Below, piece after piece: positions 1-64,000 of a DNA stretch of 64,000 nucleotides (positions are counted from its first letter, which is position 1; every line of letters begins with the position of its first letter). A program made the position numbers and the translations under genes. This DNA is from Spongilla lacustris. Its lineage: Eukaryota > Porifera > Demospongiae > Spongillida > Spongillidae. The stretch covers positions 5,059,505-5,123,504 of the forward strand of contig OX442423.1 in NCBI GenBank assembly GCA_949361645.1. Direction: 5' to 3'. The notes beneath the pieces were generated by a model. It was not told the DNA's origin. It was given only the letters and a program-made list of their open reading frames with translations, and ran no database searches.

Positions 1-1934
1 AAGTGATCTGACACCTATACATACTGCCAGGAAACAGACTGATTACATGCAGCCTGCATTCAATCGTTGATTGATTTTCTTACATTTTTTTGCTGTGGAA
101 TGCAACTCAGCGCCTCTTTTCATCACTAGACTCAAAATGAATATTTCATATCCCTAATTTGCTATTTGTGACTCAAATGAAGCATTATGTCTATAATCAA
201 TGTGCGATATAGGTCCGGCGCACATGGCAGCATTTGTCGCAACAATTTTAGGCCCGAAACTATTTGCTCAACTAACCGCACTGTGCAAATACTTTTATTT
301 TTAATTGTACATAAAAGCACTAAAACTAGCATATATATAGTGTTAATGCTTTAATACTATCAAAAGCTTCCGCGCACCGCGCGGGAGGAGGCATATCCCC
401 CTCCCGCACCCACTTTCTTCGCCCAACTCGTTAGGCCACGGATCCCCTGCGATGAAATCTCCATTAGCGCTTGCATTGCGGTAGTTCCCTAGCTCGGGTA
501 AATGTACTATCGCGCAGCCCCGCCCTCGCATCTGGAGCGAGGGTGGGGCTCCACGAGACCAGTACAAGATTAATCGACATACGTGCCAAATTTGTCATTT
601 TAAATATCATGCTACATTACGACGGGGGGAATGATGTGGAAAAAAAAAGTGGGTGTGGTATGGGATGTGGGCCTGTGGCTACCGGTCCCGGAATTATTTC
701 TCAAAATGTCGGCAACTATGCTTTCTCCTTATTAAAGCCCAGAATAAATACATTTTTCTGTCGTTTGAGGAACGAATTGGACAGAAAATATGCTCCCAGT
801 ACAATATGCCCTACATGCATGCATGTGTTGTGCACGCAGATGCATGTAGCTGCTATAGATCGAAAAAGGGTGTATGTGAATGCGGTGCAGCTGTAGATAT
901 CAGGTGATGGAGATCTAGAGCACATGTTCTGTACATTGAGAATTCCGCTGGTACGTGCTGGTGTGCGTGCGCATTTGGGCTTAGATATACGAATATTAAT
1001 GCGTGCTATTTTTATTATTATAGGCGTATTGTGCACAGCTACTGGGAGAGCTATATAACCCCACTTTCCCCCCCCCTCTCATTATGAGCAAGCAGGTATA
1101 GGCGTACACCTCGGGGCGCCCACGATGGGAGTTTTCGGGGTGCGCGTGCGCAACTGAAGATGCACGTGCACGTGGCAATGATCGGCAAACTCTTCAATGA
1201 TTCCATGAAGGCATGAATGAATTATTTGAGCAGTTCTGAACTCGGTTTTAAAAGGGGTTTTCCAGGATGAGTTGTGGGCTCACTTCCTCTTATTTAATAG
1301 TTGGCCCCTTCTCATGTGCTCAGTGGCAGTATGTCACAGTGTACTTCGTGTGCCGCTGCACCAATATTGAAAGAGTGCGTGGGAATAAGCATGGCGGAGC
1401 ATATGGCATTGGGAGGATGCATATACCGGTGTGGCAGTATTCAATGTCAGTCCCCCCGGACGTTTTGCATTAGTGTATACGATGTACTCCCGGACAATCT
1501 ACACTATAGGGCAAACTGTCAGACAGACGACTGTCTCCCTCCAGGGTAAAATGTGCCCCCTGATAACATTTTATTTCATCCATGACAAGGCTGGAAAATC
1601 TTTTAAAAATACAATCCTACACTATGGACTTGCAGTGTACAATACGATGGTGTTTTGAAATACCATATCGCTCAAAGGCAGCGCGTTGATGCCTCAGTAG
1701 CTCCTTCGTTGTCAAAGCTGTCGTTCTTGAAATGGTCATTGACACCAATACTCACACACATACACGAGCATTTTGTATTAAAACTCCATGCATGACGAGT
1801 GGTGAACACTTATTGATATAATGCATGTCATATGAAAGAATGAAATATCTTGAGATCAAAAAGATCATAGCCTGAAAAGTAATGTCACATCAGTAAACAC
1901 AACTCCACACTGCGCGTACATGTACATGTACAGC
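1..1934. repeat. Segmental duplicate block, copy 1 (partner 56820-59489)
   Basis: This stretch matches 56820-59489 almost continuously: the same opening (aagtgatctgacacc), the same segment with the motif tctggagcgagggtggggct near 531, and the same ending (cacactgcgcgtacatg near 1906). Small indels separate the copies, and copy 2 carries a 765-bp insertion where copy 1 reads ctcaactaaccgc without interruption near 267-280. I see no coding gene; the small open frames here are not conserved between the copies. Confidence 0.85.
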
Positions 1935-3640
1935 CTGGCATACCTTATAGGAAGAAGGTTACTTAATGCAAAGGCTATTCAAAAGCATGGAAGTCATTTT
2001 TCAACACAAACCTGCATGTTCAGTGATATGGACTATGTAGTTGCAAATTTTCTACATACAGTGAAGAAATAGTACAATGCATTTATATTCCACTCAATGT
2101 GATTATCAGTGGTGGAAATGAATCTAATGGCCATGTATCTGCAACCTGTACTAAGTCATGATATGTTGGTATTTTTCCTGTAAGTTTGACATAGCATCAG
2201 CTCCCTCCATGTTGAAGTTTTACCTGTACATAAGTGCATGGCGAAGATGAACCTTTTAATTAAATAAATGTTATTGCAACAAATAAGAGCACTTACTTTG
2301 ACATCCTTCAATACACTTCTGACAGTTTTTATTGGTATGGGTAATTCCATGATTCAAATACTTCATCAATCTTGCTTAAAATAAAGGCATAACTAATATC
2401 AAATTTTGATTATTTGTGTATTTTGTACTCTTTAGTAATCAGCTGTATATTTGTGTGCAAGCTTGTAAGCATCAGCACTCCTTGACCAAAAATATCATCT
2501 TTGAATGTGTTTGACACACAAGTATGTCACATTCCAGTGGTACTGAATAGTATTATAAGAAATATCTAAATACAAACTTACACATATTGATACACATTTC
2601 ACTACCTGCCTTTACTTAGCAAACATCATACATAACATTTACACCTCTGGTTTCTGAAGTATCAACAAACTCTTGTCTAGCTAATCTTGAGCTCAACATT
2701 TCCTTTTGTAAAATATGTGCTATAGCATCAATGAATCATAGATTGACGGTGGTATTGTGACTTAAGATTAAATGTGGGACAGAATATACCATGTAACATC
2801 TTTATTGGAATGATGGAATATATAGGTCTCCATTGCATGCCTATACATACTATTCACTTTGTTTTGCATCGGATTAATTTGTATTATGGAATTTATGGTA
2901 AATCAAGGAGTTGAAAGCAGTTAATTTCGGATTACCGTGGTATTCGTAAAACAATGAATAGAGAGGTGTCCATCTCTAGCTCATAGCTATAAGGGACTCA
3001 CTTAGGTAAAGATGGCGGCAAGCCCAGTTCCACACGAGCTAGACATCGTAACATGCATGTCTTTTGAATGACATTTGATTCTATACAATTCAACCAATTG
3101 TCAGTTTTACTCGATCCAAAATATCACAGGGAAGTCTTCCTATCTTCTCTAACTTTACAAAATACGCTGAGTAAGATCATCTATATTTTTATGGACACAC
3201 ATTCAAGTACTGCATGACCTATCGTTATATATATTTATATGATTCTGGCAGCTCCGTAGTATATAGTACCTTCTGTCAGTTGTGTGCATATATAACAGTA
3301 GCAAATTGCCTGACTGGGGTTAAGGTTATTGATTCTGCATGGGTCTGAGTGAATCTGTACCTACGTGATTCAGTACTATGGTTAAGGCCGTCAACTGTGT
3401 GTGTTTTGTATACGCTATACATTGTGTACTTGTCCTTAAAACCATTGAAACCCCTAGAGCAAACAGAAGTGTGTATAGATACTGTAGCAAGGACAAACCT
3501 TGCTCTACCTTTCCACAGTTGAGCGGCTAGTGATGTATCAAGGTGGGTAATCTTGCATATTGCTTTGCATTGATAAAAGCATGCAAAATTGCACAAAGAG
3601 CTAGCTGACTAGGAATGTACATGTATAAATAAAAATAACA
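1935..3640. other. AT-rich spacer without recognised gene
   Basis: No open frame with recognisable homology, no RNA gene and no tandem array seen. It lies downstream of the 3' end of the minus-strand FBH1 gene, so the part just below 3685 should include that gene's 3' UTR. I could not identify a clear poly(A) signal. Confidence 0.5.
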
Positions 3641-3684
3641 ATTGCAGAAATTCTCAGTGTGACTGTCTGTTTTCCTATTTGGTA

Positions 3685-14216
<10,532 letters not shown>

Positions 14217-14454
14217 TCCCGCCAGTTGATATTAAACAAATTGATAAATAGACGAAAATAAAACTAAAACGGAAATAATATTTTCGGTCGCAGCGGCCCC
14301 GCAGCTGCTTGGGGACGAGACTAGGTCGGATACATCGCGACGGCGTGGTACCGAGATGTTTTTGTATGCATTGCGTGGTACCAATCATTAGACGACAATC
14401 CTTCCGAAAGAGTCTGTTCAAGACTGAGGTAAGTGACAGGTAACGATGGGTAGC

Positions 14455-14688
14455 TGGGGCGGATCCAGGATTCTAAGTTAGAGGGGGCGCATTTGACAGC
14501 CGCGAATACGCTGTCCACTTTCGGCCGATTCAACCAGTGTGTGTGTGTGTGTTGGGGGGGGGGGGGTAGGCGCCATTCAGTCCCGAAGGCTCGATCCCAT
14601 GCTTATTAAGATTAATTAAATTCATATTTAGGATCGGCTTGTTAGAGGGGGCGTACGCCGCTTCCGCGCCCCCTGAATCCGCCCCTGG
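14455..14688. mobile_element. Short TIR element, ggggcggatccagg family
   Basis: Starts ctggggcggatccagg and ends ctgaatccgcccctg, an inverted terminal pair. The flanks ggtag / ggtag look like a 5-6 bp target duplication. The interior has the phrase gctgtccactttcggccgattcaaccag plus a G-run, the same phrase that is tandemly repeated at 29590-29900 and 30890-31090. Non-autonomous; no coding capacity. Confidence 0.7.
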
Positions 14689-15138
14689 GTAGAGGGGTCC
14701 GGGTTGCATGGATCTCGTGATCGACCATATTATGTGAACTTAATAAGCATACATGTACATGACAAAACGCGTAGCTTGTTTGTACTGTGCCAGCTCGCGC
14801 GATCGCATATCGCTACAAACGGTCGCGGCGTCGAGCAAGTGAATTAGCGACCCAGTGTTGCCGTGATTAACACTATATCGCGATTAACGATATATCGCGA
14901 TTAAAAACATTTTAAACAAGGAAAAAGCGCATCCCTGGAAAGAGGTCCTGCGGCCAAATTTGTGGGCGTAAAATGGCGTCCATCACGTTGTACGTTGGAA
15001 GCATATAGCCTATAGGCGTACTTGTACTGGAACTGTAAGCCGCTCGATCAAGCACGCTCTGCATGCGCCGGGTCTAACCAAGTGTACGTGATGGGCTACC
15101 CAGCGTTGGTGGTTACGAATTAAGTAACTTTCGAAAAC

Positions 15139-15263
15139 GTACACAGCAAAAACAGATTAGTGCATGTCACTAGAAACAGTGAAATAGGGCACTTGTTTTC
15201 TCAAAAACGAGTGCCCTATTCACTGTTTCTAGTGACATGCACTAATCTGTTTTTGCTGTGTAC
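15139..15263. repeat. 53-bp stem hairpin (inverted repeat)
   Basis: The left arm 15139-15192 and right arm 15211-15263 are complementary except for one extra A. The loop is ttgttttctcaaaaacga. It is embedded in the 15098-15697 element. Confidence 0.95.
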
Positions 15264-15455
15264 TACGTAAATTTATACACATTTACTTCAATTTACGGAT
15301 TTACGGACTTACGTGCATAGCTTGCTAGTCATGCATGCGTTCGCGATTCGCGATAAATGTCGGCTTTAGCGCGCGATATAGGATTGAACGTTAGAGCTAT
15401 ACACGATTGAACGATTAAGCACCAAAAAACTGTGTTCGTTAGTTCAGAAAGCGTC

Positions 15456-15581
15456 ATGGCCTCTGAAGACGCGGGCATCTTGATCTTGCTGTTCTTGCTA
15501 TATTTCTTCCTCAGTCTAGTGTGCTGCGTTGCCGTTCTGTTACCTCTTGGTTGGTTGCCGATCTACAGACATATATTTTAA
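15456..15581 (+). other. Small ORF, 41 aa, one hydrophobic segment
   Basis: ATG at 15456, TAA at 15579-15581. Residues 8-33 are almost all Ile/Leu/Phe/Val/Cys and would form one transmembrane helix after a short acidic N-terminus (MASEDAG). It sits inside a non-autonomous TIR element, so it may be fortuitous. I know no family for it. Confidence 0.25.
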
Positions 15582-16027
15582 ACCTCACGTGACTCGTGAC
15601 GCAATCAGTTACGCACTGCTTTGATGGATATACGATCGAAATTTACTTTAATTTTTGATTTCCGTAAATTTCGCAACTACGTAACCACCAACGCTGGGGC
15701 TATCTCACTTAAGTTGGGGTAACGGTGGTTCTGAGCACATTACCTACTGGAACTGTAAAGCGCTCGATCAAACACGCTGTGTGCTGAATCGAACCAAGTG
15801 TACAGCCTCGAACGACGCGTACGTAAAAGGTCATACTTAGCGTGCCTAGTTTCATAACGGAGGGTGACAATAGCGTATCCAAATTCGATTAGAATCTGTA
15901 CATGTTTAGCCCATACTTATGTACCCTTTAGCAATGTTTGCTATGTTAATTCGTTGTTTTTGGTGTCGAGACTACGCGGCTTTTTACAAATACGTCGGTT
16001 ATCACGCACGTAAAGGTCACTCTAGTT

Positions 16028-17121
16028 CAGTGGCGGATCTAGGAATGGGGCTATAGGGGGGGGCGGTTGGTTGGAGGGGCGGCCGGGGGCGGGGCCCACC
16101 CACTCACCAGCAAGGGGGTATGGGGGAGCGCTGTAAGCTCCCCCATCGGGGCCTGGGGCTCCGCCCCAGAAGCTTTCACATTTTTCGCTTCAAAGCCGCA
16201 AAAAATCAGCGTATTCGCAGCGCAGTGAAAGAATTTACATACGCGCGAAAGACAACGAAGTTTATTGCGACAACGCGCCTCGTAACGGTCGTCAACAGGC
16301 GTCTAAGAATATTGGATATGCTCGCGTGAGCAAACCGTACTTCTCCTCTATATTGTCGTTGTGATGTATGTAAATCGCTTTAGAGGTATGGTGATGTAGC
16401 AATTGAAGCAGCAGCAGCTGTGAAAATGTACGGAACGGTGCACCTAATTAAACCTTTAGTGACAATCGGTAGACTATGTACTTGTACATTTAAAGACTGA
16501 AACTTTGTTATTGTTAATTATGATCGTGATTCAGTTAAGTTAGTATGGCGTAGGAAGGGAATATAGAGTGCAGCGGCCAACAAAGGTGGTTCCCCCGCCT
16601 CCCCGGGGAGGGTACGGGAGGGGGGCACCCCTCCCGGCCAGCTAGGGGTAAGCTCCCCCTTCGGGGTCTGGGGCGGAGCCCTAGAAGCCAACGCTTTTTG
16701 TGTAGAAAACCCCCCAAAACAACGCTAAAACTGTAACCAGGTTAATTTGTTTTGAGACCTGCATGTAATATAAAATACAAAACGGCTATAGTGCAGCCAA
16801 GGCCACTTTTGGTAACCGTTGTAGACTGGGTAGCCTAGCTTGAGCTAGCTCTCGCGATCGATTTGAAGACCACTTGCATGTCATAAACTATAGCAGCAAA
16901 TAATTGAATTGATACATGCGAACCTATTATAATATATTTTTTGTTGTTGTGAAAAAGTGCAGCGGCCATGGCCGCTGCTGCCGCCCCAGCTCCTACGCCA
17001 CTGCCTATGCACATGCAGGCAAGATTTCGAAGAAACGAATAAAACGTTCGCGGTTATTAAATAAAATTTCCGGTATTAGATTAAATTTCGTAATCACTGA
17101 AACTTTTATGAAATTGCCGCC

Positions 17122-17152
<31 letters not shown>

Positions 17153-17301
17153 ACACAAAAGGTGTGCTTTCTAGATGCGCGTGCGTTACGTACGGTAGGA
17201 AGTGCGCGCGCACGCTGTGCGGGGGGAGGAGGGGGAGGGGGGGGCGGCAATTTCATGACAGGGGCGGCATTTAATATGAATCTATGCTAGATCCGCCACT
17301 G
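16028..17301. mobile_element. Non-autonomous hAT-like element with 8-bp TSD
   Basis: Begins cagtggcggatctag and ends with its complement ctagatccgccactg. It is flanked by a perfect 8-bp duplication CTCTAGTT at 16020-16027 and 17302-17309. The CAGTG..CACTG ends and the 8-bp duplication are diagnostic of the hAT superfamily. The interior contains short segments of the type agctccccc..ggggc..ggggctccgcccc and a second nested G-rich/C-rich piece at 17117-17250. No transposase frame. Confidence 0.88.
17117..17250. repeat. Inverted poly-C/poly-G pair with CA tract
   Basis: gaaattgccgcc followed by a C-run and CA repeats at 17108-17157 faces a G-rich complement ending ggggcggcaatttcat near 17256. 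The two arms form a long imperfect inverted repeat nested in the hAT-like element. Confidence 0.7.
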
Positions 17302-17572
17302 CTCTAGTTAGCTAGCTGTAAATCATGATTTAGGGACAGTCCCTTCCCAGGGAAGCTCCTATTATAGCATCCGCGATATCGCGCATCGTTTGGATGCGCA
17401 TTGCCCGGGTACAAAAACGGTACCCCGACCTTCCACCAATGTCGGGCTATACGCCCAACTAATTACTACGTACATATACACTGTGCCGAGTTGCTGTAGA
17501 GCATGCAGCGAAGGGTATTAGGCCTTCATAGTAAAACAGTCCAACTTCACTAGAATGCTGAAATGGCGGAAC

Positions 17573-18265
17573 CAGTGTTGCCGCGATATATCGCGAAAGG
17601 CGATTTATCGCGATTAAATGTTTATATCGCGAAAGGCGATATATCGCGATTAATTTTTAGTCATATCGCGAAATAAACGTGTACGGACGTAAACAAAGAT
17701 ATACAGAAACAAAATTTAGAAACGAGCAGAGAATAAGCATACATTTAGGTATATCTATGACTGTTACAGTTAAACCAGTTCTGTTTGAATTTTGCCTTAT
17801 AGAAATACACATTTGCCAATGCAGCCTTTCATGCAAGATGCCACGCCCACACGGGCGCAACCTTTTCGTCTTAAGGAAAATACCTAAGCATAAATGCACA
17901 AGTACTTGCTTGCTGGTTTAGCTATGGTAGGGACGTATGGCTGATGATTCCTCCACCACAACAATGCGTCATATTTTCCGAAATTGATTTCTGCTGACAG
18001 GCTGCTTGGGAACATTGCGCAAGAGCAACAATTGATTTTTTTTGTGCTATCCAAAGCCTCCTATACGGCTTTGTGATCAACGCTCATGTAATCGTCCGTG
18101 GTATCAAGTACATTTAGCATAAGTACACGTATACCTGTACCATATCCTTTGTTGTAACCATCAACATTTAATAACCAAGCGATAATAGATCATGAATAAT
18201 TTAATATATCGCGATATATCGCGATATAGATGATTAAGGATGACGGTTATTTCGCGGCAACACTG
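17573..18265. mobile_element. Non-autonomous hAT-like element, 693 bp, 8-bp TSD
   Basis: Starts CAGTGTTGCCGCGA and ends TCGCGGCAACACTG. It is flanked by a perfect 8-bp duplication GGCGGAAC at 17565-17572 and 18266-18273. Subterminal regions carry repeated tatatcgcgatat motifs, typical of transposase-binding subterminal repeats. A related end (cagtgttgccgtgattaac) lies at 14852 without a matching right end. Insertion is ~95 bp downstream, in gene sense, of the third exon of the peptide-precursor gene at 18361-18679. Confidence 0.9.
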
Positions 18266-18360
18266 GGCGGAACCCATAAAAACTTTGTTTTGCGATGTAC
18301 AAACGTGCTCGCCCAGGACATTACACATTATATTGCAATTGAGAGGTTATTGGTTGATAC

Positions 18361-18679
18361 CTTGGTCTTTTTCAAACTTCCATCATTCTTCGCCATCAAA
18401 TAACTGGTGACTATTTCTGTAGAATTAATATATCGGTTATAACCTTCTCCATCATCAGGGTGCCCAGTCCTTACCTTCTGAGACCAATGAGTCACTGTTT
18501 TCCTCAACCTCATTTCTCATCTCAATGGTATCCTCCTCCACCTGTGGGTTGGTAGGAGCTGTTGTTTGGCAGCGTCATCTTAGCTACATGTACATGTATC
18601 TGCAAACCGTATTGTGCTGGTGACGGGCATCAGCGAACAAGGCCAGCAGGGTCACAAGAAGAGCCAGTTCCTTCAGCAT
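18361..18679 (-). CDS. Secreted peptide precursor, exons 1-3 (paralogue of 45001-48243)
   Basis: Exons (minus): 18679-18608 (signal peptide MLKELALLVTLLALFADA, then RHQHNT), 18541-18475 (VEEDTIEMRNEVEENSDS..), 18416-18361 (..VTSYLMAKNDGSLKKTK). Phases are 0, 1, 0. Introns use gtttgc..ccacag and gtaagg..ctacag. All three exons align with those at 48243-47934, with the signal peptide best conserved. A hydrophobic leader followed by an acidic, lysine-punctuated segment fits a secreted propeptide. No terminal stop or core region is found: downstream, in gene sense, a 693-bp hAT element interrupts after ~95 bp and I see no AG-NNN-GTAAGT array. It is either a truncated relative or one whose 3' exons lie beyond the transposon nest. 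Family function unknown. Confidence 0.6.
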
Positions 18680-18763
18680 TCTCCACGATCCTTGAGTTGA
18701 CAAGAAATGAGATGAATGATGGAATGGTTGATTTAAGTATACTAATTGACACAGGAAGGAACC

Positions 18764-18772
18764 CTTATATTG
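18764..18772 (-). promoter_or_regulatory. Putative TATA box for the 18679 precursor
   Basis: On the minus strand acaatataaggg lies about 85 bp upstream of the ATG at 18679. It is weak evidence, reported because the paralogue at 48243 also has a TATA-like element. Confidence 0.3.
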
Positions 18773-18845
18773 TGTACAGTGGCCCTGGAGGTCGCGAGCA
18801 AACACTGTACACGTGTACTGTATGAATAGTGGGACCATTTGCAAA

Positions 18846-19214
18846 TTTTTTGGTGGTTATAACAGAGAGCACTAACACGGTTTCGCGGTTTAAACAAATA
18901 ACAAAAGGCGGTTTGTGTTGCAACGTTTTTGGCACAAAACATAATTTGCATGTAAGACGTTTTTAAAATAACATTAATATTTTAAACATAAAACATTTCT
19001 TGTTGTTAAAACGTTCACAAAGTATCGCTCGAGTTTATACATTCGAGTTCACGTAGCCGCTAAGGGAGGAACGTACAAACTTCAAGCAACTGATGCCCAT
19101 GCAGGGCTTATATCCTAATAATAGACAGCACAAGAATACAGGCGTTATATTGACGTATTTGCACACAGTCCATCATGTTGCAGTCGAGTATGACATACAT
19201 TGTGTGTGTGTGTG

Positions 19215-19304
<90 letters not shown>

Positions 19305-20440
19305 CACGCGTGTAGGCTATATATAGGCAGCATGTTGCATCCGGCTAACTCAAATGAATTGGTTTACTGAAACCTTCCATGCACTGATATTCATTTGAGT
19401 TGCATGCCTATAGCTTTGGCATGCATGTAGTGTGTGTGTGTGTGTGTGTATGTGTGTGTGTGTGTGTGTGTGTGCATCAGTGTGTGTTTGTGTATGACAA
19501 CTGCCATATCCATATGTTAGCTTTTCCCACTCAATGCATTTCAAATGAATCTGAGAATACACAAGACCCATAAGGTGCTCATTGTGAAACAAGGAACTCT
19601 GTGTTTGCATTGGTTTAAGAACCATGCATGCATGTAACTATTTTTAGATTCATCATTTCCAAACAGGGCCCATGTTGATTTTCGCTGGGAAAGAGCGCAC
19701 TATACAGCTGTTGCCAGTCTGTACACAATGCTTGCCTGCATCTATCTGACACTTTCTCCTATATCCTCCCTAACCATTACTTTCATCCACACTCCCTTCA
19801 CGTTGCATGCACACTCACACATTTACACACCCCAAAGACACACAGTGATGGTGGGTGCAGGGTGGTTGTTATAAATGTCCCAGCCCACAGGATGTAGTTG
19901 AATATTCATGTACTTCGGTGATCAGTTCACGCAGACACAACGGCGCGATTCAAGTGGGATACTTTGCACAGCTGTATCTCCAGAACGGGTAACATAAAAA
20001 TTAACGAGCAGAACAAATCAATAGCTGCAGGACCTCTCTACCCTTAAACTGAATTTGGAGTGATTAGAATACTCCTGCCGAAAGTTAATTATGGCGAGTT
20101 TGAATCCCATGGGGTATCATACATTGCAATTCTGGCATGGAGCATGTTCAAGATCCCAAAATACACTTTACCATAGAGAAATGGTGTAGTATGAAGTGCT
20201 GAAGATAGAAAGTTAATAGCGTTAACTGTTCGGAAGTTATAGCAATTCAAATGTAATGCATTTTATAATGCTTTTTTAAAATATGTGCTACGTCCCTTTT
20301 CTCGGATACTTTCCCATATATTCCCTTTTATGCCCCTCTGCCCACCACCATTTAAATAATAATAATAACATTGATGTCTTACTACAGAAAATTAATAATG
20401 TAACTACCCAGCCATGGTTCATTAAGTATAGATTTGGAAA
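18846..20440. other. Intergenic, microsatellites only
   Basis: Contains (TG)n at 19201-19303 and 19430-19478. The segment near 19975-20030 (agaacgggtaacat..acgagcagaacaaatcaatagct) resembles part of the foldback element arms at 35457-36264. No gene seen. Confidence 0.6.
19201..19303. repeat. (TG)n microsatellite
   Basis: Nearly pure tg dinucleotides with one c and one a interruption. A second shorter TG tract lies at 19430-19478. Confidence 0.95.
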
Positions 20441-20442
20441 GT

Positions 20443-20609
20443 TAGTCTCGCAACTGGCAAGCCAGACCAATTTTATTAATCTTTATTGAACGGCACAATG
20501 ATCGATATACAATGGACTCGTTGGTCCCCATGCAGCCCATTGTATAATACATGTATTATATTATGTATTGTGTCGTTCAATAATGAAGTAGGTCTGGCTT
20601 GCGAGACTA
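20443..20609. mobile_element. Small inverted-repeat (MITE-like) element
   Basis: Ends tagtctcgcaa..aagccagacc and ggtctggcttgcgagacta are inverted. The interior has a second inverted pair (tattgaacggcacaat / attgtgtcgttcaata), so the whole 167 bp folds into one hairpin. Motifs of the same type (tagtctcg..ccagac) recur at 24026, 24688 and 25056. Confidence 0.75.
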
Positions 20610-20699
20610 CAGAAAAGTCTGGAAGCAGGTAATTCGTGTCATGTATACTTATCTATCTGCTTTTAGCACATTTCTAAGCAATTATGCTATGCTTTTTAT

Positions 20700-20905
20700 T
20701 TACTTAAAAGTTGCAAAGCTGCTGCATGGTGCAATGCACAATGCAAGGACTACATGCAAGTGCGTATAATAGCATACTACCTGCAGATGTATGAAAGCAA
20801 ATGTGGTTAATGTCTTCCTCTACTGCACAACAGTCCTATTTACTACTTGGTAAAGGAAGCTAGGCTGGTACCACATTTTCATTATTTGGTTCGTAGGAAT
20901 GATTA
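20700..20905. repeat. Copy of the 'gtcttcctctactgcac' repeat family
   Basis: Carries the same order of motifs (caaatgtggttaatgtcttcctctac, gtcctatttactacttggtaaagga, ccacattttcattatttggtt) as the clusters at 33295-33850 and 49650-50960. Confidence 0.75.
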
Positions 20906-21248
20906 TTGTCTATTTGCATCCGTGTGTACACCTGTACACATATTGGGTTATATGTGTACAGGGGAGCACAAATTACTTACCCTACCTTATCTTTTTAAGT
21001 AATCACATTTATCACTCAAAAATTTACATATGAGGACGATTAATTGATGGTCAATAATAATTCAAATTATTTGATTGTTATCTGACAAATAAACCACATT
21101 AGAAAAACAAAAAAAACATTGCGCATGTGACTGGTTATTATGGAGAGAAAAGGTGTACCTGTCTGTCTGTACAAGTAGAGGTAGAGGAAGTACAAGTACA
21201 AGTGGTGGAGGTGCACCTTTTGGTGAAACGGATCAAGTCACTGAACCG

Positions 21249-23174
21249 ATGGACATTATTGATGACAGTGAAGACACAGAACAAGAAGTGGATGGTGAGC
21301 CTCAAGAGGAGACTGCTACTCATCTGTATGTTCATGGTGTAGCTTGGGTAAAAAGTCTTGGTCGCACCTTATGCCCAGCAGCTAGTAATGGATTCTCCCA
21401 GCCTACCCAATTAAGTATGTACAATTATGCTGATGCCACTGTGTTTGAGTACTTCTTAGCTTGTTTTCCCTCTAATCTTGTTGATGAGATATGCATTTTG
21501 ATGATGCAAAAAGGACGCGAGCAAAGAAAAGGCTGTCCATTTACTGTGACTAAAGGAGATTTCTGGCTTTTTATGGGCTACCTTTTATACATTCTTTGCC
21601 ACCCAATGGATCTACCCATTCAAGACTACTGGGAGGGTCCTCTGTCTACCAAGTATGAAAGTTGCTCAGCTTTTGTGAAGCATGACATTGGCAAGTTTGG
21701 ATTAAGCTACGGAAGGTTTCGCAGACGGATGCAAGCATTCACACTACCGCAGTATCCAGCCATTGAAGGTAAAAATGATCTCTTTTGCTTTATTCGAAGG
21801 TTTGTAGACGAATGGAATGTGGCAATGCAACATTGCATTTCTCCAGGCAAATTTCTAGTGGTAGATGAAAGTATGGGCCAATGGTTAGGTAAAGGAATGC
21901 CAGGATTGATGTACGTTGCAAGGAAGCCAACTCCCAATGGAAGAGAGGGTCATACTACTGCTGATGCTGAAACAGGTTGCATAATATTCTATGAGGTGTA
22001 TGAGGGGAAGATACTAATGGCAGAAAAGGAACATGTAAATGAACTAGGGGCTGGTACTGCCATTGCATTAAGACTCACTGCACCATGGGTGCATTCTGTC
22101 AGAATTGTAATTCTTGACAGTGGTTTTGCAAGCTTAAAAACTGCCAAAGCATTAGCTGAAGTTGGTTTGTACATGATTGGAAATGTAAAAACAGCTCACA
22201 GTGGTTTTCCCAAAAAGTGGCTTAATAGCCAAGTGTCTCAAAGGGGAGATCGTGCTTGTGCTACTCATTCCTTTACTATGCATGGTAGGCAGATGGAAGT
22301 TTTGGCTGCAATAGACAAAGATAAACAGCCCATGTCCCTAAGCAAGGGTACCACTTTGGAAAGGCACTTCACTGTAAGGCATAGCAGTGGCGAGTGGCAG
22401 ACAAGAACTGCAACTCTGGAACAGTGGCACATACATGAACTTTATCGTGCCAATTTTAAAGCAGGAACTACCAGCATGGGTACCACTTTGGAAAGGCACA
22501 TCACTGTAAGGCATAGCAGTGGCGAGTGGCAGACAAGAACTGCAACTCTGGAACAGTGGCACATACATGAGCTTTATCGTGCCAATTTTAACGCAGGAAC
22601 TACCAGCATGGGTACCACTTTGGAAAGGCACGTCACTGTAAGGCATAGCAGTGGCGAGTTGCAGACAAGAACTGCAACTCTGGACAAGTGGCACATACAT
22701 GAACTTTATTGTGCCAAATTTAACGCCATAGACAAGCATAATTCCAAAAGACAAGGAGCAACATCATTTGAAGACACCTGGAAAACACACAGCTGGTGGG
22801 TCCGTGACTATCAAATATTGTTCGGTATGTCAGAGGTAAATGCATTCCTCCTCTGGAACAGGTTCAAGCCTTCCCATGCAATAAGCATGACACACTTTCG
22901 TTTGCAACTTTGTCACCAGATGTTGACCAATCAATGGATTCAGGAAGAGAGAGAAGCTGCTTGCAGAAAAGTGATACTATGTGATGAAGAGGAAGATACT
23001 GACACTGTCCATGAACTAGTGCATTGCGATAGGGGACACTGCAGAATGTGTGGTGTTGTTACACAATGGCGATGTGCCTGCACCCCCCAAAGTGGTAGTG
23101 CAAGTGGTAAGAAACGAAATGATGCATCAGCTATGTTTTTGTGTCCTGTGTCAAAGAGGAGATGTTTGATTTGA
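21249..23174 (+). CDS. piggyBac transposase (DDE_Tnp_1_7), intact, with internal triplication
   Basis: The open frame runs from 21153; the first in-frame ATG is 21249 (MDIIDDSEDTEQ), giving about 641 aa. The acidic N-terminus and the core with FLVVDESMGQW, VILDSGFASLKTAKAL and FNAIDKHNSKRQG match the PGBD/piggyBac fold; the three Asp of the DDD triad are visible. The C-terminus has a Cys/His-rich domain (HCDRGHCRMCG..CAC). Between the second and third catalytic Asp a 132-nt (44-aa) unit starting GTTLERH occurs three times in tandem (22347, 22479, 22611) with few differences. This is unusual, because it lengthens the segment just before the third Asp. The enzyme family catalyses TTAA-specific cut-and-paste. 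The frame is uninterrupted, so the copy may be recent or domesticated. Confidence 0.9.
   Translation: MDIIDDSEDTEQEVDGEPQEETATHLYVHGVAWVKSLGRTLCPAASNGFSQPTQLSMYNYADATVFEYFLACFPSNLVDEICILMMQKGREQRKGCPFTVTKGDFWLFMGYLLYILCHPMDLPIQDYWEGPLSTKYESCSAFVKHDIGKFGLSYGRFRRRMQAFTLPQYPAIEGKNDLFCFIRRFVDEWNVAMQHCISPGKFLVVDESMGQWLGKGMPGLMYVARKPTPNGREGHTTADAETGCIIFYEVYEGKILMAEKEHVNELGAGTAIALRLTAPWVHSVRIVILDSGFASLKTAKALAEVGLYMIGNVKTAHSGFPKKWLNSQVSQRGDRACATHSFTMHGRQMEVLAAIDKDKQPMSLSKGTTLERHFTVRHSSGEWQTRTATLEQWHIHELYRANFKAGTTSMGTTLERHITVRHSSGEWQTRTATLEQWHIHELYRANFNAGTTSMGTTLERHVTVRHSSGELQTRTATLDKWHIHELYCAKFNAIDKHNSKRQGATSFEDTWKTHSWWVRDYQILFGMSEVNAFLLWNRFKPSHAISMTHFRLQLCHQMLTNQWIQEEREAACRKVILCDEEEDTDTVHELVHCDRGHCRMCGVVTQWRCACTPQSGSASGKKRNDASAMFLCPVSKRRCLI
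22347..22742 (+). repeat. 132-bp x 3 in-frame tandem repeat inside transposase
   Basis: Each unit opens ggtaccactttggaaaggca and encodes GTTLERH(F/I/V)TVRHSSGE. The last unit runs into the AIDKHN motif. The period is exactly 132 nt, so the reading frame is preserved. Confidence 0.95.
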
Positions 23175-23409
23175 AGGAGTTAAACCTCAAAACCTAAAGC
23201 AGCACTCCGCCCTGAGACGGTGGAGTGATACTACTGAGTTAACATGAACATTTATTATGCACTTGCTTTGTTGCTGTTTTTTGATGCACAAGTGATTGAA
23301 TTTGCATGATTTTTTTGCAATGAACATCATTTTCCTACATAGGACTAATTTGTGTACACCTGTACACATTTTACTGCAAAACTTCCCTGATACAACCACA
23401 TGAATAATT

Positions 23410-24430
23410 TCATATTATATACTTACTATATATCATGCCCTCTATCACTTCCAATACTTATTTGAAAACAGTATACTACTATAGTGAAGCAATGTAATAT
23501 GTGTACAGGTTTACACAAATTAGAGCATTTGACTGTAAAAGTGATTATCAAAAAGAAACAGCATTAATTTGTTTGATGTACATACAAAACAAATTATGTG
23601 GATGAAATTTGACTTATTGAGAATGCTCCCATCTGGTTTGTTTGAATCTCTAACTTTTCATGTCCAGAAATTGTGGACATCGATGCATAACTCGGCGTAC
23701 GATTGTGATAAAAAAAAATCTAATTGCACCATTAAACTCGCTAGGTACTTTAGAGATTTATCACGTTATTAAAACTGCTACTTAACTTATTAAATTATAT
23801 AATTGTTATTGTCTTTTAATAAATGCATTGTATGTCTGCCATTGGATGCATTCTGGAGGTCACGTGATCTGTTATTTAACCATTTTGATCCATTGTATAG
23901 TAGTTGGGCGTAGCCTTTTGGCGGAGGGTCGGGTATCAAGCCTATACCAAGATTTGTACCCATCTGATACTATTGTGGATATAATAGCTCTACACTCGCT
24001 ATCAATCTAATTCTTGGTATACGCTAGTCTCGCTAGCCAGACGTACAACATCGAACTTCAACTGGATAGGCTTGAAACCCCCATAACGCGAAGGTCGAGC
24101 TAATAGAACCGCTGCTGCGGAGTAGCTACTACATATAGGTGTGACTACGAGACTCGCTCGTTAAGATGCACGGGCGATTCCGTCCCTATATATATATATA
24201 TAATATTATGTATATATATATATCCATCTGCATGTGCATCGCTCTGGCGTTGACCACGACGACTGGCTTGTTTTTGATAACATGCTAGAAGCTCTCGTGG
24301 AGGAGTGTTAAGGATATTGCCTTCCACTAGCTAAAGAATTAACACATGCATGGTGGTGGATATTCACAGCTGGACTCTCCACTGTGTCCTGGCCCTCTTA
24401 TACTGTATATCATCGATTAATGACTGTGGA
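23410..24430. other. Intergenic spacer
   Basis: AT-rich sequence after the piggyBac copy, with a short (TA)n tract near 24187-24222. No supported gene. Confidence 0.5.
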
Positions 24431-24431
24431 T

Positions 24432-25034
24432 CAATAGACCCTTCCCTTTAAGGGCGTAAGGAATGCAATTTGCTAATTTTACGTCACGTCCGGAGTTCAT
24501 CCTGCCGGTGATGTAATGTACGTGTCATGTGTAAAATGACTCGCAAGGTGGACAACAAGGGTGTATCTATGTACTGTAAGAAGTAGGAGGGCAACGTTGC
24601 GTATAAGCGCACGAATTCGAAACACCAGACTTATGCAAGTACGAGCTTGTTTTATACAAAGTACAAATTGCGATAAACATTGCGTCATATTGGTCTGGGA
24701 ACGAGACTAGCATGGCTGATATCGACACAGTACATAAATGTCTTGGCAATACTGACCTATCTATTAGGCTTTGCTTTCGGCTAGCCGATTGCATTTTTAT
24801 CCCATGCCAAATTAGCCACCTTCGGAGCGCTGCCGTAATACGGATCTCTAGTGGCTCCTCGAGAAACGCACCTGGGATGTCTGCCTCTGTGAGTACTGTT
24901 GTGACAGAGGCTTGGTCGGTCGAAAATTATCAACAGCCTGGTACAGTGTTAGTGCTCGCGCGCAGGAAGAACTCCGGAAGTGACGCAATTAAGAATAATT
25001 GCATTCCTTACGCCGTTAAAGGAAGGGTCTATTG
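24432..25034. mobile_element. 603-bp element with ~75-bp imperfect TIRs
   Basis: The left arm 24432-24507 (caatagacccttccctttaa..) matches the complement of 24958-25034 with scattered mismatches. Conserved blocks include ggcgtaaggaatgcaatt and tccggagttc. No transposase; target duplication not clear. Confidence 0.75.
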
Positions 25035-25263
25035 GCAGGCAAGGTCACTCCATAGCAGTCTCGTTCCCAGACCCAATATCTGCTACGAGGTTAAGTCCTG
25101 TGCTCATTTCTATCCAGCTCCGCCTAAATTTTGGCTAGGGTATACAAGAAGGATGAACAGTCGTAAACGTATTCGTTATGCTGTGTGTTCTACTTTTTGA
25201 TGATTGAGCGGCTGGAAGGAAATGCACACGCAATGCAAATACAAACATGCACCATGCACGCAA

Positions 25264-25266
<3 letters not shown>

Positions 25267-25312
<46 letters not shown>

Positions 25313-25475
25313 CATGCAAATACACACACACACATGTACATGCAAATACACACACACACATGTACATGCAAATACACACACATGTACATGCAAATACACA
25401 CACATGTACATGCAAAAACACACACATGTACATGCAAATACACACACATGTACATACACACACATGTACATGCAA

Positions 25476-25517
<42 letters not shown>

Positions 25518-25532
25518 ACACACACATGACAC
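25267..25532. repeat. Compound CA / catgtacatgcaaata array
   Basis: (CA)n blocks alternate with a 16-22 bp unit acacatgtacatgcaaat. It yields several spurious >100-aa frames on both strands. Confidence 0.95.
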
Positions 25533-25599
25533 AGGACTTGCATGGGCATGCAGTTGAAGAAAAGATCACACACATGCACCTGTCTATCTAATTTCTAAG

Positions 25600-26609
25600 C
25601 AATGGCACAAAAAAGGATGCCATGATGCAGCTCTGATCTGTCACCAGTGAACAGATCGATGGCCAATGGCATGAAGGCTGGTGATCATGACTCATACACA
25701 ATGGCAAGGATGCTGGATAGAAACTACAAATATGTGAGGGCCATGCATGTGAAACGTTTACATAACAGCCATAACTAATGACCACATGCCACCACCCTAA
25801 TTAAATAGGTGACCACAAAGACTTTGAGTCTCTGCTAGTACATGTAATACCTTCTTGAACTTTCCACATTTATCACAATCACACACACACCACGGCTGTT
25901 TCAGGCCCATTCAACGTTGGACAATAAGACCTACGCCCTGAAATATTGAAACGATTACATCATCAAACATGACCTCAACAAGGACTTTGTATCTTCGAGC
26001 TATATAAGGACTGCACTTGTAGTCCCGCCATTTAAAAGCCATTTTAGCGTACACATACCATTTTTCTATCCTTCGTGTGAATTGCAAGGCACAACTCTGT
26101 ACCGTCTGTTAGCTATAGCGCTCGCCACGAGAGTACCGCGATTAGATATCCTTCACAAAGATCGGAACACTAGACTACCGCCAATTTTCCTGGATGAAAA
26201 CAAGACGTGGATAAATGGGGGAGAGCGGAGGCTACCTTGAAAGCCAAACAACTAAGTGCGGCCTGCAGAAATGACAGCGCTACAAGTCATCAAACATAGG
26301 TGATTTGACTCATATTAAAAGTGATTTTTCATACCATGTATAGCATAGGTGATACATATTTGCGTCTTTTTGTTACTACTGGTATTGCTGCGATATTTTG
26401 TGATATTCCTACATTACACACTGGTAATACTGCAACTTTTCCTGTATTGATGCATATGTCCTTGGCTGCCGGTGCATTGAATTTGACATGTATATGGATT
26501 TGCTCCTTGTTTTCCAAGGAGACCAAATCCAAAATACCACTTATGTACCCAAGCAACATTGTGGTCGTCAAGAAAATGCATTAATACTGGGGTAGTGGCT
26601 TTGGGAAAT

Positions 26610-26679
<70 letters not shown>

Positions 26680-28400
26680 TGAGTGAGTGAGTGAATGTCT
26701 TATGACTTCTCCTATGTGATGTCATCCTGTCAGTGATAATCATGTGCACATGCTCTTCCTTGTGTTGGACAGGTTCTAAGGACTTGTTGATGACATGCAT
26801 CTCAGGACATCTACCATCTCCTCTCCTCAGTAGGAGATGGTTTTCCTAGATGTCCCTGGAACAGGCTGCAAAATGGATGAATATATTGCCCGAGATGTTC
26901 AATCCCAAGGTGGAAGCAGGGTTATGATGCAGCTGTGCTGTGTCATAACAACAGGGACACTGTACCTCTGCTGACACACTGTGCAGGGGCAGGTTGAGAA
27001 CGTTCAGGCACAGAGATCTGACAAATTCAAAACAGCGGGTAGGGGGTAAATGATGTCAGTGTACTAGCACCACCATCTTTAGCTGTGTGAATGATATTGG
27101 ATGGCCTTCCCACTTGCTGAGTGGATATGAAGTGTTCATACCTTATATATGTATGAATTTAAATACATTTTAATTTGAATGCCATCATATTGGGTCCGGG
27201 TGCAAACATCTCACCATGCAAGATTAACTCCTATGTGTTTGCCACTGAAATGCAGTCACACATGGTACAGCTGCCTTTTAAAGGGAATCCTTGCAGGAGC
27301 TACAAAAGCTTTGTGAGTACACCATTGCATCCTCCTCAGTTCAAAATGCCATACCAAACACCTTCTGCAAGGCCTGAGTATATGCCTCACACTGTTATGT
27401 GGTGTCTTTTTTGTTTCCCCTTCAGTCATGCACCCTCTGCAGTGCAACTGACCTTGGTGGTGGTGGGAATCCATTCAACCTATACAACTCCGCATCATTA
27501 TTCATAGAAAACAAGCAGACTGTTTAGGCCGAAAAGTGCCGGCCGCACTTAGTTAATGACATACACCTTTCACCTGAAGTGTTAACATTGCCTCTATGTC
27601 GAATTTACCAGTGGGAAAATTGGCGGCTCGATGCAACTCGCGCTTTTTTAACACATGCTCGAGATGACGTAACGGCGTATGCTTATGAAAACGAGGCCAG
27701 TGTATTATTGGAAAGCGTAGTATTAATAGTTCACATGTGTGTGTTATAGAGAAATGATTGCTGGTACTAATGCATCAGCGTATAATAGCACCAGGTGTAA
27801 GCTTCAAGCAAGCCATGCTGTTAAACATTGCATAGCGATAATGAGGCTATCCGCCATCATTTGTAAATCATATACCGTAACGCTCTAATTATCAAACTAA
27901 TTGTCCAGCTCGAAACAGCCGTGACACATACACAACCAATACATAACCAAATAAATATAAATGCCACACCACAACTGTTACATCACCTAGTACATACATC
28001 TGCAGAGCCATGTACATATAGCTAGACCACATAAAGCCTTCCATTTGAGTTGTTGCTGAAGTGTTTTCACCAGGTGCATGTTGGAAGTGTGGCTGGCACA
28101 GTCCATGAGATGCAAAACTTTGTGTCCAGTCCCTGGTCCATACCAGGTGGTCATGTAGGTAAGCCTCCTCTCCTGGCAGACAACTGGTGTCTGTGCTATG
28201 TGTACAACCAAACCAAGGAGTTTTTCTAACCAAACTAATAAAGGTGGACACCACAGGATGTGACAATTGTAGCCGATTTAAACAATTATGCATGTAACAC
28301 ATAGATCTATCTCCTTCTACATGTAACTGTACTCCAGGAGTACCCTACATCAGAAACCTTTAAACTTAATTTGATTCATATCCCAGTGGCTGCCTCTGGG
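25600..28400. other. No recognised gene
   Basis: Contains a (TG)n tract at 26611-26677. Several short frames (26321-26584 plus, 27175-27507 plus, 27987-28211 minus) show no family I recognise and no convincing splice context. Confidence 0.5.
26611..26694. repeat. (TG)n microsatellite with gagt tail
   Basis: Pure tg dinucleotides followed by four gagt units. Confidence 0.95.
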
Positions 28401-28544
28401 GTGTGCTATCAAATTCCTCATCTCTAGGGAGAAGGGCCTACAAGTATTATCTTTTCCCAACTGTTCCACAAGGATATCTCCCATTCACCTTCACAAGGCA
28501 CTCTCTCCTCTGCCTCCACAAGGCTATCTCACAAGGCTACTTCC

Positions 28545-28975
28545 CTCCACCTTCACAAAACAACCTCCCTCCACCTTCACAAAACCACCTTCACAAGGCT
28601 ACCTCCCTCCACCTTCAGAAGGCTACCTTCCTCCACCCTCACAAGGCTACCTCCCTCCACCCTCACAAGGCTACCTCCCTCCACCCTCACAAGGCTACCT
28701 CCCTCCACCTTCACAAGGCTACCTCCCTCCACCCTCACAAGGCTACCTCCCTCCACCCTCACAAGGCTACCTCCCTCCACCTTCACAAGGCTACCTCCCT
28801 CCACCCTCACAAGGCTACCTCCCTCCACCCTCACAAGGCTACCTCCCTCCACCTTCACAAGGCTACCTCCTTCCACCCTCACAAGGCTACCTTCCTCCAC
28901 CCTCACAAGGCTACCTTCCTCCACCCTCACAAGGCTACCTCCCTCCACCTACATACATGTGGCTACCTCCCTCCA
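28545..28975. repeat. 24-bp minisatellite (ggctacctccctccaccctcacaa)
   Basis: About 16 copies. Because the unit is 24 bp, frames stay open on both strands, giving octapeptide-repeat ORFs (HKATSLHP on plus, EGGSLVRV on minus). There is no start context, signal or flanking exon to support translation. Confidence 0.93.
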
Positions 28976-29566
28976 TCTTCACAAGGCTGTCACCTTTTCC
29001 ACCTTCTCACATGTGGATATAGTAAAAAAGTGGGTTGCATTTCCCAATAAATTTAAATTGCTGCATGTATTCCTCACGTGATTTATCCTTATAAGGTTCG
29101 TCTCTGTGGAACGGGTTTTTTTTTTGCTGTATTGGTAGTTTTCATTCTGCAGAGATGAAAAAATATATATACACGCGCAGATACATAAGTACAATTTGCA
29201 AAAAAAAAAAAAAAAAGGAACGAAACCTACAAAAAAAATATGGCGTCAGGTTTGCAAGTGAGAGCATGCCCATCTTTACAAATGAAGGTAGAACAGGTGC
29301 AAAAGAGTGGCTTTGCTATAGGAATCATATCCACGAACTCCTTTTGTGGTAGAATTAGCGATATAGGTGAGTAAGCCGGAATCGAATCGTTTAAAACCAA
29401 CGCAACCAAAACAAGCCGTTCTAGAATCCATGTAAATGTACATATAGGTAGCTAAAACACTCCGAACATGCATGATCGCGCCTTACAGGGCTTAAAACGA
29501 ATGTCAGAGCAGCCGAATAGGCCTATTACCAATAAAAGTACAATCGCATCTATACCGGTAGCAGGG

Positions 29567-29618
29567 GCGGATACAGGATTTCAGACAAGGGGGGGTTGTT
29601 AATCAATAAAAAGACGAG

Positions 29619-29654
<36 letters not shown>

Positions 29655-30043
29655 GCTGTCCGCTTTCGGCCGATCGATTCTACGAGCGGGGGGGGGGGGT
29701 GTGCTGTCCGCTTTTGGCCGATTCTACGAGCGGGGGGGGGGGGGGGGGGGGGTGCTGTCCGCTTTCGGCCGATCGATTCTACGAGCGGGGGGGGGGTGGG
29801 GTGCTGTCCGCTTTCGGCCGATCGATTCTACGAGCGGGGGGGGGGGGGGGTGCTGTCCGCTTTCGGCCGAGCGGGGGGAGGGGGGGGGGGGGGGGTGCTG
29901 TCCGCGTGCGTGCAAAACGCAAGGTTTTTGGACAAAAGAGGGGGTTGTAAACCCCAAAACCCCCTAAAACTGCGTGCAAAAAAAAAGGAATTTGGACAAA
30001 AGGGGGGGTTGCAACCCCCAAACCCCCCCCCTGTATCCGCCCC
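29567..30043. mobile_element. caggggcggata TIR element with internal G-rich array
   Basis: Starts caggggcggatacagg and ends cctgtatccgcccct. The interior contains five or six tandem copies of gctgtccgctttcggccgat..tctacgagc, each followed by a 9-30 nt G-run. Related to 14455-14688 and 30830-31230. Confidence 0.7.
29617..29895 (+). repeat. Tandem poly-G / gctgtccgctttcggccga array
   Basis: Alternation of G-runs and a fixed ~35-nt spacer. The G-runs differ in length between units; the C-rich complement gives poly-Pro frames. Confidence 0.9.
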
Positions 30044-30832
30044 TCACTACTGTTTCATTCCATTGAAACGTGTGTCAAAAGGACCGACGCCCAGTAATTT
30101 TGAAATGAAATCGTAAGCCTAGCAACAAAATGGCCACATACAAGCAACGTTGGAATGTGCACTATTCCTCTTAAATACAACGAAGGATAGCAACGGCTGT
30201 GCAGTTTTGTAAGTTCCTAGCCTGTCCTCTACCTGATTCAGCAGTGTTATGATTTTAACTTGTGCCGCTCGATCGCCACGCGAGGAAAGGCAGGCGCATA
30301 TCTTGCCGTAGTTGTCTCACGAATTTGCTTATGCCCAAACTCCTGAAGTTTTGGTGCCTAATCTGAGATCAGTACCTTATAGTGGATAGGAAGAGCTTTC
30401 TATTTTTGGTTTGTTCGAGCTGGCTCTAATATACGTTTTAAAATAAACTGTATGTGTGCGCGTCCTAGCAACTAGGTAACCGTGATGCATTTGGCCAATG
30501 TATTTTAATGGAAAACCTTAGTTTAAATCATAAGTTATTCAGATTTTGTGATATCATAAGTCAATCATTGGTGAGAGTATTACCTGTGCAGTACATAGGT
30601 TTATACATGCAAGGTCTTGTACAAGGACCACACTATTTCCACCAGGAATAGGTATGGGCAAAGCCTTGAACCTGAGTAGTGTAAGCACCTGTGTACTGCT
30701 GGTGTATAACATCTTACACCAGGAAGGGGTGTGGTCAAAACTAGTGTACCCTGAAGTACAATAAACACCCCTGTGTACTGCTGATGTATAGCCTTATATG
30801 GCTATGCACGTTGTTTATCACAAGCATGGGTG

Positions 30833-31142
30833 CCCCCAGCTTTTCTGGAAGGGGGGGGGCAGGATAGGGCAAGGGGGCGCCATTTGACAGCCGCAAATGC
30901 ACTGCCCGCTTTCAGCTGATTTGACCAGTTTGGGGGGGAGGGTGCTGTCCGCTTTTGGCTGATTCAACCAGTGAGAGGGGGGGGGGGGGAGGGTGCTGTC
31001 CACTTTTGGCTGATTCAACCAGTGGGTGGGAGGGGGGGGGGGCTGTCCGCTTTCAGCCAATTCAGCCAGTGGGGGGGGGGGGGGGGGGGTGCACATGTAT
31101 GTTAACTTTTATCACAGGGAGAGGACGCCATTCGGTCCAAAA

Positions 31143-31176
<34 letters not shown>

Positions 31177-31229
31177 ATGGTCCCCCCTGCCCCCCCCCCC
31201 CCCCCCCCCCCCCTGGTGACGCCCATGAT
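30833..31229. mobile_element. G-rich TIR element, variant termini
   Basis: The ends catgggtgcccccag and its near complement (ctggtgacgcccatg) bracket four copies of gctgtccgcttt.ggctgattcaaccagt with G-runs. It finishes in a G31/C26 inverted homopolymer pair at 31144-31213. Confidence 0.6.
31144..31213. repeat. Poly-G / poly-C inverted pair
   Basis: A G-run of about 31 nt, a short gccatggtcccccctg centre, then a C-run of about 26 nt. It can fold as a GC hairpin. Confidence 0.9.
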
Positions 31230-33290
31230 ATTTATAAAATGACCACAAGATGAAGTGTGGTCATAAACCAGCGATACCCTGAAGTGGAGTAAGCACACTT
31301 TCCTTAGCTGGCACTACACTGTCCAATGTTGTGCTGCCCTGATATCACCATTGCAGGAACCACAGTGCAAAAGGATGTCCTGCAGGAGCTAGGCACACAT
31401 TCCATAGTGTGGCAACATACTACCTTTGTGCCAGGCAGTCTGTACATGCAACAACCTGGCAAGGTAGCTGAACTGGCCTATCAGTGGAAGCATGGCAGAT
31501 GAAACATTTCAACTATCTCCAGTGCAGAGGTGTAGCTAGTTGTGCCCCCTTTATTATGTTATCATCGTATGCATGGTGCAACACATTCTATATGTTCCAC
31601 TGAAAGCAATTTTTGTTGTTTTTACACTTAATGGGTGACACCTAGATATGAACACAGATGTTTATTTTTTTGGTATGAGCAGATATCGGCATCCTTACCT
31701 TGCACTCACCGCCGGGTAAGTGGGCTTCCCAGGAATTTAGTACGATGGTTACTGGTACTGTTGATTCATGTACGCAGTGTACGTTAATTGCATCGCATCA
31801 TAGCAATTCTTGCAAAACATTTGTGGGTGGATCTGCACGTCGTCCTTTAAAACGTCTATTTAATAGTCCAAAGCTCAAATTCAGTTCAGCTGCGAATTTG
31901 AAACAATGGTGTGATAATGGCCATCCATGGACAGAGCCGGGAATATTTTTTCGAGCTAACCCTGACAAAACTCCATAACTTTTCGGGATCGTTAAACTAT
32001 GAAGATTTTATTAGAGCCAGTCTGAAACCTACCTGAACGTACAGTACAAGGCTCCAACTGAATGTACCGTTTTTCAGAATCCATCCAAAAACTTCGGTTC
32101 ACGAGAACAACGATAACAAAGAAGGGGAGTATCCCCATTGATTGCGCGTGAGCGTATTAAAAATTACTTCTCCATCAGCGTAAACAATTATACCAGTTAT
32201 TGTCTTAGGTATGGTTCTGTGTAGAAGTGATATGTACACATGAATAGGCCCTGTTTTATTACTAATTTGTGTCCTGGTTGTTAAAAAATGACTCCGAACT
32301 GTGTACTGAGATAATGAGCTTATTGACGCCATTATTCCGGTACATAAGGGCAATGTTCTAATTATATCCTTTTTGACACACGTAGAACAGTAGTGCCCTG
32401 GGTAGCCACCCATGCACACGCACAACAGTCGACACATGTGTAACAAGCTGTCAAGTATCGAACCATCGTTGCAAGGATTCATACCGTGGTCGGTGATTTG
32501 TGTCTTCTTGTTTGAAAACCTTCATCGCGGCAGGGCACACACGCGGCATTTGTCAATTTATTATTGAATATTGGCATCTACAAAGACATATGAACCTTAA
32601 TGATAAAAGTCATCAGGGAAGCGAGGGTAAAAGGGTCATGAACATCATAATATGTCACACTCCGGCCCTAATGGTTGTACTAACAGCAGTTAGTCTTTCC
32701 TTTTTGATGTCTAATTTGGACTTTCGTCAGGAAGCATAAATGTCTTGAAAAACCCTCATTTTAAAAATCAAAATCCATACATGTCTATGGAAATGCTGAA
32801 ATTCTGCTGAGGAAGCGTCAAGAAGAGGGCTAATTTTTTTGTTTAACGATAGAGGCATACCTTATGACCCTCTGCATCATAAAGTTCTTTTTCCTTGTCA
32901 TGGGCATCTTTTCCTGAGTGACAGTGATCAAAAGAGTGTCATCCTCCATACATTTCAATGGACGCGTGCACGGTAATGAAACGGGAAAAACGTCATAACG
33001 CGTCAGGAATTAGTAATGAAGGCATGCAATTTCTGGCCATGCTACAGTGTTCTGCAGTGCTATAGATAACAGGATTAAGCAATGTTATTGCAGTTAGCCA
33101 AAATTAGCATATTCATGACAGATTTAATCACAAGTTAGCACCACCATAGGGGGTATAGATTTTCAAAAGTTGTGTAAAATGCTCACTGCTGCTATAAGAT
33201 ATAATGCAGCAAAACGAAAGGAGTAAATTGTGTACCACTGTACACAGCTTAGGATGCAAATAGACATTATGAAGCATTGCGAATTTCTTT
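31230..33290. other. No recognised gene
   Basis: Unique-looking sequence. Short frames at 31700-31978 (plus) and 32099-32482 (minus) are not recognised and lack clear splice partners. Confidence 0.45.
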
Positions 33291-33294
33291 GCAA

Positions 33295-33848
33295 TTCAGT
33301 ACAAAACTGAATGCAACATAATAGTTGCAAAGCAGCTAGGCAATGCACAATTACAGATGTATGAAAGCAAATGCGGCTGTAGTCTTCCTCTACTACATAG
33401 TCCTATTTACTACTTTGTAAAGCAAGGCTGCTACCACATTTTCATTATTTGGTTTATACAAAGTAGTAATTCTGGCCAATGAAGTGACACCCCCTGGCTA
33501 GTTGGGAGGGGGCACAGGTGAGCACGTGCTCACCTGTGCCCCCTCCCAACTAGCCAGGGGGTGTATAGAGGAGTGCTAGCTGTAAGCTCCTTCATCGCAG
33601 AAGCTTTGCAACTTTTTAAAAGCCTTGCAATTTTTTACTCAATTGCAAAAAAAATTTATCACACTTCATTGGCCAGAATTACTACTTTGTATAAACCAAA
33701 TAATGAAAATGTGGTAGCAGCCTTGCTTTACAAAGTAGTAAATAGGACTATGTAGTAGAGGAAGACTACAGCCGCATTTGCTTTCATACATCTGTAATTG
33801 TGCATTGCCTAGCTGCTTTGCAACTATTATGTTGCATTCAGTTTTGTA
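33295..33848. mobile_element. Long inverted-repeat element with 78-bp perfect central palindrome
   Basis: The left arm 33295-33480 is the reverse complement of 33665-33848 (acaaaactgaatgcaacata.. / ..tatgttgcattcagttttgt). The centre 33487-33564 is a perfect palindrome. The minus-strand arm family recurs at 20700 and 49650-51060. No coding capacity. Confidence 0.85.
33487..33564. repeat. Perfect 78-bp palindrome, no spacer
   Basis: The 39-nt half beginning acaccccctggctagttggg and ending ggtgagcac is followed immediately by its exact reverse complement. Confidence 0.97.
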
Positions 33849-34230
33849 CATGTCCCCCATGGTGAGCACATGTCCCCCATGGTGAGCACATGCCCCCATG
33901 ATGAGCACATGTCTCCCATAATGAGCACATGTCCTCCATGATGAGTACATGATGAGCACAAGATGAGCACATGATGAGCACATGTCCCCCATGGTGAGCA
34001 CATGTCCCCATGATGAGCACGTGTCTCCCACGGTGTGCACATGATGATCACATACATGTCCCCATGATGAGCACATGTCCCCCATGATGAGCACATGTCC
34101 CCCATGGTGAGCACATGTCCCCCATAGTGAGCACATGTCCCCCATGGTGAGCACATGTCCCCCATGGTGAGCACATGATGATCACATACATGTCCCCCAT
34201 GATGAACACATGATGAGCACATGTGGGGCC
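33849..34230. repeat. 20-bp minisatellite (catgtcccccatggtgagca)
   Basis: About 18 imperfect copies with variants gatgagcac and catgatgatca. The same minisatellite appears at 51112-51465, next to the same flanking repeat family, so the array belongs to that element. Confidence 0.93.
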
Positions 34231-34278
34231 ATGTATAATTATACACCCCTGCAGATGACAATAAATGGTGTCCATGCA

Positions 34279-34280
<2 letters not shown>

Positions 34281-34312
<32 letters not shown>
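34281..34312 (+). repeat. G32 homopolymer
   Basis: Uninterrupted G-run; another of about 24 G lies at 34418-34441 before an a. Flanks share gtctg..ccaggggg phrases, so this may be a small G-rich tandem. Confidence 0.9.
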
Positions 34313-34315
<3 letters not shown>

Positions 34316-34499
34316 GGCATTATAAAAGCTTGTCCAGGGGGCATTTACAAGTCTGTCCCAGGGGGGGTCGAGGTATTATATAAGCTTGCACAGGGGTGCT
34401 TTTCTGTATTGTCCTGGGGGGGGGGGGGGGGGGGGGGGGGAGGGTATGTTTGCAATTATTGTCATCTGTAGGGGTGTATGGTTAAATAATGGAATAGCC

Positions 34500-35333
34500 C
34501 AATGTTGAAAAGGGAACACTGTGTCTTTCTAGCATGCCCACTGTCCCCACCTTGGGGTGACTGACCTTAGCTCTTCTCAAAAGCCCAACTAGAGTAGGTG
34601 ACATGATAAGTTGCTTCTTGGCTCTAGTGACTGCCACATACAGAAGGTTAAGTTCAACCCATGAGATCTTGTCTATAGAGAAGTATGACAACCTACCATC
34701 ACACACACCTCTCCCTACGCCTGGCTCCATTAAACAATTTATCATCACCCCTCGATTAATTTCCATAGCACTTACCAAGAGGTAGGTTATCATGAAGCTA
34801 TTCATTGTTCAGACTAACAGTATCAAACTCCAGTCCTCTTGTGAGCTGAGCGGAGAACACCACATCTGGACACACCAAGACAATCAGTAATCATACATCC
34901 AAATGCAGGGCAAGCCACCTCTTCCTCCCCACTCCATCCCCAACCTGGTTGTCCCCACCTGCAATCCTGGTGTCACTACAGCTCAATCTACTGATCTTCT
35001 CTAGATAGTGGGGCAGGCTTTGTTTGTAGCGTTCACACACCTGCACCATGCACATACATACATACATACATACATGTCACGCACTTGCACAAGCACACAA
35101 GCACAAACGCACACAAGACATACATGTACACATGCACACACACCCAGGCACAAACACACAAAACATACATGTACACATGCACACACACCCAGGCACACAG
35201 TCACTAGTTTGAGGTACTTGACAGAGCTCACACCTATTGTTAGCATTCCCGAGAGGGCAGCATAATCTGCCCATTGGGCATGGTGACACAGAGCATCATA
35301 AGAAGAGAACTTTGAAATTAAGTTGTGTTTCGG
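34500..35333 (-). pseudogene. FBH1 fragment copy B (exons 18-15, truncated)
   Basis: Matches FBH1 3' sequence: exon 18 equivalent 34708-34551 (LLYVAVTRAKK retained), exon 17 equivalent 34865-34776 (27 bp shorter), exon 16 equivalent 35040-34959, and the 3' part of exon 15 ending at a breakpoint at 35333 after gtgtttcgg. The N-terminal F-box and helicase motifs I-IV are missing, so it cannot encode a helicase. It is oriented as the parent gene. Confidence 0.88.
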
Positions 35334-35456
35334 TACAATCGTGCTGGCATGTTCCAGGGCAAGAGTAGACATTGAGCATGTGTAATTACCACTTCATTGT
35401 TTTCATTTTTACTCACTTAACTATACATGTATATGTATATGTATTTGCAAAATACA

Positions 35457-36264
35457 TGGGACAGTGTCCAGCAAAATCGGGCTTGTGGGGTTATAATTTC
35501 ATCACTATAAAAATTGCACGTTGTACTAAACAACACATCTTCGCTACGGTATTGTGTTTTCCTTTCAAATTTCGTACACTTGTTTCCACACCAAATCGAT
35601 TTTTGTGATCTACACATTTTCCGTGCCGTGGATACAACAATCGTTAACCTCGCGGGTTAGAAATCCTCATTTCTCCACGTACGAGTGTTGAAAATGCGTC
35701 AAATTCGGGTTGCACATAGAGGAGTCCTGTAGCTATTGGTTTGTTCTGTTCGTTAATTTCTATATCATCCGTTACGGAGATACAATTGAACAAACTAGGG
35801 CACATTTTCCCGCTTGATTCGCGCCAATGATCTTGGCAAATCACGTCCGGCTCAGTTAATGGGAACTGGGAAGGCGGTGATTATACGAATCAAGCGGGAA
35901 AATGTGCCTGTAGTTTGCTCAACTGTATATCCATAACGGATGATTCAGAAACTAACGAACAGAACAAATCAATAGCTACAGGACTCCTCTATGCACACTC
36001 CGAATTTGACGCGTTTTCAACACTCGTACGTGGAGAAATGTGGATTTCTAACCCGCGGGGTTAACGATTGTTGTATCCACGGCACGGAAAAGGTGTAGAT
36101 CACAAAAATCGATTTAATGGTGTGGGAACAAGTGCATGTACGAAATTTGATAGGAAAAGGTTGCACTGTCGCGAAGATGTGTTGTTTAGTACAACGTGCA
36201 ATTTTTATAGTGATACAATTATAATTAACCCCACAAGCCCGATTTTGCTGGACACTGTCCCATA
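35457..36264. mobile_element. 808-bp foldback element (long TIRs)
   Basis: The outer ends tgggacagtgtccagcaaaa and ttttgctggacactgtccca are exact complements. The arms extend about 370 bp each (35457-35823 / 35888-36264) with scattered differences, around a short unique centre (tgatcttggcaaatcacgtcc). No transposase. It separates FBH1 copies B and C. Part of its arm (agaacaaatcaatagct) recurs near 20005. Confidence 0.88.
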
Positions 36265-36280
36265 TTATTATATAATTATT

Positions 36281-38108
<1,828 letters not shown>

Positions 38109-38109
38109 C

Positions 38110-38835
38110 TGGTTGTTCCATATTCTGACATAATGATAGACTTCTTACAATAGCATCCCTGTGGTAGCTTAGCTGCTCATGTGTTTCTAGGTATCCACCC
38201 TTTCCTGTAGCTTTTTTGAATTTTTGCATTGGTTGGGATACTAACACACCAGTTTTTATATACGAACTAGCTGGGGGAAATAGCACACAAAACCCACCTT
38301 TCTGAGAAGGGCTATAAACAAGCCATTTGTATTTCTGGAGCCAACTGTGCTAAAATTTTAAAACCTTTTTTCCCACCAAGTTTGTGTGGCAAATATGTAT
38401 TTTGCATCAGGTACAAAATGATGTTTAAGATACATCAGCCTTTCTTGTGCTGTAAGCCCATGAATTGTGCCATTGGCAGTATCTCCTATATCATATTTGT
38501 GATAGCAATTTGAACTTCCCACATCATTGCAATCTGAAGTTGAACTGAAAGCTATTAAAATGTATTGAAAACAAATAGGGACGAGTTTACTGCTTCATAG
38601 GGAAAAAGGTTGGGATGTGATTTAAACTTACCAGTGGCTTCAGCAAGCATAAGAGACTGTGATAATTCAGTAATCAATACACTCCTCTCAGTGCTATCAT
38701 CAATGCTGACAGAGTCTTCATCTGTATGTATGCATACATGAATCCACTAATATAGTACATGCACATACACGTACCTGATTCAGATGGATTGATATCAGAG
38801 TAAACTGCAGTACTGGATTTTCCAACAGCAGTATA
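38110..38835 (-). pseudogene. TTF-type zinc finger (hAT-related) gene fragment
   Basis: Minus-strand exons with compatible phase 1 junctions: about 38835-38776 (ends ..YSDINPSES), 38721-38632 (DEDSVSIDDSTERSVLI..), then 38551 down to the FBH1 copy C breakpoint near 38110. The last reads NGTIHGLTAQERLMYLKHHF, then YIFATQTWWEKR, then HSWLQKYKWLVYSPSQKGGF and TGKGGYLETHEQLSYH. This is the TTF zinc-finger N-terminal domain that precedes hAT transposase cores in many animal proteins. A one-base frameshift between EKRF and HSWLQ, and truncation after SLCQNME, show it is broken. The catalytic domain is absent here. Confidence 0.7.
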
Positions 38836-39419
38836 GAAGTGTCACCACTAAAGCTGTCAGATGCCTGCAGTTGTTCGCCTGCAATATATTGCATGTATCT
38901 GACCCGTATTCGCACTCAGCAGAAACTTGCCTAAAGAATTAAACCCTCTAGATGAACACTCAGCATCAGCAATGTGATCACTGCATCCAGCCGAAACTAT
39001 TAATGGGAACGTATTTTATAACTTAGGTGCACATTTACTAAATTATCATTTTGTATCAGTATAAACATCCCATACTTATAAGATACATATGCATGCATTT
39101 GTTTATCGACCGTAAGATTTCAGTGCTGGTTCTTCGGCAGGCTGTTTGTTGTTGGTATCCTCTATATACAATTAATTGCACATTGTTCCATTGATCGCGA
39201 CGCCGCGTGGAAGGAAAGTGCAGATGTTACGTACGAAAGTAGATCACATAAGAAAACTTACTTTTCGGTCGTTTTGAAAAAAACGAGAGTATCGACGAAG
39301 TGCGCTTTGTGGCCATGTGCACCTGATATTACGATTAGGGCTAACTGCACACCTCACGTGGTATAGGCGGGCGGGGGGGGGTCCGGACCCCCCCCCCCCC
39401 CCTCCCCTGCGTCCGCCCT

Positions 39420-40821
39420 TGATAGGTGAGCCGCATCGTAACCCTGATCATGCCGATTTCGTTCCAAGTGTGTTTTCCACAGCACATAAGCGTACAGGGG
39501 AAAGGGTTTTCGTTCAGCAGCGATATGAAAGACTGCAGGAAAGAACGAAGAAGAGGACGAAGAGGTTATCTGAATTTCAGAAGACATTGGAAGTTGCAGA
39601 AGTCGTTGAACAGAATGATGAGGAGACATATGGGAATGATGGTGATGAACATGAACATGTTGGAGAAATGAACATTGTACATGAGATTGATATTACCAGT
39701 GCTCACAATGATGAAGAGCAAACTGTACCCATCATTACAGAGGACGTTATAGATGCTGCATGCTGCCACATTTGTTCAGGTATCAGGGAATCAACAGTTT
39801 GTGAAGGAGCAAGAAACCCAAACTGAAACCTTTGTGGAGGAACTGATGACCAAGGTACATGTACATGATTTAATTGAAAAGTATAAATCCCTTAACCATC
39901 AGCTGCAAGATTGTGCATTTTCATTTAAGATAATTGAAGCAAATGATAATTTGACAGCTTTTTATACAGGTTTACCATCTTGGGTGGTGTTCCTTCACGT
40001 ATACATGTACACCGTGCCTTATGTTCCCCAAGGATGCTCCCTTTCTTCTATGGATGAACTATTTCTTACACTGGCCAAACTAAGGCTTAAATTTATGCAT
40101 AATGATCTTGCCTGTCGTTTTCAAATTTCTGAAAGTACAGTTTCCCGTATTTTCCATAGGTGGCTGGATGTTCTGCATGACAAACTACAATTTTTACTTC
40201 TCTGGCCATCACAGGATACTATTAGGGAGAATATGCCACTGATATTTAAACAACTCTACCCCAGATGCAGATGCATAATTGATTGCTCTGAAATTTGTAT
40301 TGAAACCCCGTCATGTTTTCGTGTCAGAGCACAGACATATTCAAACTATAAAAAGCATAATACAGCCTTAAATTCTTTATTGCCATTACTCCTTGTGGTA
40401 CAATTTCATTTTTGTCGGATTGTTGGAATGGTCTTGTTTCTGACAAAGTTCTAACGCAGGAGTCAGGAGTTTTGGATTTATTAGAACCAGGGGACACAGT
40501 TCTTGCTGACCGTCAGTGGCTTCACCATTGATGAAAATGTCATTTTGCGTGGAGCAAAATTGGAAATACCTGCATGCTTTTACACGAGGAAAGAAGCAGC
40601 TATCTCAAGAAGAAGTTGAAAGGTCCAAGCAGCTATCACAAGTTCGCATCCATGTTGAAAAATGTATAGGATTATTGAAGAACAAGTATACTATATTGAA
40701 AGGAACTTTACCTATATGTCTAGTAGAAAATGATTCTGATACTCATGGATCTACCATTGACAAAATTTTGATAGTTTGTAGTGCATTAACCAATTTGCCA
40801 GCAAGTATTGTACCTGAATAA
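39420..40821 (+). pseudogene. THAP + DDE_4 transposase (ISL2EU/Harbinger-like), frameshifted
   Basis: 39420-39826 carries the C-terminal end of a THAP finger (PDHADFVPSVF) and an acidic linker. 39753-40454 carries the helix-turn-helix region (LACRFQISESTVSRIFHRWL) and catalytic blocks IIDCSEICIETPS and [12 protein letters not shown] shift near 40370 moves the frame to [19 protein letters not shown] and [12 protein letters not shown], and another near 40515 to [16 protein letters not shown] and RIHVEKCIGLLKNKY, which ends at 40821. The N-terminal THAP cysteines were not found; a G/C-rich TIR-like insertion at 39360-39425 sits just upstream. Family members are cut-and-paste transposases. Several frame changes, with no intron signals at those points, argue for a dead copy. 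Confidence 0.8.
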
Positions 40822-40916
40822 CATGTTAGATATTATTTTGTGTAACATAGCTTAATGTATTGTGCCTGCATGCACTGCAATATTTTCTGCATTTGACTTG
40901 TATAACTTGATAAGAT

Positions 40917-42650
40917 TTAATTGGTTTGATTGACACAGTACCATTCACCTCGCGGAATGCAATCTAGACCAACACAACCAACATGAAACCACTTATAAGG
41001 ACAATCGTTGTTGTCACACCCAATCATAAGTCCCTCTTCCACATTGCGGCAAATGCAGTACAGCTGTTCAACTTGCTTAGACGACTGCTGTGTAGAGCTG
41101 CAGCTGGTCTCATCATCTATGCTTGTAGCATTTGGACACAAGATCTGAGGGAGTATCACCTTCACGTAGAAAAGGTCTAGCTTGGGCTGTATTTTGCCCC
41201 ACACCATCGGATCTCTTGTGATTCTTTCAAGATCCATGCCACAAGTAGTCCAGCATACAAAATCACAATATGGTCTGTCACAAATAGCCAGCTGACTCTG
41301 TATTTGATAATAATATGCATGTGTTTTTGAATGCTTTATACCTCCTTCACTGTGCTCTAAATAGAAGTTGGCTGTGTCAACTGCAGCTGCAGGATCCCTG
41401 TCTCGTATGCTGTATGGACATTTAATCTCTATCACACCCTTACCACAGCAGGTGCATGATACAAGTCCATCTGGTGAAGCTCCCAAATTTGGGTAGAATA
41501 GGCCAGCTTGTTCTATCTTGAAATTCACGTGAGTCTTCTTTATTTCCTGCCTGTACTCTTCACGGGCACAAGGCTCTTTCTCCAACCCCCAATCCAGAGC
41601 ATGAATTTCCATACTACCAGAATACTGTTCTTTGTTAATCCCTTCAACAAGTGACTGTGATGGAGACAAAATACTCGTATGGCATACAGCACTGAATTTG
41701 GATGCTGTAATCCGACCCTTTCGATGTGAAAACCACAATACAAATTGCGTCTGCAGCTTTGTACACTCCTCTAGGTAGTCTGCTTCTCCTTGTATTATCT
41801 TTAGACCCTCTCTGAAAATGCGATCACACTCTATCTCTAGCTCATCCTTGCTGATTGCGCTGCATCTTGGTTGATGCAAGTTCATGATTATATAAGCCTG
41901 GTAGCTTCTTAACAGCCAGTGTTAAAGGAGGAGGAGCAGACACTAGTGGTTGTAGTTGGGTTAAAATAGCAGATTTCGGCATTATTGCTTTCAACCTTTG
42001 AAGACCATTTTCTGGTCATGCGAGAATGGCTGCCGCCATTTCGAATTGGTGGCCAATATTCAGCTGGTATCATTGGTAGGTTGAGGAGCAACACTAAGCT
42101 TTGACCTTTTTAATTGGATGTCAGCAATACGAGCAGGCTGGTGCTAAATGATAAATATATAAGCAATGGCATAGGCTTGATATACAATAGATATGCACTT
42201 ATATATTAGTACTAAACACTTCATTCCATTGACAAGGGCTGGATGTAATAGCGGTGTATCCATTACTTGTAGCAGCTTCTACTTTGAATAGGATGGCAGC
42301 AACATGGGAACACCCTTCACCTAAGCTGATGTAAAATAAATATCATATGCACATAATACATTTGATTTCATAATGATTACATGTAGTATGCTCACCCAGC
42401 CATGTACAGTGGGCTGACACTATATCTCCAGATTTCTTGGTCGCTACCCAAGCGCTGTTAGCATTTTCTGGGTTTTTCATGCTTGGGTTCACGAGAGCCT
42501 TAAGTATCACACACTCACTTGTGTTTCTTAGATCCCAAATCTCAACAGTGCGAACAAATCCACTCGTGAAATAGTTGTACGCATCCAATTGCTTCCACTG
42601 CAGCATTTGCTGGCGTGTGTAGACCCCAGGCAGTATTCCGCCCTGCATTT
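40917..42650 (-). CDS. SWIM / YqaJ-type nuclease / PHD finger protein (transposon-encoded)
   Basis: Main exon 41885-40917 (322 aa): exonuclease core with HRKGRITASKFSAVCHT, GLEKEPCAREEY, GASPDGLV and VIEIKCPYS, the conserved pieces of YqaJ/lambda-exonuclease-like proteins (the D and ExK residues are present). Its C-terminus is a PHD finger (LYCICRN..GCDNNDCPYKWFHVGC). Upstream minus-strand exons fit the usual N-terminus: ~42650-42400 (YTRQQMLQWKQLDAYNYF..), then ~42305-42205 (GEGCSHVAAILFKVE), the two halves of a SWIM zinc finger; 42143 onward reads HQPARIADIQLKRSKL. An in-frame stop near 42065 leaves the joint to the main exon unresolved. It lies convergent to the DDE_4 transposase; ISL2EU-type transposons are known to encode such a pair. 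Confidence 0.8.
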
Positions 42651-42939
42651 TTGGAAACGATGTGTAGTTTCTGCAATACGTGAGCGAACGTGACGGTTTT
42701 TTATACTGCGATATGCTACAAGCCTACTTGCACCAGATTTAGTCCTGTAACTTTTAGACTCCTTTTTAGTTCGCCAATATGGAATCGTGACGTCACGTCT
42801 GTCACGAACGACGATGACCGCGCACAGCAATAGAGGTGAGTACGAGTACGAGTTGATTTGTCAAGATTATAATTCTATAACCATTAAATCAGACGATTGA
42901 GCGCTAGCGCTGGATAATACATTGACGGTGAAGTTGAGT

Positions 42940-43060
42940 GAACGCCTGCCGCCTGGCGCCCTTCGGTGCCCCTGCCGCCCCACATCATAAAGCGGCAAGT
43001 GGGTTGGTGCCCCCCCCTGGCACCCCCCCCCCCCCCGGCCAGGCCGCCACTGATCCCATG
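42940..43060. repeat. G/C-rich inverted segment
   Basis: gccgcctggcgcccttcggtgcccctgccgccc followed by a C14 run and ggccaggccgcca. It resembles the ends of the ggcgg TIR elements elsewhere in the window. Confidence 0.5.
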
Positions 43061-43778
43061 GGGCCTACAGCATACAGGCAGTTGGAAGAGGTCATCTTCA
43101 CAGTTAGCAGCTGCTGGTACTTTATCACCATCTGTGTCGGTAAGACGTCGTTGCAACAAACACCTCCATGCATGGGTGTTTTATCTCAATTTCATCAGGT
43201 GGTTGTGAAGCATGCTAGAAAGACAAGGCAAGAAATTGGTAGCGACCTTCCTGTATTTCATCCTATACTTGATGGTCGCACAAAGCGTCCCCCACACGTA
43301 CAGCTCTAGACCCTCTGCCTTTAAGCGCTTCAACCTGCTCCCTCATCAGAGCTTTCAGAGGACTTACAACGACCACAATGCTATCAGTTTGGCCCTCTTA
43401 GCCTGTCAAATACTTCGGGGAGTATCCAGTAGCACATAGACTTCCCGCTTCTGGTTGGGAGGCAAAAAAAAACACATCACGACCGTCTACGAAGGCTTGT
43501 ACCACTGAGCGATTCTCATAAGACACGTCTTCCTATCCAAGGTCTCTAGCAGCATACATGTATGTAATTACATCGCGAGATGCACTAATTAGCATGCGAG
43601 CGCGTGACAGTCACGCGAAGAATGCTAATTAGTGCATTGCTGCAATCGGATTGGGTACGATGAAATTCATACCTTGGTTGGCCACGAAATTGTTGCAAGT
43701 ACCCTACTGACGCGTAGCGGTGATGTAATCCATCCGCAGCTGCGTCCGTTGCGTCTGGGGCCGAGACTAGTGCAGGAA

Positions 43779-43955
43779 GTGGTTAGTTAACCTTGGTCAT
43801 TGCGGGCTCTTGCAAGATGACGCATGCGCAGTGTTTGGCAGTGCGTGGCCAATGTGTGTGCAGCTGATCATGACGCAATCCAATTTTTTATGGAGAAATG
43901 GCGAAGCATGAGGTGTCGCACGCAAAGGGCGTGATCGCTAGCCCCAATGGAGTCC
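43779..43955. repeat. Direct repeat flanking the microexon gene, left copy
   Basis: gtggttagttaaccttggtc.. through ..gccccaatggagtcc. Its other copy is split by ~270 bp at 48310-48369 and 48633-48751. The pair brackets the whole microexon gene. Confidence 0.85.
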
Positions 43956-43959
43956 AAAA

Positions 43960-44915
43960 GAAGTAATGTTCATAAAGCTGTACACTTGTTAGTTACCTAT
44001 CTACTTCACCAGCTGTCCACACCCTCATCACACACATGATACATTTGGCATAAGGGAGGATATATTACCCAATCTTAAGCTGTTACCATGGCAATGAGTA
44101 CCACAATGCCAGATGGAAGCATACAATGGTGACTCTGTGAGGTTCAGGCAAAAATACTGATCATCTTCCACTGCTCAATGCTCAATGGGATTTAGCACAA
44201 TAACCTTAGTTTCCTTCCGGCAGTACCAGAGATCCACTTCTTATAGACAGCTAATCTCCAGTGAGTCACTGGCAATACTTCTTCTTAAATATCACAGGTG
44301 TCATCATCTTTGTCCTCTGTAGGATGTTAAGGTTCTTCCTCACACAAACAACCAAGCTTGGAAAGGTTGTCAATACTATGACAGTGGTACCTAGTGGTAG
44401 TCCTGGACCTATGGATACCTCTGGACCCTATGCCGGCGGGGCTAGTGATATTTTTTGCATGTGATATGAATAATTAACAAAAACCCTTTCAGTGTCATGC
44501 TTCACGAGACAAGTGTGCTTGCAGAAGATGTACTAAGTTAGTCAGTGGGCATGTGACCACCCACTCAAGGATATGCAGAAGAATACAGATGTAATGGAAA
44601 GGTTAACACTTCATAACATCAGTCCTAATGAAACTACAGTCACTAAATATCTTTAAGCAGCTGCAATTACATTTAGCCAATGGTATCCACAAGCTTTTCT
44701 CAAACCTGCGTGCAGATGCAACATGAAAAATGTGCACACAAACCTCAAATCACTTTGTTAGTCACTTTGATAACTGTTTAAATAAGCAACTGACTAATTA
44801 ATAACCAAGTTTACCCTCTATATCGTATGCATTACTCAAATGCACCCGTGGTGAAAAAGAATAAGTAGGTGTGTTTTAAGTAGCAATGAGAAATACAACA
44901 TCATAGAATAGTACT
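43960..44915. other. 3' flank of microexon gene, no clear coding content
   Basis: Downstream of the proposed TAA at 45001-45003 in gene sense. It has a decayed repeat unit (44870-44960) with a 9-nt interval between caatgcag and gtaagtact instead of 3 nt. No poly(A) signal identified with confidence. Confidence 0.4.
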
Positions 44916-44919
44916 TACA

Positions 44920-47880
44920 TGTAATCACTGCATTGTGAAAAGGAATAAGTAGACATGTTAAGGTGCAATAAATGGGAAATGTAACATCATTGATACTTAC
45001 TTACTTCATTGTTCATAACAGTATCCATGGTAACAAGGAATAAGTAGGCATGTTAAGGGTGCAATGGGAAATGTAACATCATTGATACTTACCTTTTGCA
45101 TTGTTCACAATAGTATCCATGGTGACAAGGAATAGGTATGCATGTTAAGGTGCAATGGGAAACGTAACATTGAAGATACTTACTCCCTGCATTGTTCATA
45201 ATAGTATCCATGGTGATAAGGAATAAGTAGGCATGTTAAGGTGCAATTGGAAATGTAACATTGTTGATACCTACCCACTACATTGTTCATAATAGTAGCC
45301 ATGGTGACAAGGAATAAGTAGGCATGTTAAGGGTGCAATGGGAAATGTAACACCATTGATACTTACTACCTGCATTGTTCATAACAGTATCCATGGTGAC
45401 AAAGAAGAAGTAGACATGTTAAGGTGCAATGGGAAATGTAACATGGATACTTACAAGCTGCATTGTTCATAATAGTATCCATGGTAACAAGGAATAAATA
45501 GGCATGTTAATTACAAGGTGCAATGGGAAATGCAACATCATTGATACTTACGAACTGCATTGTTCATGATAGTATCCATGGTAATAAGAAATAAGTAGGC
45601 ATGTCTAGGTGCAATGAGAAATTTAACATCATTGATTCTTACAGGCTGCATTGTTCATAATAGTATCCATGGTGACAAGAAATAAGTAGACATGTTAAGG
45701 TACAATGGGAAATGTAACATCATTGATACTTACCCACTGCATTGTTCAAATAGTATCCATGGTGACAAGGAATTAGTAGCCATGTTAAGGTGCAATGGAA
45801 AATGCAGCATCATTGATACTTACTAACTGCATTGTTCATAATAGTATCCATGGTGACAAGAAATAAGTAGGCATGTTAAGGTGCAATGGGAAATGTAACA
45901 TCATTGATACTGACAGGCTGCATTGTTCATAATAGTATCCATGGTGACAAGAAATAAGTAGACATGTTAAGGTGCAGTGGGAAATGTAGCATCATTGATA
46001 CTTACCAACTGCATTGTTCATATAGTATACATGGTGACAAAAAATAAGTAGACATGTTAAGGTGCAATGGGAAATGTAACATTATTGATACTTACAGTCT
46101 GCATTGTTCATAATAGTATCCATGGTGACAAGGAATAAATAGGCATGTTAAGGTGCAATGGGAAATGTAACGTCATTGATACTTACCCACTGCATTGTTC
46201 AAATAGTATACATGGTAACAAAGAATAAGTAGACATGTTTAGGTGCAATGGGAAATGTAACATCATTGATACTTACCACCTGCATTGTTCATAATAGTTT
46301 CCATGGTGACAAGGAATAAGTAGGCATGTTAAGGTGCAATGGGAAATTTAACATCATTGATGCTTACCAGCTGCATTGTTCATAATAGTATCCATGGCGA
46401 CAATGAATAAGTAGGCATGTTAAGGTGCAATGGGAAATGTTACATCATTGATACTTACAGTCTGCGATTATTGTATCCATGGTGACAAAGAATAAGTAGG
46501 CATGTTAAGGTGCAATGGGAAATGTAACATCATTGATGCTTACCTTCTACATTGTTCAAAATAGTATCCATGGTGACAAGGAATAAGTTGGCATGTTAAG
46601 GTGCAATTGGAAATGTAACATCATTGATAAAAAACTTACAGGCTGCATTTTTCATAATAGTATCCATGGTGATAAGGAATAAGTAGGCATGTTAAGGTGC
46701 AATGGGAAATGTAATGTCATTGATACTTACTGCCTGCATTGTTCATAACAGTATCCATGGTGATGAGGAATAAATAGACATGTTAAGGTGCAATGGGAAA
46801 TGTAACATCATTGATACTTACTGCCTTCATTGGTATCCATGGTGATAAGGAATAAGTAGACATGTTAAGGTGCAATGGGAAATGTAACATCATTGATACT
46901 TACCACCTGCATTGTTCATAATAGTTTCCATGGTGACAAGGAATAAGTAGGCATGTTAAGGTGCAATGGGAAATTTAACATCATTGATGCTTACCAGCTG
47001 CATTGTTCATAATAGTATCCATGGCGACAATGAATAAGTAGGCATGTTAAGGTGCAATGGGAAATGTTACATCATTGATACTTACAGTCTGCGATTATTG
47101 TATCCATGGTGACAAAGAATAAGTAGGCATGTTAAGGTGCAATGGGAAATGTAACATCATTGATGCTTACCTTCTACATTGTTCAAAATAGTATCCATGG
47201 TGACAAGGAATAAGTTGGCATGTTAAGGTGCAATTGGAAATGTAACATCATTGATAAAAAACTTACAGGCTGCATTTTTCATAATAGTATCCATGGTGAT
47301 AAGGAATAAGTAGGCATGTTAAGGTGCAATGGGAAATGTAATGTCATTGATACTTACTGCCTGCATTGTTCATAACAGTATCCATGGTGATGAGGAATAA
47401 ATAGACATGTTAAGGTGCAATGGGAAATGTAACATCATTGATACTTACTGCCTTCATTGGTATCCATGGTGATAAGGAATAAGTAGACATGTTAAGGTGC
47501 AATGGGAAATGTAACATCATTGATACTTACTCCCTGCATTGTTCATAATAGTATCCATGGTGACAAGGAATAAGTAGGCATGTTAAGGTGCAATGGGAAA
47601 TGCAACATCATTGATACTTACAGGCTGCATTGTTCATAATAGTATCCATGGTGACGAGGAATAAGTATACATGTTAAGGTTCAATGGGAAATGTAACATC
47701 ATTGATACTTACTGCCTGTATTGTTCATAATAGTATCCATGGTGACAAGGAATAAGTAGGCATGTTAAGGTGCAATGGGAAATGTAACATCATTGATACT
47801 TACTCCCTGCATTGTTCATAATAGTATCCATGGTGACAAGGAATAAAGAGGCATGTTAAGGTGCAATGGGAAATGTAACG
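44920..47880. repeat. ~91-bp tandem repeat array, about 33 units
   Basis: Unit (plus strand): gatacttac-NNN-ctgcattgttcata.. followed by atagtatccatggtgacaag, a gaataagtaggcatgttaag block and gtgcaatgggaaatgtaac. The period is mostly 91 bp; intervals between triplets are 79-94 bp. The backbone is well conserved while NNN differs from unit to unit. This array is the intron/microexon part of the minus-strand precursor gene. Confidence 0.97.
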
Positions 47881-48243
47881 CGAGACATAGTTATATGGCC
47901 ATGATTTATAGAACACTGATGAATCATTCTAACCTGTGTCTTCAGACCTTCAGCATTCTTTGCCCTCATATAGCTGATAATCATTTCTGTTTTTAAATGT
48001 ACATGGTATGTACCTTCTTTCTCAGCAGGGCATGCAGCTCTTACCATCAAGAATGTCGTCCCTGCTAGCGACCATGTCGCCATCCTCACCTCTGATAGCG
48101 ACCTCATCGCTCATCTCCGCGGTATTCTTCAGCTACGGGTGGCGAAGATCTTTTAATACACATCATTGATGTTAGCAAACCTGGGGACGGGCATCAGCGA
48201 ATAAGGCAAGCAGGGTTACAAGAAGAGATAGTTCCTTCAGCAT
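45001..48243 (-). CDS. Secreted peptide precursor encoded by 3 normal exons and ~30 three-nucleotide microexons
   Basis: Exon 1 48243-48181: signal peptide MLKELSLLVTLLALFADA + RPQ. Exon 2 48132-48045: LKNTAEMSDEV.. acidic. Exon 3 47986-47934: ..ISYMRAKNAEGLKTQ, ending phase 0. Then single-codon exons, one per ~91-bp repeat, each between ..gcag and gtaagtatc. Plus-strand starts with minus-strand codons: 47804 GGA, 47713 GCA, 47622 CCT, 47531 GGA, 47449 GCA, 47358 GCA, 47267 CCT; 47171 AAG, 47086 ACT, 46995 CTG, 46904 GTG, 46822 GCA, 46731 GCA, 46640 CCT; 46544 AAG, 46459 ACT, 46368 CTG, 46277 GTG, 46187 TGG, 46096 ACT, 46006 TTG; 45915 CCT, 45824 TTA, 45734 TGG, 45643 CCT, 45552 TTC, 45455 CTT, 45367 GTA, 45275 TGG, 45184 GGA; 45093 AAG (acceptor AG lost, probably skipped); 45001 TAA stop. 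The product would be a Pro/Trp/Leu-rich C-terminal peptide of ~30 residues. Unspliced, the array has stops in all frames. Function unknown; the design recalls ribosomal precursors of proline-rich sponge peptides (inference). Confidence 0.65.
46271..47524. repeat. 627-bp higher-order tandem duplication inside the array
   Basis: 46271-46897 and 46898-47524 appear identical over seven units, including the rare variants gcgattattg and gataaaaaacttac and the short unit cttcattggtatcc. In coding terms it duplicates the seven-codon run GCA GCA CCT AAG ACT CTG GTG. Confidence 0.93.
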
Positions 48244-48293
48244 TCTTGATCGAATAGTCGGCTAATAATGAGATGGTCGCTGAAGTGTGTAGA

Positions 48294-48302
48294 CTTTTTA
48301 TA
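48294..48302 (-). promoter_or_regulatory. Putative TATA box (TATAAAAAG) of the microexon gene
   Basis: On the minus strand catgTATAAAAAGtctac lies 51 bp upstream of the ATG at 48243, leaving room for a short 5' UTR. The position and match are good; promoter activity is inferred. Confidence 0.5.
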
Positions 48303-48309
48303 CATGTAA

Positions 48310-48751
48310 GTGGTTAGTTAACCTTGGTCATTGTGGGCTCTTACAAGATGACGCATGCGCAGTGTTGGGATTGCATGAGCGTGGGGCTAGTGCATGAAGA
48401 TTTTCGTCCTTTGATGCCGATGGGTATGTGGGTAGTGCGAAGGGGTTGTATTACTTGTATAGCTGTTTCGGAATACAAATACAGTGTGTTGACACGAAAG
48501 AATGCAATCTAAGGTCTTGCTGCAGCTACCCTTGAGTGACAAAGCGCATGCAGTGATGGATTCAAGCCAGCTGCTCTATCTTAGACTGTGTAATATCGAA
48601 TTATTGGTGTGTATGTGCAAGTAGGCCAGTGTAGTGTTTGGCAGCGCGTGGCCAGCTGATCATGACGCAATCCAATTTGTTATGGAGAAATGGCGAAGCA
48701 TGAGGTGTCGCATGCATGCAAAGGGGGTGATCGCCAGCCCCAATGGAGTCC
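48310..48751. repeat. Direct repeat flanking the microexon gene, right copy (split)
   Basis: 48310-48369 and 48633-48751 match 43779-43955; about 270 bp is inserted between the two halves. The left half begins only ~65 bp upstream of the gene's ATG, so the repeat overlaps the promoter region. Confidence 0.85.
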
Positions 48752-49207
48752 CTCTGCCCATCACCCGTTTGTACTAATGCGCAACAATAGTGGGGTGGAT
48801 CTTGGTAAAGGCAATATGCTGAACACGCTATTCAATTTCAGACGTTCAGAAAATTCTATACAGTTATATGTTGGTCTTTTTCTCTTTCCATTCAACTACT
48901 GTGACCGGATTGTATAACAATCATTCAAAAAAAACACATTCTGGATTTGTATGTTAAAGAAAAAAATGTGGCACGTCCTATAAACCATGTGATTGCCTAT
49001 TGTGATGCTTTTTCTCGATGATGCTACGTCCTGACCTTCTTGGGAATTAGGCTGGCGTCCGCCTCATACGCTTGAACTTACCCCCTTCCCTACGGCAATG
49101 GTGTAAAAGTAGGATGCGCATTTAATGGAAACGCAACACAGCGCTTGCGCATCACAAGAAAAAGTTATAAAGGCTGGTTTTTAACAAAAACACATTCTAA
49201 TAGCATA

Positions 49208-49376
49208 AAACCATCCTGGGATTGAACGTCCAGGGTGGGAATAGTGTAAAATCCATGATGTTCTACCTTGGTTTTGTCGAACAAAACCACGTTTACATTG
49301 AAGTATGAATATAATTATTACCTCAACAGGGTTTGTGTTCACATATTCCACCCTGGACGCTCAATCCCAGGATGGC
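49208..49376. repeat. Inverted repeat pair (ccatcctgggattgaacg)
   Basis: accatcctgggattgaacgt at 49210 faces acgctcaatcccaggatgg ending 49375, with the inner blocks ccagggtgg / ccaccctgg also paired. A third partial copy (ccattccaggatgg) lies at 49510. Probably a MITE. Confidence 0.75.
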
Positions 49377-49649
49377 TTTTACGCTATTTGCTGGGGGTAT
49401 GCGGGAGCGTTGTATAAGCTCCCCCATCGGGCTCTGCATGGGCGTAGCCCCAGCCGCTTTGCAACTTTTGCACTTTTAAAGTTGCAAAACATAGCATAAT
49501 TGCGTAGAACCATTCCAGGATGGGTTTTTTGTTCAAAACCAGCCTAAAAATTCAGGCTGGACATTTGTAACTTTTCCCTGTGCATATGGGATCATACATG
49601 CAATCGTTGTGACGTTCAGTAACGAAGTAGGTTGATAAGCTGCTGCATG

Positions 49650-50960
49650 GTGCAATGCACAATGCAAGAACTACATGCACGTGCGTATCATAGCATACTA
49701 CCTGCATGAAAGCAAATGTGGTTAATGTCTTCCTCTACTGCACAACAGTCCTATTTATAATATTATTCGGTAAAGGAAGATAGCCTGGTCCACATGTTTA
49801 TTATTTGGTTCGTAGGAATGATCATGAATTAAGCACCGCAATTCAGTACAAAACTGCATGCAACACATAAAAATTTCAAAAGTTGCAAAGCATACAGCTG
49901 GGGCAATGCACAGTTCGAATCAGTTCGCGCTACAGATGTATGACAGCAAATGTGGTTAAAGTACTCCTCTACTACATAGTCCTATTTACTACTTGGTAAA
50001 GGAAGGCTGGTATCACATTTTCATTATTTGGTTCATACAAAGTAGTAAATCTGGCCAATGCCATGCATAAAAAATTGAAGTGTCACAAACTCTTTTTTGA
50101 AATTGGCTGAATACAAAATTGCAAAAATTGCAAAAGCTGCATGCAAAGCTGTTGGGGCAATGGACAGTACAAGCACTGCACGCATGCGTGCGTAGCATAC
50201 GGCAGCTCACTCTGCTACATGCAGATATACATGAAAGCAAATGCGGTTAAAGTCTTCCTCTACTACATATAGTCCTATTTACTACTTGGTAAAGAAAGGC
50301 TGGTACCACATTTGTTTTGTACAAAGTAGTAAATCAGGCCAATGCAATGCATAAAAATTTGGTGTCGCAAACTTCTTTTTTTGCAATTGGCTAGCACTGC
50401 ACGCATCATGCAGATATACATGAAAGCAAATGTGGTTAAAATCTTCCTCTACTACATATAGTCCTATTTACTAGTGGGTAAAGGAAGGCTGGTATACAAA
50501 GTAGTAAATCTGGCCAATGCAATGCATGAAAATTTGGTGTCGCAAACTTTTTTTTTTGCAATTGGCTGAATACAAAAATTGCAAAAGCTGCATGCAAAGC
50601 TGCTGGGGCAATGCACAGTACTAGCACTGCACGCATCATGCAGTCTTCCTCTACTACATATAGTCCTATTTACTAGTGGGTAAAGGAAGGCTGGTACCCC
50701 ATTTGTTTTGTACAAAGTAGTAAATCTGGCCAATGCAATGCATGAAAATTTGGTGTCAGAAACTTTTTTTTGCAATTGGCTGAATACAAAAATTGCAAAA
50801 GCTGCATGCAAAGCTGCTGGGGCAATGCACAGTACTAGCACTGCACGCATCATGCAGATATAGAAAGCAAATGTGGTTAAAGTCTTCCTCTACGACATAT
50901 AGTCCTATTTACTACTTGGTAAAGGAAGACTGGTACCACATTTTCATTATTTGGAAGTAG
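49650..50960. repeat. Cluster of ~200-290 bp repeat units (MITE arms)
   Basis: Six occurrences of gtcctatttacta (about 49749, 49979, 50271, 50461, 50663, 50902) with common neighbours cttcctctactacata and gcaatgcacagtac. Same family as the arms of 33295-33848. Confidence 0.85.
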
Positions 50961-51111
50961 TAATTCTGGCCAATGAAGTGTGATGAATCTTTTGCAATTG
51001 AGTACAAAATTGAAAGTCTTTTAAAATGTTGCAAAGCTGCTGTGATGGAGGAGTGTACAGCTAGCATTCCTCCATACACCCCCTGGCTGATCGGGAGGGG
51101 GCATAGGTGAG

Positions 51112-51465
51112 CAAATGTCTCCCATGATGAGCACATGTCCCCCATGATGAGCAGAAGGGATGTCCCCCATGGTGAGCACATGTCCCGCACATGTCCCTCA
51201 AGATGTGTACATGTCCACCGTGATGAGCACATGTCCCCCATGGTGAGCACATGTCCCCCATGATGAGCACATGTCCCCCATGGTGAGCACATGTCTTCCA
51301 TGGTGAGCACATGTCCCCCATGGGGAGCACATGTCCCCCATGATGAGAAGACATCTCCCATGATGAGCACAAGTCCCCCATGATGAGCACATGTCCCCCA
51401 TGGTGAGCACATGTCCCCCATGGTGAGCACATGTCCCCCATGGTGAGCACATGTCTCCATGATGC
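51112..51465. repeat. 20-bp minisatellite (catgtcccccatggtgagca), second locus
   Basis: About 17 units of the same repeat as 33849-34230, again adjoining cccctggct..gggagggggca and the MITE arm family. Frames through it on the minus strand are repetitive artefacts. Confidence 0.93.
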
Positions 51466-51829
51466 CCATGGGCTATTATGATAATTCAAGTTATTTTTAA
51501 AAACAACATTGAAGGTGGTATAACCCAATTAATATGTGTTTAAATGACTCTAAAAATATTGAAACATTCATGCATAACAACTCACCAACATTTGGCTGTA
51601 CTGATGGCTGAATAGTCCCAGGACCTGTAGACGTGCATGCCATTGTTGTGCATTACATCGTGCTTCCATTGACCACAACACCTCTATCCCATTCTACCCG
51701 ACTAGTCTAAATGCTAGCTGGTTATATTTTGCGCATTTCTCACATATACGCATAAATATACACTATTATATAACTAACTTTTTGCACAGTGCTTACAGGT
51801 TTTTTTTATTTGTGATTTCATACTGCTGG

Positions 51830-52090
51830 TTCCAGCACAGTTGATGGCCACCACAAAGACAGTTTAGAGTGTGTCACTGGTCAAAAGTGTGGGTGTACAG
51901 TGATGATCTATTATCAGGTATGACCACAGGACTACTGCTGCCATTGATCTGACATTGTAGCTGCTAGGAACACCACCAGTAGTTGGAGGGACCCAAGCCA
52001 CTGTTAGCTGGTTTGGTCCAACAATGACATCAGCTACTACAGGAAGGTCAGGTGGATATGGACATTTGGATATCAAATAACCAAAATGTG
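51830..52090 (-). pseudogene. Fibronectin type III domain exon with nonsense mutation
   Basis: Minus-strand frame reads YPPDLPVVADVIVGPNQLTV, AWVPPTTGGVPSSYNV .. LLTSDTL, then TAA, then in the same frame TVFVVAINCAGTSS. Pro-rich start, LTVAW strand and the VAINCAG end are the FN3 fold; the TAA sits where FN3 domains have the conserved Tyr of strand F, so a Tyr codon has become a stop. Lies downstream of the Ig-like exon at 52565-52667 in the same orientation. Confidence 0.75.
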
Positions 52091-52176
52091 AAGCCTTGCA
52101 TACTCACTGCTCAATGTACAAGTGAAGCCTGTGTGCATATCGCAAGCTTTTGAACGCATGAGATTACCTACACCAT

Positions 52177-52442
52177 GAGCCCCTACACTATGAGCACCTA
52201 CACTATGAGCACCTACACCATGAGCACCTACACCATGAGCACCTACACCATGACTACCTACACCATGACCACCACACCATGACCATCTATATCAAGAGCA
52301 CCTACACCATCACCACCTACACCATGATCACCTACACCATGATCACCTACACCATGATCACCTACACCATGATCACCTACACCATGATCACCTGCATGAG
52401 CACTTACACCATGAGCACCTCCACCATGAGCACCTACACCAT
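52177..52442. repeat. 15-bp minisatellite (atgagcacctacacc)
   Basis: About 17 copies with variants atgatcacctacacc and atgaccacc, lying between the FN3 and Ig-like relic exons. Confidence 0.92.
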
Positions 52443-52564
52443 ATATATAAGCACCTGTGTGTACTGTGGGTACACTGATCATTACATATAGTGCACCAAA
52501 ATGATGTCATATGTAGCCACTTACCGTGTGTGGTGGGCATTAGTACAGACATACACAGGCTAAC

Positions 52565-52667
52565 CTGTCACTATGGTGATGATGTTATTGCCCACCAATG
52601 TCCCAGGATAACTAGTGCTTACGTTCCAGCACTGGATCAGCAGACCATTAATTGAAGCTGACATTAG
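52565..52667 (-). pseudogene. Ig-like domain C-terminal exon (relic)
   Basis: Acceptor ctcaacataacag at 52668 and donor ACAG|gttagc at 52564 define a 103-nt exon in phase 0/1: LMSASINGLLIQCWNV..then NNIITIVT. The Cys in NG..IQC and the alternating hydrophobic final strand are the end of an Ig fold, as found before FN3 repeats in invertebrate receptors. The associated FN3 exon carries a stop, so the locus is probably dead. Confidence 0.5.
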
Positions 52668-52811
52668 CTGTTATGTTGAGGACAGAGGGGCATAGAGAGT
52701 AAAGGATCACGTGAGAAACCATGAGCATCACCTAAGTGGAAATAAGGCATTGATCACCTCATGGTGCAGTTATTGGAGTGTTATTGAAGCAGCAAGCTAG
52801 GGCACTTTACC

Positions 52812-53072
52812 TCACTACAATTGTGCATCTTGAACCACTCGACCAGACAGGCAGTGCACACCAGTGCCTTACATGGGAGCTCCAGAGGCTGGTGTAAAAT
52901 CCTCAGGTATATGGGACACTGCAACTGCTCCACGATTGCTGGATTGTTGGAGCTGGCCAGAAAGTGGTCATCTGGCAAGCACTCAGTGGGTGGGGCTATT
53001 GCATGAATGCCTGCAATGATCTTCTGTGGGTTGTGTATGGCTGGATGATCACAGGGTGGTAATGTTTTAGCC
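52812..53072 (-). CDS. RING-finger exon, RAG1/N-RAG-TP-like (partial, one Cys lost)
   Basis: The open minus-strand frame ends at donor GTGAG|gtaaag near 52812. It reads CDHPAIHNPQKIIAGI, LPDDHFLASSNNPAIVEQLQ, CPIYLRILHQPLELPCKALV, CTACLVEWF. C-P-I-x-L..LPC..LVC.AC is a RING start; the second Cys of CPIC is Tyr, which would impair zinc binding. The flanking Cys/His text before the RING recalls the N-terminal part of RAG1-like proteins and N-RAG-TP elements (from memory of the families, unverified). The upstream limit (possible acceptor accaag) is tentative; further exons are not found. Confidence 0.5.
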
Positions 53073-53329
53073 CTTGGTGGTTTAGGTTTAGGATGACAGA
53101 ATTAAGAAAAAGGCAGTGATGATCACAAATGTTAATGTGTATTTATATACATCTCAGTCAACTGCAGTGTGTGGCTTCCATGGACTCAAAAGGGTCTATG
53201 TGCTACACAAAGCAGGAATTTATCCAGCACAATTTTACAATGGTAGCAGAAGGAAGGAAGGTGAGTGGAAACTGTCATTGCTGTGTTAATAGCAAATGCA
53301 GAGTTGTGCTATTGGTTCGGTAGAAATTT

Positions 53330-53635
53330 CAAGGCTTGCAAATTCTTTACATAGTAGTATTTGGTCGTGTTGAAATTTCAGGGCTTGCAAATTCTTTACA
53401 TTATAGTAAGCACTGTCTATTTGGTCCTGTTGAAATTTCAGGCCTGCAAAATTCTTTACATTATAGAAAGCACGTACTGTCTATTTGGTCCTGTTGAAAT
53501 TTCAAGGCTTGCAAAATCTTTACATAAGGCTATTTGGCTCTGCTAAAATTTTTAGGCTTGCAAAATCATTACATAATAGTAAGCAGGCAATTTGGTCCTG
53601 TTGAAATTTTGCATGCAATTTCATTACATATTGGA
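53330..53635. repeat. ~65-bp degenerate tandem repeat
   Basis: Five units around tttggtcctgttgaaatttc and ggcttgcaaaattctttaca, with growing divergence toward 53635. Confidence 0.88.
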
Positions 53636-53769
53636 TAGTAAATCAGAGTTGTACTGTTATATGACATGGAGAGCTGTGTTCTGGATATAATGAGGATTTC
53701 AAGATGCATTAGATTTAGTGCACAATGGTGTTTTTTGATGTGTTTGGAACGTGCATACATGTAGTAGTG

Positions 53770-54750
53770 ATTACAGTGCTATGGGAATTAACTTAACGTA
53801 CATGTATTGTATTTCCACCCCAGCACATGTGAAACCGCTTAATCTATTCTTCACGGAATAAATTATTCATGCACTATGAATATTGGTACTTGGAGTGAGT
53901 CAGTTACATCGGCTGGTTCAGTTACCACCAGTGAAATCTGATCTGGTGACTGCGATACTCGGACTGCAGCGGGAATTGAGCCTCGGACTGAAGTGGTCTC
54001 TTTTCTGTGAGAAGTTTTTGTTTGTTTGTCACAGTATACCTGAATGCAGTTCAACAGAATGTTCAGTTATGCACAATGTTTAGCATATTTACATACATTT
54101 GTGCCTAATAGCTTTGTGTGCATGTATACATTTGTGTTTTTGTGCATTGCTTGTAACCCTTGTATTGTATTGACAAAACAATATTTGTTATCATTAATTG
54201 ACAAACCTGCAATTCTACCAACTTACAATAGATGCCACTAACTTACAATAGATATCACTAAAACACCATCAGTTCTACTAAGCTACTCAGATAGTTTCTA
54301 TTATTATTTAAATAAGATCCAGCTGGCCTGCTAGCTGAGCTATTCATACATTATGCTATTAAACATAAACTTAGATATTCACAATACATGTCACATTACA
54401 CTTATTATCAATTCCTATATAAATAATAACAGAACTACAAACTACAAAACAATGTCTGGGAGATTTATTTTGGACATTAACACAGCAGTAATATGAATAA
54501 ATGAACCCTATTATTGTTATTTATGTACAATAACATAAAACTAGACTACACACAATGTACACAAATTATTATTGTTATTATTTATACAATAATCACCTTT
54601 GGAATTGTGTCAGTACTATCATGGTGGCATTTGAGCAACTGATCAGAAACATTTGTAGCAGCTAGTGGCTGTATGAGAATTGAATGGCAGCTTCAACAAT
54701 ACATTCAATATCCCTGAGAACTGCAGCATGTTGGTTGGGCTGTTGCAAAT
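53770..54750. other. AT-rich spacer
   Basis: No supported gene or repeat. A very AT-rich stretch (54240-54600) has short att/tta runs. Confidence 0.5.
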
Positions 54751-54799
54751 GAATGAAAACTATTTTACTTTCGAACTGTGCAGTTATTTCATTTAGGAT

Positions 54800-54980
54800 G
54801 TGCACATGTGTTGAGGTAACATATAAGACTCAGTCTATGGTGATTTTTCAGTATTTATTAAAGTTGGATACACTACAAAGTGGCGACGAGGGCGGAATGG
54901 CGTCCTTACCCATTGTAAAGAATATGGGACCATGCGACTCTCAGACAGAGGATTTTGAGTCGTACGTTGAACACACACAG
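54800..54980 (+). mobile_element. LTR-retroelement relic (LTR end, PBS, gag start)
   Basis: tattaaagttggatacactacaaag followed by tggcgacgagggcggaATG resembles the LTR end plus primer-binding site of Ty3/gypsy-type elements. The ATG at 54897 opens a frame MASLPIVKNMGPCDSQTEDF ESYVEH, the usual start of a gag protein of this class. Similarity stops near 54980. Relic only. Confidence 0.5.
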
Positions 54981-55799
54981 CAAAAAAGGCACTATAGTCA
55001 TATTTTAATTTGGTGTTGATTTTGAATTGATTTTATTGATTTATCAATGGATTCAGTGTCTGGAAAATCTAACTGTGATTGTTCAATTGATTTAAAATTT
55101 AACGGAGTATTGAAATGATTTGTAATCAATACAGGAATTGGAGTTTGATTCACGTATGGTTTGGTGCATGATTTAGCAAATCATAATGTCCCAAATCTGC
55201 ATTACATTTATCATTTGATTTTACCGATTTTCATAAGATTTGATACACGATTTTCAAAACGCTGTTCATTTTACAATGTCAGTACTATGACTACTAGTAC
55301 ATGTACTTTCTTCAGCTGAAGGTCTTCAACATCCACATCTTATCACCAATAATTTAATCATGACGCATAGGTCTGATTTAAAAAGTGTGCATAATTTATG
55401 GATGGACAGGCAAAGGAGAAGCAGTCAGAGAGCACTTGTTGCACTCGTTCGGATGACCAGATGATTCTGTCTTGCCAAAAAAGGAAAGATGGAGTATGAC
55501 TGAAAAAATAAGCTGAGTGTGCAAAATGAAATATGCAAAGGAACAAGATCACAGACAGCTTCTAACATCTTGTCCCTAAAAAACTCCATGCAGTTTAAGA
55601 ACAGATCCTTATGGTTCTTCTAAAAGACATCTAAGACATCTTCTAGGGTCACGTTGATAAAGTTTTGTTATCATGTATAGAATCCAGACAGTTTGTCATG
55701 TTCTGCATGGTGCCTTCAAATTCGTCCTTTGACATACCCAGGTAAATAGATTGCTTTTACACATTGAAGAACTGTACAATTAAGGCTTGAAACCTGTTA

Positions 55800-55905
55800 G
55801 TTTAGAAAAAACCGGTTGTAACAGGTTATTAAAATGAAAAAAACCGGTCGGTTAAGGTGATTGTTAAAAATAATAACCGGTCGGTTTGAAGGTTGTTCAT
55901 GCCCA
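55800..55905. repeat. aaccggtcggtt repeats
   Basis: Four to five copies of aaccggt/accggtcgg within 90 bp, partly palindromic. Origin unknown. Confidence 0.5.
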
Positions 55906-56217
55906 GTTGCAGTAGTCGAGCCACGCCCAACTGATGCGAGGGTTATTACTCTCCCGTGAGTTGTGCTATTTAATATGGTTCATTCTACAAACTAAAAGTG
56001 TGCCAGTGAGTCTGCGCTCCGGCAGCGACAAGTCATGCCTTGCACGTGACTTACATAGTTGCCAACCGTCCCGGAACGTCCGGGACAGTCCAGGATTTCG
56101 TACCGTTGTCCCGAATGGCCCCGAAATTCTGAACGCGGATCCGTTCTAGTTGGGCGTGTCCCGACTTTAGCGTGACGTATGCCACGCTAAGGTTGGGACA
56201 AACCAACAAGATGACCA

Positions 56218-56290
56218 GTGGCGGATCCAGGGAAGGGGGAGGGGGGGGGGGAGGCACCGGGGGCACGTGCCCCCCCCCCCCCCCCCCCAT
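56218..56290. mobile_element. cagtggcggatccagg terminus with G/C runs
   Basis: The same left terminus as the hAT-like element at 16028 (cagtggcggatc.ag) followed by G- and C-runs. I did not find a convincing right end, so only the terminus is supported. Confidence 0.45.
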
Positions 56291-56819
56291 TCAATAATCC
56301 CACTATATTCACGTGACGAGGCACGTTACTCGTTCTTCAATAATCTGAGTGTTTTCTTGCGTTTTCAAGCGCACACTGATAGCGGAGCGATCTGATCGGC
56401 CATGAGACAGAGTAGCGTACGATCACCGCATATCGTTTTCATACAAACCGCGTGTGGTTGGTGGTTGGTTGATTGATGCTAGTCTAGACAGAGATAATAT
56501 ACAGATCTCTGGTCTAGAGCAGTTATGGTTTTCTCAGTAGACTAGACGTGCCAATACTTTACTTTAGACGGTATCATTACATTAATTGATGTCGATCTGC
56601 CACATGTAGGTCAGAACTGCTTTAACATCGAACAGTTGTTACCTGTATCAAAGATTATATATTATCTCTGCCTGCAGTACCCGTACTGATCTAGAACGGA
56701 ATATATTGCATAATCACTGTAGTGTGCATATTTTAGATATCGCCATATTGTGGCCTGGGAGAGGAACACAGCAAAAAAAAAAAAAAAAAAAAGAAGACCG
56801 CAAATCGAGGCTTGATTTT

Positions 56820-59489
56820 ACAAGTGATCTGACACCAATACATACTGCCAGGATACAGACTGATTACATGCAGCCTGCATACAATCGTTGATTGATTTTC
56901 TTAAATTTTGTTGGCTGTGGAATGCAACTCGGCGCCTCTTTTCATCACTAGACTCAAAATGAATATTTCATATCCCTAATTTGCTATTTGTGACTCAAAT
57001 GAAGCATTATGTCTATAATATACAAATAATTGTCAATGTGCGATAGGTCCGGCGCACATGGCAGCATTTGTCGTAACAATTTTAGGCCCGAAACTATTTG
57101 CTCAACCAAGGACACTTAATTATTACATGGACTGGAAACCACAATAAATTCATGTCGCCATCCTCATTGCTCATGAATTATTAATGATCAGTACATGTAC
57201 ACGACGATGTGACTGTTGTAGTGCATCAGAAGACTGGGACTTGACTGGGGTGCCGTGACGTTCTTTTTTGTTATGTATAAACCATTCTTCGCTAATTTTG
57301 GCATCGCTAATTCAAAATGAGCAATGAACCAATTATAGAAATAAATACAGGTTCAGTCATCATGTAAATATAATCTCGAGTTAGAGAAACCATCCTGGTA
57401 TACTGTGGAACGCTAAATAAGGCCATAACTATTACCATATTTGCAGAGGCCTGACAAAGAGAACATGCGCATCGTTCGATTAAAATCGTTTGCCCTTTCT
57501 GTAAGAAACATCCTTTCCAATACAAACTAACATACGAGTTGTATCATACCATTAAGCGTTGGAAACACCTTTCAAAACAAATGTCTGCTCATCGGTGTGT
57601 CCAGGAGCCTAACCACAGTAGCATAGCAAGGCAAAACACGCACGTAGAAGCTAAGACCCGTACGTTAACGTAATCTTTAAGACTTATAACGGATTTACCT
57701 CAACAAAAGAACAGCTTTCTGTAACTGTAAGTCACTCCAAAGCTAAGACGACTTCACAAAACCCTTTGTTTGTCCGAAAAATCTGGGAACGAGGCGCAAC
57801 GAGGATTGCGACAATTTATAGTATTACGTTACGCGGCGGTTTCCACTCCATGTAATAATTAAGTGTCCTTGGCTCAACTAACCGCACTGTGCAAATACTT
57901 TTATTTTTAATTGTACATAAAAGCACTAAAACTAGCTATATAGTGTTAACGCTTTAAAGATTCCGCGCACCGTGTGGGACTTTCTTCGCTCAGCCACACA
58001 CCCAATTCGTTAGGCCACTCCCCTGCGATGAAATCTCCATTAGCGCTTGAATTGCGGTAGTTCCCTAGCTCGGGTAAATGTACTATCGCGCAGTCCCACC
58101 CTCGCATCTGGAGCGAGGGTGGGGCTCCACGAGACCAGTACAAGATTAATCGACATACTGTTGCTCAATATTATAATGTAATAACGTGCCTCACTGACAA
58201 ATTTGTCATTTTAAATATCATGCTACATCACGGCGGGGGGAATGATGTGGAAAATAAGTGGGTGTGGTGCCTGTGGCTACCGGTCCCGGAATTATTTCTC
58301 AAAATGTCGGCAATTATGCTTTCTCCTTATTAAAGCCCAGAATAAATACATTTTTCTGTCGTTTGAGAAACGAATTGGACAGAAAATATGCTCCCAGTAC
58401 AATATGGAGGCGTACCCTACATGCATGCATGTGTTGTGCACGCAGATCTTATAGATGGAGTACATCTCTACATGTTAGCATGTAGCTATATATCTAAAAA
58501 GGGTGTATGTGAATGGGCAGCTGTAGATATCAGGTGATGGAGAGCACATACATGTTCTGTGCATTGCGAATTCAGCTGGTACGTACTGGTGTGCGTGCGC
58601 ATCTGGGCTTAGATACCGTATAAGAATGCGTGCTATTGTATTATAGGCGTATTGTGCACAGCCACTGGGAGAGCTATATAACCCCACTTCCCCCCCTGTA
58701 TGAGCAAGCAGGTGTAGGTGTACACCTCGGGGCGGGAGTTTTCGGGTGCGTAACGTACTGAATTCGAAGATGCACATGCACGTGGCAATACTTGAGCAGT
58801 TCTGAACTCGCGATCGGTTTTAAAAGGGGTTTTCCAGGAGGAGTTGTGGGCCCACTTCCTCTTAATTAATAGTTGGCCCCTTCTCATGTACATGTGCTCA
58901 GCGGCAGTATGTCAGTGTACTTCGTGTACCGCTGCAACAATATTGAAAGAATGCGTGGGAATAAGCATGGTGGAGCATATGGCGTTGGGAGGATGCACAT
59001 ACCGGTGTGGCAGTGTTCAATGTCAGTCCAACCGGACGTTTTGCACTAGTGTACGATGTACTCCCGGACAATATTACACTATAGGCAAACTGTCAGACAG
59101 ACGACTGTCTCCCTCCAGGGTAAAATGTGCCCCCTCATAACATTTTAATTCATCCATGACAAGGCTGGAATACAATCCTACTATGGACTTGCAGTGTACA
59201 ATACGATGGTATTTTGAAATACCATATTGCTCAAAGGCAGCGCGTTGACGTCTCAGTAGCTCCTTCGTTGTCAAAGCTGTCGTTCTTGAAATGGTCATTG
59301 ACACCAATACTCACACACATACACGAGCATTTTGTATTAAAACTCCATGCATGACGAGTGGTGAACACTTATTGATATAATGCATGTCATATGAAAGAAT
59401 GAAATATCTTGAGATCAAAAAGATCATAGCCTGAAAAGTAATGTCACATCAATAAACATAATTAACTCCACACTGCGCGTACATGTACA
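56820..59489. repeat. Segmental duplicate block, copy 2 (partner 1-1934)
   Basis: See copy 1. The extra length is the 765-bp element at 57107-57871 plus small indels. The match breaks at gcgtacatgtacag|ggtgatccaaaagtcgcg, where a new sequence with a transposon-like start follows. Confidence 0.85.
57107..57871. mobile_element. 765-bp inverted-repeat element with 7-bp TSD and preserved empty site
   Basis: The left end caaggacacttaattattac and right end gtaataattaagtgtccttg are complements; the TIRs extend 34 bp with one mismatch. Flanked by GCTCAAC at 57100-57106 and 57872-57878. Copy 1 of the duplicated block has a single gctcaac (about 267-273) with no insert, which proves the boundaries. 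No transposase; a 7-bp duplication is unusual, so the superfamily is open (P-like elements are one option). Confidence 0.92.
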
Positions 59490-60890
59490 GGGTGATCCAA
59501 AAGTCGCGCAAAATGTTTGAATTGCTATAACTCCAGAACTGAACATTGTAAAATTATGCTGTTTGAAGTAAAAATCATGCCAATGACTAACTTAAAGCTA
59601 TTAATATGTAGTTATTAAAAGTTATTATTAAGTTTATTTAATACATGCCAATGCATTGATCAACAAGCAACAACCCCCAGAGAGTGTGTAAAAATTAATT
59701 TTTATAGCTATTAATATTACTTATCACGTGATCTACCTTATCTAAGGTTTTTGCGGGAAAACCCACGCTCAAAGTCAAGCTATAGCATATAAATCACCAA
59801 TATCGCGGTAAATCTATGCAAAGGAGCATCCAATAATCGTGCCAATAAACGGTTTACCATCTTGCCTGGCGCCTAACGAAGCCAAATGTTTAAAACGGAA
59901 TTTATTAATTTCCGTTAATTGGACTTGTGAAAAGCAGAGTTTGAATTATTAGACCCGTAGAGGAAGTCATACTCTAATTGTGGAACTAACAATTGCATTG
60001 ATTCGTGTTTTGGAAGCAGAGTTTAAAGCTGTTGAAGTTAGGCAGCGCTTACGCATGCGCGGTATCCATATAAAATAATGTTAGGTCCGAGAACGAGAGT
60101 TCCTCACGTGAACATAATTGAATAATTATCGCCTTCACGTGATACATTGCCATAGCACAGCCCCACCCTCCTAAACTTTGCATCTCTGCAACATCATATT
60201 GCGGGCACTTTGCATTCACCTATCCGAATAGTCATCGTGGCCCATGCAGATGCAGGAGCAAATATTGTAAAACCCAGTGTTTTTACCATCAATGACTCCA
60301 AGCCGTTAAATAAGTTGTTTCCCAGGCAGTGCTTCAGTACTTTAAAAACACAGCATCTTTATAGAACCCAAATCGTGCCATACCGCGCCGTTTGTAACAA
60401 CAGTAACGGTTTTAATAACAAACCAAACTCGGTGGGCATCATTTCAATTCGATCCATCGATCCGGCAAGTACGCGCGTACAGCACTGCAGCTACACGGGT
60501 GCATGTAACCACGTAGAGCAGAACGTGATTCATCAAAGACGCTATGGTATACGCGAATAGGTAAGCATCGGTTCAGAATGTAAGCCTACGTACTACGCAC
60601 GGCGCATTCGTTTCCTGTTACAGACAGTATTCCGAATAAACAGCGTCGTCTCGAGCAGAACCAACCCAACAACATGCAACTCGCTGAAACAGCTCGCACT
60701 GTAACGTCCCACCACGCTTAAGGTACATGTACGTGTGCCTCAAGGGAGCAAGAGCCAAAGAAGACTCCCAATGGTACACACATTATTAATTAAGAGATGA
60801 CCCAATGACATTAAAGGGGGTTCCAATGGTTCACCCATTAGAGGGGTCCCAATGGTCTGGACATCAAAGGAAATATAAGAGGGTCTCTAT
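59490..60890. other. Spacer; possible transposon end at its start
   Basis: Opens ggtgatccaaaagtcgcgca, which looks like a mariner/Tc1-type terminus, but no matching right end was found. The 116-aa plus-strand frame at 60210-60560 has no recognised homology. Confidence 0.4.
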
Positions 60891-60896
60891 CTCTTA

Positions 60897-63800
60897 GGTA
60901 GGACAGTGTCCAGTGTCACAGAATGTGCATAGGGTGACTGCAGATGGAGCGAATGAGCTTCCACTGCATGCCTTGTTGACATGTCTACAGGAATGGTAGG
61001 GGTGATTAGAAAAATTCTTAGCTGATACCTCACTAGTGAGAAATGTGTGGGGAACACCCCTTGTGTATTTTTGGTGTAATTTCTGGGACTCTATCAAGTG
61101 TCACAGAATGCATAGGGTGACTGCAGATGGAGCGCATGTGCTTCCACTGCATACCTTGTTGACACATGTATAGGGAGGGTAGGGGTGGTTAGAAAATGTT
61201 TAGCTGAGTCTCCACTAGTGAGACATGTGTGTAGTACACCACTGCTGAGTTGGTGTAATTTCTGGGACACTGTCAAGTGCCACATAATGCATTGGGTGAC
61301 TGCAGAATGGAGCAAATGTATTTCCACTGGATGCCTTGTTGAGCCATGTACAGGAAGGTTAGGGGTGGTTAGAAAAATGTTTAGCTGAGTCCCCACTAGT
61401 GTGACATGTGTGATTAACACCCCTGGTGTATGTTTGTAATTTCTGGGACTCGATCAAGGGTCACAGAATGCATTGGGTGACTGCAGATGTGCTTCCACTG
61501 CATGCCTTGTTGACACATTTACAGGAAGGGTAGGGGTAGTTAGTAAAATGTTAAGCTGAGTCCCCACTAGTGAGACATGTGTGATTAACACCCCTGGTGT
61601 ATGTTTGTAATTTCTGGGACTCTATCAAGTGTCACAGAATGCATAGGTTGACTGCAGATGGAGCGAATGTGCTTCCACTGCATGCCATGTTGACACATGT
61701 ATAGGGAGGGTAGGGGTGAATAGAAAAATGTTTAGCTGAGTCCCCACTAGTGAAACATGTGTGTGGTACACCAATGTTGAGTTGGTGTAATTTCTGGGAC
61801 ACTGTCAAGTGTCACAGAATGCATTGGGTGACTGCAGATGTTCTTCCACAGCATGCCTTGTTGACACATTTACAGGAAGGGTAGTGGTTGTTTGAAAAAT
61901 GTTTAGCTGAGTCCACACTAGTGAGACATGTGTGGGGAAGACCCCTGGTGTATTTTTGTAAATTCTGGGACACTGTCAAGTGTCACAGAATGCATTGGGT
62001 GACTGCAGATGTGCTTCTACTGCATGCCTTGTTGACACATTTACAGGAAGGGTAGTGGTTGTTTGAAAAATGTTTAGCTGAGTCCACACTAGTGAGACAT
62101 GTGTGTGGAAGACCCCTGGTGTATTTTTGTAAATTCTGGGACACTATCAAGTGTCACAGAATGCATAGAGTGACTGCAGAATGGAGCAAATTGTGTCCAG
62201 TGCATACCTTGTTAAGCCATGTACAGGAAGGGTAGGGGTGGTTAGAAAAATGATTAGCTGAGTCCCCAATAGTGAGACATGTGTGGGGAAGACCCCTCGT
62301 GTGTTTTTGTAAATTCTGGGACTCTATCAAGTGTCACAGAATGCATAGGATGACTGCAGATGGAGTGAATGCACTTCCACTGCATGCCTTGTTGACACAT
62401 TTATAGGGAGGGTAGGGGTGAATAGAAAAATGTTTAGCTGAGTCCCCACTAGTGAGACATGTGTGTGGTACACCACTGTTGAGTTGGTGTAATTTCTGGG
62501 ACACTGTCAAGTGTCACAGAATGCATAGAGTGACTGCAGAATTGAGCAAATGTGTTTCCACTGCATACCTTGTTGAGCCATTTACAGGAAGGGTAGGGGT
62601 GGTTAAAAAAGTGTTTAGCTGAGTCCCCACTAGTGATACATGTGTGGGGAAGACCCCTGGTGTGTTTTGTAGTTTCTGGGACTCTATCAAGTGTCATAGA
62701 ATGCATAGGATGACTGCAGATGGAGTGAATGCACTTCCACTGCATGCCTTGTTGACACATGTATAGGGAGGGTAGGGGTGGTTAGAAAAATGTTTAGCTG
62801 AGTTTGCACTAGTGAGACATGTGTGTGGTACACCAATGTTCAGTTGGTGTACTTTCTGGGACACTGTCAAGTCATTGGGTGACTGCAGAATGGAGCAAAT
62901 ATGTTTCTACTGCATGCCTTGTTGAGCCATGTACAGGAAGGGTAGGGGTGGTAAGAAAAATGTTTAGCTGAGTCCTTAATCTGTGGGGAACACCTCTTGT
63001 GTATTTTTGTAATTTCTGGGACTCTATCAAGTGTCACACATTGAATAGGGAGACTGCAGATGTGCTTCCACTGCATGCCTTGTTGACACATTTACAGGAA
63101 GGGTAGGGGTGGTTAGAAAAATGTTAAGCTGAGTCCCCACTAGTGAGACATGTGTGATTAACACCCCTGGTATATGTTTGTAATTTCTGGGACTCTATCA
63201 AGTGTCACAGAATGCATAGGTTGACTGCAGAGGGAGCGAATGTGCTTCCACTGCATGCCTTGTTGCCACATGTATAGGGGTGAATAGAAAAATGTTTAGC
63301 TGAGTCCCCACTAGTGAAACATGTGTGTGGTACACCAATGTTCAGTTGGTGTAATTTCCGGAACACTGTCAAGTATCACAAGATGCATTGGGTGACTGCA
63401 GATGTGCTTCCACTGCATGCCTTGTTGACACATTTACAGGGAGGGTAGGGGTGGTTAAAAAAATGTTTAGCTGAGTCCCCACTAGTGAGACATGTGTGAT
63501 GAACACCCCTAGTGTATGTTTGTAATTTCTGGGACACTATCAAGTGTCACAGAATGCATAGAGTGACTGCAGAATGGAGCGAATGTGTGTCCAGTACATA
63601 CCTTGTTAAGCCATGTACAGGAAGGGTAGGGGTGGTTAGAAAAATGTTTAGCTGAGTCCCCACTAGTGAAACATGTGTGGGGAAGACCCCGGGTGTGTTT
63701 TTGTAAATTCTGGGACTCTATCAAGTGTTACAGAATGCATAGGATGACTGCAGATGGAGTGATTGCACTTCCACTGCATGCCTTGTTGACACATGTATAG

Positions 63801-64000
63801 GGAGGGTAGGGGTGGTTAGAAAAATGTTTAGCTGAGTCCCCACTAGTGAGACATGTGTGGGGAAGACCTCTGGTGTGTTTTTGTAAATTGTGGGACTCTA
63901 TCAAGTGTCACAGAATGCATAGGATGACTGCAGATGGAGTGAATGCACTTCCACTGCATGCCTTGTTGACACATGTATAGGGAGGGTAGGGGTAGTTAGA
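60897..64000. repeat. ~178-bp satellite array, 17 or more copies, running off the window
   Basis: Unit landmarks: agtgtcacagaatgcatagg, gactgcagatggagcgaatg, ttccactgcatgccttgttg, ggaagggtaggggtggttag, tttagctgagtccccactag. The period is 170-180 bp. Units fall into types by the segment after acatgtgtg (attaacacccctggtg, ggtacaccaatgttga, gggaagacccctggtg). Minus-strand frames through it are artefacts. Confidence 0.95.

Follow-up and report, generated by a model that had tools for sequence, protein, structure and literature searches.

The window analysed here, a 64,000-nt stretch of the Spongilla lacustris genome, carries on its minus strand a candidate precursor gene in which three short leader exons precede a long tandem repeat. 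Exon 1 (48181–48243, 63 nt, ending in phase 0) encodes the signal-like peptide MLKELSLLVTLLALFADARPQ; exon 2 (48045–48132, 88 nt) encodes an acidic propeptide, a matching segment of which is joined to exon 1 in gene models of Ephydatia muelleri; and exon 3 (47934–47986, 53 nt) continues the propeptide to EMIISYMRAKNAEGLKTQ, with E. muelleri model P0001 spanning the same three segments. The reading frame is kept across the three exons, and the last of them closes in phase 0, as the original prediction had it. By coordinates, a 127-nt intron separates exon 3 from unit 1 of the repeat, which TRF places at 44931–47879 with a 91-bp unit in 32.6 copies, in line with the roughly 33 units first counted. 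Elsewhere in the window, a second and apparently broken family member (18370–18679, minus strand) consists of a signal exon and exon 2/3-like sequence, and a search for an array behind this leader found none. A Pfam F-box match at 13755–14216 on the minus strand supports the F-box part of the earlier FBH1 assignment.

From 47806 to 45184 on the minus strand, 30 units carry AG-NNN-GT, giving 30 intact 3-nt exons and, between them, 29 introns of the anticipated 79–94 nt; the array reads GAPGAAPKTLVAAPKTLVWTLPLWPFLVWG. One-codon exons 1 to 5 are GGA (G, 47804–47806), GCA (A, 47713–47715), CCT (P, 47622–47624), GGA (G, 47531–47533) and GCA (A, 47449–47451). Exons 6–11 (46904–47360; first bases 47360, 47269, 47173, 47088, 46997 and 46906) specify A, P, K, T, L and V. 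Exon 12 (GCA, A, 46822–46824) matches exon 5, and exons 13–18 (A, P, K, T, L, V; 46277–46733; first bases 46733, 46642, 46546, 46461, 46370 and 46279) match exons 6–11. Because units 5–11 recur as units 12–18 with identical triplets 627 nt apart, part of the window pattern is repetition, and the 30 triplets cannot be counted as independent of one another. Exons 19–30 (45184–46189; first bases 46189, 46098, 46008, 45917, 45826, 45736, 45645, 45554, 45457, 45369, 45277 and 45186) specify W, T, L, P, L, W, P, F, L, V, W and G. The predicted restriction to G, A, P, K, T, L, V, W and F holds for these 30 intact units, and none of them is a stop. The following AAG (K) unit (45093–45095) has AA rather than AG before its triplet and may for that reason be skipped. 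The expected TAA stop (45001–45003) sits in a unit with AG and GT both intact, followed by one more AG..GT stretch, of 9 nt. Further on, AAAG/TGA occurs at 44764 and 44752 (44750–44764, minus strand), a candidate stop-first terminal exon motif that also lies behind other arrays.

The window array is a member of a large family, which the original prediction did not propose. A signal exon related to window exon 1 precedes all 21 arrays examined (the window and 20 others), and each of these loci has a signal-like hydrophobic N-terminus. Forty signal-exon matches were scored of 57 candidates; our reading covered 30 of these 40 (15 in L009–L028, 2 in the window and 13 in L029–L040). Twelve loci (L029–L040) were retrieved by way of the signal exon, and 10 of them had 3-nt units within the fetched stretch; L036 had a leader without an array there, and L039, about 4 kb from a match in the genome-wide array list, had only 5 such units, the other 11 loci being absent from that list. 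A repeat-independent pattern of three donors and two AG-NNN-GT steps occurred 2,409 times genome-wide versus 431 times in a reversed control, and its matches include arrays that keep the same 3-nt spacing with strongly diverged introns. Two of the four pattern-found loci that we read had a related signal peptide, and the pattern hit L044 yielded neither a signal peptide nor similarity to the unit profile. That the introns of L041–L043 are unrelated to the family was rejected, as the unit profile matched 8, 8 and 19 times at E up to 1e-3. Up to 58 3-nt exons follow one another in L020, L017 contains a run of 16 GGA triplets, and rough extrapolation gives a genome total on the order of 3,000 one-codon exons and 100 arrays.

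Units collected by profile search (760 from 21 arrays, later 971 from 33 sequences) place the variable triplet between an acceptor and a donor, as foreseen. The pattern far exceeds what chance would give: across the 760 units, information content was 1.94 and 1.85 bits at AG, 0.02, 0.10 and 0.65 bits at the triplet and 1.96 bits at both bases of GT, with every column outside the triplet at 0.83 bits or more. The 971 aligned units gave a similar profile, in which AG and GT were the most conserved positions apart from the alignment edges and the triplet was nearly random. Unit exons measured 3 nt in 906 of the 971, 6 nt in 22 and 9 nt in 5; 882 combined a 3-nt exon with an undamaged AG and a GT or GC donor, and 89 lacked an intact 3-nt AG-NNN-GT. 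The donor was GTAAGT in 709 of 880 cases, and family introns ran from 50 to 124 nt (median 88 nt). Substitutions that create an AG were rare in the last ~38 intron nucleotides (23 observed versus 472 expected), while the first intron half showed no such deficit (369 versus 383), which suggests that selection maintains the acceptors for splicing; no AG occurred among 14,418 dinucleotides ending 14–31 nt upstream of the exon. CTTAAC, which 256 of 801 introns contain (median position 48 nt upstream), resembles the U12 branch site, and U12-type splicing was set aside because the donors are GTAAGT. Exonic and intronic donor strength correlated weakly (Spearman −0.09, P = 0.005), which we do not count as support; units share descent, so P values in this work overstate independence.

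The triplets behave as codons. Stops made up 2 of the 882 intact triplets against 35.3 expected, and none of 5,000 shuffles gave so low a count; one of the two is window unit 33 of 34, the other the final unit of L026. Genome-wide, the triplets use all 20 amino acids, like ordinary coding peptides, and their third base shows a strong preference for T. Translated, they give cysteine-framework, proline-rich or collagen-like peptides, with a cysteine-rich mature part in L011, L014, L018, L019, L020 and L023 and no cysteine in the window array or L009; splice-chain peptides are partial, with units dropped, for L015, L016, L018, L019, L021, L024, L026, L032 and L038–L044, among others. Paralogues were compared by unit-wise alignment, since global alignment misplaced unit insertions (L018 and L019 differ by 5 codons unit-wise and by 8 in the global alignment). 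Most differences between near paralogues are amino-acid replacements or the gain or loss of whole codons. In four near-paralogue pairs, 21 of 303 triplet nucleotides differed versus 143 of 8,980 in the flanks (Fisher P = 7.5e-8), with 12 non-synonymous and 2 synonymous triplet changes and no cysteine gained or lost; since the third-base preference makes synonymous change less likely and the introns too are under constraint, this excess is no clean measure of positive selection. L035 and L037 form a contrary pair (2 synonymous, 0 non-synonymous), and L037 and L040 show no triplet change.

Array ends carry what look like processing signals. Seven of 31 arrays end in -GK or -GRR, an amidation-like signal; L017, L035, L037 and L040 end in -GK or -GR under the splice-chain model, and the window array in -G(K). 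AAAG followed directly by a stop lies 55–150 nt behind the last unit in 11 of 31 arrays, against 0.5 expected from shuffles. The products look like processed, partly amidated secreted peptides, a feature absent from the earlier reading. The genome contains 20 exon-wise matches to PF01082, which may represent PHM or other copper monooxygenases.

Taken together, the leader, the AG/GT pairs, the avoidance of stops and of AG, the cysteines and the stop-first motif give good support, by comparison across the genome, to the originally predicted serial splicing of one-residue exons, and we put the probability that the arrays consist of one-codon exons, joined serially and coding for secreted peptides that evolve fast, at about 90%. 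What the comparison shows is the architecture, selection on the splice sites and the codon-like nature of the triplets; inclusion of all units in transcripts, the order of splicing, secretion, amidation and a biological role are inferred from it. Exons 1–3 would supply the signal peptide and the acidic propeptide, and every residue of the mature peptide would then come from a 3-nt exon of its own between short introns (median 88 nt), until a stop is supplied by the terminal unit or by a terminal exon that starts with a stop codon. Splicing would proceed 5′ to 3′ by intron definition, with all units entering transcripts. Because an acceptor AG and the next donor GT lie 3 nt apart and could hardly be bound together, each ligation would add one codon and expose the next donor (mostly GTAAGT), as in recursive splicing, with a gain of 3 nt per step. 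Duplication or loss of units would add or remove whole codons in frame, and selection would diversify residues while retaining cysteines and C-terminal processing signals. A further and less likely possibility is that the codons form exchangeable cassettes: related introns would be substrates for unequal exchange, by which residues could be gained, lost and reordered over evolution without damage to the frame, and since skipping any unit also preserves the frame, splicing might turn each array into a combinatorial library of secreted peptides within one sponge.

An unlikely alternative that survives better than the others holds that each transcript takes only some units, in order, so that in-frame skipping yields combinatorial peptides. 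Any 3-nt phase-0 exon can be skipped without loss of frame, and units with a damaged acceptor or donor (the 89 of 971 that are not intact) would be skipped; but the retained position and order of cysteines in near paralogues, and the placement of -GK or -GRR last before the stop-first motif, point to ordered full-length use, and donors are strong throughout. Very improbable is a dedicated mutator that diversifies triplets at the DNA level, with selection only purging stops. Triplets do change far faster than adjoining intron bases and often by two or three nucleotides together: between L016 and L023, 38 of 72 triplet nucleotides changed versus 169 of 2,076 neighbouring intron nucleotides, and 15 of 19 altered codons differ by 2 or 3 nt. 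Some of these multi-base changes may, however, be unit exchange or alignment error, and the resistance of cysteine codons to change in near pairs, together with the mostly T third base, means that much can be explained by selection acting on the protein and on the splicing context.

It would be more surprising still if the whole array were removed as one compound intron, joining the leader to a terminal exon and leaving the triplets as relics. In favour of this, six of the eight named E. muelleri models stop directly after exon 3 or within the first unit; Schistosoma micro-exon genes are described as similarly hard to annotate (PMC10526429). These models, however, are AUGUSTUS predictions (PMC7385117), from which 3-nt exons are not expected, and relics would neither avoid stops and AG nor retain cysteines amid other residue changes. 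E. muelleri models also span exons 1-2-3 as the one-codon reading predicts, and one of them, P0003, continues ..KPQ-K-VSITNV past exon 3, which we read as one 3-nt exon and then read-through of a GTAAGTATC-type intron. Searches of the protein collection, including one with a leader alignment, returned 39 proteins (E. muelleri models and proteins from other contigs) that matched in their leaders only, with a spliced array in none of the 39. Joined triplets from nine arrays (876 nt, of 14 arrays joined) searched against their own genome gave no processed copy, a null that shows little. Least credible is a minisatellite with chance splice-like motifs and a non-coding mutational hot spot at the triplet: tandem copies of the unit do occur across the genome and arrays grow by unit duplication (window exons 5–18; the GGA run of L017), but a signal exon precedes 21 of 21 arrays, cysteines are retained in near pairs, the 3-nt spacing persists in arrays with strongly diverged introns, and stop avoidance, paralogue changes and AG avoidance on the acceptor side alone are signs of selection that a satellite without function would lack.

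Under the serial-splicing reading, nearly all residues of the mature peptide appear to occupy a separate 3-nt exon each, an arrangement that we did not find in the literature searched. The exon–intron principle would here be taken to its extreme, offering a natural test bed for minimal exon size, strictly serial splicing and the bearing of exon architecture on evolvability; the mature parts would be expected to escape standard gene predictors, as the early ends of the E. muelleri models illustrate. The micro-exon genes (MEGs) of Schistosoma, a flatworm, are described as encoding secreted proteins with a signal peptide through strings of very short exons, mostly multiples of three and mostly 15 bp (range given as 6–81 bp in the text and 3–81 bp in the abstract), with 10–20 per gene, introns of 0.1–5 kb and poor automatic annotation (PMC10526429), and as evolving at an accelerated rate (PMC4350168). 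The sponge arrays resemble them in the many short exons in multiples of three, may also share the signal peptide, and depart from their exon sizes, exon numbers and intron lengths: nearly all exons of the mature part measure exactly 3 nt, with runs of up to 58, and the introns are related and have a median of 88 nt. In the majority of pairs compared, these introns vary less than the triplets do, reversing the usual picture. If filed with MEGs, the arrays are at least an extreme variant.

That the spliceosome includes exons of 3 nt or less is reported for the 3-bp exon of human RPS24 and the 1-nt exons of plant APC11 and VPS55 (PMC12686416, PMC8831610); those are one or a few tiny exons in ordinary genes, whereas the sponge exons come in long arrays that form the product. 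Recursive splicing, in the account consulted (PMC13149111), removes very long introns stepwise, each ligation putting the next donor beside the joined acceptor at AG/GU ratchet points that usually leave no sequence in the product. The arrays differ in having short introns and, in place of a zero-length ratchet, 3 nt between AG and GT, so that one codon would be gained per step.

Conotoxins combine a conserved signal with a hypervariable mature part. Sponge knottin precursors (stryphnines) are described as built from signal and intermediate regions and a mature peptide rich in cysteine (PMC13418204). Some arrays may share this precursor layout, with a cysteine-rich mature part; many others are cysteine-free, and unlike in both groups each codon of the mature part stands apart from the next. 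A Pfam scan of two conceptual precursors and P0001 returned no family above cut-off, placing them in no described toxin family. If the reading is correct, the arrays would supply a large family of secreted, partly amidated or disulfide-rich peptides in an animal without neurons. Sponge phoenixin precursors are reported to have an amidation site (PMC9004410), and the signal-like peptide, propeptide and, in some arrays, candidate C-terminal Gly-basic amidation motif recall neuropeptide precursors. Unlike those, each array would yield a single hypervariable peptide, with no sequence kinship shown, and other arrays end in cysteines.

The row of triplet units flanked by AG and GT that the original prediction described is real: on the minus strand, a tandem array of 32.6 copies of 91 bp (44931-47879; TRF) carries thirty intact AG-NNN-GT units running from 47806 to 45184. 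These are followed by an AAG unit (45095-45093), with AA replacing the AG before it, and then by the expected TAA unit (45003-45001; unit 33 of 34), with AG and GT both intact. Three exons lie upstream on the same strand (exon 1, 48243-48181; exon 2, 48132-48045; exon 3, 47986-47934) and, when joined, encode MLKELSLLVTLLALFADARPQ and then an acidic propeptide, with the reading frame in phase 0 at the end; the predicted product after this leader is GAPGAAPKTLVAAPKTLVWTLPLWPFLVWG(K)-stop. Units 12-18 repeat units 5-11, a recent seven-unit duplication. Comparative evidence gives good support to reading each triplet as a putative one-codon exon, and the phenomenon extends across the genome.

Searching the genome (248,560,934 bases in 51 contigs), we found matches to the window array in at least 71 places (40 of 110 candidates scored) and analysed 20 further array loci (L009-L028) together with the window. 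A related signal-peptide exon lies upstream in all 21 arrays, window included (nhmmer E 1.4e-22 to 4.6e-7); in L024 it is 2.1 kb upstream of the array, and in L023 the reading frame breaks soon after the signal. On its own, the signal exon matches the genome in no fewer than 40 places (57 candidates, 40 scored), and 10 of 12 loci picked by such a match (L029-L040) contain 3-nt units, L039 with only five. L036 has no 3-nt unit in the fetched stretch and a single 9-nt unit, and L031 has none in its stretch, shortly downstream of which AG-NNN-GT pattern matches occur. Where protein relatives of the leader bear a species name, they are gene models of Ephydatia muelleri, as suits a freshwater sponge. 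At 18679-18370 (minus) the window holds another leader of this gene family (MLKELALLVTLLALFADARHQHN..) along with exon 2/3-like sequence; no array was detected behind it, where other DNA follows.

Across 760 units, the AG and GT columns hold 1.85-1.96 bits and the triplet bases 0.02, 0.10 and 0.65, the only higher-scoring columns being local-alignment edges reached by few rows. This picture was unchanged for 971 units, searched in 33 sequences, in which the segment between the sites is 3 nt in 906, 6 nt in 22, 9 nt in 5, of other lengths in 13 and absent in 25. Stops occur in 2 of 882 intact 3-nt units (window unit 33 of 34 and the last unit of L026), against a mean of 35.3 and a minimum of 17 expected by shuffling the three columns (5000 trials); two further stops, in the last unit of L025 and the first of L028, sit in units whose sites are not intact. 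Translated one after another, the triplets of L014 give CDPSSDCLADCQILPRPGCYAKCC and those of L018 give CDSMLGSACKRIGCTFYPRGGRGGGKCCC, unit-wise alignment of the latter showing one unit missed by the first reading; the triplet-coded peptide is proline-rich in L027 and collagen-like in L009. Runs of one residue or of short period arise from repeated units, with 16 consecutive GGA in L017, a run of seven Asp in L030 and GPP periods in L009; such homopeptides cost about 91 bp per residue.

We then compared departures from the unit consensus that would generate an AG with the same substitutions in other contexts, counting related units separately here and in the dinucleotide and donor counts. Over the last ~38 nt that precede the acceptor, 23 AG-creating substitutions were observed versus 472 expected; for the intron's first half the figures are 369 and 383. 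The 14418 dinucleotides that end 14-31 nt upstream include no AG, and AG counts climb again from about 44 nt (40 at 44-49), near CTTAAC, which is present in 256 of 801 introns (median 48 nt upstream). Further upstream, AG is also below the base-composition expectation, but the substitution test finds no avoidance there. The donor is GTAAGT in 709 of 880 units. The AG pattern is that of an AG-exclusion zone running from the branch site to the acceptor, which is unexpected for unspliced DNA, and splicing of the arrays is under selection.

Selection on the residues was assessed in eight paralogue pairs, with units aligned by their introns. In four pooled pairs, hand-picked as the closest of the eight with L035/L037 set aside (L018/L019, L011/L012, L033/L034 and L037/L040), 21 of 303 triplet bases differ versus 143 of 8980 in the flanks (Fisher p 7.5e-8). 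Codon changes in these pairs were 12 non-synonymous and 2 synonymous, with no cysteine changes, a ratio to be taken with care because the preference for third-base T (for example CCT in 144 of 149 Pro, TGT in 87 of 92 Cys) limits synonymous change. L037/L040 by itself has no triplet changes. Triplet and flank differences were 38/72 versus 169/2076 in L016/L023 (0 synonymous, 19 non-synonymous; three cysteines kept, two gained or lost), 26/75 versus 180/2175 in L018/L023 (0 and 14) and 12/48 versus 108/1351 in L029/L030 (3 and 6). L035/L037 is contrary, with 2/27 versus 35/765 and changes that are 2 synonymous and 0 non-synonymous. Single units may be found in only one member of a pair (for example K in L019, R in L012), which amounts to in-frame codon gain or loss.

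A pattern of three GTAAG donors and two AG-NNN-GTAAG steps at intron spacing, which makes no use of the repeat sequence, matched 2409 times genome-wide versus 431 for the reversed pattern; among the first 100 places listed, some are simple GTAAGGGGAGG-type repeats. In the window plus 32 fetched loci, 546 pattern matches stand against 888 units, from which the genome count extrapolates roughly to some 3000 one-codon exons. Four listed loci (L041-L044) have strongly diverged introns; in L041-L043 a weak to moderate match to the unit profile persists, and L044 yielded neither a unit-profile match nor a signal peptide. L041 and L043 carry the signal-like peptides MIKELALVVVLLTLFADARPQ and MLKELLLLTILALFANALPSK, which are related to those of the family. 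L041 and L042 lie on C1 at about 10.354 and 10.373 Mb, and in both, as in L043, the 3-nt exon spacing is unchanged despite the diverged introns.

Seven of 31 arrays end in -GK or -GRR (L010, L011, L012, L013, L020, L027 and L029), and a splice-chain model gives -GK or -GR for L017, L035, L037 and L040; the cysteine-rich L014, L016, L018, L019 and L023 have cysteine ends. The Gly-basic ends resemble those of amidated peptide hormones, and the genome holds 20 exon-wise PF01082 copper monooxygenase matches (the amidating enzyme or its relatives). In 11 of 31 arrays, AAAG directly followed by TGA or TAA is found 59-150 nt beyond the last unit (0.5 in shuffled sequence), as if a terminal exon began with the stop codon.

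U2AF/U2 at an acceptor and U1 at a donor 3 nt away should exclude each other. With sites this close, exon definition is unlikely and, judging from the anatomy, introns should be defined and removed one after another, with every ligation exposing the next donor. Single 3-nt exons (RPS24; PMC12686416), 1-nt exons in plants (PMC8831610) and micro-exon genes in Schistosoma (PMC10526429) are known. Among the results listed by our searches of open PMC papers there was no array of one-codon exons; outside that literature lie most subscription papers, so that earlier notice is possible. Sponge macrocyclic peptides are reportedly the subject of a PNAS paper. By term search, the word microexon is absent from the main text of the E. 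muelleri genome paper (PMC7385117).

Elsewhere in the window, a 673-aa ORF (21153-23174, plus strand) encodes a DDE_Tnp_1_7 transposase domain (Pfam E 1.6e-34), which we take to be piggyBac-type, and contains a 132-bp internal repeat (22341-22726). A transposase fragment at 39753-40454 (plus) matches HTH_Tnp_4 (E 3.8e-20) and, below cut-off, the start of DDE_Tnp_4, and an ORF at 40917-41885 (minus) combines a YqaJ-like recombinase domain (E 1.3e-20) with a weakly PHD-like C-terminal part, also below cut-off. The F-box in the ORF at 13755-14216 (minus) agrees with the earlier naming of FBH1, and a 180-bp tandem array of 17.5 copies (60912-64000) reaches the window end.
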